Origin: an uncultured Thermomicrobium sp.
Lineage (GTDB): Bacteria > Chloroflexota > Chloroflexia > Thermomicrobiales > Thermomicrobiaceae
Reading direction: 5' to 3'
Length of the DNA: 64,000 nt
NCBI GenBank assembly: GCA_938028665.1
Contig: CALIMB010000022.1
Location: 1-64,000 of the forward strand
Each line of letters begins with the position of its first letter. Within the stretch, counting starts at the first letter, position 1. The notes under the pieces are model-generated. The model worked only from the letters and a program-made list of their open reading frames with translations, was not told the DNA's origin and did not search any database. Positions 1 to 64,000 of this stretch are shown here, piece after piece. Position numbers and translations under genes: made by a program.

Positions 1-288
1 GAACACTGGGTGACGAACGTGGCACGTGGGGCCGTCTCTCACCCCTGTCCTGTAACGCCGCAGCTGGCCGAACTCGCGTTGCGGGCAGTGCACACGATCG
101 GATTGGAGATTGCGGGCGTCGATCTTGTTGAGACGGCTGACGGGCTCGAGGTCCTCGAAGTCAATGGTGGTGTCGAGTTTAAGGGGTTGATGCGCACGAC
201 CCATGTGGATGTGGCGGGTTTTATTGCTGATTACGTGCTGGCGCGGGCGACGCAAGGAGCGTCGCCCGCGATGGCGTTGAGCCACTGA
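1..288 (+). CDS. lysX: LysX-type ATP-grasp ligase, C-terminal fragment
   Basis: This is the last 95 codons of a RimK-like ATP-grasp ligase; the frame is open from base 1, so the N-terminus lies outside the window. LysX joins the carrier protein LysW to the amino group of alpha-aminoadipate (ArgX does so with glutamate), protecting it during lysine or arginine synthesis. The visible motifs are WVTNVARGA at the left edge, DLVE, and EVNGGVEFKG, which match the metal/ATP-binding end of the ATP-grasp fold in this family. It sits 34 bases before lysY, in the usual order lysX-lysY-lysZ-lysJ. The lysine versus arginine substrate cannot be settled from this fragment; a dual role is possible. Confidence 0.85.
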   Translation, partial: EHWVTNVARGAVSHPCPVTPQLAELALRAVHTIGLEIAGVDLVETADGLEVLEVNGGVEFKGLMRTTHVDVAGFIADYVLARATQGASPAMALSH

Positions 289-322
289 CGGAAACTCCAC
301 GGGAGGGAGAGGTGGCTGCTGG

Positions 323-1381
323 ATGGCAGTGACAGTCGCGATCCTCGGAGGCTCAGGCTACACGGGTGGGGAGCTGTTGCGCCTCTTACTTCATCACCCG
401 GAAGTTGAGGTCAAGCAAGTTACCTCGCGGTCGCGGGCCGGCAAGTTTGTGCATACGGTGCACCCAAATCTCCGCAAGCGGACAACCTTGAAGTTCGTCC
501 CACCTGAGGCACTCGAGCCGGTCGACATACTCTTTGCTTGCTTGCCACACGGGGAGACGGCTCCGATTGTAGATCGGCTGTTGGCACTTGCGCCGGTTGT
601 TATCGACCTTTCAGCGGACTTTCGGTTGCGGGATCCGGCTGCGTATGAGACATGGTACCACTGGTCGCATCCTCGACCGGAGCTGCTTGACCAGGCTGTG
701 TATGGGCTCCCGGAACTCCATCGTGAGGAGATCAAGACGGCGCGGTATATTGCCTCTCCGGGCTGCAACTCGACGGCGGTGATCCTTGGGCTCGCCCCGC
801 TCTTCCGGGCGGGCTTGGTAGACCTGGATATGCCAGTGACTGTTGAGTGCAAGGTAGGCTCCTCTGGCGCTGGTGGAGAAGCGGGGCCCGCAAGCCACCA
901 CCCAGAGCGGAGTGGGGTGATCCGTCCCTTTAAGCCGGGTGGCCACCGGCATACAGCTGAGGTGCTGCAGGAGCTCACAGTCTGTGGACGAACGCCCTCT
1001 CTTGGTCTCTCCGTCACGAGTGTCGAGGCGGTGCGGGGGATCCTAGCGACGGCTCATGTCTTCCCGAATCGAACACTCACCGACCGTGACCTCTGGCAGG
1101 TCTATCGTGCAGCCTACGGGCAGGAACCATTTATCCGTCTGGTTAAGGAGGCAAGCGGGATCCACCGGTATCCCGAACCGAAGATCCTCGCTGGCTCGAA
1201 CTACTGTGACATCGGATGGGAACTGGACGAGCTTCCCGGTGGCCGGCAGCGACTCGTCGTGCTGTCGGCGATTGACAACCTGATGAAGGGTGCAGCAGGG
1301 CAAGCGGTGCAGGCGATGAACATTCGGCTCGGTTTTCCGGAAACGTTAGGCCTCGAGTTTCCGGGTCTGCACCCGCTTTGA
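323..1381 (+). CDS. lysY: [LysW]-aminoadipate/glutamate semialdehyde reductase (N-acetyl-gamma-glutamyl-phosphate reductase family)
   Basis: This cytosolic NADPH enzyme reduces the LysW-bound aminoadipyl (or glutamyl) phosphate to the semialdehyde. The 352-residue length fits the family. A Rossmann motif GGSGYTGGE lies at residues 9-17, the catalytic cysteine is in SPGCNST (about residue 148), and the conserved stretch KVGSSGAG follows at about 177. The start at 323 has a strong GGGAGGGAGAGG ribosome site just upstream. The gene follows lysX closely and its stop touches the start of the next gene, so it belongs to one operon. ArgC is the close relative; the LysX/LysZ/LysJ neighbours favour the carrier-protein pathway. 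Confidence 0.9.
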   Translation: MAVTVAILGGSGYTGGELLRLLLHHPEVEVKQVTSRSRAGKFVHTVHPNLRKRTTLKFVPPEALEPVDILFACLPHGETAPIVDRLLALAPVVIDLSADFRLRDPAAYETWYHWSHPRPELLDQAVYGLPELHREEIKTARYIASPGCNSTAVILGLAPLFRAGLVDLDMPVTVECKVGSSGAGGEAGPASHHPERSGVIRPFKPGGHRHTAEVLQELTVCGRTPSLGLSVTSVEAVRGILATAHVFPNRTLTDRDLWQVYRAAYGQEPFIRLVKEASGIHRYPEPKILAGSNYCDIGWELDELPGGRQRLVVLSAIDNLMKGAAGQAVQAMNIRLGFPETLGLEFPGLHPL

Positions 1382-1389
1382 GGAGTCAC

Positions 1390-2046
1390 GTGGTGCGACG
1401 TCGTTGGGTCATTTTCCCGCTCCTTGCGGTGGGTATCACGCTCGGCTGGAAGCTCGCTCACCGCCGACCGTTTTCGGCGCGGCTTGCCTGGTTCTTGGGG
1501 TTGCCGGGAGTACGCTCGCTTGCTCGGGCGGAGGAGCTTGCAGCCTTGCTAGAGCTGCAGCCGGGCATGCAGGTACTCGATGCTGGCGCAGGGCCGGGGC
1601 GACTGACGATTCCTTTGGCCGAGCGTCTTGGGCCAAGCGGTTCAATCACCGCGCTCGACATGCAGCCGCGTATGCTCGAGCTGGTGCAGCAGCAGGTGGA
1701 GAAGCGCGGATTGACCAACGTACGGCTCTTGCTGGCGGAGCTTGGCCGAGGCACGCTGGCAACGCTAGAGCAGGAGAGTTACGATCGCGTCCTCCTTGTC
1801 CACGTTCTTGGCGAAACAGCACACCCGGTGGCGACATTGCAAGAGTTGGCAGCCGTGCTGCGTCCAGGTGGGCGCCTGGCGATTGTTGAGACGGTGGGCG
1901 ACCCGCATTACGTGCGGTACCGGCGAGTGCGCGAACAAGCCGAGCGTGTCGGTCTCCGGCTCATCGCTGAGCGGCGTTGGCTCCTCGAGCATATCACAAT
2001 CTGGGAAAAACCGCATCAGACAGGGAGAGAGAAAGGAGCGGCGTGA
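1390..2046 (+). CDS. Membrane-anchored SAM-dependent methyltransferase
   Basis: A class I methyltransferase of about 218 residues. A hydrophobic segment at residues 7-21 looks like a membrane anchor, followed by the SAM-binding motif VLDAGAGPGR at about 62-71, the acidic motif ALDMQP, and LRPGGRLAIVET. The start chosen is GTG 1390, four bases after a GAGGAG ribosome site that overlaps the lysY stop; GTG 1393 and TTG 1378 are alternatives. The last codons overlap the GTG of lysZ (GTGA), so translation is probably coupled. No known step of the LysW pathway needs a methyltransferase, so the substrate is unknown. Ubiquinone/menaquinone-type (UbiE-like) methyltransferases are the nearest general resemblance. 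Confidence 0.75.
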   Translation: MVRRRWVIFPLLAVGITLGWKLAHRRPFSARLAWFLGLPGVRSLARAEELAALLELQPGMQVLDAGAGPGRLTIPLAERLGPSGSITALDMQPRMLELVQQQVEKRGLTNVRLLLAELGRGTLATLEQESYDRVLLVHVLGETAHPVATLQELAAVLRPGGRLAIVETVGDPHYVRYRRVREQAERVGLRLIAERRWLLEHITIWEKPHQTGREKGAA

Positions 2047-2888
2047 CAACGATGTTGGTCGTGAAGCTGGGCGGGAGTGCGGGAATCGATCCGGCATGGA
2101 CGTTAGATGATCTGGCGGCGCTGTGGCCGAAGACACGGATCGTCTTCATCCACGGGGCGAACGCGACGCTTGACGAGTGGATGCGACGAGTCGGACGCGA
2201 GCCGCGTCTCGTGACTTCTTCAACCGGTCAAGTGAGTCGGTTTACCGACCGTGAGACAATGGATCTGATGCTGATGGTCTATGCCGGGCTGGTCAACAAG
2301 CGGCTCGTCGAGGGACTGCAGCAGCGTGGCGTCAATGCGGTCGGACTGACAGCGATGGACGGGCGCATTGCGAGTGGCCCACGCAAAGACACCCTGCGGG
2401 CGATCGAGCATGGGAAGCCGAAGGTGCTGCGGGGAGACTATGCGGGGAGCATCGAACGAGTTGAGACGCAGCTTTTGGAACTCCTGCTAGACCATGGGTA
2501 TCTCCCTGTACTTACGCCACCGGCTGTGAGTGATCAGGGTGAGGCAATCAACGTGGACGGTGACAAGCTGGCGATGCAGCTTGCTGTCGCGCTACGGGCT
2601 GATGCGCTGGTCATCCTCTCGAATACCCCGGGTCTCCTGCGGGATGTGCGCGATCCAGACTCACTGATCAGTTCTATTGACGTGACTGATCCAGCGAGTA
2701 TCGAGGCAGCGATGACGGCGGCGCAGGGTCGAATGAAGAAGAAGGTGGAGGCGGGCTGCAAGGCGGTGCAGGCTGGTATTGGCCGTGTGGTGTTTGCGGA
2801 TGCACGTGTGTCACAGCCCATCCAGCGGGCACTTGCTGGGGTCGGGACAGTGCTGATCGCCGGAAGCCGGGTCGGGGTGTCGCTATGA
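2043..2888 (+). CDS. lysZ: [LysW]-aminoadipate/glutamate kinase (amino acid kinase family)
   Basis: This kinase phosphorylates the side-chain carboxylate of the carrier-bound aminoadipate or glutamate, just before the LysY step. The protein is about 281 residues, as expected for the ArgB/LysZ family. It begins with VVKLGGS, the phosphate-binding start of the amino acid kinase fold, and contains INVDGDKLA and MKKKVEAG, the conserved motifs near the nucleotide site. GTG 2043 overlaps the methyltransferase stop as GTGA and lies four bases after AAGGAG; ATG 2052 is a possible alternative. Its stop overlaps the lysJ start (ATGA). The choice between lysine and arginine precursor cannot be made from sequence alone. 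Confidence 0.87.
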   Translation: MTTMLVVKLGGSAGIDPAWTLDDLAALWPKTRIVFIHGANATLDEWMRRVGREPRLVTSSTGQVSRFTDRETMDLMLMVYAGLVNKRLVEGLQQRGVNAVGLTAMDGRIASGPRKDTLRAIEHGKPKVLRGDYAGSIERVETQLLELLLDHGYLPVLTPPAVSDQGEAINVDGDKLAMQLAVALRADALVILSNTPGLLRDVRDPDSLISSIDVTDPASIEAAMTAAQGRMKKKVEAGCKAVQAGIGRVVFADARVSQPIQRALAGVGTVLIAGSRVGVSL

Positions 2889-4072
2889 CGGCGCGATCGA
2901 CGGCGACGATCGTTCAACTCGATGAGACGCTGCAACCACCATTGTATGCCAAGCGAGGTATTGCGTTGGTGCGTGGTGAGGGGGTGTGGCTCTACGATAG
3001 TGATGGACAGCGGTATCTCGACCTGATGAGCAACTACGGGGTGAATATTTTGGGGCACGCCCATCCTCGGGTCACCGCGGCGATCGTGACGCAGGCAGGA
3101 AGACTCCTCAGCTGTCACCAGTCGTTCGCCTCGGACGTGCGGGTAGCGTTCCTCGAAAAGCTATTGTCTGTCGCGCCGCCTGGTCTGGTGCGCGCGTTCT
3201 TGAGTAACTCTGGAGCGGAGGCAGTAGAGGCGGCGCTGAAGTTTGCCTGGGCAGTAACCGGACGGCGGAAGATCGTGGCCGCACGGCGTGGCTACCACGG
3301 GCGTACGATCGGAGCGCTAGCGGCAACAGCGGAGTCGAAGTATCGTCAGCCGTTCCTGGCTATCCTGCCGGAGGTGACGCACATCCCCTATGACGATGTT
3401 GCAGCACTGGAAAAGGTCGTCGACCAGGAGACAGCGGCGGTGATCTTGGAGCCGGTGCAAGGGGAGGCGGGAATTTATCCAGCTGATCCGAGTTTCCTGG
3501 AGGCAGCACGGCGGATCACGCGAGAACGCGGTGCCCTCCTTATTTTCGACGAGGTACAGACGGCGTTCCGGACGGGGTCCTGGTTTGCCTGTCAGCACGC
3601 GGGGGTTACGCCGGATCTCCTGTGTGTATCTAAAGGGTTGGCCAATGGTGTCCCGATCGGTGCGACACTTCTGACAGAAGATGTGGCACTGGCGTTGCCA
3701 GCGGGTGTCCATGGGAGCACCTTCGGTGGGAACCCGCTTGCCTGTGCGGCTGGGCTCGCCACGCTTGAGGCGCTTGCAGATGACCACCTGATCTCCGCTG
3801 CTAAAGATCTCGGTGCCTATTTCCGTAAGCAGTTGCTCGCCTTGCGCCACCCACTCGTACGCGAGGTGCGCGGGCTCGGACTCATGTTGGGTATCGATCT
3901 GAAGACGCGCGCGACACCCGTTCTGAAGGCGATGCAAGAGCGCGGGGTACTGGCGCTTCCTGCCGGCACGACAGTTGTGCGGCTCCTCCCACCCTTGATT
4001 CTGTCCCGCGAAGACATCGATTACGCCGTGGTGCGCATCGGCGAAGCGTTGCAGACGCTCCGCATTGGCTAA
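2885..4072 (+). CDS. lysJ: [LysW]-lysine/ornithine aminotransferase, class III PLP
   Basis: This 395-residue class III aminotransferase converts the LysW-bound semialdehyde to LysW-lysine or LysW-ornithine, with glutamate as amino donor. The PLP-binding features are clear: the conserved [14 protein letters not shown] segment, the aspartate in FDEVQTA, and the Schiff-base lysine in [12 protein letters not shown], followed by [10 protein letters not shown]. It is the fourth enzyme of the operon, with ATG 2885 inside the end of lysZ. The final hydrolase LysK is not next to it. An M20 peptidase far downstream (49249) looks more like carboxypeptidase G2 than LysK, so lysK is probably elsewhere in the genome. 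Confidence 0.88.
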
Positions 4073-4088
4073 GGTGGAGGAGGCGAGC

Positions 4089-4385
4089 GTGGCTGAGCAA
4101 CGACCAAGTGAGACAACGCGCGTTATCCTGCGCAGTTTCGGTGTGATGGTGACGACCTACGAGGAGCAGATGGCTGAGCTGCTCGCACAAGCGGCACGCG
4201 AGGATCTGACGATTGAAGAGGCACTGCGGCTTGCGGCGAGTGCGCTCACTCTCTCGGCACGTCTGACGCGCCGGCTGCGCGAGGTGACCGATCATGTTCT
4301 GGAGATCGAGCAACGGCTCCTGAGTGCTCTCCAGGAGCAGCTTGCCCAGCGTGCTCCTGCAGCATCGGTCCAGCTCGAGGAATGA
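4089..4385 (+). CDS. Small helical protein of unknown function at end of lys operon
   Basis: A 98-residue protein not recognised as any known family. It begins at GTG 4089, five bases after GGAGGAGG, 16 bases after the lysJ stop, so it is probably the last gene of the operon. The sequence is almost entirely predicted helix, rich in Leu, Ala, Glu and Arg, with heptad-like spacing from about residue 25 to 85, suggesting a coiled coil. There is no signal peptide, membrane segment or cysteine. It is not LysW, which is smaller, acidic and has zinc-binding cysteines and a C-terminal EDWGE-type motif. A role as a partner of the pathway enzymes is only a guess. Confidence 0.6.
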   Translation: MAEQRPSETTRVILRSFGVMVTTYEEQMAELLAQAAREDLTIEEALRLAASALTLSARLTRRLREVTDHVLEIEQRLLSALQEQLAQRAPAASVQLEE

Positions 4386-5286
4386 AGGGCGCGCTCGAGG
4401 CCGGGGTGTATCCTGCTTGTCTGAGCCAGCAAGCAAAAGTGCGAACAGGCGGGGCAAGAGCGAGGATGGGGAGGCAACTGGGGGCAAACCGAGGTGTGGA
4501 CGATTGATTAAGGGCTCAATGTAGGAAATCGTTACAACCAGAAGAAACTGGAGACCAGGCGAAAAGAGAGTGTCTCACAACCGCCATTTCTTCGGTTCCC
4601 TGGCAGCGTCGGAGAGCGCAGCTGGGTGTGTTCTTGAGACTACTCTCTCCGATGATGTGGCTGGGGAAAGATGAAAGCGTCCCTGGAGAGTCAAACATTC
4701 GTGGCACCGAGGTGCAGGCGTGGCGCTCACGCTGAGCTTGTACGCTCAGACGACCTTGAATGATGTAGACTGCATACAAGGGCGAACGTTTGTTTCTTTG
4801 ACCCTTAGTTCCGGCACGCTGACCGATGAGCAGACGGGGTGCCGGGAACCGGTTGGGGGAGTCTCTTCCTCGATCTCCTGCTTTGGCAGCAGAGCCGGCC
4901 AATGCTGAGCCAATGCGTGACTTCCTGTGAGCTGATGATCGTTCCGCCACTAGACGATTGGCGGAACGGCAATGCATTGGAAGTGTACTCAGGGTGAGAA
5001 GACGCGGTGTCGAAGAGCCGGTCGTGATGTCATGGGTGCCGCTGGTTTTCACGTTGAGGTCAAAGGGGGTATGTCAATCACACCGGGAAAGCCGATGCTC
5101 TTGGTCAGGCGGCTCGTTGACGTTGTGCGTTGGCGATCGGTACGCTTGCCAGCAGAACCCGTCCGACGGGGGTGGCGGACCTTGCGACGAGGACGCTGTT
5201 CGGCGAGTGACCGTCCATCATGAGCGGTTGCTGTTCACGGGTCATCTAGTTCTCGATCGCGACATGCGATGTGGAGGTGGGATTCG
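4386..5286. other. Gene-free stretch before valS (901 bp)
   Basis: No convincing gene is seen; the short frames here lack ribosome sites and have improbable composition. Two stem-loops stand out: 8-bp arms at 4609-4616 and 4645-4652, and 9-bp arms at 4941-4949 and 4959-4967 with a 9-nt loop. No T-box consensus (GGTGGNACC) was found, nor a clear terminator. The stretch may be a long leader or simply a spacer. Confidence 0.5.
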
Positions 5287-7965
5287 ATGACGCACGTGGC
5301 GCGCTCCGACGAACTAGCCCCGACCTACCAGCCGCAAGCGGTGGAGGCGCGCTGGTACGACTGGTGGGAGCGACAGGGGTACTTCACGCCGACGATCGAC
5401 TGGAGTCGCAAGCCGTTCGTCATCATCATGCCGCCGCCGAACGTGACTGGTGAACTCCACATGGGACATGCCCTCTTCGTCGCGATCGAGGATTTGATCA
5501 TCCGGTGGCGGCGTATGCAGGGCTACCCAACGCTCTGGCTTCCTGGGGCAGACCATGCCGGGATCGCTGGGCAGTGGGTCGTCGAGCGCGAGCTCCTCAA
5601 GGAGGGACTGACCCGGCACGACTTGGGGCGGGAAAAGTTCCTCGAGCGTGTCTGGGACTGGATGAACCGCTATCGCGGGCGAATTCGTGAGCAACTTCGG
5701 ATTCTTGGTGCTTCCTGCGACTGGACCCGCTTCCGCTTCACGATGGACCCTGGCCCTTCACGGGCAGTGCGGACGGCCTTCAAGCGGCTCTATGACAAGG
5801 GGCTGATCTATCGTGGTGAGCGGCTCATCAACTGGTGCCCGCGCTGTATGACCGCGCTCTCCGACCTTGAGGTTGACCATGAAGAGGTGGACGGGACGCT
5901 CTATTACCTGCGGTACCCGGTGGAAGGAAGTGACGAGTCGCTCGTGGTGGCGACAACGCGACCGGAGACGATGCTCGGCGATACCGGCGTGGCGGTCCAT
6001 CCGGATGACGAGCGCTACCGGCACCTTATTGGGAAGACAGCGATTTTGCCGCTGTTGGGGCGGCGGCTCCACATTGTTGCTGACGACGTGGTCGATCCGA
6101 CTTTTGGCACGGGGGCGGTGAAAGTCACACCAGCACATGACTTCACCGACTTTGAGATCGCCCAACGGCACAAACTGCCGCCGGTAAACATCCTCAATCC
6201 GGACGGCACGCTGAACGAGGAGGCTGGGCCGTACGCGGGACTGACCATTCAGGAGGCACGGCGTCGCGTTGTCGAGGAGCTGGATCGACAGGGCTACCTT
6301 GTGCGGACGGAACCGCACCGACACAGTCTTGGGCACTGCCAGCGTTGTGGAGCAGTGGTCGAGCCGCTTCTCAGCAAGCAGTGGTTTGTGCGCATGGCGC
6401 CGCTCGCGCAGCCTGCGATCGAAGTGGCCCGTAACGGGACGCTCCAATTCATTCCCGAGCGCTTCCGCACCGTCTATCTCCATTGGCTGGAGAATGTGCG
6501 CGATTGGTGCATTTCTCGGCAGCTCTGGTGGGGGCACCGCATTCCGGTCTGGTATTGCCAGGACTGTGGGCAGTTGACGGTGACGGCCGAGGAGATGATT
6601 GAGCGCTGTGAGCACTGTGGGAGCCGGCGCATCGAACAGGATCCAGATGTATTAGATACCTGGTTTTCTAGCGGACTGTGGCCGTTCAGCACGCTGGGTT
6701 GGCCGGACGAAACCGAGGATCTCCGTTATTTCTATCCCGGGTCGGTCATGGAGACAGGGTATGACATCTTGTTCTTCTGGGTGGCGCGCATGGTCTTCCT
6801 CGGCATCGAGTTTCTGGGCGAGGTGCCGTTCTATACCGTTTATTTGCATGGCACCGTGCGTGACGAGCGCGGCCAGCGCATGAGTAAGACGAAAGGGAAC
6901 GTGATCGACCCGACAGAGGTGACGCAGCAGTACGGCGCGGACGCGTTGCGCTTTACGCTGGTGACCATGGCTGGGCCTGGGACCGATATGAAGCTCAGCC
7001 TGAGTCGGGTTGAGGCGAGCCGCAATTTCGCGAATAAGATCTGGAATGCCACTCGCTATACGCTGCGTGCACTCGCCGGCGGGAAGATTGAGCGCGCGCT
7101 GGATGGACGTGTGCTGCCTCCGCTGCGGGAGTCAGCGAGCCTGGCCGACCGTTGGATCCTCAGCCGACTGCAGCGTGTCACCGAGACGGTGACGGATCTG
7201 ATGGAGCGGTATCAGTTCCATGAGGCCGGTCACATGCTCTATGAGTTTCTATGGTCAGAGTTCTGTGACTGGTACATCGAAGCAAGCAAGGTCGCGATCA
7301 ATGCAGGCGGTGCAGGCGCACAGGCTGCGCGGCAGACCCTGGCGTATGTGCTGGAGTGGGCACTGCGATTGCTCCACCCGTTCATGCCGTTTCTCACTGA
7401 AGAACTCTGGCAACGACTGCCGCACGCTGGCGAGAGCATCATGGTCGCTCCCTGGCCCCAGCCAGATATGACGCTGAGGGACGAAGAGGCAGAACGAGAG
7501 TTCAGTTTCCTTATGGAAGCGATCCGGGCAGTGCGCAACGCGCGGGCCGAGGCCGGGGTGGAGCCGGCACGTTGGATCCAGGCGATCGTCTACCCTGGGT
7601 CGCATCGGTGGGTGTTCCAAGACAGCGAGGGCGTGTTCCGCTTCCTTGCGCGGATCGCTCACGACGGGCTCGAGTACGTCGACGAACTTCTCGAGGCGCC
7701 GCGTCAAGTCGTCTCGCTGATCGTCGATGATGCGGTGATCTACTTGCCGCTGCGTGGCATGCTGGACATTGAGGTGGAGCGACAACGGCTGCAACGCGAA
7801 TTAGAGGAGCTCCTTGGTGAACTTGAGCGGACGCGTGCGCTGCTGGCTAATGAACAGTTCATCGCCCGGGCGCCGGCACATGTGGTGGAACGACACCGTA
7901 GCAAACTTGGCGATACTGAGGAGCGTGTCCGGCTCATTCAGGCGCGACTTGAAGAGTTGGCTTGA
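5287..7965 (+). CDS. valS: Valyl-tRNA synthetase
   Basis: This class I synthetase charges tRNA-Val in the cytosol. The 892-residue length is normal for bacterial ValRS. The HIGH-type motif appears as HMGH near residue 52 within PPPNVTGELHMGHAL, the KMSKS motif as MSKTKG at about 535, and the editing-domain marker TTRPETMLGDT is present. Cysteine pairs such as CPRC, CQRCG and CEHCG are spread through the middle, and the C-terminus is a coiled-coil arm of the ValRS type. ATG 5287 was preferred over ATG 5269 because GGAGGTGGG at 5273-5281 is correctly spaced only for 5287. It stands alone, with long gene-free DNA on both sides. Confidence 0.97.
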   Translation: MTHVARSDELAPTYQPQAVEARWYDWWERQGYFTPTIDWSRKPFVIIMPPPNVTGELHMGHALFVAIEDLIIRWRRMQGYPTLWLPGADHAGIAGQWVVERELLKEGLTRHDLGREKFLERVWDWMNRYRGRIREQLRILGASCDWTRFRFTMDPGPSRAVRTAFKRLYDKGLIYRGERLINWCPRCMTALSDLEVDHEEVDGTLYYLRYPVEGSDESLVVATTRPETMLGDTGVAVHPDDERYRHLIGKTAILPLLGRRLHIVADDVVDPTFGTGAVKVTPAHDFTDFEIAQRHKLPPVNILNPDGTLNEEAGPYAGLTIQEARRRVVEELDRQGYLVRTEPHRHSLGHCQRCGAVVEPLLSKQWFVRMAPLAQPAIEVARNGTLQFIPERFRTVYLHWLENVRDWCISRQLWWGHRIPVWYCQDCGQLTVTAEEMIERCEHCGSRRIEQDPDVLDTWFSSGLWPFSTLGWPDETEDLRYFYPGSVMETGYDILFFWVARMVFLGIEFLGEVPFYTVYLHGTVRDERGQRMSKTKGNVIDPTEVTQQYGADALRFTLVTMAGPGTDMKLSLSRVEASRNFANKIWNATRYTLRALAGGKIERALDGRVLPPLRESASLADRWILSRLQRVTETVTDLMERYQFHEAGHMLYEFLWSEFCDWYIEASKVAINAGGAGAQAARQTLAYVLEWALRLLHPFMPFLTEELWQRLPHAGESIMVAPWPQPDMTLRDEEAEREFSFLMEAIRAVRNARAEAGVEPARWIQAIVYPGSHRWVFQDSEGVFRFLARIAHDGLEYVDELLEAPRQVVSLIVDDAVIYLPLRGMLDIEVERQRLQRELEELLGELERTRALLANEQFIARAPAHVVERHRSKLGDTEERVRLIQARLEELA

Positions 7966-7977
7966 TACATCACGCGA

Positions 7978-7991
7978 GAACACCGGTGTTC
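7978..7991. repeat. Perfect 14-bp palindrome after valS
   Basis: The sequence GAACACCGGTGTTC equals its own reverse complement and begins 12 bases after the valS stop. It has no following T run, so termination is uncertain. Its last four bases overlap the first copy of the nearby 27-bp repeat. Confidence 0.6.
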
Positions 7992-8014
7992 ATTCACGAA
8001 GTTCGGCGATTGCC
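7988..8014 (+). repeat. 27-bp direct repeat, copy 1
   Basis: This copy matches 8050-8076 at 26 of 27 bases; the core is TTCATTCACGAAGTTCGG. The copies start 62 bases apart. No third copy was noticed in the window. Function unknown; paired protein-binding sites are one possibility. Confidence 0.75.
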
Positions 8015-8049
8015 GGTAAGAAAGTCGTGCGAGCCGACATGCCTGAGTG

Positions 8050-8076
8050 GTTCATTCACGAAGTTCGGTGATTGCC
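8050..8076 (+). repeat. 27-bp direct repeat, copy 2
   Basis: Second copy of the repeat at 7988-8014, differing at one base (GGTGATT instead of GGCGATT). The DNA between the copies is not similar to anything else seen here. Confidence 0.75.
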
Positions 8077-8130
8077 CTCGCGACCGATAGCCGTGAGTAC
8101 AACTGCCCCTGCCGCTGTGGTCAGCTGACT

Positions 8131-8152
8131 GTGCTCGTGGTACCACCGGCAC
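8131..8152. promoter_or_regulatory. 22-bp interrupted palindrome, possible operator
   Basis: GTGC and GCAC flank a perfect 10-bp palindrome GTGGTACCAC with two unpaired bases on each side. It lies 228 bases before the glycosylase start. It superficially resembles the T-box core on the minus strand, but no minus-strand gene follows, so an operator-like site is the more cautious reading. Confidence 0.35.
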
Positions 8153-8379
8153 TCTAGAGGCACCTCCGTGGTGGGTACACCCTCGGACGACCCCCAGTGG
8201 TGCATCTGCGTGGGGAATTCGTTGGTTACTCGTCATCTCTGGATCACGACGAGCAAGATGGGTTGGCTGCCTGTAGCGCTGCTGGGGGGAGATGAGAGAG
8301 ACTATCCTCAGGTGGCACGGTGATGAGTACGGCAATGCCTCCGGGCCTACGGAAGTGGAGTTGAAGGCAGTGGACTGTC

Positions 8380-9045
8380 ATGGACCAGAGAACCAATAGA
8401 CTCGCGTCGATTCCGCTCGACCCTGCGCTTGCCTTGCCGCGGGAATGGTATGCACGGCCGGCGGTCGAAGTCGCCCGGGAGCTCCTTGGGGCGATTCTGG
8501 TAAGCGTTATTGATGGGGAACTCGTGGCGGGGGAGCTAGTCGAAGTGGAAGCCTATGGTGGACCGGAGGATCCGGCGTCTCATGCCGCGCGTTATCGGAA
8601 CGGGCCGGTGTGGGCCATGTGGGGACCCCCGGGACATACCTACGTGTACCGAGCCTACGGTCTGTATCCCTGCTGTAACGTGGTGACGGAACCGGAAAGT
8701 CAGGCTGGTGCCGTACTGCTCCGCGCGGCTGCTCCACTCCTCGGAATTGAGACGATGCGGGCACGACGGCTGCGCCAGCGTCGCACTACTCGGGACCTGG
8801 CACCAGTGCGTCTGGCCAGTGGTCCTGGTGCGCTGGCGATCGCCTTTGGGATCACCTTGGCACACAACGGCCTTCCGCTTGATGGGCCACCCCTCTGGAT
8901 CCAACCAGGTCGGCAGGTTGCCGAGGTGACGAGGACGACTCGTATAGGGATTAGCCGTGGGACGTCGTTCCTATGGCGATTCCTCGTATCCGGCCACCCC
9001 TCCGTGTCAGGACCGTGCGGCGACCGTGGTTGTAAGGTAGACTGA
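8380..9045 (+). CDS. mpg: DNA-3-methyladenine glycosylase (MPG/AAG family)
   Basis: This monofunctional base-excision enzyme removes alkylated purines such as 3-methyladenine from DNA. The 221-residue protein contains the family landmarks LLGAILV, the catalytic glutamate region GELVEVEAYGGPEDPASHA, the stretch YVYRAYGLYPCCNVV (family form YGMYFCNVV), LASGPGAL, and the C-terminal FLVSGHPSVSGP. No signal peptide is present. The ribosome site is poor, but the N-terminal region before residue 20 is typically variable. It stands between gene-free DNA and a membrane protease gene 38 bases downstream; no functional link is evident. Confidence 0.93.
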   Translation: MDQRTNRLASIPLDPALALPREWYARPAVEVARELLGAILVSVIDGELVAGELVEVEAYGGPEDPASHAARYRNGPVWAMWGPPGHTYVYRAYGLYPCCNVVTEPESQAGAVLLRAAAPLLGIETMRARRLRQRRTTRDLAPVRLASGPGALAIAFGITLAHNGLPLDGPPLWIQPGRQVAEVTRTTRIGISRGTSFLWRFLVSGHPSVSGPCGDRGCKVD

Positions 9046-9083
9046 GGCGGTGGGTAGTACCCTCTGGTGAGGCGGAACACACC

Positions 9084-10061
9084 ATGCCGACGTTTTCGGC
9101 ACTGCAGCTCGTCAGTCTTGCAATGGCTGTACTCTCGCTACGGACACTCGTGCGGGCCTGGCACGGACGGCGGTATCTCCTTGCTGAGCCGATCATCCCG
9201 GGGCAACTCTCGTTACTTGTCGAAATCGCGCTCTTCCTTGTGGTCCCGCTTGGGGTATTGTTCCACGAGGTCGGACACCTGGTGGCAGTCTGGTTGGCGG
9301 GCGGTCAGGTAACTGGATTCGGCTACCTCCTTTTCCTTGGTTGGGTCGAGTACAGCGGTGTTGCGAATCCGTTCGCTCGCTTCTGGATCGCGCTGAGTGG
9401 GAACCTGGTGAGCCTGGTGCTCGGTAGCGCACTGCTCGTGATGGGGCTCTTTCTGAGAGTGCGACGGCCGCTCAGTGTTGTATTCCTTGCGAGTAGTGGA
9501 TTGATCCTGGCAACGACCTTGGTCTTTTATCCAGTACTCGACCTGGTGAGTGGGTTGTATGGTGACTGGATGCAGCTCTATCGCGCACCGTGGCCCTACC
9601 CATTGTGGCTTGGGATCGTTCATGGGGGGCTGGTTCTCGGCAGCGTTGTTCTCTGGAGGAGTCGCTGGTTACGCTGGCGCGTCTCTGAGCGTATTGGTAT
9701 TCCGTGGCGACTGGATGCAACTGATCGGCGAGCCCTAGCTTGGCAGCAACTCGCCGATGCGGCCGAACGTCTCAGTGCGGTGAACTCACAACTTATTGTC
9801 CGGTGCGAGGTGGCCGACGGGACGCCCCTCGTAGAACTCCGCTGGGGGCGCGGAAGCGGGCAGCGGTTGTTGCACGCGCGGGTCGGCGAACGTCCCGATA
9901 TGGTGGAGGTGGTTGCCTTGACAGGTGAACCACCGATTCCGCGGGCAAGCTGGCGTGCGGTCATTCCGGAGAACACGCTCTTTGTTCGTCCGTCGCCGTT
10001 GGTTGACCTTCTCCAGCGGTTTCAGATTGCGACCGATGCGCTGGCGCTCAATGGCAGGTGA
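9084..10061 (+). CDS. M50-like integral membrane zinc metalloprotease
   Basis: A 325-residue membrane protein with about five or six hydrophobic segments in residues 1-195 and a soluble C-terminal domain of roughly 110 residues. The zinc-protease motif HEVGH occurs at the start of a membrane helix (about residue 56), followed by LAGGQVTGFG, as in M50 (site-2 protease-like) enzymes. A second metal ligand of the NPDG type is not obvious; the aspartate in YPVLDLVSGLYGDW (about residue 153) is a candidate. The substrate is unknown. The stop overlaps a GTG codon near the start of the next gene, so the two probably act together. Confidence 0.65.
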   Translation: MPTFSALQLVSLAMAVLSLRTLVRAWHGRRYLLAEPIIPGQLSLLVEIALFLVVPLGVLFHEVGHLVAVWLAGGQVTGFGYLLFLGWVEYSGVANPFARFWIALSGNLVSLVLGSALLVMGLFLRVRRPLSVVFLASSGLILATTLVFYPVLDLVSGLYGDWMQLYRAPWPYPLWLGIVHGGLVLGSVVLWRSRWLRWRVSERIGIPWRLDATDRRALAWQQLADAAERLSAVNSQLIVRCEVADGTPLVELRWGRGSGQRLLHARVGERPDMVEVVALTGEPPIPRASWRAVIPENTLFVRPSPLVDLLQRFQIATDALALNGR

Positions 10062-10066
10062 CTGAG

Positions 10067-10918
10067 ATGTCATGGAAACAGTTGTTTCGGCGGAAGCGAG
10101 AAAACGCGGATGAGGTAGCAGAGACGACAGACTCAGCCTTGTCCACTGTGCGGGAAGCAGAGCGGCGACGGCTTGCGCGCCTCTTGGAACGCCGTGCCGC
10201 GCTCCAGTATGACCTGGCACAGGCGGAGCAAGCGCTCCTCGCTGAGAACCGGTGGACAGAGCGGATCCGCGAGCTGGATGCTGCGCTGGCGCAGGTAGAG
10301 GCAGAACTGGCACAACTTGAGGGAAGTCCCGTGCGAACTTCGGAACCAGCACTACCAGCGATTGCCGTAGAAGTGACCGTGGCAGCTGAAGCACAGCCGG
10401 CAACCATTTCCGTGGCGATCGACGGGATGACCTTCCGTTGGGTGGAGGAGGTTGATTGGGCAGAGCGCGGACATCAGCTTGCGCCAGCGCGGCTCCGGCG
10501 GATGGAAGGGGATGAGGCAGTGCTCCTGGCAGAAGTTGGATACGGACGCCCGCGTGAGGAGCTCCGCGAAACCCTTGCCGCGAGTTTGGAACTTCTGGCT
10601 GCGGACGCACTGGCCGCCGCGCGCCGCGAAGGTGTGGTCTGGGTGCCGCTGACGCTCGCCGATCTTGCTTGCCCGTGCGACCGATGTGGAAGCTGGCGCG
10701 ATATCCGTGGACGCTGTCCGAGCTGCACAGCGCGTGACTGGCAGAGACAACAGCTCCTGCTTGAGCGGAACCAGCTTCGGCACGAGCGCGATGCGGTCTA
10801 TCGTGACTGGCAGCGGACGCGTGACCGCCTACCGGTCGTCCGGCGGCAACTGGCGGAGATTGAGGCGGATATCCGAGCGCTGGAGGCCAAAGGCGTCCGA
10901 CCTTCTGATGCATCCTAA
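10067..10918 (+). CDS. Coiled-coil/zinc-ribbon protein, unknown function
   Basis: A 283-residue soluble protein not recognised as a known family. Residues 15-90 form a highly charged coiled coil rich in Arg, Glu, Ala and Gln. A mixed central domain follows at about 105-200. Two CxxC pairs in CPCDRCGSWRDIRGRCPSC at about 203-221 suggest a zinc ribbon, and a second coiled coil closes the protein at about 225-270. ATG 10067 is preferred because AGGTGA lies five bases before it; GTG 10058, inside the stop of the protease gene, is possible. Pairing with the membrane protease suggests a regulator or substrate, which is an inference. Confidence 0.65.
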   Translation: MSWKQLFRRKRENADEVAETTDSALSTVREAERRRLARLLERRAALQYDLAQAEQALLAENRWTERIRELDAALAQVEAELAQLEGSPVRTSEPALPAIAVEVTVAAEAQPATISVAIDGMTFRWVEEVDWAERGHQLAPARLRRMEGDEAVLLAEVGYGRPREELRETLAASLELLAADALAAARREGVVWVPLTLADLACPCDRCGSWRDIRGRCPSCTARDWQRQQLLLERNQLRHERDAVYRDWQRTRDRLPVVRRQLAEIEADIRALEAKGVRPSDAS

Positions 10919-10946
10919 AAATCCGTCGTCAGAGAAGGTCGTTGGT

Positions 10947-10952
10947 TATACT
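10947..10952 (+). promoter_or_regulatory. Probable -10 element before MFS gene
   Basis: TATACT occurs 56 bases before GTG 11008 in the 89-bp gap after the previous gene. TATACT recurs before several genes in this window. The -35 position is weak, so this is a modest promoter call. Confidence 0.4.
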
Positions 10953-11007
10953 CCGGTACGACTTTCTTGAAGGGTGACACTGGGCTGTATCCAGGGGAGG
11001 GGACGGG

Positions 11008-12273
11008 GTGCAGTGGCGGGAGCCGCTGCGATTGCTGGTAGGGAACCGGCGCTTCGCTGCGCTCTGGTCTTCCGATCTTGTGGCAACGATTGGTGACCGG
11101 ATTCATCGAGTCGCTCTTGCTGCACTTGTCTACCAGCTTACCGGTTCGATGACGGTTGCTGGACTGGCCTTTTTGGCCTCAGGGTTGCCAGATCTTCTTT
11201 TGGGGCCACTGGCTGGAGTTATTGTTGATCGCTTTGACCGGCGTGCAGTGATGATTGCCTCCGATCTGGTGCGTGTTCCGCTCGTCCTCGCGTTGCCGTT
11301 GGCGAGTTGGACATGGCTACTCAGTCTCTATCCGTTGCTCTTTCTCATCAATGCGGCAGCGATCTTGCACCGTCCGGCAAAGATGGCGGCGATTCCGTCG
11401 GTGGTTCCGAGTGGGCAGCTGACTACGGCGAACTCGCTGTCCTCGCTCGCAGAGAGTCTTGGTGATATTGGGGGATATCCGCTTGCCGGGCTGCTTGTTG
11501 GCGGGCTGGTAGCGGTGCTGGGCACGGAGCAGGGGCTGGTCGGGGCGTTTGCTGCTGCAGCGGTGGGCTATCTCTGCTCAGCACTCATACTCTGGCCGCT
11601 CCGCCTTCCGCGGCATGAGCCACGAGAAGCGGCCAGCGTGCAAACCGTGTGGAGCGATCTCATGCAGGGGATTCGTTTTTTAGTTGGCAACGTGCTCATC
11701 CGGACGAACACAATGATTGTCGCGCTGGGTGTAGCAGCCATTGGGATGGCGATGCCGCTCCTCGTCGGGTACGCCTATGCTCGTCCCGAGCATGGCGAGG
11801 TGGCGTATAGCCTGTTGAACTTTGGCATCGGGGTTGGGAGTGTTGCTGGGGCGATGCTCGTCATGACGCTGAATACGCGGCGCCTTGGCTCACTCGTACT
11901 GGGCGGGCTCGTGATCATGGGGGTCGGCTTCGCTGGTCTCGGACTGGAACCACCACTCTGGCTCGGAGTCGGATTGACCGCTTTGACGGGTCTTGGCAAC
12001 ATGCTGTTTCTCGTTCCGAGTGTGACCATTGTCCAGCGGACGACGCCGGAGCAGTTTCTGGGCCGGATCTTTGCGCTGCGTTCGACGGTACTCTTCACGA
12101 TGCTGATTGTGGCGAACGGTGTCGGCGGCTGGATCGGAGATGGGGTGGGCGCAGGTCGAGCCTTTCTCCTGGTTGGGGGTGCACTTGTCCTGGTGACAAC
12201 CATGGCGATGCTCTTGCCGTCGATCTGGCTTGCTGATCGACTCGATGAATGGAGGTTCGAACCATCGCCTTGA
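11008..12273 (+). CDS. MFS transporter (MFS_3-type exporter)
   Basis: A 421-residue membrane carrier with about 12 hydrophobic segments. The cytoplasmic loop motif after helix 2, GVIVDRFDRRAVMIASD, is the MFS signature; RFLVGNVLIRTN marks the central linker. The overall pattern resembles macrolide/enterobactin-type exporters, but the substrate cannot be told. GTG 11008 follows GGGGAGGGGACG, a good ribosome site. A similar but separate carrier lies at 58965-60230. It probably has its own promoter at about 10947. A helical C-terminus ends shortly before the cinA promoter. Confidence 0.85.
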   Translation: MQWREPLRLLVGNRRFAALWSSDLVATIGDRIHRVALAALVYQLTGSMTVAGLAFLASGLPDLLLGPLAGVIVDRFDRRAVMIASDLVRVPLVLALPLASWTWLLSLYPLLFLINAAAILHRPAKMAAIPSVVPSGQLTTANSLSSLAESLGDIGGYPLAGLLVGGLVAVLGTEQGLVGAFAAAAVGYLCSALILWPLRLPRHEPREAASVQTVWSDLMQGIRFLVGNVLIRTNTMIVALGVAAIGMAMPLLVGYAYARPEHGEVAYSLLNFGIGVGSVAGAMLVMTLNTRRLGSLVLGGLVIMGVGFAGLGLEPPLWLGVGLTALTGLGNMLFLVPSVTIVQRTTPEQFLGRIFALRSTVLFTMLIVANGVGGWIGDGVGAGRAFLLVGGALVLVTTMAMLLPSIWLADRLDEWRFEPSP

Positions 12274-12283
12274 TCGGTATACT
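12256..12283 (+). promoter_or_regulatory. Probable promoter for cinA
   Basis: TTCGAA at 12256-12261 and TATACT at 12278-12283 are separated by 16 bp. A start of transcription near 12290 would give a leader of about 20 bases to GTG 12310. The -35 box lies inside the end of the MFS gene. Confidence 0.45.
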
Positions 12284-12309
12284 TGCTCTTTGCGATTGGG
12301 AGGACGTTG

Positions 12310-12789
12310 GTGACGGAACATCCGCTCGCGCGCAGAGTCTACGAAGCGTTCACTCGACGAAGAAACACGCTGGCGACGGCGGAATCCTGCACGGGTGGGC
12401 TCATCGGCCATTTGGTGACCTCCGTTCCCGGAAGCAGCGAATACTATGTTGGTGGGATCATCGCTTACAGTAATGTGGTGAAACGAGATGTTCTCGGTGT
12501 CTCTGAGGAGCTCCTTCGTGCTGTTGGCGCAGTGAGCCGTGAATGCGCTGAGGCGATGGCGCGTGGTGTGCGCGCACTCCTCAAGACCGACTACGCAGTA
12601 GCGACGACGGGAATTGCTGGACCGGGCGGTGGCACGCCAACCAAGCCGGTAGGCCTCGTCTACGTCGCCTGCGCCGGGCCAGAAGGGACAGTGGTCGAGG
12701 AGTACCGATTAAGCGGAGACCGCTGGGAGAACATTACGCAGGCGGCTGAGGCAGCACTACAGCTTTTGCTCCGAGTTGCCGGTGAGTGA
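12310..12789 (+). CDS. cinA: CinA C-terminal domain protein, nicotinamide-nucleotide amidase
   Basis: This 159-residue cytosolic protein is the stand-alone CinA C-terminal domain (PncC), which deamidates nicotinamide mononucleotide for NAD recycling. The landmarks are TAESCTGG at about residue 23, the segment GGIIAYSNVVKRDVLGV, and TTGIAGPGGGTPTKPVG, all diagnostic of the family. GTG 12310 was chosen because GGGAGGA precedes it by six bases; a longer version from TTG 12283 has no ribosome site. It lies 26 bases before the M16 peptidase gene and is likely co-transcribed with it. The N-terminal molybdopterin-binding domain of full-length CinA is absent. Confidence 0.9.
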   Translation: MTEHPLARRVYEAFTRRRNTLATAESCTGGLIGHLVTSVPGSSEYYVGGIIAYSNVVKRDVLGVSEELLRAVGAVSRECAEAMARGVRALLKTDYAVATTGIAGPGGGTPTKPVGLVYVACAGPEGTVVEEYRLSGDRWENITQAAEAALQLLLRVAGE

Positions 12790-12815
12790 CCATGGCCGAG
12801 ATGCGAGTGTGAAGG

Positions 12816-14087
12816 ATGAACTACGAGAAGACGCAGCTGGCCAACGGGATCCGTATTGTCACGAGCCGAATGTCCCAGGTCCGTTCGGTGACGGTCATTA
12901 TCTACGTGCGTGTTGGCTCACGGTACGAGACAGATTGCCTTGCTGGGATCTCTCACTTCTTGGAACACATGCTCTTTAAAGGGACAGAACAACGCCCCGA
13001 CCCGGTTCTGATCAGTGAGGCGATCGAAGGGGTCGGCGGTATTATGAATGCCTCGACGGGTCGTGAATCGACTGATTATTGGGTTAAAGTGCCGAGCGCA
13101 CACTTGGGGCTGGCATTTGACGTTCTCGCCGATATGCTGCGGCACTCACTCTTCGACCCGATTGAGCTCGAGAAGGAGCGGCACGTTATCGTAGAAGAGA
13201 TCCACGGGATCCGCGATACGCCGGATGATTACGTCCACGATCTTGTCGATCAAGCGCTCTGGAACGGCCACCCCTTGGGGAGGCCGATTATCGGTTCGGA
13301 GGAGACCGTCGAGGCGATTACCCGTGACGCATTGATCGCTTATCTCCGTCAGCACTACTGTGCGGATCGGCTCGTAATCGCAGCAGCCGGTGACGTCTGG
13401 CATGAGCAGGTTGTCGAACTGGCTGAACAGTATTTTGGTGATCTTGAACCTGGATCACCAGGTGATCCGCATCCGACGCGAGTCGATCATGCGCGTCCCA
13501 GCGTCCGGTTGCTTACGCGGCCGACTGAACAGGCACATCTGTGTGTCGCGTGGCCGGCGTTGCCCTACACCGATGAGCGACGCTTCGTCCAGGGGATGCT
13601 CGATGCGGTCTTGAGTTCCGGGATGAGTTCCCGGCTCTTTAAGGAGATCCGGGAGCGGCAGGGTCTGGCCTACGAAGTCTACGGATATCTGCGTGAGTAT
13701 GCCGATGTGGGGCAGGGTGTAGTGTATACCGGCACAGACGTGGAGCGGGCAGAGCGTGCACTCCGGGCGGTGCGTCACGAGTTGGAGAAGCTGGTTCGTG
13801 TGCCGGTACCGACTGAGGAACTTGAGCGAATGAAAGAGCTTCGTGTCGGTCGGATTGTCATGGGTCTTGAAGATAGCCGCGCGGTGGCAAGCTGGATCGG
13901 TGGGCAAGAACTCGTCTTTGGTGAGGTGCTGACGCCGGAGGAAGTTATTGCCCGCATCCGTGCAGTGACGAGCGAAGAAATCCAGGCGCTCGCACAGGAG
14001 CTATTCCAGTCGAACCGGTTCGCGCTTGCGGTTATCGGCCCGTTCGAAGATCCTGAGCCACTCCTCGCAGCCGTACGCGGCGATTAG
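12816..14087 (+). CDS. M16 family zinc peptidase
   Basis: A 423-residue insulinase-type peptidase. The inverted zinc motif HFLEH is at about residue 47, in the context LAGISHFLEHMLFKGT, with the downstream glutamate in ERHVIVEEIH about 76 residues later. The second half carries the usual inactive M16 domain with RPTEQAHLCV and the Arg-Tyr-like substrate region LAYEVYGYL. No signal peptide is seen, so the enzyme is probably cytosolic, as in the Bacillus YmxG/mitochondrial processing peptidase-like group. The stop overlaps the convergent hydrolase gene by four bases. The role may be peptide degradation. Confidence 0.92.
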   Translation: MNYEKTQLANGIRIVTSRMSQVRSVTVIIYVRVGSRYETDCLAGISHFLEHMLFKGTEQRPDPVLISEAIEGVGGIMNASTGRESTDYWVKVPSAHLGLAFDVLADMLRHSLFDPIELEKERHVIVEEIHGIRDTPDDYVHDLVDQALWNGHPLGRPIIGSEETVEAITRDALIAYLRQHYCADRLVIAAAGDVWHEQVVELAEQYFGDLEPGSPGDPHPTRVDHARPSVRLLTRPTEQAHLCVAWPALPYTDERRFVQGMLDAVLSSGMSSRLFKEIRERQGLAYEVYGYLREYADVGQGVVYTGTDVERAERALRAVRHELEKLVRVPVPTEELERMKELRVGRIVMGLEDSRAVASWIGGQELVFGEVLTPEEVIARIRAVTSEEIQALAQELFQSNRFALAVIGPFEDPEPLLAAVRGD

Positions 14088-14719
14088 CTCCACTGGCTGA
14101 CCAGTTGCTCCATCCACGGCCGCTCACGCCCGATCGTCGTGGTCGGACCGTGGCCAGGGAAGACCATCACCTCGTCTGGAAGTTGGAGCAGGCGGCGCAA
14201 GGTCTGGATGGTCTGTTCCAAACTCGCGCCCGGTAGATCGACCCGTCCGTATCCGCCAGGAAAGAGCGTATCGCCCCCAAAAAGCCAGCGACGAGTGGGT
14301 TCATAAAGAGAGATTTGCTCTGGTGTGTGTCCTGGCGTGTGAATGATCTGGAAGCACAAGGGGCCAAAGGAGAGGGTGTCTCCGTCGTCCAGGAACTCGT
14401 CGGGCGGTGCCGGCTCGATGGCGAATGGCAGGGGTGTCAGGAGCGAGCGTGGCTGCTCTAGGCGAGGTACTGCTTCTGGGTGCGCAGCGATCGGCGCTCC
14501 GGTCTCCCGTCGCAGTTTGGCGGCATCAACAATGTGATCCCAGTGCGTGTGCGTAATGACAATCCGCTCCAACCGGGCGTGTCGTTGCTCCAGTTCGTTG
14601 AGCACCGCGAGGAATGACTCGGGCGGCGCGTCGATAAGGAGTGCGTGGTTTCCGTCCACAATGAGGTAGGCATTTGTCTCCAATGGTCCACAGGGAAGCG
14701 TCACAATCTCGATGTCCAT
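14084..14719 (-). CDS. Metallo-beta-lactamase fold hydrolase (glyoxalase II-like)
   Basis: A 211-residue cytosolic hydrolase with two metal ions. It shows HTHWDH at about residue 56, the histidine in HTPGHTPEQ, the aspartate in FGGDTLFPGG, and the final PGHGPTTT. These are the full set of metal ligands for the glyoxalase II-like branch. Substrates in that branch include S-lactoylglutathione-like thioesters and persulfides; the true one is unknown here. It is convergent with the M16 gene and is separated from the ABC permease gene (also minus strand) by 66 bases, so a shared transcript with that operon is possible. Confidence 0.88.
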   Translation of the reverse strand: MDIEIVTLPCGPLETNAYLIVDGNHALLIDAPPESFLAVLNELEQRHARLERIVITHTHWDHIVDAAKLRRETGAPIAAHPEAVPRLEQPRSLLTPLPFAIEPAPPDEFLDDGDTLSFGPLCFQIIHTPGHTPEQISLYEPTRRWLFGGDTLFPGGYGRVDLPGASLEQTIQTLRRLLQLPDEVMVFPGHGPTTTIGRERPWMEQLVSQWS

Positions 14720-14785
14720 TGTGTCCTCCCGCTCGCGCGGCGCTCCACCCGCGCAGACGGTCGTCAGTATGCCGCAAACGAAGGA

Positions 14786-15643
14786 TTACAGATCACGTCG
14801 TTGGAAGCGAGCCATCGCGAGAAGCAAGAGGACAACGGTGTATCCGATGCTGTACCAGACAGCGAGCGAACTTGGTGGCACGGTTGTGCCGAAGGGGTTT
14901 GGTCCCAAGAAATTGACCGCAATGCGCGGCTGGACAAGATAACTCGCCAGCCGCCACATGCTGTCGCTTGGGACGAGGATCGACACGATCACGCCGATCC
15001 GTACAAGGATGTCGTTATCGAGTGCAGTGCCGATCTGTTCGACGAGCCCTCCGGTGATGGCCAGGCCATACAGCATGAAGACGATGACACCATTGGCAAC
15101 GGTCGAAAAGAGTGTGCTGCCGAGCATGGTGAGGCTTAACAACATGAATGCAACAAGGAGGATAAGGCCGTAAGCCTGTAGGATGTTTGGTGGCCTGTAG
15201 TCGCCGATGAAGCGTGCAGTCATGGTGACGATTGCGACCATGACACCGATATAGATCGCCAGCATCCCGGCATAGCCAAGCCACTTGCCGAGCACAATTT
15301 CCCAGCGATGGATTGGCTTCGGGATGATCGCGTGGAGCGTTCCCTGCTCGATCTCACTGGCAATCGTGCCAACTGCAGCGAAGATAGTCATGACACCAGC
15401 GAGAAAATTGACAGTCCACAGGCCCAGGAGCACCATAGCGCTGGCAAAGACCTCGTAAGGGAGTATCGTGGTCGCGCCTCGTGACTGGCGTTGGGCTTCC
15501 ATCGCACGCCAGTCCTGCACGAAGAGGTGGAAGCCCCAGACGTAGAGCACGGCGAAGATGAGGCTAAGGAGGATGACGCCAAGGACAAGCTTCTTTCGCA
15601 GTCCCTCACGAAATGTCAGCTGGGCGATGATGGCGGCTTTCAT
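14786..15643 (-). CDS. ABC-2 type transporter permease
   Basis: A 285-residue integral membrane protein with six predicted membrane helices and a large loop after helix 1 (about residues 43-65), typical of ABC-2 export permeases. The segment IASEIEQGTLHAIIPKPIHRWEI is the usual coupling motif that touches the ATPase. Its start overlaps the stop of the ATPase gene by four bases, so both are translated as one unit. The pair could export a small molecule or lipid, or be a NosY-like/bacitracin-type system; the substrate is not visible. No substrate-binding protein is nearby, consistent with export. Confidence 0.87.
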   Translation of the reverse strand: MKAAIIAQLTFREGLRKKLVLGVILLSLIFAVLYVWGFHLFVQDWRAMEAQRQSRGATTILPYEVFASAMVLLGLWTVNFLAGVMTIFAAVGTIASEIEQGTLHAIIPKPIHRWEIVLGKWLGYAGMLAIYIGVMVAIVTMTARFIGDYRPPNILQAYGLILLVAFMLLSLTMLGSTLFSTVANGVIVFMLYGLAITGGLVEQIGTALDNDILVRIGVIVSILVPSDSMWRLASYLVQPRIAVNFLGPNPFGTTVPPSSLAVWYSIGYTVVLLLLAMARFQRRDL

Positions 15644-16596
15644 CCTGACTCCGCCTGTTCGTCGCTCACCAATTGGACGAAGAGATCTTCAAGCGAGCGA
15701 CGTTCCGGTATGACCCCATAGACCGGAACGCCGGCCCGGACCAGGAGATCGACTGCGTGTGCAACCGCTGCTTCATCAGCTGCACGGGCAATGAGGACGG
15801 GACGTTCACCGTGCTGTACGGCATCAACCTGAATTAAGCGTTCAAGCGCGTGTAGTGTCCCGTCTGGCAGAGCGCCGAGGCGGAACTCCACAGCGAGGTC
15901 GCCGGCTAAGAGTGAGGACATCGGTCCGAGGGCGATGACACGGCCGCGGTTGACGATGGCGATCCGGTCACAGATGGCCTCGACCTCACTCAAGAGGTGC
16001 GAATTGAGGAAGACGGTCACGCCGTCAGCTCGCAGGCGACGAATAAGGTCACGAACGTCGCGGCGTCCAAGTGGGTCGAGTGCTGAGGTCGGCTCATCCA
16101 AGATGACGAGTCGGGGTGAGCCGAGCAGCGCTTGGGCGATCCCGATCCGCTGCTGCATCCCTTTGGAGTAGGTCCGTATCCGACGGCGCGCTGCCTCAGC
16201 AAGTCCGACGAGTTCCAACACTTCAGGAATGCGGCGGCGGCGCTCGGCGCGACTGAGTCCGTAGAGCTTGCCGTGAAGATCAAGCAGTTCCTCGCCAGTC
16301 AGCCAGTCGTGGAAGCGGAAAAGTTCCGGTAAGTAGCCGATCTGCCGACGGGCACTGTGATCACCAAGTGGCCGTCCGAGCACACGTCCCGTGCCAGCCG
16401 TGGGACGAATCAGGCCGACCAACATCTTGACAGCGGTTGTCTTGCCGGCGCCGTTCGGGCCGAGGAAGCCGAACACCTCACCGTAACCGACGGTGAGGGA
16501 GAGGTCTGCGACAGCAATGCGATCACCGAACGCTTTGCGCAGACTATACGTCTCGATCGCCCAGTCGCTACATTGCGGGAGTGCTCCGCTGGTCAC
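15640..16596 (-). CDS. ABC transporter ATP-binding protein
   Basis: A 318-residue ATPase that drives the ABC-2 permease next to it. The Walker A motif is GPNGAGKTT at about residue 45, the signature appears as [10 protein letters not shown], Walker B as [12 protein letters not shown], and the switch histidine follows in [12 protein letters not shown]-terminal extension of about 75 residues has the shape common in drug- or lantibiotic-export ATPases (the CcmA/NatA-like group). The start is GTG 16596, with AGGAAG six bases upstream. The gene lies 81 bases after the anti-sigma gene, with a hairpin between them. Confidence 0.92.
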
Positions 16597-16622
16597 CGGT
16601 TGACTTCCTGCTCTGCAGACTG

Positions 16623-16657
16623 ATGGGGCGAGTGACGGTGCCCTCGCCCCATTTTTC
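16623..16657 (+). terminator. Hairpin with T run, oriented for the plus strand
   Basis: Ten-base arms at 16623-16632 and 16643-16652 (ATGGGGCGAG and its complement) enclose a 10-nt loop and are followed by TTTTTCTC on the plus strand. This is a textbook intrinsic terminator for plus-strand RNA, yet the genes on both sides are on the minus strand. It may also stop minus-strand RNA from the anti-sigma gene, though no U run follows in that direction. Confidence 0.65.
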
Positions 16658-16677
16658 TCACAAGCGCGCTTTGAATT

Positions 16678-17787
16678 CTAGCGGAGGGAGCGTGCCACTC
16701 CCACAGCTTCATCGGCGCTGAGATGCCCGCTGACGACATGAAGGATACCACGTTCTTGCCAGAGGACGGCTACTCCGTCAGGCGACTCAATCAGGAGCCC
16801 GGTGGTGCCGCGAAGTGAGATCGACCGCGACGTTGCTTCCTCTGGGAGAGGAATAATCAGCGTCTGCCGCCAGTCGCGTACGGCACGGATTTGGGCAACG
16901 ACGTCAGGCGGAAGTCCGGGAAGCATCAAGAGATCTTCGCGTAGCAGTTCCGGATCGATCTCAGCCGGGAGTTCAAGCACTGGGCTTTCAAGCTCGGCGA
17001 TGACAAGCGCATGCGCGTCGTTGGTCTGCCACACTTGGGCAGCACTTGCTGGAATGGCAACTGCAACCGTAACGGTTGGTGTCACGGTTGGATCAGGCAG
17101 GCTCGCGAAACGCAGTCCGAGTGCAGTAAGGGCTTGTTGGACGCGCGCGACGTCGATCGTCGCCTCCGTGCGGCGCTCATCACCGACTAAATAGCGTGGC
17201 GAAATCTCAGAATACGCAGCGGGGAGTTTATCCGGCACGAGCGGTGTGCGCCCAAGATGGGTGGCAGCTTCCTCAAGGGAAGCTACTTCGCGAACGCCTT
17301 CTGTGGGCTCCTTTGGAGTAACTTGCAATGCTTGTGCAAACTGCTCACGGAACGCTGCACGGTTTTCTTCGGGAATCGCCTGAAGTTGGGCCCCTAGGGC
17401 TTCCACAGTACCGGCTGGAATCGTGATCGCCGCGAACTGCTGGACGCGGAAGCGTTGCACGAGTTGTTCGGCTAGGGCACCGACGGGGGCGACCCAGACA
17501 AGTAAGGCGATGGTTGTTGTGATGGCGAACGCCAAAGCCGGGATACGGAAACGGCGCATGGTGGACTCCTTCCCTCTTTGTGACGATACCACGAGCAGGG
17601 CGCTGGGTGCACTCTCTAGTGCAGCAAGAGCCCGCACAGCAAAGTCGGCATGCTCTCGTAAACGAGCAAGCCGGTTCTGGCACGCGACGCAGGTGTCGAC
17701 ATGGAGACGAATATTTGGGTCATCGCGCGTCTCCAGATAGTAACGCAACCGCCCTTCGGATGGGCACTTCCTTGGCCAGAGTCGCAC
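16678..17787 (-). CDS. Membrane anti-sigma factor with zinc-finger N-terminus
   Basis: A 369-residue protein likely to hold the adjacent ECF sigma factor at the membrane. The N-terminus has HVDTCVACQ at about 29-37, the H-x3-C-x2-C motif of zinc-binding anti-sigma domains. One membrane segment spans about 82-100, and the remaining 260 residues would be outside the cell. The outer part contains a region resembling DUF4367-type sensor domains (TPLVPDKLP and RGTTGLLIESPDGVAVLWQE). The start is GTG 17787 with GAGGAGGT well spaced upstream. It follows the sigma gene by 21 bases. The signal sensed is unknown. Confidence 0.82.
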   Translation of the reverse strand: MRLWPRKCPSEGRLRYYLETRDDPNIRLHVDTCVACQNRLARLREHADFAVRALAALESAPSALLVVSSQRGKESTMRRFRIPALAFAITTTIALLVWVAPVGALAEQLVQRFRVQQFAAITIPAGTVEALGAQLQAIPEENRAAFREQFAQALQVTPKEPTEGVREVASLEEAATHLGRTPLVPDKLPAAYSEISPRYLVGDERRTEATIDVARVQQALTALGLRFASLPDPTVTPTVTVAVAIPASAAQVWQTNDAHALVIAELESPVLELPAEIDPELLREDLLMLPGLPPDVVAQIRAVRDWRQTLIIPLPEEATSRSISLRGTTGLLIESPDGVAVLWQERGILHVVSGHLSADEAVGVARSLR

Positions 17788-17808
17788 TGTCCCACCTCCT
17801 CTCGAACG

Positions 17809-18384
17809 CTAGCCTGTGCGGCTGAGTGCCTCGTACCGCTCGCGGAAACGACGTTCAGCACGGGCAAGTAAAGTACCGAGCGAGCTCAAACGAATTCCCA
17901 GCGTTGTGGCGATCTCCTCATAGTTGAGACCGCTCGCGCGCAGTGCCAGGAGTGTCCGATCACGGTCCGAAAGCTGGTCGAGTACAGCTCGCACCAGCGC
18001 AGCAGTTTCAGCACGCTCGCACCCTTCGTCAAGCCGTTGTTGCCGGTGCAGCCACTCGAGGCGCAACCATCGAGTCCAGTGGAATTGGGCGCGGCGCTGA
18101 CTACGGAGAACGTTTAGTGCCGTATTCGTCGTCACACGGGCCAGCCAGAGTCGCAGCGCTTGCGGCCCCTCTAGTGCTGGTGGTTGGTAGAACAGGCGGA
18201 AAAAGACCTCTTGGCAGACGTCTTCTGCATCTTCGGCGGAACCAACGATACGGAGTGCAATGCGTGAAACAAGCGGCCGATACCGCTCGTAGAGGGTCGT
18301 GAACGCTTCCTCCTGTCCTCGGCGAATTGCCTCGAGGAGATCCTCGTCGCGTTGGCTTGTCACGAGCGGCACCGCCATACGCAC
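17809..18384 (-). CDS. ECF-type RNA polymerase sigma factor
   Basis: A 191-residue extracytoplasmic-function sigma factor. Region 2 includes DAEDVCQEVFFRLF at about 53-66, which binds the core enzyme and the -10 box. Region 4 contains LSDRDRTLLALRASGLNYEEIATTLGI at about 136-162, the helix-turn-helix for the -35 box. The start is GTG 18384, eight bases after AGGAGG; ATG 18378 is possible. The anti-sigma gene follows at once, and a low-complexity lipoprotein gene lies upstream on the same strand, so all three may form one operon. Many ECF operons control themselves, but no repeated target promoter could be confirmed by eye. Confidence 0.93.
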   Translation of the reverse strand: MRMAVPLVTSQRDEDLLEAIRRGQEEAFTTLYERYRPLVSRIALRIVGSAEDAEDVCQEVFFRLFYQPPALEGPQALRLWLARVTTNTALNVLRSQRRAQFHWTRWLRLEWLHRQQRLDEGCERAETAALVRAVLDQLSDRDRTLLALRASGLNYEEIATTLGIRLSSLGTLLARAERRFRERYEALSRTG

Positions 18385-18507
18385 CGCACTGGCCTCCTAC
18401 TCTAGAGAAACACCGCTGGGGCTAATTGTGTGACACCCTGCACCAGCGGCTCGAATGGACTGGAGGTCGTTCAGTAACTTTGCCTTGTTTCTCTTCCCCA
18501 TTTCAAG

Positions 18508-18837
18508 TTAAGGCGTTGCAGTAGCAGCTGGAGTACGTGCCGGACTCGGTGTGGCGTGTGGTGTCCCGACAGGTGAGGCAGCTGGAGTTGCCGCAGGTGT
18601 CCGTGCTGGCGTTGCCGCTGGTGTGTGCGCCGGTGTTGTCGTTGGTGTCCTGGCTGGCGTCGCGTGCGAAGTTGCCTCGGGAGAAGCTGCAAGTGTGCCT
18701 GGTGCAGCGGCCGGGGTCGCAGCACGGGTCGTTATCGGCGTGGCTGCACCACCACCACGACAGGCAGCAGTAGTGACGAGAACCAAAGTCAGGAGGGCGA
18801 TCGCGATCGCCATGGTCCGAGGCATTGGCATCTTCAT
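18508..18837 (-). CDS. Small lipoprotein with Thr/Pro/Ala repeat tail
   Basis: A 109-residue protein made of a signal peptide and a repetitive tail. The signal peptide (about residues 1-25, with hydrophobic core IAIALLTLVLVTT) ends in the lipobox TAAC, so the protein is probably lipid-anchored. The rest is almost only Thr, Pro and Ala with scattered Ser, His and Arg, in units such as TPAAT, TPART and TPAHT. Such mucin-like segments are often glycosylated or span the cell wall, which is an inference. ATG 18837 has AAGGGGGT ten bases upstream. No folded domain is present. The stop is 123 bases before the sigma factor gene on the same strand. Confidence 0.6.
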   Translation of the reverse strand: MKMPMPRTMAIAIALLTLVLVTTAACRGGGAATPITTRAATPAAAPGTLAASPEATSHATPARTPTTTPAHTPAATPARTPAATPAASPVGTPHATPSPARTPAATATP

Positions 18838-18889
18838 GTCTGTCGGCACCCCCTTACTTTGCTGCTTCGGCCTGCACCAATGCCTTCGC

Positions 18890-18908
18890 CTCCGGCCGTT
18901 CGCCGGAG
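18890..18908. promoter_or_regulatory. Stem-loop between divergent lipoprotein genes
   Basis: Seven-base arms CTCCGGC and GCCGGAG with a 5-nt loop lie 53 bases before the minus-strand lipoprotein start. It could be a leader hairpin or protein site. No T run follows on either strand. Confidence 0.3.
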
Positions 18909-19056
18909 CAAGGTCGATTAACCGTGCTCCATTTCCTGAGAACACCGGACGCCGGCCCGATATGACAGCTGGAGATACCGGCTGACTGTGGTAGAGTCGG
19001 CGTTAGCAGTGGACAGGGGTTGCTCTACCGGGGGTATGTTGAAGAGGACAGGAGCA

Positions 19057-19707
19057 ATGCGGTTGTGGAGACACCTGATCGGGCTTGCGCTTGGATCGTT
19101 TATTGCAGTTGCGTGTCAGTTCGGTGGCGGGACGGCCACACCGACTCCGGCGAGTATCACCGCAACCCAGGTGGTGACCCAGCAAGCTACTCCAGCACCG
19201 ACCCCTGTGGTGACAATGTCCCCTGGAGCGATTGTGCTCAAGCCACCGGATCTCATCGTGCGCGCGGCGGCCGGTGAGCAGATGGCGACAATCGGGCCTT
19301 TCTTCTGGGTTCTGGAGTCCGGCTTTGCTGGGGAGACCACTGCACCGGGGATCGTCTTGCCAAGTGAGCACCCGTTAGGCGTGACGGTGGGTGAGGAGCT
19401 CCACCTTTCGTTTGCGGAGGAGCGGCCACCGCAGAGTGTGAAGCTCGCGGTCTATCCCCAAGAAGGGAACTTTGACCACATTGCTGCGGATCCAAATTCC
19501 CGGAAGGGATTCGTGGTCAAGACCGATCCGATCTTGACGGCTGAGCCGACACAGCAAGGGGCGGCCTTTGGCTGGACGGTGCCCCAACTTCCTTCTGGTG
19601 CGTACTTTCTCCGGGTGGAGGTGGAGTGGCCACAGCATCCCAAGAATCCGCGTCCGGATAAGACACCGAGGGCTGTCTATGTGTTCTGGGTGCAAATCAG
19701 CTCATGA
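19057..19707 (+). CDS. Lipoprotein with Thr/Pro linker and beta-rich domain
   Basis: A predicted lipoprotein of about 216 residues. The signal peptide has the hydrophobic core LIGLALGSFIAVA and a lipobox cysteine at about residue 20. A Thr/Pro/Ala/Gln-rich linker follows (about 27-55), then a globular domain of about 150 residues without cysteines. That domain, with GEELHLSFAEERPPQSVKL and LPSGAYFLRVEVEW, looks like a beta-sandwich, but no family is recognised. ATG 19057 was chosen because GGAG sits just upstream and the signal peptide starts there; ATG 19036 would add seven residues. Two small membrane proteins follow at once, suggesting one cell-envelope module. Confidence 0.65.
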   Translation: MRLWRHLIGLALGSFIAVACQFGGGTATPTPASITATQVVTQQATPAPTPVVTMSPGAIVLKPPDLIVRAAAGEQMATIGPFFWVLESGFAGETTAPGIVLPSEHPLGVTVGEELHLSFAEERPPQSVKLAVYPQEGNFDHIAADPNSRKGFVVKTDPILTAEPTQQGAAFGWTVPQLPSGAYFLRVEVEWPQHPKNPRPDKTPRAVYVFWVQISS

Positions 19708-19716
19708 GAGGAACTG

Positions 19717-20055
19717 ATGCTGGGGAATGAGGGGATACCAGCAGGCTTGCTGATCGCGAGCTTGCTCGGTAGCATGCTGGGGTTAGGCTGGCACGCGCTG
19801 TTCGGTCGTCGACTCTGGCAGCTGCCGGTCTATTGGTTCGGCGGTGTGATCGGGTTTCTCGGAGGTATCGTGGCAAGTGGGGTTCTGGGCCGAGCGTTCT
19901 ACCGGCTCGGTACCGTCCCTCTGGTGGAAAGCACGCTTGGTGCCATCTTCGTCCTCATCCTCCTGTGGCTGTTTACGACGCCAGCTGAGCGACCACAACG
20001 GTGGAGCGTTGGTCCTCGTATGCAAGAGCCGGAGCGACCAGAGGGGAAGGGGTAG
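19717..20055 (+). CDS. Small membrane protein, three helices, unknown function
   Basis: A 112-residue protein with three predicted membrane helices, at about 8-28, 38-58 and 70-88, rich in Gly and Leu, and a short charged tail. The pattern GLLIASLLGSMLGLGWHALFG resembles small glycine-rich membrane proteins, but no family is recognised. It starts nine bases after the lipoprotein stop and ends three bases before the next gene, so all three genes are one operon. No metal ligand or catalytic motif is seen. Confidence 0.6.
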   Translation: MLGNEGIPAGLLIASLLGSMLGLGWHALFGRRLWQLPVYWFGGVIGFLGGIVASGVLGRAFYRLGTVPLVESTLGAIFVLILLWLFTTPAERPQRWSVGPRMQEPERPEGKG

Positions 20056-20058
20056 GGG

Positions 20059-20433
20059 ATGCGGCGCGGCTGGATCTGGGTCATCGCCGGTGGGTTGCTC
20101 GCACTGTTCGTCATCCTCTTTGTCATCCTGTATCTCCTTGGGGGAGCAGAGCAGTCGCCGCTCGAGCGGGTCCGTGACATTGCTGTCATCTTCCTCGCGT
20201 TGGCAACGGTGCTTGTGGTCCTGTTGTTAGGGACACTCGTCGGCGTGGCGATTTGGCTTGGCCTCTTGATTCGCGATCACCTCATTCCACTCTTGGCAGC
20301 AGCGACCGAGACGATGACCAAAGCGAAAGGGACAGTCGAGTTTGTTGGGGAAGCAGTGGCGAGGCCGATCGTTCGAACCTATGGCCGTGTTGCGGGTTTG
20401 CGCGCGCTGATTCGCTCGCTGACGCGGCAGTAG
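20059..20433 (+). CDS. Small membrane protein, two helices, unknown function
   Basis: A 124-residue protein with two hydrophobic helices (about 5-28 and 38-70) and an amphipathic C-terminal half containing TETMTKAKGTVEFVGEAVARP. The N-terminus MRRGWIWVIAGGLLALFVIL suggests an N-in orientation. A GAGGGGAAGGGGT ribosome site lies just before ATG 20059. It is the last gene of the envelope module, and a probable terminator follows at 20595. The function is unknown; a role in scaffolding or membrane shape is only a guess. Confidence 0.6.
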   Translation: MRRGWIWVIAGGLLALFVILFVILYLLGGAEQSPLERVRDIAVIFLALATVLVVLLLGTLVGVAIWLGLLIRDHLIPLLAAATETMTKAKGTVEFVGEAVARPIVRTYGRVAGLRALIRSLTRQ

Positions 20434-20957
20434 CCTTGTCCTTGTCGCTTCTTCCGGCTTCAGTCAGGTGCCTGATCGAGACCCAAATGCTGCAGTGAGC
20501 TGCAGGCGCGAGTTCTGGACACATGCCTTGGGCGTTGCAGGCAATCCTGGTCAGAAAGCAGACAGAGACTGAGAAGTTGAATCTTCTCCGGGCGGCGAGG
20601 GGCCCTCTCGCTTATTCTTTCGCCTCCAGTGTCTTTCTGGTAGCCATACGAACGCGGGATTGGAGAGCGGCTGGTAATAGTTAGTCCTGTACCTCGGACC
20701 GCCTCGATCTGAATCCAGACGGTAGCAGGCTCTGTACCCATTGCGGGTGCGTCCTAGCTGCTTCGTCGTGTCCACTGCAGGCGGATAGCCGCAGCACAGG
20801 CATGGTACCTTGGTCATGCTCCTCGGTCGAGCTAGCCACTTGCGGACAGGAGGAGTAGACTCCTGCACCACGGGTTGGTGTTGGGAAAGCACCATGCTTC
20901 CTTTGGCTCCGAGTCAAGCGAAAGGGAGCGATGCCAGCACAAGAAAGATAGGAGAGG
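20434..20957. other. Gene-free stretch before mgtC-like gene (524 bp)
   Basis: No gene is supported. It contains a terminator at 20595-20620 and a small stem with CTGCAG arms at 20490-20505. The remaining 340 bases could be a leader for the mgtC-like gene, but no M-box or yybP-ykoY consensus was recognised. Confidence 0.5.
20595..20620 (+). terminator. Intrinsic terminator after the envelope module
   Basis: GCGAGGG and CTCTCGC (one G-T pair) form a 7-bp stem with a 3-nt loop at 20595-20611, followed by TTATTCTTT. It would end plus-strand transcripts from 19057-20433. Confidence 0.6.
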
Positions 20958-21446
20958 GTGATGCTCAGCGAAACCGAAGCAGCTGTTCGCCTTGTCATCG
21001 CGCTCCTGCTGGGTGGCTTGCTCGGTTTCGAACGTGAGCTGAGCGCCAAACCGGCCGGACTTCGGACGCACATGCTGGTCGCTGAGGGCTCGGCGCTGTT
21101 CATGGTCTGTGCTATGCTCCTCATGCAGCAATTCTCCCAGCCTGCCGCAGGGATCCTCATCGATCCGAGTCGCATTGGATCGACCATTGTGACCGGGGTG
21201 GGGTTTCTGGGTGGCGGGATGATCCTGCGTTCGCGCGACCGTGTCTACGGTCTGACGACAGCTGCTGGGATCTGGGTTGCGGCGGCGATTGGCATGCTGG
21301 TTGGGGCAGGCTATTACGTGATCGGTATTCTTGGCACGCTCCTGGCTGTTGCGACGATTGTCCTAGTGCGTCGGCTGGAGCAGTATCTGCGGATTCCGGA
21401 ACGCCTGCGCGAGCGGCCAATCGACGAGCTCTCGGTGGAGGAGTAA
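20958..21446 (+). CDS. MgtC/SapB family membrane protein
   Basis: A 162-residue membrane protein with four or five helices. It has the N-terminal signature LLLGGLLGFERE, the region KPAGLRTHMLVAEGSALF, and VTGVGFLGGGMILR with GLTTAAGIWVAAAIGM, all typical of MgtC/SapB/YhiD. In pathogens MgtC limits F-type ATPase and supports growth at low magnesium; in free-living bacteria the role is less clear. ATG 20958 follows AGGAGAGGGTG. It may be transcribed together with the DUF488 gene, which begins four bases after its stop. The C-terminal ACT-like domain of long MgtC forms is missing. Confidence 0.9.
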   Translation: MMLSETEAAVRLVIALLLGGLLGFERELSAKPAGLRTHMLVAEGSALFMVCAMLLMQQFSQPAAGILIDPSRIGSTIVTGVGFLGGGMILRSRDRVYGLTTAAGIWVAAAIGMLVGAGYYVIGILGTLLAVATIVLVRRLEQYLRIPERLRERPIDELSVEE

Positions 21447-21450
21447 TGTC

Positions 21451-21891
21451 ATGACGATCCGGATCAAGCGGGTCTACGATCCTGTCGAGCCGAGTGACGG
21501 CGAACGGTACCTAGTCGAACGACTGTGGCCGCGCGGGGTGCGTCGCGACGAACTCGTGATAACGGCATGGTTGCGCGCGGTTGCACCAAGCGATGCCTTG
21601 CGACGATGGTATGCTCATGATCCAGCCAAGTGGTCAGAGTTCCAACAGCGCTATCAAGAGGAACTTCTTGCCCGGCCGCGGGAATGGAAGCCGTTGCTTG
21701 AAGCGGCGCGTCGTGGACCGATCACTCTCCTCTACAGCGCGCGGGATAGGGTGCACAATAGTGCAGTCGTGCTTCGGGCGTTCCTCGAGGAATGGTTACA
21801 TAGTGCTGGTGAGGGGCATGACGAAGCAACCACGCTTGGCCGCTGCACTGAACGCAAGGCGAGGGTCGAGGACGAGCGGACCGCTCGCTGA
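21451..21891 (+). CDS. DUF488 family protein with C-terminal extension
   Basis: A 146-residue protein of the DUF488 (YeaO-like) family. The first 118 residues carry the signature VYDPVEPSDGERYLVERLWPRGV and TLLYSARDRVHNSAVVL. Members are small cytosolic proteins without an established activity. The last 28 residues are charged, unlike the family, and overlap the end of acoX on the other strand by 96 bases. The shared stretch suggests either a late stop codon in this gene or real convergent overlap. It starts four bases after the mgtC-like stop, so both are probably on one transcript. Confidence 0.85.
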   Translation: MTIRIKRVYDPVEPSDGERYLVERLWPRGVRRDELVITAWLRAVAPSDALRRWYAHDPAKWSEFQQRYQEELLARPREWKPLLEAARRGPITLLYSARDRVHNSAVVLRAFLEEWLHSAGEGHDEATTLGRCTERKARVEDERTAR

Positions 21892-22815
21892 GAGGCGGAC
21901 GGTGACGCGATGACTGTCTTCGATGCGGAGCTCGCGCTCACCGTCGAGGGCTAATATGCAGGGCCGTTGCTCGATGACGATCTCGTCGCCCGGGCTCACC
22001 ATGTTCCAAGCTCGGACCGGGACTGTTGTCACCAGACCGGGAGCGAGCGGGACGGTCACGCAAACTGAGCCTGTCCCGAACTCCACCAATGCACCGGTTG
22101 GCGAAGGGATCGGGCAGAGTGCCGCTGCCACCGCTGCTAAGCCGATAACGCCGGGGATCACACGCGAGACAATCACCTGTTGGACGGTGTTTGGGTCCCA
22201 GATAGCGCGTGCGCCCAGAAAGCGCTCACGGGATACGGCAACATCAATGAGCGCGATGTCGACAAGAGTCCCATCGATCCAAACCTCGAGACACGGTCGT
22301 CGCTCAAGGCAGGTCTCGTCCAACTGGCCTGCTGCAAGGAGCCCTGCTGCAAGACCTGCGATAGTGCCGTCTACGAGGTAGGGAAAGACGTTGTTCGTGC
22401 CGGTGGCGATCGGTACGAGCGGCAGTTCCCGACAGCCGCGTGCTACTGCGCGGTTCGTTCCGTCACCGCCCAGAGTAATGACGCAGGCCACACCGTGTGC
22501 GGCGAGCCAACTCGCTGCCTGCTCAGAATCGCTTGCCGTGAAGGTGCAAGCGACGGGAATGGGTACCAGCTCCAGATCGAATCGGCTGTTCTCAGCAGCT
22601 CGTGTGACGATTCCAAACGAGTCTGGAAGATAATAGACACGGCGCACACCCATGGCGGTGAGGCCGGCAAGCGCCCGACGAACAATACGGACCTTCTCTT
22701 GGTTGTCGAACGTCGAGGCGAGCGCAACCAGCCGCCGGACATCCTTGCCGGCGGCAGGATTGGCGATGATGCCAACCGTTCCCGGTGCCCTGCTTGCTTG
22801 TTGTCTCTCGCTCAC
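21796..22815 (-). CDS. acoX: AcoX-type NAD kinase-like protein of the aco operon
   Basis: A 339-residue member of the ATP-NAD kinase/AcoX family. It has IIANPAAGKDVRR at the N-terminus and the diagnostic GGDGTNRAV at about residue 117, followed by PIATGTNNVFP. AcoX is commonly encoded beside acetoin dehydrogenase, where its exact job is unresolved. The start is GTG 22815, overlapping the acoB stop as GTGA, so translation is coupled. The C-terminal part overlaps the DUF488 gene on the opposite strand. No acoL (E3) follows, so this is the last aco gene of the operon. Its presence argues that the E1 genes upstream are acoA/acoB rather than pyruvate dehydrogenase. Confidence 0.87.
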   Translation of the reverse strand: MSERQQASRAPGTVGIIANPAAGKDVRRLVALASTFDNQEKVRIVRRALAGLTAMGVRRVYYLPDSFGIVTRAAENSRFDLELVPIPVACTFTASDSEQAASWLAAHGVACVITLGGDGTNRAVARGCRELPLVPIATGTNNVFPYLVDGTIAGLAAGLLAAGQLDETCLERRPCLEVWIDGTLVDIALIDVAVSRERFLGARAIWDPNTVQQVIVSRVIPGVIGLAAVAAALCPIPSPTGALVEFGTGSVCVTVPLAPGLVTTVPVRAWNMVSPGDEIVIEQRPCILALDGERELRIEDSHRVTVRLSASGPLVLDPRLAFSAAAKRGCFVMPLTSTM

Positions 22816-23831
22816 ACAATCTCCCGAACAGCGGCGACGACGCGTTCCGGCGTCGGGATGTAATACCGTTCCAGGCTTGGGCTAAAGGGGACCGGCGTAT
22901 GTGGTGCCGTGACGAGCTTCACCGGTGCGTCCAGATAATCAAAGCCCTTGTCGACTGCGAGTGCAGCGATGTCCGCAGCGACTGAGCAGCGCGGGTTGTC
23001 CTCGTCGACGACGACCAAACGGCGGGTCTTGGCAAGCGAGCTGAGCACAGCGTCCTCATCGAGTGGCGAGAGTGAGCGGAGATCGACGACTTCAGCCTCG
23101 ATCCCTTCGCCGCTCAACCGCTTCGCAGCCTCGAGTGCGATATGCACCATCCGGGAGATGGCGACGATCGTGACGTCACTTCCCTCGCGCTTGACGTCGG
23201 CTTTGCCGATCGGCACGACGTAGTCTCCTTCGGGCACCTCACCAGTCATGTCGTACAGCATCTTGTGCTCGAAGAACATGACCGGATCATCGTCACGGAT
23301 AGCCGCGATGAGCAGCCCCTTTGCATCATAGGGTGTCGCGGGTGCAACCGCCTTGAGACCGGGCATGTGGGCAAAGACGGAATAGTGACAACCGGAGTGC
23401 TGTCCGGCGGCACCGAAGCCTGCGCCGATCATAGTGCGGATGACCATTGGCACCTTGGCCTTCCCACCAAACATATAGCGCAACTTTGCTCCTTGGTTGA
23501 AGATCTGATCCATACAAACACCGAAAAAGTCAACAAACATGAGCTCGGCGACTGGTCGAAGCCCTGTGACAGCTGCACCTACTGCAGCCCCGATGAAAGC
23601 AGCCTCGCTGATCGGGGTGTCAAGGACGCGCTGTCGCCCGAACTCACTCACGAGGCTCTTGGTGACGCCCAGCGGACCGCCCCAAGCTCCTTCCTGTTCG
23701 ATATGTTTGATGGTTGCTCCACCAGCGACGTCCTCGCCCATCAGAATGACGGTTGGATCACGCCGCATTTCGAGACGTAGCGCTTCGTTGATCGCCTGGC
23801 GATAACTAAGGACGCGCGTTGTTACGACCAT
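22812..23831 (-). CDS. acoB: Acetoin (or 2-oxo acid) dehydrogenase E1 beta
   Basis: The 339-residue beta chain of a thiamine-diphosphate E1 enzyme, which with AcoA cleaves acetoin and passes an acetyl group to lipoamide. It shows ILMGEDVA, DTPISEAAFIGAAVGAA, the E1-beta segment GQHSGCHYS, and DLRSLSPLDEDAV. The start at 23831 (VVTTRVLSYRQA) has GGGGAGGA eight bases upstream; a longer form is less likely. The gene overlaps acoX at its end and follows acoA by 19 bases. It could equally act on pyruvate or a branched oxo acid, but acoX and the form of AcoA favour acetoin. Confidence 0.9.
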   Translation of the reverse strand: MVVTTRVLSYRQAINEALRLEMRRDPTVILMGEDVAGGATIKHIEQEGAWGGPLGVTKSLVSEFGRQRVLDTPISEAAFIGAAVGAAVTGLRPVAELMFVDFFGVCMDQIFNQGAKLRYMFGGKAKVPMVIRTMIGAGFGAAGQHSGCHYSVFAHMPGLKAVAPATPYDAKGLLIAAIRDDDPVMFFEHKMLYDMTGEVPEGDYVVPIGKADVKREGSDVTIVAISRMVHIALEAAKRLSGEGIEAEVVDLRSLSPLDEDAVLSSLAKTRRLVVVDEDNPRCSVAADIAALAVDKGFDYLDAPVKLVTAPHTPVPFSPSLERYYIPTPERVVAAVREIV

Positions 23832-23850
23832 GGTGGAATTCCTCCCCTCG

Positions 23851-24843
23851 TCAGTGTCGGAAAGCGAGCTGCTCAACTGGGTAGCTCACGTAGACATCGG
23901 TGAGGCAGTCTTCGGGCGGTGGCAAGGGGCTCGACTCGGCGAAGCGCACTGCCTCGCTGATCTCGTGCTGGACTGCAGCATCGATTGCATCGAGCTCATC
24001 TTCGCTTAGGAGTCCCTGGCTCAAGACGGTCTCTCGGAAGCGCTGGATCGGATCACGCTGCCGGTAGGCTGCCTCCTCTTCGGGCGTGCGATACGAGACC
24101 GCATCTCCTTGGAAGTGTCCATAGTAGCGGAACGCGCGGCACTCGAGCAGCGTCGGTCCTTCCCCTCGTCGGGCACGGGCAATCGCTTCCCCAGCTGCCT
24201 CGTAGACTGCAAAGACATCAGTGCCATCTACGAGGACACCGGGCATATCGTAGGCAGCGGCCCGCGAAGCGATGTCCGGAGCGGCGCAGTGGTAGGTCCA
24301 GGGGGTCGATTCGGCGTAGAGGTTATTCTCGCAGACGAACACCACGGGAAGTTTCCAGATAGCAGCTAAGTTCATTGCTTCGTGAGTTGTTCCCTGCTCT
24401 GCTGCGCCGTCGCCTAAGAAGCAAACCGCTACCTGATCTGTGCCAAGAGTCTTGGCCATGAGACCGGCGCCGCAGGCTATTGGTGGCCCACCTCCCACAA
24501 TGCCGTTCGCGCCGAGCATTCCCTTGTCGACATCGGCAATGTGCATCGAGCCACCCTTGCCCTTGCAGACGCCGGTCGCCTTGCCGAAGAGCTCGGCCAT
24601 CATTGCCTTCACGTCTACACCTTTGGCAATACAGTGCCCGTGACCACGGTGCGTGCTCGTGATGTAATCGCGGTCCGTTAGATGGGCGCAGACTCCAACC
24701 GCAATCGCCTCCTCGCCAGCATAGAGATGGACAAAGCCAGGGAGCTTGCCGGCCGCAAACTCTTGAGCGACCCGATCCTCGAAGGCACGGATGAGCACCA
24801 TTCGCTCGTAGATCCAGCGAAGCTTCTCACGTGGGATCTCCAT
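23851..24843 (-). CDS. acoA: Acetoin (or 2-oxo acid) dehydrogenase E1 alpha
   Basis: The 330-residue alpha chain of the E1 component. The thiamine-diphosphate motif starts at GDGAAEQG and ends at the ENN of VVFVCENNLYAES, with 26-30 residues between. The segment FRYYGHFQGD is typical of AcoA (form GHFEGD), whereas pyruvate E1 alpha usually has GHSMSDP. The start is ATG 24843 (MEIPREKLRW), six bases after AGGAGG; ATG 24846 is the only close alternative. It is 19 bases after the end of the E2-like gene. Phosphorylation-type loops are not expected in bacteria. Substrate assignment to acetoin is by motif and neighbours. Confidence 0.9.
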   Translation of the reverse strand: MEIPREKLRWIYERMVLIRAFEDRVAQEFAAGKLPGFVHLYAGEEAIAVGVCAHLTDRDYITSTHRGHGHCIAKGVDVKAMMAELFGKATGVCKGKGGSMHIADVDKGMLGANGIVGGGPPIACGAGLMAKTLGTDQVAVCFLGDGAAEQGTTHEAMNLAAIWKLPVVFVCENNLYAESTPWTYHCAAPDIASRAAAYDMPGVLVDGTDVFAVYEAAGEAIARARRGEGPTLLECRAFRYYGHFQGDAVSYRTPEEEAAYRQRDPIQRFRETVLSQGLLSEDELDAIDAAVQHEISEAVRFAESSPLPPPEDCLTDVYVSYPVEQLAFRH

Positions 24844-24862
24844 CATGCACCTCCTACCCGAT

Positions 24863-26266
24863 TCATGACCTGTCTTCAACAAGCCACTGTCGTAGCCACG
24901 CTGTCACCTCATCGATCACGCGGCGGAAGATCGCGTGCTGTGGATTGAGCCAGTTGAAATGCCCCATTCCTTCGACCAGGATGAGCCGCTTCGGATCGCC
25001 AGCCCGCGCGTATGCTTCGCACGATTCATCAGGGGCCACCAGAACGTCTTGAGCGCCGTGAATGAGGAGAACCGGGCGAGGAGCAATCCAGGCGATCTCG
25101 CGTTCAGGCGCGTACTCGAGGAGTGCTTCAGCCGACTCAAGTGTGATCTCTGGATCCACGACAAGCTCTGGAAAACGCTTGCCAAGTTCGCCCAGTGTCA
25201 CGTTTGTCTCTGGATCGGGAGGCATAACGGTCGAAAGTGGGACTCGCCGGGAGACACCGCTCCGCACCCGTTCCCGACGATCAGTGACAAGTTCTTCGAG
25301 GAAGATTCGCCACTGCCACTCCGCGCGCAGACTCCGGAGCCAACGTCGTCCGTTCGTCACCGGAGCGATCGCAATACTGGCCCGCGCACGCTCGTCAGTG
25401 GCAGCCACCGAAAGGGCATGAGCACCGCCGAGGCTCAAGCCGAGGACGGCAAGCCGGGTGCGATCGATCATCGGGTGGGTCTCAAGGAAAGTGAGGGCAG
25501 CACGGGCGTCCCGTATCCGTTCTTGCGGCAAGAGCCGACCCGGTTTCCCGTCGCTCGCCCCGAAGCCGCGGTAGTCAAAGAGAAGTGCGGCATACCCAGC
25601 ATCAGCAAGGGCTTGGGCCAAAAGCGGCATGCCAAGCTCCTTGATCCCCTGAATTCCGGTGCACAGGACGATACCCGGTACGGCGGTGTCTGCACCGCGC
25701 GGCAAGAACAACTCGCCGGCCAGGGCGAGCTCGTCGCTCCAGAAGCGTACCGGCTCGCCGCGTGGCCAGGGGGTCCCCTGTGATGCCACATAACGCTCAA
25801 CATCCTCGGCAGTGATACGCCCACCCGGACCAGTTCCTCGGACGCGAGCAAGATCAATCCCGTGATCACGTGCCAGTTTTCGGGCAGCGGGTGTTGCCCG
25901 GATTTCTCCAGTCGGCGTGGGTGACTGTGCATGAGCTTGTTCCTGCGTCGTCGGACCGGGGGCCATCATGGGTGTCGCCACTGCAGCAGAGGTGGCTGGC
26001 AAAAGCGACGCCAGGTCAACTGCTTCTCCTGGCTCAGCAATGACCGCGACGGGTGTGGTGACGGGCAGGACAACTCCCTCCTCGGCAAGGATGTGGGTGA
26101 GAATACCGGATGCTGGCGCCTCGACTTCCACGGTCAATTTCTCGGTCTCTACTTCGAGTACAGGCTCGCCTACTTGAACCGGTTCTCCGGGTCGCTTCAG
26201 CCACCGGCCGACTCGTCCTTCGGTCATCGTCAAGCCGAGCTTTGGGATAACGAGCACGGTCGCCAT
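24863..26266 (-). CDS. acoC: Lipoyl/E3-binding domain fused to an alpha/beta hydrolase (AcoC-like)
   Basis: A 467-residue fusion in the place of the E2 component. Residues 1-80 are a lipoyl domain with the modified lysine in ETEKLTVEVEAP (Lys43). A flexible Ala/Pro linker follows, then an E3/E1-binding domain at about 122-160 (TPAARKLARDHGIDLARV and GTGPGGRIT). Residues 170-467 form an alpha/beta hydrolase with nucleophile elbow GLSLGG (Ser278), an acid in GAQDVL, and the histidine in GMGHFNW. No chloramphenicol-acetyltransferase-like E2 domain is present. Proteobacterial AcoC also pairs a lipoyl domain with a hydrolase fold. The hydrolase here looks like the COG1073/dienelactone-type group. 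Start 26266 is chosen by the lipoyl domain edge; the ribosome site is weak. Confidence 0.85.
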   Translation of the reverse strand: MATVLVIPKLGLTMTEGRVGRWLKRPGEPVQVGEPVLEVETEKLTVEVEAPASGILTHILAEEGVVLPVTTPVAVIAEPGEAVDLASLLPATSAAVATPMMAPGPTTQEQAHAQSPTPTGEIRATPAARKLARDHGIDLARVRGTGPGGRITAEDVERYVASQGTPWPRGEPVRFWSDELALAGELFLPRGADTAVPGIVLCTGIQGIKELGMPLLAQALADAGYAALLFDYRGFGASDGKPGRLLPQERIRDARAALTFLETHPMIDRTRLAVLGLSLGGAHALSVAATDERARASIAIAPVTNGRRWLRSLRAEWQWRIFLEELVTDRRERVRSGVSRRVPLSTVMPPDPETNVTLGELGKRFPELVVDPEITLESAEALLEYAPEREIAWIAPRPVLLIHGAQDVLVAPDESCEAYARAGDPKRLILVEGMGHFNWLNPQHAIFRRVIDEVTAWLRQWLVEDRS

Positions 26267-26312
26267 CGAGACTGTCCATTCGATTTGCTGTTCACCAGGA
26301 CTGTTCATAACC

Positions 26313-26341
26313 AGCATAGAGGGCCTGTCGGACCATGTCAA
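26313..26341 (-). promoter_or_regulatory. Promoter of the aco operon
   Basis: On the minus strand, a perfect TTGACA (26341-26336) is followed after exactly 17 bp by TATGCT (26318-26313). Transcription would start near 26306, giving a leader of about 40 bases to ATG 26266. This also rules out the longer coding start upstream. Confidence 0.75.
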
Positions 26342-26516
26342 GGGGTGCGGCCAGGGCGATGACAGAGCCGAGAGGGCGGTAGGGGGATCAGGAGCTTGGC
26401 CATGCTGGCGAGCAAATGACTGCACTGTCTTGCTTGCCCACGATGTCAAGGTGCGGAGGCGTGTGAGCTAGCTGCGGTGCGTTGGACAGGGCCGCTTCAG
26501 TTGGGAAATAAAGGAC

Positions 26517-26522
26517 TATACT
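26517..26522 (+). promoter_or_regulatory. Probable -10 element of MFS gene
   Basis: TATACT lies 71 bases before GTG 26593. The -35 position is weak (TTCAGT, 15 bp upstream). Confidence 0.4.
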
Positions 26523-26592
26523 AGCCAAGAATCGTCTGGTACCGGACGTGTCATGAGGCGAGGGCGATGAAAGGGGAGGAGGGCCGGTCGTA

Positions 26593-27798
26593 GTGGCTCG
26601 TGCAATGGCGGGCGAGCGGCGCGCGGTCTGGGATGCAGGTGGGGTCGCGTTACTGTCGTGGGCACACTTTGCTCATGATTTGTATCCTGCATTTCTTGGC
26701 GTCCTTGTCCCTGCGATTCAGGCCAAGCTTGGTGTCTCGCTCTTCTGGGCTAGCGCCATGGTACCTGCGCAGCAATTGCCCTCGATTGTCCAGCCGTTCC
26801 TCGGCTATGTTGCGGATCGCACGAGTCGCCGATGGTTTGTGGTGCTCACGCCAGGGGTCGCCGCGCTGGCAGTCTCGTCGGTCGGCGTTGCACCGCACTT
26901 CTCTCTTGTTTTGCTCTTTCTGCTCGTCTCCGGACTGGCGTCAGCAGCGTTCCATGCACCGGCAGTGGCCCTCGTTGGGGAGTTTGGGGGACAGCGGCTC
27001 GGTTGGGCGATGGCGGTCTTCATGGCGGGTGGCGAGCTGGCCCGTACCGTTGCCCCGCTGCTGCTCACAGCCGTGATTGCCCACTTCACGCTTGACGGCA
27101 TGCCGATCGTCATGGTCGTTGGTCTGGCCGCCTCGCTCACGCTCTACCTGCGACTACGGACTGAAATGAGCGACGCTATCGCGCGGCGACATGCCGGGAG
27201 TGTCCGACTGCTTCCCTTGCTACGCGAGCGACGCCGTCCGTTGCTCGGTCTGTTAGGTTCGGTGGTGGCCAATACGGCAGCGGTGACACCGCCAAGTTTC
27301 TTCCTGGTCGAATATCTGTTGGAGCGGGGGCGGAGTGAATGGTATGGGGGGCTTGCGCTCTCAGCATTCTATGCGAGCGGCATCATAGGTGGACTGGTGG
27401 GTGGATCGCTCTCCGACTGGGTCGGGCGGCGCGGTGCCCTACTCCTTTCCTCATTGGGTACGGCGCCCTTGCTTGCGCTGTATCTTGCTCTCGAGGATGG
27501 GAGTTGGCTAATGCTCCCGTTGCTTGTTGTCATCGGGGTCTTTGCCACTCCGCCGCGATCGGTGACGTTGGCGCTCGCGAATGACATCGCACCGGAGGCC
27601 CGTGGTCCACTTTCAGGATTCACACTGGCGGCGAGTTTCGTTGCGCAGAGCGTGTTCGCACTTGCCTTCGGCGCGGTTGCAGACGTCCTGGGGATCGAGC
27701 GGGCATTTTGGTTGACTGTCGGTGCCTCGCTAGCTGGCGTCCCTTTCGCGTTGCTCGTACCGGCACATATTGGGCGAGCGCGTCCGGTGTCAGGTTGA
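26593..27798 (+). CDS. MFS transporter, fosmidomycin-resistance-like
   Basis: A 401-residue carrier with about 12 membrane helices. The start of the chain, LLSWAHFAHDLYPAFLGVLVP, matches the N-terminal helix of the FsmR/fosmidomycin-resistance group, and YVADRTSRRWFVVLTPG is the loop motif after helix 2. A long loop in the middle contains LLPLLRERRRPLLGLLG. The substrate could be a small organic molecule or antibiotic. GTG 26593 lies after GGGAGGAGGG; ATG 26605 is an alternative start. Its end overlaps the cupin gene on the opposite strand by nine bases. Confidence 0.85.
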   Translation: MARAMAGERRAVWDAGGVALLSWAHFAHDLYPAFLGVLVPAIQAKLGVSLFWASAMVPAQQLPSIVQPFLGYVADRTSRRWFVVLTPGVAALAVSSVGVAPHFSLVLLFLLVSGLASAAFHAPAVALVGEFGGQRLGWAMAVFMAGGELARTVAPLLLTAVIAHFTLDGMPIVMVVGLAASLTLYLRLRTEMSDAIARRHAGSVRLLPLLRERRRPLLGLLGSVVANTAAVTPPSFFLVEYLLERGRSEWYGGLALSAFYASGIIGGLVGGSLSDWVGRRGALLLSSLGTAPLLALYLALEDGSWLMLPLLVVIGVFATPPRSVTLALANDIAPEARGPLSGFTLAASFVAQSVFALAFGAVADVLGIERAFWLTVGASLAGVPFALLVPAHIGRARPVSG

Positions 27799-28113
27799 GG
27801 TCAGGCGATGTCCTTCGAGGCAAACCACCCCCTCCGCTCCGACAATGGCGCTGTGGACGGTGCCAGCCGGAAGGTCGAGACGGTCGCCTGGGTAGAGGGT
27901 GATCGATCCCCCGGGGTGGAGCTCGAAGGTGATGGAGCCCGAGACGACGTAGAGGACCTTATGATAGGGATGGGTGTGCGGCGCGTAGCGATCACCAGGA
28001 TTGTTCGACCAGCGGTAGGCAGTGAGTCCCTCGGCGGCAAGGGCAGCAAACAGTTCACCCTCGCTTGGTGGCGAGGTTTTCTGCCAGCGTGTCACGCGGA
28101 CATGTTGGCTCAT
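27790..28113 (-). CDS. Small cupin-domain protein
   Basis: A 107-residue single-domain cupin. The beta-barrel metal site is seen in HTHPYHKVLYVVSG (motif 1) and YPGDRLDLPAGTVHS (motif 2). It is probably cytosolic. Single-domain cupins bind a metal and can act as dioxygenases, isomerases or sensors; nothing in the sequence fixes which. ATG 28113 (MSQHVRV) has GGAG seven bases upstream. It is divergent from the MFS gene at 28185, which suggests shared regulation. Confidence 0.85.
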   Translation of the reverse strand: MSQHVRVTRWQKTSPPSEGELFAALAAEGLTAYRWSNNPGDRYAPHTHPYHKVLYVVSGSITFELHPGGSITLYPGDRLDLPAGTVHSAIVGAEGVVCLEGHRLTST

Positions 28114-28184
28114 CTCAAATCTCCCCACTCACGGCAGGACTGCCGAGTTCGTTTGCATTGGCGGCGGGCACAAAGGGATACAAG

Positions 28185-29465
28185 ATGGGTGTGATGACAC
28201 CTCGCACCCGTTCCATGCTCCGCTCCTTTACCTCATGGTACCGAAGGCAACGTGTTCTTGTCTGGATTTCAGCGATCGTGGGGATCAACCAACTGGGGTT
28301 TGGGAGCATTGTGCCAATCGTTCCTCTCTATGCACAGGCGTATGGGGTTCCCGAGGCGCTCATCGGACTTGCTATCGCAGTCTATGGGCTTGCTCGGTTC
28401 ACCGCATCTGCACCTGCAGGTTGGGTCGCGGACCGTTCGGGACGGCGCTGGTCGCTGTTCCTTGGCGGGGTGCTAACCGCCCTGGGCAACGCGATCTGCG
28501 CGAGTGCACCGAACTACCTGGCATTCCTTGCTGGTCGTTTCGTCGCGGGGAGCGGCGCCTCGATGGTGCTGACGAGTGGACAGATTGTGCTCGCGGATAT
28601 CACAGAGCCGGCGACGCGTGGCCGGGCGATGGCGATTTATCAGGCGGTGTTTCTCTTCGGCGTTGGGTTCGGACCAATTCCAGGCGGAATCCTGGCGCAG
28701 TATGGGGGGTTGAGTCTGCCGTTCTGGGTCTATGCGATCGTCGGCACGTTGGTGGCGCTGTTGGCATTCTGGCGGCTGCCGGAAACGCGGCACGCGGAAG
28801 CCGGGCCGCAGGGGCGTGAGGGAAGATTTGTCTTCGGAAAGCAGTTCGTTACGGTGTTGCGCCATCGCCCGTTGTTGCTGATAGGTGTCGTCACCTTCGG
28901 GAACTTCTTTGCCCGGACCGGAGCGCTCTTCACGCTGGTGCCTTTACGTGCTGAGCGTGAAATCGGCCTTACACCAGCCCAGATCGGTTTCGGGTTAGCA
29001 GCCGTCAGTGTTGTGTCGCTGCTGATGGCCTACCCGGCTGGGACCCTTGTTGATCTGTTTGGGCGGAAAGTCGTCATTGTTCCTGCGACGCTGTTCAGTG
29101 GTTTGGGGCTGGTCGGGTTCGCTTTTGCGCCAAGTTATCTTTGGTTCATCGTTGCCTGCGTCGTTTGGGCGATGGCCAGTGGGATCGGAGGTGGCGCTCC
29201 GGCTGCATATGCTGCCGACGTGGCACCACCTGGCATAACCGCTGCGGCAATGAGTGCCTACCGTATGCTCTCCGAGCTGGGGTATGTTATCGGTCCTGCA
29301 CTCCTTGGTGTGGCGGCAGGCTGGGTTGGAATCCGCGCCACGCTTGTGGCGACGGCTGTGGGAATTGTGGGCCTTGGAGTGCTTTTTGGGCTCGCAGCTC
29401 CGGAGACTTATCAGGGACGGCGAGTCGCGACTCCACGCGGATCACGAGTTGGCGGATCGGAGTAA
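28185..29465 (+). CDS. MFS transporter (drug/proton antiporter type)
   Basis: A 426-residue carrier with 12 predicted helices. The helix 2-3 loop is GWVADRSGRRWSLFLGG and the helix 5 region ATRGRAMAIYQAVFLFGVGFGP matches motif C of drug/proton antiporters (gxxxGPxxGG), present as GFGPIPGG. ATG 28185 follows AAAGGGA by six bases; ATG 28194 is possible. The start faces the cupin gene 71 bases away. Its stop overlaps the S51-like peptidase gene by 24 bases in a tail-to-tail arrangement. Substrate unknown. Confidence 0.88.
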   Translation: MGVMTPRTRSMLRSFTSWYRRQRVLVWISAIVGINQLGFGSIVPIVPLYAQAYGVPEALIGLAIAVYGLARFTASAPAGWVADRSGRRWSLFLGGVLTALGNAICASAPNYLAFLAGRFVAGSGASMVLTSGQIVLADITEPATRGRAMAIYQAVFLFGVGFGPIPGGILAQYGGLSLPFWVYAIVGTLVALLAFWRLPETRHAEAGPQGREGRFVFGKQFVTVLRHRPLLLIGVVTFGNFFARTGALFTLVPLRAEREIGLTPAQIGFGLAAVSVVSLLMAYPAGTLVDLFGRKVVIVPATLFSGLGLVGFAFAPSYLWFIVACVVWAMASGIGGGAPAAYAADVAPPGITAAAMSAYRMLSELGYVIGPALLGVAAGWVGIRATLVATAVGIVGLGVLFGLAAPETYQGRRVATPRGSRVGGSE

Positions 29466-30323
29466 CGGCTCGGTCTTCAACCAGGCGAGCGGGAAGGACT
29501 GTCCACGCTTGATCTGTCGCTCGATGCCCTGGGCAAGGATAGTCACAGAGCCCACACCGAGAACGCGAGCGCTCCCAGACGCGAAGTCGAGGAGACAGGT
29601 GGTATGCTCGTCCAACCCAAGCACAACTGTCTCAGGCGGCAGGAGACGTAATAAAGCAGCAAAGCGTTCTTGCCCCATGAAGCAGCGGCTTGTGTCCAGC
29701 TCCTCACCCCCCTCGCGGTTGTTCCAGTGCGGAACGATCGCCAACGAATATCCCAGGGGACCGAGCAAGTCGAGCCCCGCGTTCCAGTGGAGATCAGCGC
29801 CAGCTTTGAAGATTTCGTACACGGGAAGAGCAAAACGGCTCACTGCAATCGCGGCAGCACTGGCAAAGGCAAGTCGTGTCCCAGTTTGCCACCGTGTGAC
29901 GACAAGTTGCCAGGTGAGCGTACCAACGAGCTGACGGATCATGTACGTGGGGCTTCCAGGGCCAGCAACAATGCAATCTGCCCACTCGAGTGGCTCGGCG
30001 ACCAGCGGGGCATCCGGGTCGTAGACGCTAGCACGACGGCGTGCCGGTACGTACCGGACCTCGGGGCGATACTCGGGCAAATGCTCGCGCAGGAAGTCGC
30101 CAAGTTTGCGAGCGACGAGTGCTGCGTTTGGCTGAAATCCTGCGGGTGTCTCGAGAATGGCGATGCGGACGGGAGGGGCGAGGGAGGCGAACAGCGCTGC
30201 GAAGGCCTGGCGTCCGGAACGAGAGGTCTCCCCGGAACCGATCAATGCCAGAGCCCCCGGTGCTGCAACGATTTGTTGGGGAACGGGTCCCTCCTGAGAG
30301 GAAAGGATACCTGCTCGATCCAT
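29442..30323 (-). CDS. Peptidase S51/cyanophycinase-like protein
   Basis: A 293-residue protein with the glutamine-amidotransferase-like fold of peptidase S51. It has ALIGSGETSRSGR at the N-terminus, AILETPAGFQPNA, ADCIVAGPGSPTYM, and a possible nucleophile serine in AFASAAAIAVSRFALP. In true cyanophycinases the nucleophile lies in a TSAGA-type motif, so activity is not certain. GLDEHTTCLL near the C-terminus matches the late region of the family. The start is ATG 30323, 17 bases after the CcdA-like stop, so it ends the ArsR operon. The function in a metal-linked operon is not clear. Confidence 0.72.
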   Translation of the reverse strand: MDRAGILSSQEGPVPQQIVAAPGALALIGSGETSRSGRQAFAALFASLAPPVRIAILETPAGFQPNAALVARKLGDFLREHLPEYRPEVRYVPARRRASVYDPDAPLVAEPLEWADCIVAGPGSPTYMIRQLVGTLTWQLVVTRWQTGTRLAFASAAAIAVSRFALPVYEIFKAGADLHWNAGLDLLGPLGYSLAIVPHWNNREGGEELDTSRCFMGQERFAALLRLLPPETVVLGLDEHTTCLLDFASGSARVLGVGSVTILAQGIERQIKRGQSFPLAWLKTEPLLRSANS

Positions 30324-30340
30324 TGTGCTTTCCCCATCAA

Positions 30341-31075
30341 CTAGCGATACGACCACCAATAGAGGATGATGGTTGTGCCGGCGAACACAAGTAAGGCCGC
30401 GGTCGCCGTCTGGACGTAAGGAACGATACGACGCAGTCTGCGGAGGAGACCAAGTCGGAGGAAGGCGAGCGCAAAGGTTAGGGTGACGATGATGCTTGCC
30501 ATACCAAGGCTATAGCTGGCGAGTTGGAGGGTGCCCTGGAGAACGTTCCCGCTGAGCAGTGCGCTCCCGGCTGCGACCATGAAGACAGGAAACGTGCAGC
30601 TCAGCGAGGCTAAGCCGTAGCCGAGCCCAAACAGATAGAAACTCCGCACCGAACGCTCTTGGCGATGCCCAATGCGGTCGGCGAGGCGCTCAAACAGTAC
30701 AGGGGTAGTGAGACGGCCGAGAAAGAGGGCAGCCCCAAGAACGACGAGAAGGATGCCAATGCCCATGCCGATCCATGGCATGATCGGAAAGAGCACTGTG
30801 CCGCCGAGCGATACAATAACGCCGGCGACGACGAAAAGCGTCGAGAAACCGAGCGAGACGCTGCTGCCAACTAGGGCAGCGCGCACCAACCGCGGAAGAA
30901 CACGCGCGGATCTCTCCTCTCCGGTGCCGAGATACAGTGCGAGGTAAGCGGGGAGCATGGCAAAGCCACAAGGATTGACAGCAGCCAGCATCCCCGCACC
31001 AAAGGCGTATCCAAACGGTAACCAGCTGGCGATGACGGAGAGCCAGCTGGCGACCCAAACCTGCAATTCAGTCAC
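30341..31075 (-). CDS. CcdA/DsbD-type membrane protein
   Basis: A 244-residue protein with six predicted membrane helices, like CcdA. The two functional cysteines are visible in NPCGFAMLPAYLALYLG and LSCTFPVFMVAAG, the places where CcdA passes electrons across the membrane. GTG 31075 overlaps the stop of the small upstream gene as GTGA. CcdA normally supplies reducing power for cytochrome c or for outside thiol proteins. Some relatives are linked with mercury or copper handling. With a CmtR-like repressor as the first gene, a role in metal or thiol stress is plausible but unproven. Confidence 0.82.
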   Translation of the reverse strand: MTELQVWVASWLSVIASWLPFGYAFGAGMLAAVNPCGFAMLPAYLALYLGTGEERSARVLPRLVRAALVGSSVSLGFSTLFVVAGVIVSLGGTVLFPIMPWIGMGIGILLVVLGAALFLGRLTTPVLFERLADRIGHRQERSVRSFYLFGLGYGLASLSCTFPVFMVAAGSALLSGNVLQGTLQLASYSLGMASIIVTLTFALAFLRLGLLRRLRRIVPYVQTATAALLVFAGTTIILYWWSYR

Positions 31076-31278
31076 AACCCATCCTCTCGCTGTATGGTGT
31101 GTTCGAGGGAGCAAGCAGGAGCCCGTCGTCCCGCGAACCAGGCGAGAGCGGCACCAACCACTGGTGCACTGACAGCGAGGAGAATCGTCCACTGCCTGGT
31201 TGCGATGCCAAAGGTGATCAATGCGAGAATGACCAGTAACCAACCGATACGACATGGAGTGAGGAGGAAATCACGCAC
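31072..31278 (-). CDS. Small two-helix membrane protein with two cysteines
   Basis: A 68-residue protein with two membrane helices (about 12-30 and 33-50) and cysteines near the N-terminus (TPCRIGW) and after helix 2 (APACSLEH). No family is recognised; the size and placement recall small mercury/metal carriers such as MerF, but the paired cysteines of that family are missing. The start GTG 31278 is six bases after GGAGGA; TTG 31284 directly abuts the ribosome site. It lies between the ArsR-type repressor and the CcdA-like gene and overlaps the latter. Confidence 0.6.
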   Translation of the reverse strand: MRDFLLTPCRIGWLLVILALITFGIATRQWTILLAVSAPVVGAALAWFAGRRAPACSLEHTIQREDGL

Positions 31279-31280
31279 GT

Positions 31281-31715
31281 TCAATCCTCCATGAGGTCAT
31301 GACGTTCCGCGTAGGCACAGCTGGTGATTGCTGTGGCGTGCGGTCGCGCCAGTTCGCGCGCAAGGGCGAGGAGGGCAGCAATCCGCTGGTCGGCGACGGC
31401 ATAGAAGCGATATTTCCCATCGCGCCGAACACGTACTAGCCCGCAGGCACGCAAACATGTCAAGTGTGCGGAGACCCGCCCCTGTGGCTGCGCGAGGTGC
31501 TCGACCAGCGCGCTCACGTGAAGTTCTCCCTCACGTGTCAACAAATCGAGGATGCGGAGGCGGGTAGGATCGGAGAGTGCGTGGAGAAAGCGGGCCAGAA
31601 GTGACGGAGACACGTCTCCCGGTTGGAAAACCGCCTCGATCCGACGACTGCGAGCGGGCAGGGTTCGCGGATGCTTGCGTTCGGCTTGGTGCAGTTCGTC
31701 GAGCTGCTCGGCCAT
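31281..31715 (-). CDS. ArsR/SmtB repressor, CmtR-like metal sensor
   Basis: A 144-residue winged-helix repressor. The core is LSDPTRLRILDLLTREGELHV, then the recognition helix region GRVSAHLTCLRACGLVRVRRDGKYRFYAV. The CLRAC pair falls in the DNA-binding helix, as Cys57/Cys61 do in mycobacterial CmtR, and a further cysteine is near the C-terminus (ITSCAY), as Cys102 is there. That three-cysteine arrangement binds Cd(II) or Pb(II) in CmtR. The start ATG 31715 has AGGAGA nearby. It is the first gene of an operon with a small membrane protein, a CcdA-like protein and an S51-like peptidase, which it probably represses. Confidence 0.85.
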   Translation of the reverse strand: MAEQLDELHQAERKHPRTLPARSRRIEAVFQPGDVSPSLLARFLHALSDPTRLRILDLLTREGELHVSALVEHLAQPQGRVSAHLTCLRACGLVRVRRDGKYRFYAVADQRIAALLALARELARPHATAITSCAYAERHDLMED

Positions 31716-31862
31716 ACTCGCTTCTCCTACAGGAAGTGTACTGGTTCTGCTCGAACAGTGTCTCTGATTGACGATGTGTGAAGAACGCATCGGGCGGCCA
31801 CCAGGGTGGCCGCCCGTCGAGCCTTGCGTGGCGCGGCAACGGGTATCGATCAGCCAAGCAAC

Positions 31863-32552
31863 TCACTCGGTGAACTCGGCGAGTGGCTCCTCGCTGAACG
31901 AGAAGTCAGCCCAGAGCTCACGGAGCTGCGTTGCGAGCGAACTCAGGCCGCGACGAACTTGCTCTCGCTGATCCGGGCGGAGCAGCCCGAAGTAGATGAG
32001 CGCTCCAGCTGCGCCGAGCCAGAAGCCGAGCGCTGCGCTTTCTTGCGCGGTACGGCGAAGGCGGATGAAGAGGCTGGGACGAGTCGGACGAGGACGCTTG
32101 GCGACGAGCCGCTCGGGCATTGCACGGGCGCGCGCCGCCGCTTGTTCGATAGCGTGTTCGGCAGTCCGCAGTGCTTCCCGGGCGGCCTGTTCGGTTGCCG
32201 GGAGAATATCTCGCTGGAGCTTTTCGACGGCCGCTCGTTCCGCTTGCAAGACTGCTTGGGCATGGCGAGCTCGTTCGGGAAGTGTCCGTGCTGTTTGCCG
32301 TACGAGCGGCTGCAGCCGCTTGCGCCAGAAGGAGCGAGCGATCGCCCCGTCGTGAATGGGAAGTCGCTCGCGGACGTCCTGGATCGCTTCCCGGAGTGTG
32401 TCGAGCGCGGACTCGAGATCGATCTCCTCGGCCAGCCGCTGGCGGAGCGTCCGGCGTTGGCGACGGCGTGCAATGAGCCATGCCCCGACTCCCAACACTG
32501 TCCCGCCGGCGAGCGCTCCCCAGAGCTTCCAATCGTTCCCTGCCTGAACCAT
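31863..32552 (-). CDS. Membrane-associated helical protein (YtxH-like architecture), unknown function
   Basis: A 229-residue protein with one hydrophobic segment near the N-terminus (LWGALAGGTVLGVGAWLIA, about 10-28), a long charged helical region of about 130 residues, and a second hydrophobic segment at about 180-200 (ALGFWLGAAGALIYFGLL). The layout resembles YtxH/gas-vesicle-associated small membrane proteins, though no clear family match is seen. ATG 32552 has GGAGG nearby. It is divergent from the phosphoesterase gene at 32672. Its start is 119 bases from that gene and its stop 147 bases from the ArsR start. Confidence 0.6.
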   Translation of the reverse strand: MVQAGNDWKLWGALAGGTVLGVGAWLIARRRQRRTLRQRLAEEIDLESALDTLREAIQDVRERLPIHDGAIARSFWRKRLQPLVRQTARTLPERARHAQAVLQAERAAVEKLQRDILPATEQAAREALRTAEHAIEQAAARARAMPERLVAKRPRPTRPSLFIRLRRTAQESAALGFWLGAAGALIYFGLLRPDQREQVRRGLSSLATQLRELWADFSFSEEPLAEFTE

Positions 32553-32671
32553 TGCTGTCCCTCCTTCCCCGGCGGACCCGGCGAGTTCCATAGTACCACT
32601 CGCCGGCAAGATGACAGAAGCAACTCGCCGTGTGCGGCGGAATCGGTTAGGCTGGACAGTGGAGGCAGGCG

Positions 32672-33403
32672 ATGCGGATCCTTGTGATTGCAGACGTCCA
32701 TGGCAATCTGGCTGCGCTGGAAGCAGTTCTCGCGGCGGCAGGACCGGTAGATCGTGTCTGGTGTTTAGGTGACATCGTGGGCTACGGACCTCGGCCACGC
32801 GAGTGCGTCGAGCGGATTCGTGAGCGGGCTGGTCCAACAACAGTGCTTGGGAACCACGATGCGGCATGCCTGGGGCGCATCCCGTTGGAGGGGTTTAACC
32901 CGGTCGCGCGCTATGCGCTGCGCTGGACGATGCTGCAGTTGGGGCTGGAGCAGCGTGCATTTCTGGAGAGCCTGCCTGAAAAGCTTGTGCTGGATGAGGT
33001 GACGCTTGTCCATGGGAGCTTGCGCGCTCCCGTTTGGGAGTATGTCTTCACGAGTGAGCAAGCGAGAGCCAACTTCGATCTGCTCCGGACGCGACTGTGC
33101 TTCTTTGGACACACGCATGTTCCGTTCGTGTTGAGCGAGGAAGCAGCACGCAAGGGTGAGCCGCCGTCTCGTCCGGGAGATGGGGAGGTGATCGATGTTC
33201 AGGTGGGGCGATACCTGGTCAATCCTGGCTCTGTGGGGCAACCGCGAGACGGGGATCCGCGGGCCGCGTTCATGATTTGGGAGCCAGCGCGGGGGCAGCT
33301 GACTTGCCGGCGCGTGCCGTACAATATCGCCGCGGTACAGGCCGAGATGGCGGCTGTTGGACTTCCCCAGCTGCTGATCGAACGCCTGGCGCTCGGGTAC
33401 TGA
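32672..33403 (+). CDS. Calcineurin-like metallophosphoesterase
   Basis: A 243-residue cytosolic phosphoesterase with two metal ions. The metal-binding motifs are VIADVHGNLAALE at the N-terminus, CLGDIVGYGPRP, VLGNHD, a histidine in VHGS, and GHTHVPF near residue 148. This is the YfcE/MJ0936-like group, whose members act on small phosphodiesters or bis-phosphates; the true substrate is unknown. ATG 32672 follows GGAGGCAGG. It is followed 21 bases later by the UspA gene, so it may be the first gene of an operon that continues into the TrkA-like pair. Confidence 0.9.
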   Translation: MRILVIADVHGNLAALEAVLAAAGPVDRVWCLGDIVGYGPRPRECVERIRERAGPTTVLGNHDAACLGRIPLEGFNPVARYALRWTMLQLGLEQRAFLESLPEKLVLDEVTLVHGSLRAPVWEYVFTSEQARANFDLLRTRLCFFGHTHVPFVLSEEAARKGEPPSRPGDGEVIDVQVGRYLVNPGSVGQPRDGDPRAAFMIWEPARGQLTCRRVPYNIAAVQAEMAAVGLPQLLIERLALGY

Positions 33404-33424
33404 CGCGGGCGAGGGAGGTACACC

Positions 33425-33883
33425 GTGGCGCGCGTCTACCGCCGGGTGGTCGTCCCGGTGAGTGGATCACCAGATGATGAGCGGGCGATCGATTTGGCGG
33501 CGGCTGCTTGCGCCAGTAGTGATACGACGCTGATTCTGGTCTACGTGGTCGAGGTACCACAACGCTTTGCACTAGATGTGGAGCTCCCCGAACAGATTGA
33601 GCGTGGAACCGCTATTTTGGAACACGCAGCCGAGTATGCCCAGCGGGTGGCGCGTGGAAAGTGGAAGCGTGTGCTCACCGAACTTCTTCAGGCGCGCATG
33701 GCTGGTGCGGCAATCGTCGACGAGGCGATCGAGCGGGCGGCCGATGCGATTATTATGGCCACGCGCAGCCGCTGGACCCTGGGAGTCCTTACGCAAGGAG
33801 AGACACTTCCATATATCCTTGACAATGCACCATGCGACGTGGTGGTTGTCCGCGTCGCTGACGAGGGTGGGGCACCGTCGTGA
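33425..33883 (+). CDS. Universal stress protein, UspA family
   Basis: A 152-residue UspA-type protein. It starts with VVVPVSGSPDDERAIDLAAA, typical of the family, and ends with IIMATRSRWTLGVLTQGETLPYILDNAPCDVVVVR. The ATP-binding version has a GxxGxxxxGSxxx(S/T) motif; here the loop TRSRWTLGVLTQGET is a poor fit, so ATP binding is doubtful. GTG 33425 follows GGGAGGT by seven bases. The gene overlaps the next one by four bases (GTGA), so it is translated with the TrkA-like gene and may respond to potassium or membrane-potential stress. Confidence 0.88.
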   Translation: MARVYRRVVVPVSGSPDDERAIDLAAAACASSDTTLILVYVVEVPQRFALDVELPEQIERGTAILEHAAEYAQRVARGKWKRVLTELLQARMAGAAIVDEAIERAADAIIMATRSRWTLGVLTQGETLPYILDNAPCDVVVVRVADEGGAPS

Positions 33884-34302
33884 AGATCATCATCGTTGGT
33901 TGCGGGCGTGTTGGTGCCAAGCTTGCTGGCGACTTTGCTGAAGAGGGACACCACGTATCGGTCGTCGACCAGCGGCAGACCTCTTTCCGGCGCCTTCCAC
34001 CAGGTTTCCGTGGTCAGCTCGTTCTCGGTACCGGGATTGACGAGGACGTGCTCCGCAATGCTGGGATCCAGCAAGCGGACGTCTTCATCGCCGTGACGGA
34101 GAACGACAATACCAACATTATGGCTGCCCAGATTGCCCAAGTGATCTATCGTGTTCCAAAGGTGATTCTCCGCATCTATGACCCGGATCGGGCCGAGATC
34201 TATCGTGAGCTCGGTCTCACGGTGATCTGCCCGACTCGCACTGTTGCGGAGATGATTGAGCACGCGGTACGCGATCAAATCCTGTCCACCCAATCGGGTT
34301 GA
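33880..34302 (+). CDS. TrkA-N domain K+ transport regulator, short form
   Basis: A 140-residue protein with only the NAD-binding TrkA-N (RCK) domain. It starts with IIIVGCGRVGAKLA, a Rossmann motif, and holds AVTENDNTNIMAAQIAQ and the aspartate at the end of the second beta strand (VVDQRQ). It lacks the C-terminal TrkA-C domain. GTG 33880 overlaps the end of the UspA gene. It lies 33 bases before the longer TrkA-like gene, so the two probably form a mixed gating ring on a K+ channel or Trk/Ktr carrier, which must be encoded elsewhere. Confidence 0.88.
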   Translation: MKIIIVGCGRVGAKLAGDFAEEGHHVSVVDQRQTSFRRLPPGFRGQLVLGTGIDEDVLRNAGIQQADVFIAVTENDNTNIMAAQIAQVIYRVPKVILRIYDPDRAEIYRELGLTVICPTRTVAEMIEHAVRDQILSTQSG

Positions 34303-34335
34303 GCTGGAGGGGCAGCCGAGCGAGGAGCTGAACGC

Positions 34336-35004
34336 ATGTACATCATCGTCGTCGGCGGTGGCAAGGTCGGCTACTACTTGACCAAGACTCTGGTGAATGA
34401 AGGGTATGAAGTCTTCCTGATCGAGAAGAATCCGACGAAAGTGCAGCTCTACCGCGACCGCTTCGGTGCCATTGTGATGCAAGGGGATGGGGCCGAGGTG
34501 GCAACACTCGCCGCAGCCGGCGCCGGGCGGGCTGACGTGGTTATTGCCGTCACCGGAGACGACGAGGACAACCTCGTGATTTGCCAGGTCGCGCGGGAGC
34601 GCTTTGGTGTCCGACGGACGATTGCGCGGGTGAACAATCCCAAGAATGAAGAGCTGTTCCGCCGATTAGGGATCGATGTCACAGTGAGTCAAACGAACGT
34701 CATCTTGAGTCTCATTGAGCAGCAGATTCCCGAACGACCCTTTGTGCATCTCTTGGCTTTACGGCACGCGGATCTGGCCATCGTCGAGGCAAAGGTCGCT
34801 GCTGAGTCGCCGGTGGTGCAGCAGCCGATCTGGCAGCTGCCACTTCCACCGGAGTCGATTATCACCGCGATCTTGCGCCGCGGTGAACTGATTATCCCCA
34901 CCGGGCAGACCATCATTGAGCCGGGTGATGAACTGATTATTGTGACAAAGCAACAGCGCGAGGCAGAGCTCCGCGAACTCCTGTGCGCTCCGGCAACGCG
35001 ATAA
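34336..35004 (+). CDS. TrkA K+ transport regulator with RCK_C domain
   Basis: A 222-residue protein with a complete TrkA arrangement. Residues 1-125 form the TrkA-N domain (IIVVGGGKVGYYLTKTL at the start, AVTGDDEDNLVICQVAR in the middle). Residues 140-215 form the TrkA-C domain, ending in PTGQTIIEPGDELIIVTK, a typical ligand-binding edge. It regulates K+ uptake or release through NAD(H) or cyclic-dinucleotide binding in known systems. It pairs with the shorter TrkA-like gene upstream. A 16-bp palindrome at 35060 lies 56 bases after its stop. Confidence 0.9.
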   Translation: MYIIVVGGGKVGYYLTKTLVNEGYEVFLIEKNPTKVQLYRDRFGAIVMQGDGAEVATLAAAGAGRADVVIAVTGDDEDNLVICQVARERFGVRRTIARVNNPKNEELFRRLGIDVTVSQTNVILSLIEQQIPERPFVHLLALRHADLAIVEAKVAAESPVVQQPIWQLPLPPESIITAILRRGELIIPTGQTIIEPGDELIIVTKQQREAELRELLCAPATR

Positions 35005-35059
35005 ATGGGTCAGCACAGGTGCCTGCCGGATGGAGCTGTCGTGGCTCGACACAAGCGTT

Positions 35060-35075
35060 GGTGTCTCGAGACACC
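35060..35075. repeat. Perfect 16-bp palindrome
   Basis: GGTGTCTCGAGACACC equals its own reverse complement and lies 56 bases after the trkA stop. It could end transcription or bind a dimeric regulator; no T run follows. Confidence 0.5.
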
Positions 35076-35719
35076 TGACTGACACGGTTGCTTCTCTCCC
35101 CTGCGTGGCGTGTTTGCCCTGTGCACCTGCTGCCAGCACATGGATCGAAGGCGAAGGTGCTTCGTCCAAACGCATCGGTTCTCCATGAGACTCCCTCGGC
35201 GTCTTCCTCGCCATTGGCCGGTCTGGGTGATTGTGTAGTTTTTGCCGGACGCAATGTCGGTGTGCTGGGAGACGCAAGCGATTCCGTTACGCACCGACTC
35301 CGCAAGGTCGATCAGCTCTTGATCCACGATGACATGCCTCCGCAGTGACTTGTGCGCGATGTGGAGCGTTCTTGCTGCTGGTGCCAATCCGGTCGTGGTG
35401 AGTCGCAATGATGTCAGGATCACTGGTCAGCGGATGGAGGTGCTGCGGAGAAGCTAGCAGTGCGGTGTGCTTGCCGTACTCAAGGAGCGTGTGCCATGAG
35501 GGGCAAAGCAACTCCTCATGTCGATGGACAAGGGTGCGTGCAAGGGCAAGCTCATCAGCTGCTCAAGCTGAGGTCGTGTAGATCGGACGGTCGTGTGTTC
35601 TGCGGTGAGCGAGAGCACCGGCGCAGCCAGACGCGAATCCTGCCAGTTGGTCGACGGTGTAGCCGCTCAACCATTGGTGTTGGCAAGAGTTGTTGGGAGA
35701 GCACGACTCTGAAGTCGCC

Positions 35720-35766
35720 GAAAAACAGACGGAACCGGCTCCGTGGAGTGTGAGGGTAGAGCCGGT
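35720..35766 (-). terminator. Intrinsic terminator of gdhA
   Basis: Eight-base arms at 35734-35741 and 35759-35766 (ACCGGCTC and its complement) form the stem. On the minus strand it is followed, after a short gap, by a run of T (35724-35720), about 35-80 bases beyond the gdhA stop. Confidence 0.65.
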
Positions 35767-35799
35767 CCCCGTTGGAGTACTCGGGTTGGATCCTCGTTC

Positions 35800-37065
35800 T
35801 TACGGGTAGATCCCGCGGAGCCGTGTGATCTCGGCAACCCGTTGGACGGCGAGTACCAGTGCTGCAGTGCGCAGCTGCACACGATAACGCTCGGCTGTGG
35901 CGTGGATGGCATGAAAGGCGCGTGTCATGATGGTACGGAGACGGCTATTCACTTCCTCTTCCGTCCAGTAGAAATGCTGGAGACCTTGAACCCACTCGAA
36001 GTAGGAAACGGTGACACCGCCAGCATTGGCATAAATATCGGGGAGGATGATCACCCCGCGATCAAACAAGATGCGATCGGCTTCTGGTGTCGTCGGCCCG
36101 TTGGCGGCTTCGGCGATGAGTCGTGCTTGGATGCGTGACGCGTTGTGCTCAGTAATCTGCTCTTCAAGTGCTGCGGGAATGAGGATATCGCAAGGGAGCT
36201 CTAGGAGTTGCTCATTCGTCACGGGGTCGGCTTCTGGGAAGCCGACCACAGAACCGGTCTGTTGTTTATAGGCCATGACAGCGGGAATATCGAGCCCTCG
36301 CGGATTATAGATTCCACCGCGGGAGTCGGAGACTGCGACCACCCGGCTTCCCTGTTCGTAGAGCAACCGGGCGGCAGTCGAACCAGCGTTGCCAAATCCC
36401 TGGATCACGACGCGGGCCGTTGCCAGGTCGATCTGGTAGGTTTTTGCCGCCTCTTCGATTGCAAAGACGACACCGCGGCCGGTTGCTTCGAGACGACCGG
36501 CGGAGCCTCCGAGTAAAGTGGGTTTACCAGTCACTACAGCGGGTACACCAACCCCGCCATGGCGGTGCATACTGTAAGTGTCCATGATCCAGGCCATAAT
36601 CTGGGGATTGGTATTCACGTCAGGGGCTGGGATATCCTGGTGTGGTCCGAGGAGAAGCGAAATCTCGGTTGTATAGCGGCGCGTGAGATTCTGGAGTTCG
36701 CCGGGCGAGAGAAGCTTCGGATCAACGCGGACACCACCCTTACCGCCCCCGAAAGGGAGCCCCATGATAGCGCATTTCCAGGTCATCCACATGGCAAGGG
36801 CTTTCACCTCGTCAAGTGTTACGTTTGGGTGGTAGCGGATACCACCCTTGGCTGGTCCAGCAGCCAGGTTGTGGTGAACACGGTAACCGGTGAACACTTT
36901 GACCGATCCGTCGTCCATCTCGACGGGGAAGTGAACAATGAGTTCACGTTTGCAAGTTCTCAGAATCTGGCGGAGTTCGTCTTCGAGACCGATAAGATCG
37001 GCGGCCTGTTCAAACTGCTCGATCGCGATCTCGTATAAGCTCTGCTGTGGTGCTGTGATCGCCAT
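35800..37065 (-). CDS. gdhA: Glutamate dehydrogenase
   Basis: A 421-residue NAD(P)-dependent glutamate dehydrogenase, which links glutamate and 2-oxoglutarate plus ammonia. The catalytic lysine lies in [17 protein letters not shown] and DIPAPDVNT are further conserved stretches; the nucleotide-binding domain begins at [11 protein letters not shown]. The length fits bacterial hexameric enzymes such as GudB/RocG. The chosen start ATG 37065 (MAITAPQQ) follows GGGGGCGAAG; the longer frame upstream has no ribosome site. It is 116 bases downstream of gatB on the same strand. Cofactor preference cannot be told safely. Confidence 0.96.
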
Positions 37066-37181
37066 ACTTCGCCCCCGTGTCGTCGGTGTCTTGTGCTCAT
37101 ACGTTCCTGATGCCGAGTGGTTTTTCCCAGGACAGTCAGACGGTTCGTGCCACCGCCGAGCGAGGTACGGGGCGAGCGGGA

Positions 37182-38633
37182 TCACTCGACCGGTTGCCGA
37201 AGCGCTTCTTCGAGGATTCGGCGAGCGACAGCCGGATTGGCGCGTCCACCGAGCGCTCGATTGACCTGGCCGAGGAGGAAGCCGATTGCTGCCGTCTTGC
37301 CCTTGCGATAATCGGCGACCGCTTTCGGATTTTCGGTCAACACGCGCTCGACCACTTCGCGCAACTGTGCTTCGTCGCTGACTTGGGCGAGCCCACGCTC
37401 AGCGACGAGCACCTCTGGGTCGATTCCCGTCTCGCTGACCGCCACCAGGAGTTCCTTGGCGGTGAGCGTGCTGATGGTTCCGCGCCGAACCAGGTCAATG
37501 AGCTGTCGCAGCTGGCGTGGTTGCACTCCGACCTCGGAGATGCTGCGGCCACGCTCGCGCAGCAGCGCGAACAGCTCGCCGGTAATCCAATTGGCGATCT
37601 CGCGCGCTTGCGTGCGATCGCCGGCGACGCACGCCTCGAAGTAGTCGGCAATCGCTCGCTCTTCGGTGAGGAGCGCTGCCTCTTGTGGCCCAAGTCCGTA
37701 GTCTGCCTGGAAGCGCTCCCAGCGGGGCAGCGGGAGCTCGGGCATCGCTGCCCGAATACGCGCCAGATCGTCTTCAGTCCAGAAGATCGGCGGAAGGTCG
37801 GGTTCGGGAAAGTACCGGTAGTCGTCTGGGTATTCCTTGGCTCGTTGGGTGACCGTGATCTCCCGCTCTTCGAGCCAGCCGCGAGTTTCCTGCACCAACT
37901 GCTCACCGCGGCCGATCGCGGCCCGCTGACGCGCTTCCTCGTAGGTGAGCGCACGCTCGACCGAGCGGAAGCTGTTGAGATTCTTAATCTCGCTCTTTGG
38001 CCACTGTCGCTGCCCGTCGCGCGTCCGCTGTGAGATGTTGGCGTCGCAGCGGAAAGCTCCTTCTTCCATGTTCCCCGTGGAGACACCGAGGTAGCGGAGT
38101 ACCTGGCGCAGTGCCATCAGGAAGAGCCGCGCTTCCTCCGGGGAACGCAAGTCTGGCTCCGTCACAATCTCGATGAGTGGAACGCCAGACCGGTTCATGT
38201 CGATCAGGCTGTAGCTCTCGCCGCCGATGGTGCGATGGATAAGGCGTGCGGTGTCCTCCTCGAGATGGACCCGTCGGATCCGGACACGGCGGCGCTGGCC
38301 ATTGACCAGGAACTCGAGCATCCCGTCAACACAGAGCGGGAGGTCATACTGCGAGATCTGATAGCCTTTGGGAAGATCGGGATACATGTAGTTTTTGCGG
38401 TCGAACTTGCTATATGGTGGAATACGGCATCCTAAAGCTAAACCGGTCATCACGGTCATCTCCACAGCACGCCGATTGATGACCGGAAGCGAGCCGGGTA
38501 AGCCCAGACACACGGGACACACGTGCGTATTCGGTGGAGCTCCCGCGTAGTCCGCTGAGCAGCCGCAGAACATCTTCGACTGGGTCAAGAGCTGGGCGTG
38601 TACCTCCAGCCCAATGACCGTTTCCAGCTCCAC
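37182..38633 (-). CDS. gatB: Aspartyl/glutamyl-tRNA amidotransferase subunit B
   Basis: This subunit of GatCAB converts Glu-tRNA(Gln) and Asp-tRNA(Asn) to the amide forms. The 483-residue protein has [36 protein letters not shown], the zinc ligands in CPVCLGLPG, and FRCDANIS. The C-terminal YqeY-like tail runs from about residue 330 to the end. The GTG start at 38633 sits five bases after GGAGG; ATG 38645 is upstream of that site and less likely. gatA and gatC are not adjacent. A TATACT box lies about 30 bases upstream. Confidence 0.96.
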
Positions 38634-38661
38634 AGGAACCTCCATCCCGCTCTCGATGGCG

Positions 38662-38667
38662 AGTATA
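38662..38667 (-). promoter_or_regulatory. Probable -10 element for gatB
   Basis: TATACT on the minus strand lies about 30 bases before the gatB start. The -35 region is not clear. Confidence 0.35.
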
Positions 38668-38788
38668 GCATCCGTGGCTTACTGCTCAGCTGTGGCTCGG
38701 GGGAGGCGTGGTAAGATCAGGCCAGGTGTGGTCCAGAGGAGTGGACCGCGCGTGTCAGTGTTCCGGTTCCCAAGAGGGGATGCGCCGC

Positions 38789-41227
38789 ATGACGGCAACG
38801 ACGGAAACACGCCTCGTTACAGTCACTATTGATGGCCAGCAGTATACCGTCCCCGAAGGTTTGACGATCCTCGAGGCCTGCCGCATGGTGGGTGTCGAGG
38901 TGCCGAATCTCTGTTATCAACCGCTTCTTCGCCCCTGGGGGTCGTGCCGCATCTGTACGGTTGAGATCTTGGGCCGGCGAGGAGGGTTGGTCGAGTCCTG
39001 TGCTGCACAGGTGCGGGATGGCATGGAGATTGCGACCAAATCACCGGCCTGTGAGGCGGCACGACGGTTCGTGCTTCAGCTGTACCTCATCGATCACGCT
39101 CTTGACTGCCCCACCTGCGATAAGTCAGGTGAGTGTTACTTGCAGGATAACACCTACTATCACAATGTTCACGAGAACCCCTTCCGCCGCCCTAAGTTGG
39201 CTCGTCCGTATAAGCATCTTAGTCAGTACATCGACTACAAGTGGGAACGCTGTATTCTCTGCGCTCGTTGTACTCGGGTCTGCGACGAGATGATTGGCGT
39301 GACAGCAATTGAGGTGTTACAGCGTGGCCTGGAGGGCGAGATCGGTAGTGCCTGGGATATCGATCTCGAGCGGACGACGTGCACGTCGTGCGGGATGTGC
39401 ATTGCAGTGTGTCCAGTTGGCGCGCTAACCGACCGGCGTTTTGCCCATCACCCGTGGGAACTTACTGTGACAGAGACGATCTGTGGCTTCTGTGACGTCG
39501 GTTGCACGCTGAACGTCGAGCACAACCGCGGACTGGTACGTCGGATTACCCATCTCTGGGAACGCGGGATGAACTACGGTTACACCTGCGTCCGTGGCAA
39601 GTGGGGCTACGAGCAGGTGCAACATCCAGCTCGGCTGGAGAGTGCTTTTGTCCGGCAGGGTGGTGACTTGGTGCCGGCCGCGCTGGAGGAGGCGCTTGAT
39701 TATGCTGCGGAGCTCCTGCGGCCGTATCGTGGCCCGACGTTCGCGTTGCTGGTCGCAGCTGACCGGACGAACGAGGAACTCTATCTCCTCCAGCGTTTCG
39801 CTCGGCAGGTGATGGGTTCTCCAAACGTTGAGCGACTTGCCACACCAGCCCAGCGGGCTGTGGATGCGGCACTGGCTGCTTCCTTTGGTCTGCCAGCGAG
39901 TACAAACTCGGTGCAGGAGGTGTTCACCGACACGGGTTGTCTGCTTGTTGTCGGGCCGAATATTGGACGGACTGCACCGGTGGCCAGTTACTGGCATGCG
40001 TGGGCCAAGCAGTATCGTGAAACGGCCCTGGTTGTGGTGAGCCCGGACGAGTTTCCGCTTTTCCGTCGTGCAGATGTCTGGCTGCGTATTCGTCCGGGGG
40101 CAGAGGCGCTGGTCCTGGCAGCGATGGCGCGCGTCATCCGTGACCGTGGTCTTGCCTCGCCGGTCGAACAGGCCGAAGGCCTTGAGGTGTTCCTGGCCTC
40201 ACTGGATGCGGTCGATCCTGCTGTCGCAGCGGAAACAGCTGGCGTGAGCCTCACGGCGCTCGAGCGGGCTGCAGTGCTGTATGCGACTGGTGGCCGGGGC
40301 ACCGGCCCATCACCCTACCCGCCAAGCCAGATCCAGCATACATTGGCGCACGCCGTAGAAGGCGATGTCTTCTCCGCGGCGCTGCGGGCCAACGAGTTGG
40401 CCCTTCTCACTGGAAATCTCGGACGTGCTGGGGGTGGCGTTGTCGCGTTCCGTGGGCCAGCAAACGCGCAAGGAACGCTGGATGTCGGTTGCCATCCAAG
40501 CTGGCTCCCAGGTTATCGTCCCGTGACCGACGTCGACGCGCGCGCCGAACTCGCGGTGCTGTGGACTGAGACGGGTGGCAACGGGACTGGAAAGGGCGAA
40601 CTACCAAGTGAACCGGGACTAGCGTTCGATGAGCTCGTCGAGGCGATTGAACAGAGAACAGTGCGCGCACTCTATGTTGCCGGGGGAAGTCACCCGTTTG
40701 CCCTCCCGATCGATGAGCGGTTGCTAGCGGCGCTGGAGCACCTGGATGTCCTCATCGTCGAAGACTGCTTCCCAAGCCCGCTTACTGAACGTGCGCAGGT
40801 AGTCCTACCGGTGACAATGTTCATGGAGCACGACGGGACGATGACCAACGCTGACCGTGCAGTGCAGCGTTTACGCCGCGCGGTTGATCCACCGGGAGAG
40901 GCACGACCGAGTTGGCAGCTTGTTCAAGAGCTGGCGCGTCGGCTCGGGTACCATTGGCAGTATCGGCATGTCGTACACATCTTCCAAGAGCTGGTCCGAG
41001 CGGTTCCGATGTACCGAGGCATCAGCTTCCCACGGCTGGAGCGTGGGCCGCTCGCGTGGCCGGTAGTGCCGAGCGGTGTACTACCACGCCAGGTGCTGCA
41101 TCTTGGTCAGAACGTGCCAGGAGGCGGTTGGGCGGTCTGGCTCGGGCAGGGACTCGCAGTAAGTGAGGCCTGGCTACGTGTTGATACTCCACCGCTCGCA
41201 GGCCGGCTCCGGTTCCACGCGCTTTGA
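38789..41227 (+). CDS. FDH-like/NuoG-like iron-sulfur protein without the catalytic Sec/Cys
   Basis: An 812-residue protein with the NuoG/FDH layout: a 2Fe-2S ferredoxin domain (about residues 10-90), a His-Cys3 cluster region (HALDCPTCDKSGEC), two 4Fe-4S motifs (CILCARCTRVC and CTSCGMCIAVC), the 4Fe-4S motif of the molybdopterin domain (CGFCDVGC), and a long molybdopterin domain. RGPANAQGTLDVG and LPGYRP match formate dehydrogenases. In FDH the active Sec/Cys and the next His lie in a RVUHG-type stretch; here the aligned part reads RLATP, with neither residue, so catalysis of formate is unlikely. ATG 38789 follows AGAGGGG by nine bases. A NuoI-like gene is next, suggesting a complex I-like role. 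Confidence 0.85.
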   Translation: MTATTETRLVTVTIDGQQYTVPEGLTILEACRMVGVEVPNLCYQPLLRPWGSCRICTVEILGRRGGLVESCAAQVRDGMEIATKSPACEAARRFVLQLYLIDHALDCPTCDKSGECYLQDNTYYHNVHENPFRRPKLARPYKHLSQYIDYKWERCILCARCTRVCDEMIGVTAIEVLQRGLEGEIGSAWDIDLERTTCTSCGMCIAVCPVGALTDRRFAHHPWELTVTETICGFCDVGCTLNVEHNRGLVRRITHLWERGMNYGYTCVRGKWGYEQVQHPARLESAFVRQGGDLVPAALEEALDYAAELLRPYRGPTFALLVAADRTNEELYLLQRFARQVMGSPNVERLATPAQRAVDAALAASFGLPASTNSVQEVFTDTGCLLVVGPNIGRTAPVASYWHAWAKQYRETALVVVSPDEFPLFRRADVWLRIRPGAEALVLAAMARVIRDRGLASPVEQAEGLEVFLASLDAVDPAVAAETAGVSLTALERAAVLYATGGRGTGPSPYPPSQIQHTLAHAVEGDVFSAALRANELALLTGNLGRAGGGVVAFRGPANAQGTLDVGCHPSWLPGYRPVTDVDARAELAVLWTETGGNGTGKGELPSEPGLAFDELVEAIEQRTVRALYVAGGSHPFALPIDERLLAALEHLDVLIVEDCFPSPLTERAQVVLPVTMFMEHDGTMTNADRAVQRLRRAVDPPGEARPSWQLVQELARRLGYHWQYRHVVHIFQELVRAVPMYRGISFPRLERGPLAWPVVPSGVLPRQVLHLGQNVPGGGWAVWLGQGLAVSEAWLRVDTPPLAGRLRFHAL

Positions 41228-41251
41228 CGACGCGCGTGCGAGGAGGCACAG

Positions 41252-41707
41252 ATGGTCTTGCAGGATATCCGCGGTTTTCTGGTAACTCTGCGGCACTTCT
41301 TTCAGCGACCGGTCACAATCCAGTATCCGGAGCAGAAGCGGGAGCAGATGCCGCGCTTCCGCGGCCTCCCGGCTTTGCGCTCCGATCCGGAGACAGGGGA
41401 GGCACTTTGCGTTGCCTGTGGACTCTGCGCCCGAATCTGCCCGACCAGCTGCTTGGAAATGCACGTTGTGCCATCGGAAGAAGGCGATCGTGAACTCGGC
41501 GAATTCATTCTGCGTGCAGGCCGCTGTATGTTCTGCGGGCTCTGTGCTCAGGTCTGTCCAGTAGATGCGATCACGATGAGTGGTGAGTACGAACAATCGG
41601 TCCTCGATCGCGAGGGGTTGATCTATGTGAAGACGGAGCTCGCTGCTATCGGCTCGCAGCGGCCGAGTTGGTGGGAAGCAGATGGCGGACTTGGTGACGC
41701 ACGGTGA
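41252..41707 (+). CDS. NuoI-like 8Fe ferredoxin
   Basis: A 151-residue protein with two 4Fe-4S motifs, CVACGLCARICPTSC and CMFCGLCAQVCPVDA, as in the complex I subunit NuoI. Its N-terminus DIRGFLVTLRHFFQRPVTIQYPEQK resembles the start of NuoI, which lies at the membrane arm junction. It is 24 bases after the FDH-like gene, so the two likely act together in electron transfer. Genes for the other nuo subunits are not in the window. A strong GAGGAGG precedes ATG 41252. Proteins of this type also occur in membrane hydrogenases, so a complex I origin is probable but not certain. Confidence 0.9.
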   Translation: MVLQDIRGFLVTLRHFFQRPVTIQYPEQKREQMPRFRGLPALRSDPETGEALCVACGLCARICPTSCLEMHVVPSEEGDRELGEFILRAGRCMFCGLCAQVCPVDAITMSGEYEQSVLDREGLIYVKTELAAIGSQRPSWWEADGGLGDAR

Positions 41708-41731
41708 GGCGATGAATGGGGGGCAGAAACG

Positions 41732-43147
41732 ATGGTGGTGGGGACGGTGCGTATCGAACGTGATTCGCTGGGTGAGGTAGAGGTACCGGCGGAAGCGCTC
41801 TACGGAGCTCAGACGGCGCGAGCGATCCGCAACTTTCCGATTAGCGGCCTTCGTCCGCATCCCGATCTGATCGTTGCGACGGCACAGGTGAAGCTTGCCG
41901 CTGCACGGGTCAATCACCGAGCTGGGCGACTTACCGACGAGCAAGCGCGGGCAATTGTCCAGGCTGCGCAGGAGATCATCGATGGGTTGTGGCACGAGCA
42001 CTTCGTCGTCGATCCCTACCAGGCTGGTGCTGGGACATCTCACAACATGAATACCAATGAGGTCATTGCGAACCGTGCGAACGAGATTCTCGGTGGGCGG
42101 CGCGGCGAGTACCGACCGGTGCATCCGAACGACCACGTCAATCTCGGACAATCATCGAACGACGTGATACCGACGGCGGGGCGGCTGGCACTGCTGCGGG
42201 CCACGCCCAAGTTGATCGATGCGTTTTACCGGCTTGCTGACGCCTTCTGCCAGAAAGCGCAGGAGTTCGGTAATCTGACCAAGACAGGACGGACTCACCT
42301 TCAAGATGCCGTGCCGATCCGGCTTGGTGATGAGTTTACCGGCTATAGTTCGGCACTGCGCCGGGCGGCCGAGCGGATCGCAGAAGCACGACTGGCGCTC
42401 ACCGAGATCAACCTTGGAGCGACTGCCCTGGGGACGGGGATCAACGCTTTCCCAGGATACCGGATGCAGGTCGCGGAGGAGCTAAGTCAGATCACCGGAT
42501 TTCCGCTCCGGCCAGCGCGGAATACTTTTGAGATCACCCAGAGTCATGCTGACTTTGCGCATCTCTCGGGCGCGGTCCGCAATGGGGCACTAGAAGTGAT
42601 CCGCATTGCCAGTGATATCCGATTGCTCGGCTCGGGGCCACGGGCGGGCCTTGGGGAGATCATCCTCCCACCAGTGCAACCAGGATCGTCGATCATGCCG
42701 GGCAAGGTCAATCCGTCAATTGCCGAGATGGTCAATATGGTTGCCTTCCAGGTGGTGGGCTACGACCATGCGGTGTCGCTTGGCGTCCTTTCTGGACAGC
42801 TCGACCTCAATGTCTGGACACCACTCATCGTCTACAACTTACTCTGGGCGACTGATATTCTGACCAATGCGCTCGAGGTCTTTCGTACACGCTGCGTTGA
42901 AGGGATCCAAGCGAACGAGGCGCGGTTGGCGGAGCTGGCCCACGGCAGCATTGCGCTGGCGACGATCCTGACGCCGCGGATCGGCTACCTCAAGGCAGCC
43001 GAGATTGCCAAGAAGGCGTGGGAGACGGGAAAGACCGTCCGGGAGGTGGTCGTCGAGGAGGGTGTGCTCTCACAAGAGGAGGCTGAGGAGATTCTCGATC
43101 CAGTCAAGATGGCGCTCCCACAGGATCCGGACGCTAATCAGTGTTAA
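41732..43147 (+). CDS. aspA: Aspartate ammonia-lyase (fumarase/aspartase family)
   Basis: A 471-residue lyase that forms fumarate and ammonia from aspartate, tetrameric in known members. The diagnostic loop is GSSIMPGKVNP at about residue 318. GTSHNMNTNEVIANRAN and KTGRTHLQDAVP with a later NLGATALGTGIN fit aspartase (the NTNEV form) better than fumarase C, which has NMNMNEV. Fumarase activity cannot be wholly excluded. ATG 41732 is nine bases after GGGGGGCAG. It follows the NuoI-like gene by 24 bases and precedes the aldehyde dehydrogenase gene, so fumarate and NADH producing steps may be co-expressed. Confidence 0.85.
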   Translation: MVVGTVRIERDSLGEVEVPAEALYGAQTARAIRNFPISGLRPHPDLIVATAQVKLAAARVNHRAGRLTDEQARAIVQAAQEIIDGLWHEHFVVDPYQAGAGTSHNMNTNEVIANRANEILGGRRGEYRPVHPNDHVNLGQSSNDVIPTAGRLALLRATPKLIDAFYRLADAFCQKAQEFGNLTKTGRTHLQDAVPIRLGDEFTGYSSALRRAAERIAEARLALTEINLGATALGTGINAFPGYRMQVAEELSQITGFPLRPARNTFEITQSHADFAHLSGAVRNGALEVIRIASDIRLLGSGPRAGLGEIILPPVQPGSSIMPGKVNPSIAEMVNMVAFQVVGYDHAVSLGVLSGQLDLNVWTPLIVYNLLWATDILTNALEVFRTRCVEGIQANEARLAELAHGSIALATILTPRIGYLKAAEIAKKAWETGKTVREVVVEEGVLSQEEAEEILDPVKMALPQDPDANQC

Positions 43148-43198
43148 ACGGGTAGATTGCGGGTACAGTGGGAGCCGTGCAGTCGCTCTTGGCTTGCC

Positions 43199-43228
43199 TT
43201 GACATCGTACCGCTTCCGGATTAGCTCT
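43199..43228 (+). promoter_or_regulatory. Weak promoter candidate before aldehyde dehydrogenase
   Basis: A perfect TTGACA at 43199-43204 lies 57 bases before ATG 43262. The -10 position, about 17 bases downstream, is poor (TAGCTC), so promoter activity is uncertain. Confidence 0.3.
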
Positions 43229-43261
43229 CTTGGGCTGTCTCGGCATGGGAGGAGTGATGCG

Positions 43262-44698
43262 ATGGCTCGCGAATATCCATTCTACTGTGCTGGTGAATGG
43301 CGGACTTCACCAAACCGGCTGGAAATCCGCAATCCATACAACGATGAGCTTGTCGGCGTGACCTCAACTGCGACCGACCAGGACTTTGAGGATGCGGTGA
43401 CAGCGGCGCAGCAAGCCTTCGAGGTGACGCGGCGGCTCCAGAGTTACGAGCGGGCTGATATCCTCTTGCGCCTCGCCGAGGGGCTCCGCCGCCGACAGGA
43501 GGAGTTCGCTCGACTGATTGCCCAGGAGGCTGGGAAACCGATTCGCGATGCGCGGGTGGAAGTGCAACGCGGGATTTTCACGCTGACGACTGCGGCGGAG
43601 GAGGCGAAGCGGATCGGTGGAGAGGTGATCCCGCTTGATCTCATGGCGTACAGTCAAGGGCGCTTCGGCTTCACGCGGCGCTTCCCGATCGGTCCGATCG
43701 CCGGCATTTCGCCCTTCAACTTCCCGCTCAATCTTGCGCTGCATAAGATTGCCCCGGCGCTGGCCTCAGGAAACACTATTGTTCTCAAGCCCCCCAGCCG
43801 TGACCCGCTCACAATGCTCACCTTCGCCGAACTTCTCGACGAAGCTGGTGTTCCCAAGGGAGCAGTCAGTATCATGCCGATGGACCGCATTGTTGGTGAC
43901 CGACTGGTCACTGACCAGCGTTTCAAGTTGTTAACTTTCACCGGGTCGCCAGATGTGGGGTGGGATCTGAAAGTACGGGCCGGGAAGAAGAAGGTCGTGC
44001 TCGAGCTTGGCGGGAATGCCGGTGTTATTATCGACCGCACGGCGAACCTGGACGTGGCCATCCCCCGCATCCGTGTCGGTGCCTTCGCGTATGCTGGCCA
44101 GGTCTGCATTTCGGTGCAGCGTGTCTTCGTGCATCGGGCACGGTGGGACGAGTTCGTCGAGCGGTTCGTCGAAGAAGTGAAGAAGATCAAGATGGGTGAC
44201 CCACTGGATGAAACAACTGACCTTGGTCCGATGATTGACGAGAAAGCGGCGCGCCGAACTCAGGATTGGGTCGACTCGGCAGTTGCTGAGGGAGCCAAGG
44301 TGCTGGTGGGAGGGAAGGCGGAAGGGCGATTCTTCCAGCCAACGGTGCTTGTCGATGCCCCAGCGTGGCATCCGGTCTGCAGTCGCGAGGCGTTCGCCCC
44401 ACTTGTCGTCCTCTTCCCCTTCGACGATTTCGAGCAGGCACTCGCGGCGGTGAACGATTCGGTCTACGGCCTCCAGGCGGGCGTCTTCACCGGCAGCCTT
44501 GAACATGCGTTGCGTGCCTTCGAGGTTCTTGAGGTCGGCGGGGTGATCATCAACGACATCCCGACCTTCCGCATCGATCACATGCCGTATGGTGGCGTCA
44601 AGGATTCTGGCCTCAGTCGCGAAGGTCTGCGGTATGCGATTGAAGATATGACAGAACTGCGCCTTGTCGTTTTCAATCGTGTGCCGGAGCTGTCCTGA
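43262..44698 (+). CDS. Aldehyde dehydrogenase, NAD(P)+
   Basis: A 478-residue aldehyde dehydrogenase. The catalytic cysteine is in AGQVCISVQRV and the glutamate in VLELGGNAG; SPFNFPLNLALHK and TFTGSPDVG are the cofactor-binding regions. The chain resembles lactaldehyde/glyceraldehyde or succinate-semialdehyde-type enzymes; the substrate cannot be told. ATG 43262 follows GGGAGGAG. It lies 114 bases after aspA and may be co-transcribed or driven by the weak promoter at 43199. A strong hairpin 41 bases beyond its stop probably ends its transcript. Confidence 0.9.
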   Translation: MAREYPFYCAGEWRTSPNRLEIRNPYNDELVGVTSTATDQDFEDAVTAAQQAFEVTRRLQSYERADILLRLAEGLRRRQEEFARLIAQEAGKPIRDARVEVQRGIFTLTTAAEEAKRIGGEVIPLDLMAYSQGRFGFTRRFPIGPIAGISPFNFPLNLALHKIAPALASGNTIVLKPPSRDPLTMLTFAELLDEAGVPKGAVSIMPMDRIVGDRLVTDQRFKLLTFTGSPDVGWDLKVRAGKKKVVLELGGNAGVIIDRTANLDVAIPRIRVGAFAYAGQVCISVQRVFVHRARWDEFVERFVEEVKKIKMGDPLDETTDLGPMIDEKAARRTQDWVDSAVAEGAKVLVGGKAEGRFFQPTVLVDAPAWHPVCSREAFAPLVVLFPFDDFEQALAAVNDSVYGLQAGVFTGSLEHALRAFEVLEVGGVIINDIPTFRIDHMPYGGVKDSGLSREGLRYAIEDMTELRLVVFNRVPELS

Positions 44699-45069
44699 AG
44701 CGCCAGGCTTCCCGAAGGTTGAAGAATCATCCGACGTGGGCCCCGTACCGCTGCTGCCTCAGTGCGGTACGGGGCCGATCGCTTTATGCATGTTGCCGAG
44801 CGGAATGGCCGTCTTTGCCGGATCGGTCATGTGGATCACCCGTTGCCGAGTGCGGTGAGATGAGCTATGGCTCTGCCTACTGCCACGTGTAGGCCTGCTC
44901 CTGGTCGGGGTGACTCAGGTGTGTCTGGGCAACTCTGGTTACTTGATGTGATGCTCGGCGGGGGTACCCAATACACAATGTCGCACCAGCCAGACAGCCG
45001 GAATCGTCAACATTCGGAGCTGTGGCAGGACGCAAAAACGATCTCGCGATCCCCACGGATGCCTTGAGC
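44699..45069. other. Gene-free stretch after aldehyde dehydrogenase (371 bp)
   Basis: It holds the terminator-like hairpin at 44739-44776. Nothing else was recognised. The next gene is on the opposite strand. Confidence 0.55.
44739..44776 (+). terminator. Strong hairpin after the aldehyde dehydrogenase gene
   Basis: Perfect 13-base arms (GGCCCCGTACCGC and its complement, 44739-44751 and 44764-44776) enclose a 12-nt loop. No clear T run follows, but the stem is strong. It can stop transcripts from either side, being between convergent genes. Confidence 0.65.
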
Positions 45070-45744
45070 TCAGCGCAGCCACCCAGTCTGTACAAGCCAG
45101 GGCAACACAGCGTCGAGGCTAGGCAAGATGGCGTCGGCAGCGTCGAAGCCACTGAGTTCGCACGTATGAGCGTTCGGAACCGCGATACAGCGTAGACCGG
45201 CTGTTCGAGCGGCAATGACACCGAGCGGCGCATCTTCGATCGCGACGCAGTGTTCTGGTGGACAGGCGAGTCGCGCGGCAGCAAGTTGGTAACAGTCTGG
45301 AGCCGGTTTACCGCGGGTGACATCATCACCAGTCACGATAGCTGCAAACGTCTCAGCCAGGCCGAGTTTGCCGAGCACGAGGCTAACGTACTTCCGGTGG
45401 CCGCTCGTCGCTAATCCCAACAGAAGGGAGCGGGCGCGGAGCTCAGCAATCAGCTCGAGTGCGCCCGGCATTGGCTGGAGGTTTCCGGGTATGCTCGCAA
45501 GGAAGAGTTCGTCGCGCTCCTGAGCCGCACGCAGCGGGTCAACTGGTAATTCTAAGGTGTCGACGATAATCCGGGCCGCATCGATCAGGCGTCGACCAAA
45601 GAGCCGAGGGAGAAGGTCGGTGGGAAGTGCACGGCCGAAATGGGCAACGTACTGCTCCCAGGCGGCAAGCTGGAGCGATTCGGAGTCAACCAGGACACCG
45701 TCGAGATCGAAAACGATGGCTGCGAGTCGGCGATCTTGCTGCAT
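45070..45744 (-). CDS. HAD-family phosphatase (beta-phosphoglucomutase-like)
   Basis: A 224-residue hydrolase of the haloacid dehalogenase family. The nucleophile motif is FDLDGVLVDSE at about residues 13-23; motif II is ATSGHRKY; motif III is GKPAPDCYQLA; and IEDAPLGVIAA closes the site. A helical cap of about 60 residues after motif I fits the phosphoglucomutase/phosphatase-like subclass. ATG 45744 lies four bases after the stop of the ADP-ribosylglycohydrolase-like gene, so the two are translated in series. The substrate is unknown; sugar phosphates are common targets. Confidence 0.88.
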   Translation of the reverse strand: MQQDRRLAAIVFDLDGVLVDSESLQLAAWEQYVAHFGRALPTDLLPRLFGRRLIDAARIIVDTLELPVDPLRAAQERDELFLASIPGNLQPMPGALELIAELRARSLLLGLATSGHRKYVSLVLGKLGLAETFAAIVTGDDVTRGKPAPDCYQLAAARLACPPEHCVAIEDAPLGVIAARTAGLRCIAVPNAHTCELSGFDAADAILPSLDAVLPWLVQTGWLR

Positions 45745-45748
45745 CGGC

Positions 45749-46756
45749 TCACCGGACAAGCAACCGGGCGAAGCGGCCCGCGCGCTGCTGGGCAGCCTGA
45801 AAGAGCGCACGAGCGGCTAGAAGGAGAGAAGGGCGGCCCTCAAGCCCTTCGACGAGTGCGGCGGGAAGCCGGGAAGCGCCGAGGTGTGTGCCAGCCAATG
45901 CACCCGTAATCGCACCGCGTGTGTCGGTCGCCCCACCGATATTGACTGCAAGCGTCACTGCCCGAGTGAAGTCATCGTGCGCCGCGGCGAATGCGGCAAA
46001 GGCGCTGGCGACGACCTCATCGACAGCGGCGGATGTTCCCAATGCCGCAAGTGTACGGACGAGCTCAACATCGTTTGGCGGCACAGGATGCGCTGCTGCT
46101 CGGCGGAGACGATGGGCAACGAGGTCCTCATCAATGAAACGGACGACCTCGTCGAGGAGGACTTCGGGAGGTGTGGTGCCCTGGGCCAGTAAGAGGACGG
46201 CATAAGCTACGGCTAGTGCGCCGTTGACCACTTCGGGTTCGGCATGGGTGAGAAGTGTGGCGCGAAGCACATCGCGAACAAGGAGGTCGGGATTGAAACG
46301 ACAAAGTGCGTGCAGAAGGCCGATGGGTGCGGCTCGGGCGGCGGCGCTGCCAGTGGCAGTACCCGGGCCAGCGATACCGCGCTGGAAGTCTCCATGCTCC
46401 GCAGCTGCAGTCAGGGCCCGGCGTGTCGGCTCGTCCAGGAAGCGAGCGGCCGGGCTATCGAGTACTCGGAGGAAGCGATAGCCAGCTGCTGCAACATCAA
46501 GATAGCCACGCGTGCTGATTGCACTCTCCACGAGGCAGAGTGTCAGCTCTGTCTCATCGGTGAACTCGCCGGCCGGAATGATAACGGTTCCATCCTCGGC
46601 AACGAGTGGGACGAACCGATCCAGCCAGGAGTAGCGCTCGGCGATCGCCTCCTGTGTCCAGCCACTTACCGGTGCACCGAGTGCATCGCCGATGGCCAGT
46701 CCCAGCAAGCATCCGGTGAACCGGTCGAGAAGGTCGTGCGCCTCGTGTTGCTGCAC
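45749..46756 (-). CDS. ADP-ribosylglycohydrolase-like protein
   Basis: A 335-residue all-helical protein of the ADP-ribosyl-glycohydrolase (DraG/ARH3-like) family. The motif GLAIGDALGAP is at the N-terminus, and the metal ligands appear as GEFTDETELTL and GGATDTRGAITGALAG. In active enzymes the first site is usually TDDT; here it is TDET, a conservative change. The start GTG 46756 is nine bases after AAGGAG; GTG 46789 would add 11 residues with a weaker ribosome site. The HAD gene follows four bases later. It may remove ADP-ribose from proteins or act on small ADP-ribosyl compounds. Confidence 0.85.
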   Translation of the reverse strand: MQQHEAHDLLDRFTGCLLGLAIGDALGAPVSGWTQEAIAERYSWLDRFVPLVAEDGTVIIPAGEFTDETELTLCLVESAISTRGYLDVAAAGYRFLRVLDSPAARFLDEPTRRALTAAAEHGDFQRGIAGPGTATGSAAARAAPIGLLHALCRFNPDLLVRDVLRATLLTHAEPEVVNGALAVAYAVLLLAQGTTPPEVLLDEVVRFIDEDLVAHRLRRAAAHPVPPNDVELVRTLAALGTSAAVDEVVASAFAAFAAAHDDFTRAVTLAVNIGGATDTRGAITGALAGTHLGASRLPAALVEGLEGRPSLLLAARALFQAAQQRAGRFARLLVR

Positions 46757-47202
46757 TGTCCACGTCTCCTTCGCATTCTTCCTTCTCACAAGTGAAGCAC
46801 GTGACGAGGAATGCGTGCTGAGAATCCGTGCGGTGGCGTGCTAGTGATCGTCTCAGAGTGATGAGACGAGCAGCAAGATCTTCGTGCTCTTGGGAGAACG
46901 GGACGGCTCAGCAGTGAGGTGCGGATGATAGATCTTTTCCACAGGCTGCTGTTTGAATGGAGCGGGCACAGCTACTGCTCCTGAGGTTCGATCCGATTTT
47001 TCCTCGGAAGGACCGTTCGTGGTCAGCTTTGGCATCCTGGTGTCGTACAGTCGTTTTGCGCGGAGCAGCTCTTGCGTTCCGAAACCCGTTGCCAGATACT
47101 CCGGAAAGCGCGAGGGCGTCGCTGTGGTCGAGGTGGAGTCGCCGATGTACGCTCAATGCGGATCGAGCTCGGAGCGTGCCCGAGAGGAGAAAGGAGCGGC
47201 GG
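46757..47202. other. Gene-free divergent stretch (446 bp)
   Basis: No gene is supported. A stem-loop with 8-bp arms and a 6-nt loop lies at 46848-46869. Promoters for the divergent genes must lie here, but none is clear by eye. Confidence 0.5.
46848..46869. promoter_or_regulatory. Stem-loop in divergent region
   Basis: TCGTCTCA and its complement TGAGACGA surround a 6-nt loop, about 90 bases before the ADP-ribosylglycohydrolase-like start. It may be a leader structure or a dimer-binding site. Confidence 0.35.
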
Positions 47203-47556
47203 ATGTATTTGACTGATGCGCTCCAGCGCATCCGCCAACGGCTCGTAGAGAACCGCGCACGACCAGAGACGCTCGCGCTCGTGGATCGCGTGCTGGCGAC
47301 GGCGGAGCGGGCAGGCGGTGAGCAGGCGCAAGTGCGGTCATTGCTTGAGCTGGTGCGGCGGCTGATGCGGACTCCCGAGGCGAACAGCAATATTGTGATC
47401 TACGATGACCTGGCAGTCCTCGAGGAGCAGCTGGCGCAGCAGGCGGCACAGGCAGCGGCAGCACGGGCCCAGCAAGAAGAGCGACCGCTTCCGAAGCCGA
47501 AGAAGTACTACCGTGAGCTGAAAGAACGAGAGCGTCGCAAGCCGGGACAGTCTTGA
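47203..47556 (+). CDS. Small helical protein, unknown function
   Basis: A 117-residue protein, mostly helix, with the segment VRSLLELVRRLMRTPEANSNIVIYDDLAVLEEQLAQQAAQAAAARAQQ in the middle-right part and a basic C-terminus (KPKKYYRELKERERRK). No family is recognised. ATG 47203 follows AGGAGAAAGGAG, a strong ribosome site. It lies 36 bases before the DapB/Ord-like gene and could be the first gene of that operon. The basic tail could bind nucleic acid, which would fit the NYN-domain protein two genes downstream, but this is only inference. Confidence 0.6.
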   Translation: MYLTDALQRIRQRLVENRARPETLALVDRVLATAERAGGEQAQVRSLLELVRRLMRTPEANSNIVIYDDLAVLEEQLAQQAAQAAAARAQQEERPLPKPKKYYRELKERERRKPGQS

Positions 47557-47592
47557 GGCACTGGCCCGCGGAGCGGGGAGGAGGGACAGGGT

Positions 47593-48597
47593 GTGAGCGA
47601 GCCTGTCTATCGAATTGTACAGTTTGGGCTGGGGCCAATTGGGCAAGAACTGGTAAGACTCGCGATTGAGCGGCGGTCCTACAAGATTGTTGGTGCGATC
47701 GACATTGATCCGGCCAAGGTTGGGCGTGACGTTGGGGAACTCATCGGGTTGGGGCGGCCGATTGGTGTGGTTGTCCGGGCAGACGCTGAAGCAACCTTGG
47801 CGGAGACGCGCCCAGACTGTGTCCTTCACGCGACCGGCTCGTACCTCGACCGTGTTTTTCCCCAACTGGAGCTAGCGGTGCGGATGGGCTGCAATGTTGT
47901 CTCGACCTGTGAAGAACTGGTGTTCCCTGCTGCTGGTCATCCCGATCTTGCGGCTCGGCTCAATGCCCTCGCGCGGGAGCGCGGTGTGACGGTACTTGGA
48001 ACGGGTGTCAATCCTGGGTACGTGATGGATACCCTTCCGCTCTTCTTCAGTGGGGTCGCGCAGGCAGTGACGGCTGTCCGCGTGGAGCGGATACAGAACG
48101 CCTCAACGCGTCGCAAACCGCTCCAGGAAAAGATCGGGTCGGGCAAAACAGTTGAAGAGTTCCAGCAGCTCGTTGCCGCGGGAACGGTACGGCACGTTGG
48201 CCTGCGGGAGTCGGCGTATCTCCTCGCAGCCGGCCTGGGCTGGACGATCGAGCACTATGAGGAGCGGATCGAGCCGGTGCTTGCAGAGCGGAGGATTATG
48301 ACACAGTACTTCACGGTGGAACCGGGGCGTGTGTGTGGTGTTGACCAGCTTGGCCGGGCTTTTGTTGCAGGCGAGGAACGCATTACGCTACACCTGCGGA
48401 TGTATCTCGATGCTGACCCGGCCTATGATCGCGTGCGGTTGGAGGGACCAACATCGCTCGAACTTGTAATCCCCGGTGGCCTTCAGGGAGATCGGGCGAC
48501 AACCGCAATTGCCCTCAACGCTGTACCGCGCGTGGTGGAGCACGCCCCTGGACTGGTCACCATGGTTGACCTCCCGCTTGTCACGGCTCGGCATTGA
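47593..48597 (+). CDS. DapB/2,4-diaminopentanoate dehydrogenase-like oxidoreductase
   Basis: A 334-residue NAD(P)-dependent protein with the Rossmann start VQFGLGPIGQELVRLAIE and the dihydrodipicolinate reductase-type C-terminal fold. The segment VLGTGVNPGYVMDTLPL is typical of the Ord/2,4-diaminopentanoate dehydrogenase group. Ord acts in ornithine breakdown in some anaerobes; whether that holds here is unknown since ornithine aminomutase genes are absent. GTG 47593 follows GGGAGGAGGGACAGG. The next coding start lies 39 bases beyond, so it appears to be in one operon with NYN, M20 and aminotransferase genes. Confidence 0.75.
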   Translation: MSEPVYRIVQFGLGPIGQELVRLAIERRSYKIVGAIDIDPAKVGRDVGELIGLGRPIGVVVRADAEATLAETRPDCVLHATGSYLDRVFPQLELAVRMGCNVVSTCEELVFPAAGHPDLAARLNALARERGVTVLGTGVNPGYVMDTLPLFFSGVAQAVTAVRVERIQNASTRRKPLQEKIGSGKTVEEFQQLVAAGTVRHVGLRESAYLLAAGLGWTIEHYEERIEPVLAERRIMTQYFTVEPGRVCGVDQLGRAFVAGEERITLHLRMYLDADPAYDRVRLEGPTSLELVIPGGLQGDRATTAIALNAVPRVVEHAPGLVTMVDLPLVTARH

Positions 48598-48635
48598 TTT
48601 TGCGGCGGTCTTTTGGTTGTAGTGAGGAGGTTTGT

Positions 48636-49268
48636 ATGGTTTTGCCACACCAAACGGATCGCGTCGCCGTCTTTTTCGACATGTCGAACCTCTACTTCAT
48701 TGCGCGGGACCTCGGCGTGCGCATTGACTACTCGCGTCTGCTCGAGTTCTTGGTTGCAGGACGACGCTTGGTCTGCGCCTATGCCTACGTCATGCTTGCC
48801 AGTGAGGAATCGAGCGCAGTCCCCTTCCTCACCTGGTTGCGCCGGAACGGTTTCCGTGTTGTGACGCGAACGTTGCGGCGGGCTGGTGATGGTACGTTGC
48901 GCGGTGATCTCGACCTGGAACTGGCAGTTGACGTCATGCTTCAAGCACCACATGTTGACGTCGTGGTGCTGGTGACGGGAGACGGTGACTACTGCTACCT
49001 GGTTGAGACCGTGCAGCGGCTTGGTCGGCGGGTAGAGATCGCGTCTGCCCCGCGCAACACGGCGGTAGAACTCATGGAGCTTGCGGATTACTACGTCGAT
49101 CTGGAAGCGAATCTGCGCCACTTCAGTCAACCGCGCTTGCCAACCCAAGGGCGGTCAGAGAGTGGTGGAACGAGTCGAGTGGGCGAACAGTGGCGCACGC
49201 AGCAGGAGCCGGATACGGGGGCAGCCTGGGAGGAGCAGGAGTTCGCTGATGACGATCTCGATCGCTGA
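48636..49268 (+). CDS. NYN-domain (PIN-like) protein, LabA-like
   Basis: A 210-residue protein with the NYN/LabA nuclease-like fold. Acidic residues that would hold the metal are in FFDMSNLYF at the start, GDLDLELAVD in the middle, and TGDGDYCYL at about 110. This resembles LabA/YacP-type proteins, which are suspected ribonucleases. A C-terminal tail of about 55 residues is Gln, Ser and acidic rich, without clear fold. ATG 48636 follows GAGGAGGT. It overlaps the M20 peptidase start by 20 bases. Finding a putative RNase inside a metabolic operon is unusual. Confidence 0.85.
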   Translation: MVLPHQTDRVAVFFDMSNLYFIARDLGVRIDYSRLLEFLVAGRRLVCAYAYVMLASEESSAVPFLTWLRRNGFRVVTRTLRRAGDGTLRGDLDLELAVDVMLQAPHVDVVVLVTGDGDYCYLVETVQRLGRRVEIASAPRNTAVELMELADYYVDLEANLRHFSQPRLPTQGRSESGGTSRVGEQWRTQQEPDTGAAWEEQEFADDDLDR

Positions 49269-50385
49269 GTTCGCCACGCGCCGCGACAGGTTGCTGGCCG
49301 AACTCCGCTCTTTGGTCGAGTTGGAGTCACCGAGTACCGACAAGGCCGCTGTTGATCGACTCGTTGCATACGTGCGCGAACGAGCTTGTGGACTTGGGGC
49401 GACAATTGAGGAATATCCGCAACAAGACTACGGTGACCTGACGATCGCAAGCTGGCTGGGCACAAGCGATGCAGCGGTTGAGCCGTTGCTCGTCTTGACA
49501 CATGTCGATACCGTCTGGCCGGTGGGGACGTTGGCTAATCGGCCATTCTGCATTGAAGGAGATCTCGCTTTCGGCCCAGGCATCTACGACATGAAGGCAA
49601 GCGTTGCAATGTTCCTGGAAGCGATGCGCTGGCTACGAGAGCATGGTCTTGCGCACCGACCGATTCGGTGGCTCATCAATACTGAGGAAGAGATTGGTAG
49701 CCCGGTATCAAGACCGCTAATCGAGAGGGAAGCCCAGCGCAGCGCGTTCGTTCTCTGTCTGGAGCCGCCGGCGCCCGGTGGGGCACTCAAGACTGCACGC
49801 AAGGGGGTCGGCATCTTCACACTGCGGATTGTCGGTCGGGCGGCACATGCAGGAGCGGATCCTGAGCGCGGGGTCAGTGCGATTCAGGAGCTGGCAAATC
49901 AAATTCACTACTTCCACAGCTTAAATGATCCGGCCCGCGGCACCACAGTGAATGTGGGAGTTGTCGGTGGTGGAACGCGGAGCAATGTAGTCGCTGCAGA
50001 GGCCTGGGCGCAGATTGACGTGCGGGTGGCAACGCGAGAGGAGGCCGAACGGCTGTGTGCGGCAGTGCTTGCTGCACGCCCATGGCTTCCAGGAACGACC
50101 CTGACAGTCGAGGGCGGGATCAACCGACCACCGATGGAGAGGACGGCGGTGATTGCCGCAGCCTTCGAGCGGGCGCGGGCGATCGGTCGTGAACTTGGTC
50201 TGGAGTTGACCGAAGCAGCGACTGGTGGAGCCAGTGACGGCAACTTCACCGCGGCGCTGGGCATCGCCACGCTGGATGGGCTGGGCTGCCCAGGCGACGG
50301 GGCGCACGCTGAGCACGAACAGATCAGTCTTGCTGGATTGATCGAACGCACCGCCCTTCTTGCAGCGTTGCTGCATCGTCTCTAA
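49249..50385 (+). CDS. M20 family peptidase (carboxypeptidase G2-like)
   Basis: A 378-residue zinc aminoacylase/carboxypeptidase. The metal ligands are in LTHVDTVWP, the bridging aspartate in GPGIYDMKAS, the catalytic glutamate pair in NTEEEIGSP, and the later histidine near the end (GDGAHAEHEQ). The lid domain at about 185-290 holds GRAAHAGADPERGVSAI. The overall chain is close to carboxypeptidase G2 (glutamate carboxypeptidase), not clearly to LysK, which would be the missing hydrolase of the lysine route. ATG 49249 overlaps the NYN gene and is preceded by AGGAG. It may release amino acids for the following aminotransferase. Confidence 0.88.
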   Translation: MTISIAEFATRRDRLLAELRSLVELESPSTDKAAVDRLVAYVRERACGLGATIEEYPQQDYGDLTIASWLGTSDAAVEPLLVLTHVDTVWPVGTLANRPFCIEGDLAFGPGIYDMKASVAMFLEAMRWLREHGLAHRPIRWLINTEEEIGSPVSRPLIEREAQRSAFVLCLEPPAPGGALKTARKGVGIFTLRIVGRAAHAGADPERGVSAIQELANQIHYFHSLNDPARGTTVNVGVVGGGTRSNVVAAEAWAQIDVRVATREEAERLCAAVLAARPWLPGTTLTVEGGINRPPMERTAVIAAAFERARAIGRELGLELTEAATGGASDGNFTAALGIATLDGLGCPGDGAHAEHEQISLAGLIERTALLAALLHRL

Positions 50386-50430
50386 AGAAAGCATGGGACG
50401 GATGAGGCGCAGAGGAAAGGACGATGAATC

Positions 50431-51708
50431 ATGCGGCTAGAAGTTGATCCGCTGCAGATTGTCCCGCGGGTGCTGGCCCGGTATTCCTCCGTCGTTGTGG
50501 ATCGGGCTGAGGGGCTTTATGTGTGGGACGTGAACGGCGAGCGCTGGATGGACTTCACCTCTGGTATCGCTGTCGTGAATACGGGACACTGCCATCCACG
50601 CGTTGTTGCAGCGATCCGCGAGCAGGCGGGGAAGATTATCCACGCGCAGGCCAATATCCTCATTCACGAACCGATGCTTCGGCTCTCACAACTGATTACT
50701 GCAACGCTTCCACCGAAACTCAACCAGGTCTTCTTCACCAACTCAGGTGCGGAAGCGGTGGAGGGAGCGGTCAAGCTGGCTAAGGTCGCAACTGGTCGTC
50801 CGGCAGTCATCGCCTTTCGCGGTGCCTTCCATGGACGCACGCATCTCGCCATGGCGCTGACAAGTTCGCGGGTGAAGGTGCGTGGCCACTATGAGCCGCT
50901 CGTCCCCTCGATCTACTACGCACCGTATCCATATCCGTTCCGGAATCCCTACAATGTGCCACCTGAGGATGTGGATCTTGTCTGTATTGCCGAGCTCGAG
51001 CGGCTTTTCCAGACCATGGTCATGCCAGACGACGTTGCCGCGATCATCGTGGAGCCGATGCTCGGGGAGGGCGGCTATATCCTACCGCCGAAGCGATTCC
51101 TCCAGAACCTGCGCGCCATCTGCGACCGTTACGGCATCCTGCTCATCGTGGATGAGATCCAGACCGGGGTCGGTCGGACCGGTCGGATGTGGGCCTTTGA
51201 GCACTTTGAGATTGTGCCGGACATTGTCACGATGGCGAAGGGGATTGCCTCCGGGTTGCCGCTCGCTGCGGTGGTGGCGAACCGTGAGTTGATGGATCGC
51301 TGGGAACCTGGTGCGCACGGTGGGACATATGGCGGGAACGCCGTGGCTTGTGCGGCGGGAGTGGCAACCTTTGAAGTGATGCGTGAGGAAAAGCTGCCAG
51401 AGAATGCCGCCCGTATCGGCAGTTATCTGATGGCGCAGCTCCGCGAGATGCAGCAGGAGTTCCCCGTCATTGGAGAGGTCCGTGGCCTCGGATTGATGAT
51501 CGGTGTGGAACTGGTCAAGCCGGATCGTTCCCCCAACGGTGAGGGGGTCAAGCGGGTGCTTCAGCGGGCGCAGGAACTCCGGACGTTACTCATTACTGCA
51601 GGTGAGTACGACCAGGTGATCCGTGTCATTCCGCCATTGATCATCACCCAAGAGCAGGCGGACACATTCTTGGACGTCTTTGCCGAAGCACTAAAAGCAG
51701 CAGGGTAA
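50431..51708 (+). CDS. Class III aminotransferase (4-aminobutyrate/ornithine type)
   Basis: A 425-residue PLP aminotransferase. The coenzyme sites are [15 protein letters not shown], the aspartate in IVDEIQTGVGRTG, and the Schiff-base lysine in MAKGIASGLPLAAVV; GGTYGGNAVACAAG follows. The form fits GabT-like and ornithine/acetylornithine-type enzymes with a broad range of omega-amino substrates. It lies 45 bases after the M20 gene and is the last gene of the operon. It is distinct from lysJ (2885). A weak hairpin (GCAACC/GGTTGC) lies about 80 bases beyond the stop. Confidence 0.88.
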   Translation: MRLEVDPLQIVPRVLARYSSVVVDRAEGLYVWDVNGERWMDFTSGIAVVNTGHCHPRVVAAIREQAGKIIHAQANILIHEPMLRLSQLITATLPPKLNQVFFTNSGAEAVEGAVKLAKVATGRPAVIAFRGAFHGRTHLAMALTSSRVKVRGHYEPLVPSIYYAPYPYPFRNPYNVPPEDVDLVCIAELERLFQTMVMPDDVAAIIVEPMLGEGGYILPPKRFLQNLRAICDRYGILLIVDEIQTGVGRTGRMWAFEHFEIVPDIVTMAKGIASGLPLAAVVANRELMDRWEPGAHGGTYGGNAVACAAGVATFEVMREEKLPENAARIGSYLMAQLREMQQEFPVIGEVRGLGLMIGVELVKPDRSPNGEGVKRVLQRAQELRTLLITAGEYDQVIRVIPPLIITQEQADTFLDVFAEALKAAG

Positions 51709-51972
51709 AGGAACAAGTGGTGTGTCGGTCAGGGGCGGCACGTTCCTCTGACGGGTTATCCCAGGAACTGGCTGCCTAGCGCTGGCAACCCCTTGGGGGC
51801 TGATTGCTTCGGTTGCAGTACGGACCATCCCGAACGACGAACTGATCTATCTAAGGACGGCTTATGGGTACTTCGGAGAGTCCCGAAGACAGCCGGGGAA
51901 GTGCTGCGAGAGAGCTTCGGTCAGCGAATTTCCGAAGTAGTGCGGTAACTTGTCTGCTCGGATGGGGCGAAA

Positions 51973-52074
51973 GTTGTTGAGGTTCAGTCCCATTTGAGAT
52001 GGGGAAGCGTGCTTGAACCGCCGCACTGACTTATTGTCGTTACCGAGGTTGAGCCCCATGTGAGATGGGGAGAC
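51973..52074 (+). CRISPR. Degenerate two-repeat CRISPR-like array
   Basis: Two 36-bp units (51973-52008 and 52039-52074) match at 28 of 36 bases and are separated by a 30-bp unique spacer. Each has a central hairpin: CCCAT/ATGGG in the first and CCCCAT/ATGGGG in the second, where the base change keeps pairing. The shared ends, GTT at the left and GGGGA at the right with a final C, fit CRISPR repeats of class 1 systems. No cas gene is in the window, and only two units remain, so this is best seen as an array remnant or a solo element. Confidence 0.55.
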
Positions 52075-52080
52075 ATGGGC

Positions 52081-52122
52081 AAAAAAACGCGCGGAGCACT
52101 GGGGGACAGAGCGCTCCGCGCG
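52081..52122 (-). terminator. Intrinsic terminator of the small RNA
   Basis: Ten-base arms at 52122-52113 and 52097-52088 (on the plus strand CGCGCGGAGC and its complement), a 15-nt loop, and a run of seven T on the minus strand (52087-52081). Confidence 0.8.
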
Positions 52123-52126
52123 CCAA

Positions 52127-52146
52127 GGGAAGGGAAGGGATTGGGG
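52127..52146 (+). other. G-quadruplex-type tract
   Basis: Four runs of three or four G with 2-3 base gaps occur on the plus strand, the template of the small RNA. It could form a G-quadruplex; the complementary C/U tract is the linker of the small RNA. Confidence 0.4.
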
Positions 52147-52188
52147 TGCGGGTCGGACAGCGGGGATGCTCCCCGCCCGCCAGCGCAA

Positions 52189-52218
52189 AGTATACCACTT
52201 GTGTTCTGTCGAGTGCAA
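52189..52218 (-). promoter_or_regulatory. Promoter of the small RNA
   Basis: On the minus strand, TTGCAC (52218-52213) and TATACT (52194-52189) are 18 bp apart. TATACT recurs as a -10 box elsewhere in this window. Transcription should begin near 52182. Confidence 0.65.
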
Positions 52219-53289
52219 ACTGACCTGACTGAGGTGACGTCGTTGCGGGCATGTTGTACCACGTGACGGCATACGTTTGCCGCGTTTCACGAGGTTCCCC
52301 AGAAGATGCTGTTTCTGCGGGCAGTGGTACAGCGAAAGGATCAACGGCAGCTGGACATCTCTTCGGGGAAGCCATGGCTCTCGCAGTGTTCAGACCTTGG
52401 ATGATTTCCGAAGAACAGAAAGAAAAAGCGGCAAGTACGCGGTGACCGCCATCAGCCGCTATCCCCTGTGATCCGGTGACCGGTACCGCTAGAGAGGCGC
52501 ACGGCGATGACGTGCGTCGCTTTCCGGTTTCTGGACATGAGTTGTAAGCACTCATGCTTGTGCGTCAGGGCGGGTGGCACGTCTGAGAGCGCGCTTGAAT
52601 ATTGCGTCTCCCTCGGAATGCTCTTTGGCCTGGGGGTCAGGAAACGGCTGTACTGCGACTATGCGATGTCGGCGCCTCTCCTCAACTCTGAGGAGAGTGC
52701 ACCAGGTTGCCATGGTCTGTGGTTTCCAGTGAGGGTCGGATGTAGCTGGCTCGATGAACTCGTGACTGTCGCTCGGGGGCCGTTCCCCCATGAGGGGACA
52801 TGGTCGATGTGACCAATGCAGCGGTATATCCTGCCGGTTCACAGTCCAGGAAACCTGTTCGAGCTTGTGCTCTCGAAGTGACGAGCAGGAATATCTCCTG
52901 ATTGCCGGACATTTCACTGCGTGCACTGCACATGCCTCCGAGAGGTGGAGGACAGTCTTGACAAGCGCACTGAAGTGAAGGGGTTTCTCTTGTGCTGTGC
53001 AGCAGAGCGGCAGACCACTCGTGTGGCTGTGGCTCGGCGGTAGAGATCCGACTGATGTCCGTGGGCGGTGTGCGCTGATGTCGGCACTTTGCACGCTCCG
53101 GGTTCTCAGCGTTGGCCACGGTACCAAGTCTGGGTATACGGCCTCTGCGGTGGAAAGCTTTGTTGCATACCCGTGTCTCTGTGACTTGTTCATCTGAGAA
53201 TCTTCTCACTCTCACATCCTGTACCAGCTTGACCGATCTTCATCAGTAGACCGGTACGGCTGAGGTAAGGGCCAAGGAGGGATAAGGAG

Positions 53290-55020
53290 ATGGAGCGCGA
53301 TGTGCGACAGGCAAATGACTCTGCGATGCTCGCCGTGGGAGACCAGCCTGGATGGGAGGCACAGAGATCAAGTTCAACGCTGGAAGCGCTCCGAGCAATC
53401 TTGGAAGCCGGGATTGCTGCTGTCGCACGACCCGTTACTTTCGCATCCCATGACCCACAAACGCGTCAAATGGAACGTGCTCTTGAGCGCTTCCGTAACG
53501 AGTTGCGGGCCACTATGGGGGCGCTTGAGTCGATTGTGCGCCGCTCCGCGATCGGAGCTGCGCGAAGTGCCCTTCGTGTCCAGCAGGTGACGCGTGAGAT
53601 CGATCGTGTACGGCAGCGAATGGAGTCGGTGACGCAAGCACTTCGCGCCGTACAAGGTGGGGTAGAGGAGATCGCACAGGCGGCTGGCAATGCCGCTGCT
53701 GCTGCGCACGAAGTCGATCAGCTTACAGCGAAGGGCTTGCGAGCGAGCGAGGACGCGGAGGCTCACGTTGCCGCGCTGCGCCAGCAGATGCGGGAGGTTG
53801 CCGATCGCTTGGAGGCGCTCCTTGGGCAAGTGGCAGCGATCACACGGGTTAGTGAACTGATTGCTGGTATCGCGAAGCAGACCAATCTTTTGGCGCTCAA
53901 CGCAGCGATTGAGGCGACGCGGGCAGGGGAACACGGACGTGGCTTTGCGGTTGTTGCGGAGGAGGTGCGCAAGCTGGCCGAGCATACGGCGACCCAAACG
54001 CGAGAGATTCGTGCGCTGACAGATGCTGTTACGGCTCAGTTGGATCCGGCGCGGATAGCGCTGGCGCGAAGTCGAGAGCTGGTCGAGGGCTCGAATCGGG
54101 CAACGGTTGAGTTAGGGCGCGTCCTCCGTGAGACCAGCATCCTTGCCAGCGAAGCGGCGCAGGCGATTACTGCGATCGCATCGGCAGTTCAACAACAGAC
54201 GGCTGCGTTGGAGAGCGCTAAACGTGCACTGGAGGAGACAACAGAGAGTGTTGGCACGATCGAGCGCGAAGCGCAGCACGTCGCTGAGGAAACGTTCGTC
54301 CTTTCGCAGGGGACGCAGGTGGCGTATGAGCATCTTGGCAAAGTTGACACCGGCACCACCTTCCATCGTGCGCTCGCGTTGTGCCGTGAGCTGGCTGAGC
54401 GGTGCCGGCGTGTCTTCGAACGAGCGATCGACGAGGGTCGTGTCAGGCTGAGCGATGTCCTTGAGCTCCAGTATACGGAGATCAAGGGCCCGGCGATCAG
54501 CTCGCTGGCGCGGCTCTTCGACGTGAGTCGAGTGCCCCCCGAAGGGTTTCAGCCTCCCAAGTACGCGACTGCCTACGATGCGGTGGTGGATCTGGCGCTG
54601 TCCGCGGAGATGGAGGCGGTGCTGCAGAAAGAGCCACGACTCGTCTTCGCTTTGCCGATCGATCTCAACACCTATGCACCGATGCATAACCGAGCATTTT
54701 GTAAGGACTGGACGGGAATTCCAGAACGTGATCTGGTCGGGAACCGAGTCAAGCGATTTTTCTGGGATCAGCGAGTGCTTGTCCGAGGAGCACGGGTCGG
54801 GCTCGGAGCAGCGGCCGAGCGACTTCCCAATATGGCCACAAGGCAGCAGTTTATCGAAGCGGGGTGCGATCTTCGCGAATCGCCGCGCCAACGCGAAGAG
54901 TTTCTCGTCCAGACCTATGCTCGCGATACTGGGGAGGTGATGACAGTCATCACTGTGCCGCTCTTCGTGAAAGGACAGCGGTGGGGAGCAGCTCTTGTTG
55001 GGTGGAAAGAAGAGGCGTGA
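53290..55020 (+). CDS. Soluble methyl-accepting chemotaxis protein with C-terminal sensor domain
   Basis: A 576-residue chemoreceptor without membrane helices. The signalling hairpin tip ([45 protein letters not shown]-type) lies at about residues 190-240. The coiled coil before and after it is rich in Ala, Glu and Gln. From about 375 to 576 there is a globular domain with [19 protein letters not shown], resembling a Cache-like sensing domain, at the C-terminal end. This order, signalling first and sensor last, is unusual. ATG 53290 follows AGGAGGGATAAGGAG. A second receptor gene follows, with no che genes in the window. Confidence 0.85.
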
Positions 55021-55116
55021 AGCGATGCCATCTCAAGTTCTCCGGTCATCGCGCCGAATACACCTGAGTAGGACGGTTGGGGGATCGGTGACTGTGACGG
55101 CCAGGGGGAGGATGCA

Positions 55117-56538
55117 ATGGCGGAGCTCAGTACGCGCAGTGTGGAATCGCGACCGCCAATAGGAAGTGGTCGTGCGGTGAGGGCAGTGGTCGCTGAGGAG
55201 CAGATAGGGTCGTCGTGGCTGGAAACGCTCGATGAGTTGGCTCATGCACTGGCACGCGGCGACCTTGTTGAGGCAGAGCAGGTGATCCGACAGTTACCCC
55301 CAGAAATGCGTCCAGTTTGGGAGCCGGTTGTCACGACTTGGCGGGAGCGGATTGCCGAGCTCTTGTTAGCTGCCTCGGGTGCGGTGGCAGAAGGGCTCAG
55401 ACCGGTCCGGGCAGCTGACGAATTCCTGCGTGCCTTCCGGGAGCAGCAAGAGCAAGCGGCGGCGGCAGCCCAGGTAGCACGAGAACTGGCGGCCTCGGTC
55501 GAGGTTGTCTCAGGGGGTGTCGGCCAGGTCTCAGAGACAGCCCGTGGTGCGGCCGAGCGTGCAGAGGCCGGGATTGCACAGGTGGATGAGGCATTGCAGT
55601 CGCTTGCGAATGTGGCTCGATCCGTGGCAGAGCTCCAGCAACGCATTGAGGACCTCTCGAAAGCCGTCGGGCCGATTACGCAGGTCTTAGGGACCATTGC
55701 AACGATTGCCAAGCAGACGAATCTTCTGGCGCTCAACGCGGCTATTGAGGCAGCACGGGCAGGAGAGCATGGGCGTGGCTTTGCCGTGGTCGCCGAGGAG
55801 GTTCGGCGACTGGCGGTTTCGACACAAGAAGCGGTTTCTGGTATCCGGCACCAGGTGCAGGCCCTCTCCGAGGGGATGCAACGCGTTGGCGAGGCGATGG
55901 GTGTTGTGGCTGATCAGGTCGAAAACGGAGCGGCAATTGCGGCCGGCGGGCAAGAGGCACTGACAGCGATTCGCAAGGCGGTCGACGCGATTGTGGCGCC
56001 ATTGCAGGAGATTGCTTCCGCGGCTGAGGAGCAGGCGCAGGCGGTGGGGCAACTGGCGCGGAACGTGACGCAGGTCGCTACTGTTGCCGAGCGTGTTGGC
56101 CGGCAGGCAGACGAACTGACGGAGGGAGTCCTGGAACAAATGCACCGCCTTCGGGCAATGCGGGAGCTGGTGGCCCAGACGACGCTGGGACTCACCGATG
56201 CTCAGCTGCTCCAGGTGGCGAAAGCTGATCACTTGCTCTGGGTCCAGCGCCTGCTTGCAATGCTCCATGGTCGTGAACAACTGCAGCCTGAGCAAGTGGC
56301 TGATTGGAGAGTGTGCCGACTTGGTCGCTGGTACTACGGACGTGGCCGCGAGCGGTACGGTGCGTCAAATAGTTTCCGTGCGTTGGAAGCACCGCACCAG
56401 CGTCTGCACCAGACGGCTGCCGAAGCGGTACGTGCCTGGAATCGAGGCGACCGTGAGCGGGCGCGGGAACTGGTGGAGGAGGTCCGCCGCATCTCTGGTG
56501 AAATTGTCCAGCTCCTAGACTCGTTGCGGACCGCCTGA
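55117..56538 (+). CDS. Soluble methyl-accepting chemotaxis protein with CZB domain
   Basis: A 473-residue receptor, also without membrane helices. The signalling tip [26 protein letters not shown] is at about residues 200-225. The C-terminal 110 residues are a CZB (chemoreceptor zinc-binding) domain: HLLWVQRLL, then [16 protein letters not shown], and HQRLHQTA, giving the His-Cys-His-His zinc set. CZB domains sense zinc or hypochlorite-type oxidants in known receptors. ATG 55117 follows GGGGGAGGATGC. It starts 97 bases after the first receptor gene and may share its transcript. A hairpin at 56583 lies beyond the stop. Confidence 0.9.
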
Positions 56539-56582
56539 ACCGCTGGCACAAAGACGCGTTGGGAGTGCAGTATTTGCCCAGC

Positions 56583-56606
56583 GGGAAGCGGTAGCAGCCG
56601 CTTCCC
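56583..56606 (+). terminator. Hairpin after the CZB receptor gene
   Basis: Nine-base arms GGGAAGCGG and CCGCTTCCC (56583-56591, 56598-56606) enclose a 6-nt loop about 45 bases after the stop. No T run follows, so the call is moderate. Confidence 0.5.
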
Positions 56607-57293
56607 TGTGAGGCTGTTCCGCTTGCTCATTCAGTCATCGCCCACAATGTTACTGCTCGGCCGGGATGGTCAGAAGCTCGGCTGGGAATGCAGAGTGAGG
56701 CTATCTGCGCCTGTATTCACGTACTGGTTAACTCTGCTTTCTCTGGATTGCGTCTTGGAGAGATGGGCTGCAGGTGGTCTGTAACCGGGTTGATGTGTGC
56801 AGTCCCCGCGGTAGCATCACATGGGACGAACACAGCCAGTTGCGAGACGAGATTGCACCCAGCCGGACGGCTCTGCCCTCTGGTGGGAAATGCGTCGTGC
56901 GCAGTCTCCGTCTGTAAGTCATCCTGCACACGGTCAGTTGTGATCTCCTTTTGTTCCGTCAGGTACGTGCCAAATCGTGGGGCTCTCAGCGTGGATATCA
57001 AGGCGCCTCACCAGGGGACGAGACCGACGCGATGATACAGATGAGCTGGGAGCGAACTTTCGACGATTGTCAGTTGCGTCTTGTGGAGACATCGGCTGGG
57101 CGAGCGGACGTGTCAGTGGTCTCGTGCACTGGTGAGTATCCCCGCGAACGTATTCCGATCGTACGGAGATGAGCAACTACCAAAGGGAAGATCACCCACG
57201 CTAATGTGTGAACGATGCGCTGAGGTTGGGAATACCACGCGCTGAGTGCAGCAATGCGCTGATGACTACTTGGTCGAGAGCCAGTGCTGGGGG

Positions 57294-57321
57294 TTGCTAC
57301 GCGTGTGAACAGGTGTAATAC
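57294..57321 (+). promoter_or_regulatory. Probable promoter of the 57355 gene
   Basis: TTGCTA (57294-57299) and TAATAC (57316-57321) are 16 bp apart. Transcription would start near 57328, with a leader of about 27 bases to GTG 57355. Confidence 0.5.
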
Positions 57322-57354
57322 TGTAATGGTTGCATTTGACGGAAGGAGCATCGC

Positions 57355-57897
57355 GTGAAAAAGGATCCGTTTGCTGCAGAACTTGTGGCGTGGTTTCTCG
57401 GTCGCTTGCCCGAGGGCTGGTTTGTCGAGACACCAGAAATTGACTATGACCGGGACGAAATTCTGGTGATCGGCCGCCTTCCTGAGCCGACCCTTCCCGA
57501 AGGGGCAAGCGAGGAAGAGCGTCATGCAGCCTGCGTGGCGCGTATCCAGCGCTTTCGCGAGGAGACGCGTGGACAGCGCATGCGGATTGCCAGCGAGGCC
57601 GAGTATCGGTTTGGGCGGAAAGTCTCTTGGGGAGCAAGGTGCGGGCCTGTCCAGCAACTTTTTACGATTCTCAGTGTCCCAGTGATGACACGGCTGCGCC
57701 TGAGCGAGCGGCAGGTGCTCGACACGCTGGTCGAAGCAGGCATCGCGCGGAGCCGGAGCGAAGCGCTGGCCTGGTGCGTTCGCTTGGTCAGGCGACATGA
57801 GGCCGAGTGGTTAGAGGAGCTCCGGCAGGCACTGATACGGGTTCAGGAACTGCGCTACTCTGGCCCGGGGGCGGAATCAACCAAGCGCGAGACGTAA
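57355..57897 (+). CDS. Conserved-looking protein of unknown function
   Basis: A 180-residue cytosolic protein not recognised as a named family. The N-terminal half contains PEGWFVETPEIDYDRDEILVIGRL with mixed strands and acidic residues; the middle is rich in Arg and Glu; the C-terminal third (LRLSERQVLDTLVEAGIARSRSEALAWCVRLV) resembles a helix-turn-helix or ribbon-helix-helix segment. GTG 57355 follows GGAAGGAGC. It lies 24 bases before a trypsin-like protease gene and probably shares its transcript. A DNA-binding regulator of stress genes would fit but is not shown. Confidence 0.65.
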   Translation: MKKDPFAAELVAWFLGRLPEGWFVETPEIDYDRDEILVIGRLPEPTLPEGASEEERHAACVARIQRFREETRGQRMRIASEAEYRFGRKVSWGARCGPVQQLFTILSVPVMTRLRLSERQVLDTLVEAGIARSRSEALAWCVRLVRRHEAEWLEELRQALIRVQELRYSGPGAESTKRET

Positions 57898-57921
57898 TAC
57901 AAACTGGAGGAAGGGCAGATC

Positions 57922-58968
57922 ATGCTGCGACAATCGTTCAGGATCCATCCTCTGCAGGGTGACGAGCATAAGCCGGTTACGGGTGGGATGAACCGCGTCG
58001 AAACGGCTGAGCCAGAGACATTGCTCGATGCCTTCTCGCAGGCCGTCGTCCGCGTTGTGCAGCGGGTGGCACCAGCGGTCGTTGGGGTGCAGGTGGTGCG
58101 TGCCAGCGGGGCGTCTCACCACTCGGCAGAGCTGCCTGGCGCCGGCTCGGGCTTTGTCATCGCGCCGGACGGCTATATCCTAACCAATAGCCATGTTGTC
58201 CACCGTGCACGTCGTCTTGCAGTGACACTTGCGGACGGGAGCGAACTCGTTGCACAACTGGTGGGCGAAGATCTGGCAACTGATCTTGCCGTAGTGCGTG
58301 TTCAAGCAGACGGTCTGCCGGTGGCCGAACTCGGCGACTCTGATCGGCTGCAGGTGGGCCAGCTGGTCATCGCTATTGGTAATCCACTTGGGTTGCAGGC
58401 AAGTGTTGTCACCGGAGTTGTCTCCGCGCTGGGACGTTCGTTGCGCGGTCCGGACGGGCGTCTGATCGAGAATGTGATCCAGACCGATGCGCCACTCAAC
58501 CCGGGGAACTCGGGCGGCCCACTGGTCGATACGCGTGGGAAAGTGGTCGGTGTCAACACCGCCATCGTGGCGGGGGCGCAGGGTTTGAGCTTTGCCGTTC
58601 CTGCCAACACAGCGCAGTGGGTAATTGGACAACTTATCCGCGAGGGGCGCGTGCAGCGGGCCTGGCTCGGTATTATTGGTGAACTGCGCACCGTGCCGGG
58701 TCGGTTGGTCCCGGAACGAGGAGAGTCTCGAGCGGCTGGCGTTGCCGTACTCCAGGTGATCGCTGGTAGCCCCGCGGAGCGAGCCGGCTTGCGACCAGGC
58801 GACATGATTGTCAGCTTGGACGGGGTGCCGTTGCGTTCCCCGGCTGATCTGCAGCGCATGCTGAGTCGTGCGCCGGTGGGAAGCACGGTTGTGCTCGGGG
58901 TGGTTCGTCAGGGACGTCTGCTGACGCTGCGCGCCGAACTTGCTCCCGAGCCGCATCACAAACTTTAA
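57922..58968 (+). CDS. Trypsin-like serine protease with PDZ domain, no signal peptide
   Basis: A 348-residue HtrA/DegP-like protease. The catalytic triad is visible as His in TNSHVV, Asp in TDLAVV and Ser in GNSGGP. A PDZ domain runs from about 255 to 345 (GSPAERAGLRPGDMIVSLDGV). Unlike most HtrA proteins, the N-terminus is polar and lacks a signal peptide or membrane anchor, so it may act in the cytosol. ATG 57922 follows GGAGGAAGG. It overlaps the convergent MFS gene by four bases. A second HtrA-like gene lies at the right end of the window. Confidence 0.92.
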   Translation: MLRQSFRIHPLQGDEHKPVTGGMNRVETAEPETLLDAFSQAVVRVVQRVAPAVVGVQVVRASGASHHSAELPGAGSGFVIAPDGYILTNSHVVHRARRLAVTLADGSELVAQLVGEDLATDLAVVRVQADGLPVAELGDSDRLQVGQLVIAIGNPLGLQASVVTGVVSALGRSLRGPDGRLIENVIQTDAPLNPGNSGGPLVDTRGKVVGVNTAIVAGAQGLSFAVPANTAQWVIGQLIREGRVQRAWLGIIGELRTVPGRLVPERGESRAAGVAVLQVIAGSPAERAGLRPGDMIVSLDGVPLRSPADLQRMLSRAPVGSTVVLGVVRQGRLLTLRAELAPEPHHKL

Positions 58969-60230
58969 GGAAGTCGGTAGGCTTCAGGGAAAAGGCGGCG
59001 ACCGGCGACCGTGAAACCGAGGGCAAGTCCGGCCGCAACTGCAACGGTCAAGGGAACACCGACCACAGCCCCAAGACTGCCCAGTACCATGGTGCCGAGC
59101 GGCATCAATCCCATGGGGATCAGGGTGTAGAGCGCCATAACACGCCCACGGAGCTCGTCCGGCACGATGAGCTGGAGGAGCGTGTTGGTCAGTGCCATAA
59201 GGAGCGTCTGACTTGCGCCCATCACGAAAAGGAGCACGGCGGAGAGCGCGAGCTGATGGGAAGCAGTAAAGGCGATCAACGCTGTGGCAAAGACGATATT
59301 GATGAAGAAGAGCAGCTGCCCACGTTTCTGATACTTGCTTGTTCGCCCGACGAGCAGCGCACCGGCGAATGCTCCTGCCCCGTTGATCCCCATGAGAGTC
59401 CCATAGCCAGCTGCATTGGCGTGGAGCACGTCGCGAGCAAAGACCGGCATCAGCTGCAGGTACGGGCGACCGAGAAACGTTGGGACAGCCAGGAGCGTCA
59501 GCAGTCCGAGGAGGCGGCGATCCCGCCGCACCGCACCTATGCCGACTGCGACATGAACGAAAAGAGAGGCACCCACAGTCTTGCTCGGGCGTGCTGGTTC
59601 TAGCGTCCAGACAGCCCAGATTACTGGAAGATAGCTCAGCCCGTTCAACACAAAGGCCCAACCGGTGCCCGCGGCGGCGACGAGCAGTCCGGCAAGCGAG
59701 GGCCCGATGACGGCAGCTGCATTCCAAGCTGCCGAGTTTAGCCCAACTGCCGAGGGAACGCGTTCGTGCCCAACTAGGCTTGGTACCAGCGCTTGCCGTG
59801 CAGGGTTGTCAAACGCCATGACAGTTGCGGTTGCGAAGGCGATGGTGAGGATATGCCAGGCGCGAACCATTCCGGTGAGGTCAAGAAAACCGAGGAGGAG
59901 CGCAAGTGCTGCTGCAGATGACTGTGTGGCGAGCAAGATCTTGCGCCGATCGATGCGATCAGCAACCGCACCACCGATGAGGGTGATAGTCAACGTTGGT
60001 AGAGAGCGGATGAGTCCATAAAGCCCAAGATAGAGTGGAGAGTTTGTTAGTGCGAGGATCAACCACCCTTGGGCGACAAGCTGTAGCCAGCTGCCGAGGT
60101 TGGAAAGGAGCATGCTACCCCAGAAGCGGCGATAGGCTGGAACTGCCAGTGCACTCTGGCCGAGGGCGTCACGCAGGCGGGCGAGGACGGTTCGCTCGCT
60201 GGCAGGTAAAGTGGGAATGTTTTGTGACAC
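58965..60230 (-). CDS. MFS transporter (MFS_3/EntS-like exporter)
   Basis: A 421-residue carrier with about 12 helices. The first helix is preceded by VPAYRRFWGSMLLSNLGSWLQ, typical of the MFS_3 group (EntS-like exporters), and GGAVADRIDRRKILLATQ is the loop motif after helix 2. GTG 60230 lies six bases after AGGAG. It is 155 bases downstream of the D,D-carboxypeptidase stop on the same strand; co-transcription is possible but not certain. Substrate unknown. Confidence 0.87.
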   Translation of the reverse strand: MSQNIPTLPASERTVLARLRDALGQSALAVPAYRRFWGSMLLSNLGSWLQLVAQGWLILALTNSPLYLGLYGLIRSLPTLTITLIGGAVADRIDRRKILLATQSSAAALALLLGFLDLTGMVRAWHILTIAFATATVMAFDNPARQALVPSLVGHERVPSAVGLNSAAWNAAAVIGPSLAGLLVAAAGTGWAFVLNGLSYLPVIWAVWTLEPARPSKTVGASLFVHVAVGIGAVRRDRRLLGLLTLLAVPTFLGRPYLQLMPVFARDVLHANAAGYGTLMGINGAGAFAGALLVGRTSKYQKRGQLLFFINIVFATALIAFTASHQLALSAVLLFVMGASQTLLMALTNTLLQLIVPDELRGRVMALYTLIPMGLMPLGTMVLGSLGAVVGVPLTVAVAAGLALGFTVAGRRLFPEAYRLP

Positions 60231-60385
60231 ACAGTACTCCTACACTGGCGCTCCATGAAGAGAAAAGTTCGAAGTGGCGAGACGCTCATGCCGGGACTCA
60301 ATGGTACCAGACACCCGGGGAAGAGCGGATTTGATTCTTCCCAGCACGGGATCTGAGAGCTGCCTATCGGAGTAATCCAGGCTCG

Positions 60386-61351
60386 TCAGGGAGCGGGTAT
60401 GCTGCCGGTTGCAGCGGTTACCCAAGCGATGAGGGCGCGCATATCGCCATAGCGATCTTGACTGCCGAGGATGACGGCGAGATAGAGCCGCTCGTCAAGT
60501 GTCCGCCAGGCCGCGACAAGACACTGGCCTGCTGCGGGAGAGGTCCCCGTTTTTACCCCAACGACTCCAAACTGACCAAGGAGTTCATTCGTATTGGTCA
60601 GCGAAAGAATGCGGGCGTTGGGGCCACCCACGCGGACGTAAGCTTCACGCATGGCGACAATGGTGGCAAGTTCTGGGTCGGCCAACACGGCATGTGCGAG
60701 CCGAGCCAGATCACGTGCGCTTGTCACCTGCCCCGGTACGTCATCGCCATCCGGTGTTCGGATAATCGTCTGTTCCAGGCCGAGTTCGTGCGCTTTGGCT
60801 TGCATCATGGCAAGAAAACGCTCGCGTGGCGGGAGCTCGCTGGGGGTTGCCAGACGCTCACCGGCGACGCGGGCGAGGGCACGCGCCGCATCGTTCCCGG
60901 AAGGTAAGAGGAGCCCAATGAGGAGATCGTGGACAGTGACGGTATCTCCTGCGGCAAGTCCCATCGTTGATTCCACCGTTGGGTCGACCTCATCCTCGGA
61001 TTGAACCATTACGATCTCTTCGGGAGGCAAGATCTCCTGCGCCGTGAGAGCAGTGAGGAGCTTAAGTGTGCTTGCGGGTGGGAGTGGGAGCGTACTCTGC
61101 TGGTCCAGCAAGACCCGGTCGGCAGTGAGATCGATGACAAACGTGGCACGCGCGGTCACCGGGGGCGGGGTTGGCGTTGGCGATGGTGGTGGTGTGGGTA
61201 CGGGTGACGGGGCATTGCTGACTGTCGGTGTGGAGAGGGCAGTCCCCAGTGAACCGTACCGGGTGAGCGTGAGCCCGGCGATGGTGATACTGAGCGTGAG
61301 GAGCAGAAAGGCGAGACCAAACCGGCGCAGCGGCCCGAATACTGCCGTCAC
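60386..61351 (-). CDS. Membrane-anchored D-alanyl-D-alanine carboxypeptidase (S11)
   Basis: A 321-residue penicillin-binding protein that trims peptidoglycan peptides outside the membrane. The three active-site motifs are SxxK in ASTLK, SxN in SGND, and KTG in VGVKTGTS. An N-terminal membrane helix (about 12-30) is followed by a Pro/Thr/Ser-rich linker of about 20 residues. The start GTG 61351 overlaps the stop of the MpaB-like gene (GTGA) and is preceded by GAGGGTGAG; a longer start inside the previous gene is less likely. It belongs to an operon with the MpaB-like and methyltransferase genes. Confidence 0.9.
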   Translation of the reverse strand: MTAVFGPLRRFGLAFLLLTLSITIAGLTLTRYGSLGTALSTPTVSNAPSPVPTPPPSPTPTPPPVTARATFVIDLTADRVLLDQQSTLPLPPASTLKLLTALTAQEILPPEEIVMVQSEDEVDPTVESTMGLAAGDTVTVHDLLIGLLLPSGNDAARALARVAGERLATPSELPPRERFLAMMQAKAHELGLEQTIIRTPDGDDVPGQVTSARDLARLAHAVLADPELATIVAMREAYVRVGGPNARILSLTNTNELLGQFGVVGVKTGTSPAAGQCLVAAWRTLDERLYLAVILGSQDRYGDMRALIAWVTAATGSIPAP

Positions 61352-62208
61352 AAGCTCACCCTCGCGTTGGCTGTCGACCTTGAGCAATGTCCCGGCGGTG
61401 TTGGGAGCGGCCAATTAGCACGAGCTTCTGGCCACTGGCGGATGAGGTTCGGGAGATGGTTCCAAAGGGACCTAAGGAGGACGCAGAAAAGGCGGAAGCG
61501 CTGCTCGTCTCGTGCTGACCAGGAGAGATCATACGCTTGGCGGAGCCAGTCAGGCAGCAAGCCGACCGTCAGCCAGCGCCAGGATGCGGCTGCCGGGGTG
61601 AGCCACCATGTGTGCGGTGGGTCAAGGACACGCTTTGCCAATCCTGTGGCAAGTGGGGTCACGGTAACGATACCGTTTTGCCATGCATGGGTAATTGTTT
61701 CCAGGACTGCTTGCCAGGAGTTAGGAAAGGTGCCCAGCGGAACACCGAGCCAATGTTCCATTGCCGTTGCTTCCTGACAGTACTGATCGCGCTGTGCTGG
61801 CGTGAGTGGTGCCACGAAGCACTCGTAGGCGATGAGTGTGGCCTCGACAGTCGTCACATGAACCCAGGTTAACAGTTCGGGGTCGTGAGCCGAGTAACGA
61901 GTACCGGCTGGAAATTGGGCGAGTGGCTCGCGGAGAACCCCCTGCACCTGACTGTGCTTTCGCGCGATCTGCCGTGCTGCTTCCTCTGCTGCTTCGGGTG
62001 GGCCGAAGGTTAACGCTCGCATTGCTCGCACGGTGGACCGGAATCGCCGGAATGCAGACCACATGTCGCGGGCGAAGGTGGAGTGGTCGGCAACACCAGC
62101 TGCGACAAGGGGGTGAGCCAACTGGGCAAGAATGGCCCGGCCCCATCCAAGGACAACGATCCGCTCCGCATTGACGATCTGGACGAGTGGTCGAGTGGTG
62201 GATCGCAT
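61348..62208 (-). CDS. Oxygenase MpaB family protein (DUF2236)
   Basis: A 286-residue helical protein of the MpaB/DUF2236 family, related to rubber oxygenase Lcp. The N-terminal part contains VLGWGRAILAQLAHPLVAAGVADHSTF, the usual region, and HDPELLTWVHVTTVEA includes a histidine that would bind haem or metal. ATG 62208 follows AGGGGGTCT, eleven bases after the methyltransferase stop. Members of this family act as oxygenases on small or polymeric substrates; the true one is unknown. Confidence 0.82.
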   Translation of the reverse strand: MRSTTRPLVQIVNAERIVVLGWGRAILAQLAHPLVAAGVADHSTFARDMWSAFRRFRSTVRAMRALTFGPPEAAEEAARQIARKHSQVQGVLREPLAQFPAGTRYSAHDPELLTWVHVTTVEATLIAYECFVAPLTPAQRDQYCQEATAMEHWLGVPLGTFPNSWQAVLETITHAWQNGIVTVTPLATGLAKRVLDPPHTWWLTPAAASWRWLTVGLLPDWLRQAYDLSWSARDEQRFRLFCVLLRSLWNHLPNLIRQWPEARANWPLPTPPGHCSRSTANARVSL

Positions 62209-62219
62209 CCGCAGACCCC

Positions 62220-63002
62220 CTAGCCTCGTTCGTCTCCGACCACAAGTGGCTCGGCGGGTTCGCTGCCAAGGCGCGCGATAAGCAGCAAACGAGGTGCCCA
62301 CAGCCCGTATGGGGACGCATCGTCATCTCCCCACCACTCGAGTGTGGCCAAGCCGGCCTCGCGGCAGCGGGCAGCAAGTTCGGTGGCAGCATAAAGACGG
62401 AGGCTGGCGTGGCGAGTTTCAATCGTCCCGTGTGGCCAGACGAAATGCCAATCAAGGTGTATGGTTCCCGTGGGGAAATCCCAGTTCTGACGGACGAGTA
62501 CGCGTAGCCCATTCAGCTCGGCCCAAAACCGCTCCACGAACTCACGGACCAGAAGCTCTCGGTTGGGGAGATCGAGAACGAGGGTGCCACCGAGACGCAG
62601 CGCAGCAGCCAGTGAACGAAGGAGCTCTTGATCCTCTCCTTCGTTCCCGCTGGTTCCCAAGACAAGCCCCATGCCGAGGATCAGATCGAAGGCGCGGCGA
62701 AACGGGAGACGATGTGGATCGCGGCGCACCCAATGCACGGGCGTGGATGTTCCGGTGAAACGGCTTCGTGCCTGCTCGAGTAACTCTTCCCGCGGCTCGA
62801 CTACGGTCACGCTCGCACCGCGAACTGTGAGCTCGGCGATGAGCTCTGGGGAGGCGAGGAGGGCGAGGACGCTCGTTCCGGTCGTGAGGAGCTTGCGCTG
62901 GGCAAGAGAATCGAGAAGCTGGCGGCGTGCCAGATCAAGGGGGACAGGGCGTCCGAAGTCACGCACAAGGCGGTGGAAGAGAAGATCGCTCTGGCTCGCC
63001 AT
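62220..63002 (-). CDS. SAM-dependent methyltransferase-like protein
   Basis: A 260-residue class I methyltransferase. The SAM-binding site is partly changed: VLALLASPELIAELTVRGASVTVVEPREELL, with no clear GxGxG, but the acidic VVEP and the RLGGTLVLDLPN segment are normal. ATG 63002 is well spaced after AGGAAAGGG. The ribosome-site region AAGGAAAGGGA resembles the complement of the small RNA linker at 52125-52146, so it is a possible target. It precedes the MpaB-like gene and follows the HtrA-like gene. Confidence 0.8.
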   Translation of the reverse strand: MASQSDLLFHRLVRDFGRPVPLDLARRQLLDSLAQRKLLTTGTSVLALLASPELIAELTVRGASVTVVEPREELLEQARSRFTGTSTPVHWVRRDPHRLPFRRAFDLILGMGLVLGTSGNEGEDQELLRSLAAALRLGGTLVLDLPNRELLVREFVERFWAELNGLRVLVRQNWDFPTGTIHLDWHFVWPHGTIETRHASLRLYAATELAARCREAGLATLEWWGDDDASPYGLWAPRLLLIARLGSEPAEPLVVGDERG

Positions 63003-63018
63003 GGTGGTTTCCCTTTCC

Positions 63019-64000
63019 TTATTCGACAACCGGAGCGCTCCCGAGCGTGACGGTGAGGTGCTCTTCTCGGCCACTACGGTTGACGATGAGCGTGACCTGA
63101 TCACCTGGCTGATGCTTGCTGAGCGCCGCTTGCAAGTCATTCGTCTTGGTGATGGTTTGGTCGCCAAAGCCGACGATGATATCCCCGGGTTGGATACCAG
63201 CTTGATCTGCCGGTCCACCTGCTTCCACGTTGACCACCAGGACACCACGACTGACCGGAAGCCCATACGCTGCAGCCAGTGCCGGGGTCACGGTGACCGA
63301 GGTAATGCCAAGATAGGCTCGCGGGCGGGCTTCGAGAAGCTGTTGCACAATCTCCTTGGCTTTATTGATCGGGATAGCGAATCCGATTCCTTCTGCTGTC
63401 TGAATCTTCGCGCTATTGATGCCAACGACCTCTCCCGCAAGATTCACTAATGGTCCACCGGAGTTCCCCGGATTAATGGCGGCATCGGTCTGAATCAGGG
63501 GGCCGATCGGCGGTTGTCCTGGGCCAGGTGTGATGGTGCGGTTCAGTGCGCTGACAACACCTGCTGTGACTGTTGGCCCACCCTCTAGGCCAAGTGCGTT
63601 GCCGATCGCGACCACCCACTGACCAACGCGAAGCTGATCACTGTCACCGAGTGACGCGACGGGAAGATTCTCCCCATCGATCTTCACCACTGCGATGTCG
63701 TTTGCGGGAGAGCGGCCGAGCACGCGACCGGTAAACTGTCGACCATCACCGAGCACAACAAGGATTTCTTGGGCTCCGGCGATCACGTGGTCGTTCGTGA
63801 GGATATAGCCGCGAGGATCAAAGATGACACCGGACCCCACACCCTGCTGGATCTGTCCGAAGCCAAAGAGGCTCGGCACGATAGCTCGGACAGCGACGTA
63901 GACAACAGCGGGCATAACTTGTGTGGCGACATTCTCGATCGCCGTGGCGAAGTCACCGCTTGGAGCTGGTGCAGGAAGGAGATTGGAAGGGCTGCTCGAC
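63019..64000 (-). CDS. htrA: HtrA/DegP-like serine protease, 5' end outside the window
   Basis: The last 326 codons of an HtrA-type protease, open to the right edge of the window. The catalytic His is in TNDHVI, Asp in ANDIAVV, and Ser in GNSGGPL. A PDZ domain occupies the C-terminal 95 residues (GGPADQAGIQPGDIIVGFGDQ). The visible N-terminal part, just before the protease domain, is Ser/Pro/Ala rich, as expected for a linker after a membrane anchor not seen here. It is the first gene of the minus-strand operon that continues with the methyltransferase, the MpaB-like and the carboxypeptidase genes, so envelope quality control is likely. Confidence 0.93.
   Translation of the reverse strand, partial: SSSPSNLLPAPAPSGDFATAIENVATQVMPAVVYVAVRAIVPSLFGFGQIQQGVGSGVIFDPRGYILTNDHVIAGAQEILVVLGDGRQFTGRVLGRSPANDIAVVKIDGENLPVASLGDSDQLRVGQWVVAIGNALGLEGGPTVTAGVVSALNRTITPGPGQPPIGPLIQTDAAINPGNSGGPLVNLAGEVVGINSAKIQTAEGIGFAIPINKAKEIVQQLLEARPRAYLGITSVTVTPALAAAYGLPVSRGVLVVNVEAGGPADQAGIQPGDIIVGFGDQTITKTNDLQAALSKHQPGDQVTLIVNRSGREEHLTVTLGSAPVVE

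Follow-up and report, generated by a model that had tools for sequence, protein, structure and literature searches.

The minus strand of the window, a stretch of 64,000 nucleotides from an uncultured Thermomicrobium sp., carries at positions 52218-52081 a free-standing small RNA gene. As the earlier note on this DNA had proposed, a promoter, two hairpins, a linker and a run of seven T are all present; the gene is also conserved in relatives. We consider it likely that this is a stand-alone trans-acting regulatory RNA, the CCCUU-repeat linker of which would pair with a small set of mRNAs and block ribosome binding. Judged from the sites complementary to the linker, the RNA probably switches off translation of cell-wall enzyme genes and of a conserved cyclase gene. 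In the papers that we searched, no trans-acting small RNA has been described for Thermomicrobia, and this RNA, which is uncatalogued in Rfam, comes with a defined putative seed, a covarying structure and a list of candidate targets.

The small RNA gene and its conservation

The promoter consists of a -35 hexamer, TTGCAC (52213..52218), and a -10 hexamer, TATACT (52189..52194), both on the minus strand and separated by an 18-nt spacer. Both had been pointed out before and are found at this distance, but the -35 hexamer is weak; among the promoter regions of the 18 homologues, several relatives have TTGACA in its place, and the -10 position reads TATACT, TAGACT or TATCCT and in a few cases TATCAT or TAAAAT. 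The predicted RNA of about 100 nt (52081..52182, minus strand), its start placed from the -10 box and its extent from the fold, agrees with the covariance-model match at 52081-52183. On the same strand it comprises a 33-nt 5' hairpin (52148..52180), which covaries and has the apical loop AUCCCC (ACCCCC, CCCCCA or CGCCCU in most relatives); an unpaired 22-nt linker, CCCAAUCCCUUCCCUUCCCUUG (DNA CCCAATCCCTTCCCTTCCCTTG; 52124..52145), made of three CCCUU units between the two hairpins and proposed from its conservation and accessibility as the target-binding seed; and a terminator hairpin (52088..52123), formed by the inverted repeat 52122-52110/52100-52088 and followed by seven T (52081..52087). 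The terminator is present as claimed before, although the G/C stem, given before as 10 bp, measures 13-15 bp and is capped by a 9-nt C-rich loop of the CUGUCCCCC type containing GUCCCCC. The RNA body folds at -51.2 kcal/mol compared with -38.3 +/- 3.4 for dinucleotide shuffles (z -3.8; 0 of 200 shuffles as good), and in the predicted fold the linker is single-stranded, with a mean paired probability of 0.06. A simple consensus scan of the window returned neither the promoter nor the terminator, because of the weak -35 hexamer and the 9-nt loop. The promoter is recognisable in all homologues; some genera have only a weak run of T at the terminator.

Of 41 near genomes searched by blastn, 18 contain the RNA, and each of these belongs to the window's own family; E values go down to 3e-59 outside the window's genome. 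Within the family (Thermomicrobiaceae/Sphaerobacteraceae) one strong copy is present in 18 of 21 genomes, including all 14 with a completeness of at least 90%; the three genomes with no match are 62-87% complete. The covariance-model search of relatives suggested by the earlier note, run with a model built from 11 homologue sequences, returned one strong copy in each of the same 18 among 158 class genomes and no strong match beyond the family among these and 400 phylum genomes, and the weak matches outside the family have E values of about 4e-4 or worse. A search of 84,980 genomes for exact copies of the 21-mer CCAATCCCTTCCCTTCCCTTG returned 14 stretches, in records of Thermomicrobium, Thermalbibacter, Sphaerobacter, other Thermomicrobiaceae/Sphaerobacteraceae and the bins HR26 and HR28.

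The hairpins and the linker, on the conservation of which in near relatives the earlier note had staked its claim, are retained in all 18 genomes. None of the 22 linker positions varies among the 18 homologues, and the terminator stem is almost as constant; in the 5' hairpin 9 of the 12 pairs vary on both sides, the terminator hairpin has 100% of its cells paired, and across both helices 11 pairs are changed on both sides. In the model-fitted alignment of 18 sequences, which is biased towards the model, 93% of cells pair, falling to 30-49% when the structure is slid, and 48 cells are changed on both sides, a number reached by 0 of 500 shuffles (15.4 +/- 3.8). An alignment made from sequence only (n=11) gives the same sign, with 19 such cells against 6.7 +/- 2.5 (0 of 500).

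The genes around the small RNA vary among genera and even among Thermomicrobium species, and therefore the RNA appears to be free-standing rather than a neighbour's leader and to act in trans; a cis target in a neighbouring gene was rejected, the gene context not being conserved. The gene has a promoter and an intrinsic terminator of its own, independent of the neighbours, which are a general mark of trans-acting small RNAs, and the combination of an invariant linker, a covarying hairpin and a changing neighbourhood is the signature expected of such an RNA. Several open frames of 92-171 aa do overlap the region, which would fit a chance terminator-like sequence or a piece of an unannotated protein gene; the RNA is conserved in 18 genomes, its helices covary, its neighbours change and its non-coding core is invariant, all of which argues against both, and we regard the chance of either as negligible.

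Several further observations concern the gene and its surroundings. Between the -35 and -10 boxes TTATGTCAA is conserved in relatives outside the window's genus (window 52195-52220; relatives L007-L018). In Sphaerobacter (g2) and g6 this sequence forms, together with the -35 box that it overlaps, an inverted repeat, TTGACA-N6-TGTCAA, which is degenerate in g3, g4 and g5 and is probably the operator of some regulator. Just past the RNA terminator the window holds two copies of a 27-nt repeat, GAGGTTSAGYCCCATKTGAGATGGGGA (51979-52005 and 52045-52071), which are 89% alike and 66 nt apart, and no further copies occur in the rest of the genome at up to 3 mismatches; the pair looks like a degenerate two-repeat CRISPR remnant. 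In genus g5 there are sibling RNAs, L038 (G010:C5:60168-60248) and L040 (G014:C376:2477-2583), with the linkers CCCAATCCCTTCCCTCC or CCAATTCCCTTCCCTTCC and C-loop terminators of their own, and the family therefore has paralogues. Second 12-mer sites in relatives are mostly unrelated, the exception being a real paralogue in one genus; one such site follows what appears by eye to be a tRNA-Sec gene.

Comparison with known C-rich RNAs

Rfam gave no match in the window at the gathering thresholds, and only chance matches in the region or in five relatives at permissive ones. The best sub-threshold scores belong to mmgR/suhB (RF00519), which also has a C/U-rich stretch before its terminator hairpin, and to tfoR (RF02100); at 19.2 bits against a cut-off of 41 and 20.5 bits against a cut-off of 70, respectively, both were rejected as chance level.

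Closer in kind are the staphylococcal RNAIII and Rsa RNAs, in which accessible C-rich boxes likewise pair with ribosome-binding sites and of which RNAIII represses peptidoglycan-turnover hydrolases and amidases (PMC3861533). Their UCCC motifs are located in hairpin regions and loops, whereas here CCCUU is repeated three times in an unstructured linker. The window, the region and the five relatives contain no Rfam sequence or structure match to Rsa or LhrC-type UCCC RNAs; the feature that such RNAs share, an accessible C-rich motif complementary to the ribosome sites of conserved targets, is nevertheless predicted for this RNA. The 6C/B11 RNA of actinomycetes also has two unstructured C-rich loops, which in B11 pair at ribosome sites and lead to repression (PMC10470900). 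Searches with the 6C model (RF01066) were negative in the window at the gathering threshold, in the region up to E 10 and in the five relatives up to E 3. In contrast to the runs of about six C in the 6C loops, the loops in the window read AUCCCC and GUCCCCC, one homologue (L016) has a 5' loop with no C run, and the invariant part here is the linker. The alpha-r14/cuckoo RNAs of rhizobia resemble this RNA in having an ultraconserved anti-Shine-Dalgarno motif together with fast-changing stems (PMC10746234), but they belong to a different lineage and each of their three hairpins carries CCUCCUCCC; the window RNA, with two hairpins and a CCCUU-repeat linker, lacks both CCUCCUCCC and a third hairpin. 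By sequence and predicted structure, then, this is a new family of a known kind, one that would work like the C-rich anti-ribosome-site RNAs and that falls within the definition of none of them.

Candidate targets and mode of action

In the mechanism that we propose, the invariant unpaired linker would recognise a small set of mRNAs by pairing with sequences of the GGGAAGGGA type, located at the start codon or a short way upstream of it, and would thereby block ribosome binding. The leading candidates are the LysM/M23 cell-wall hydrolases and the PF04199 cyclase, joined in some genera by a Tat-type secreted protein and a D,D-carboxypeptidase; the hairpins would stabilise the ends of the RNA and present further C-rich loops.

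We searched for the linker complement AAGGGAAGGGA in the window's genome and three congeners and then inspected the start codons downstream. One perfect match of 16 nt in the window's genome, GCCAAGGGAAGGGAAG, pairs with 52137-52122 and lies upstream of the start of a gene with a LysM domain by domain calls and an M23-like end read by eye. This gene has the motif in G003 and G006 as well, and the search repeated in other genera returned LysM proteins in G007 and G013 and a cyclase in G009. For comparison, a background of 862 genes was taken from sampled stretches of G000, G007 and G013; genes were called as simple ORFs, and every candidate start was tried for background and targets. Near the start, the linker complement GGGAAGGG occurs in 17 of 27 LysM/M23 loci, the other 10 being devoid of it, against 11 of 862 sampled genes, or 1.3% of leaders (Fisher 5e-22), and 6 of 231 length-matched genes (4e-15); with Thermomicrobium, the genus in which the motif was discovered, set aside, 12 of 22 loci have it (9e-11 against the length-matched set), although all of these p-values overstate independence, since the sequences are related. 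By genus the motif accompanies LysM/M23 in four of five other genera and is lacking in g4. Energies of the duplex between LysM/M23 leaders and the linker are below background (Mann-Whitney 7e-12), and the gap between targets and background is -9.3 for the real linker, compared with a mean of -4.2 (sd 1.0) and a strongest value of -7.2 for 60 shuffled linkers.

Leaders of the PF04199 cyclase fall in the best 1% of the background in all five Thermomicrobium genomes tested and in G009 and G016 (one further genus and one g3 genome), and the cyclase proteins are 90-100% identical while their leaders have drifted. The motif also stands in the leader of a twin-arginine-like secreted protein, which we suspect to be an amidase, in G009 and G013, and a D,D-carboxypeptidase has strong leader sites in G006 and G003 and a moderate one in G000; the sites of these last two proteins are confined to some genera. 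The same genes carry the complementary motif in their leaders in different genera, and this, together with the conservation of the RNA, supports the suggestion of the earlier note that the C-rich sequence pairs with ribosome sites. The methyltransferase gene that it had named as a candidate target (minus strand, start 63002) fares poorly, as its -15.5 kcal/mol is equalled or beaten by 47% of background genes and the -21.3 of its orthologue in one relative by 11%.

Genome-wide, the exact linker complement is not enriched over its reversed spelling, although, owing to the periodicity of the linker, that spelling too is nearly complementary to it; the signal is visible only per gene family, and the complementarity is partly ribosome-driven, because the G-rich leaders are also ribosome sites. 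This lack of enrichment would suit an RNA that acts on proteins, its C-rich linker and loops titrating Rho, a KH-domain or a cold-shock protein, with the leader matches being nothing other than purine-rich ribosome sites. C/U-rich single strands are indeed good ligands of Rho and KH proteins. Such proteins accept variation, yet the 22 nt do not differ among 18 genomes in which the hairpins have drifted; moreover, two gene families carry the complement in different genera at rates far above background, and the gap is not obtained when the linker is shuffled at constant composition, so that we hold titration to be rather unlikely. Many sampled leaders pair with the linker to some degree (median about -15 kcal/mol), as would be expected if it were a general anti-Shine-Dalgarno decoy damping very many mRNAs with no defined set, but GGGAAGGG is specific, being found in so few of the sampled leaders, and is kept in particular genes across genera, which makes a general decoy very unlikely.

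A different question is the sign of the effect. The site in the LysM/M23 leaders of Thermomicrobium stops about 15 nt short of the ATG and need not cover the ribosome site itself, so the RNA could pair with the leaders to stabilise or activate the mRNAs. We find this unlikely, since in other genera the complementary site abuts the start codon directly and the known precedents among C-rich RNAs mostly act as repressors (PMC3861533, PMC10470900). Returning to translational repression by the linker, we infer that the RNA is expressed, that it pairs in the cell and that its effect is repressive, the last because of the position of the site and the precedent of RNAIII, Rsa and B11 (PMC3861533, PMC10470900). 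If so, C-rich anti-ribosome-site RNAs would act on cell-wall hydrolases in unrelated phyla, through RNAIII in Staphylococcus and through the present RNA in Chloroflexota, which would be convergence. T. roseum has little peptidoglycan, which nevertheless appears to be essential (PMC2615216), and the control of peptidoglycan-cutting enzymes is of interest for this reason. More tentatively, we speculate that the RNA might coordinate cell-wall remodelling post-transcriptionally throughout the family, whose wall is atypical and poor in peptidoglycan, and that it might do so chaperone-free at about 70 C, perhaps controlled by a regulator of its own that binds TTGACA-N6-TGTCAA.

Secreted proteins with a shared C-terminal domain

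About 10-30 secreted proteins per genome, family-wide, share a C-terminal domain with the pattern YFPETGH...FGYP...YFERARFEYHP (G000:C40:17571-19067; L305-L364). One candidate target carries this domain; the proteins as a whole were considered as targets and rejected, the shift of the group being slight (median -16.4 versus -15.1). In three genomes of genus g3 (L059, L064, L070) the RNA has, about 1-3 kb upstream, a gene for a secreted protein of this group, and in G013 the gene of this kind beside the RNA has the best-pairing leader among the sampled genes, at -32.4 kcal/mol.
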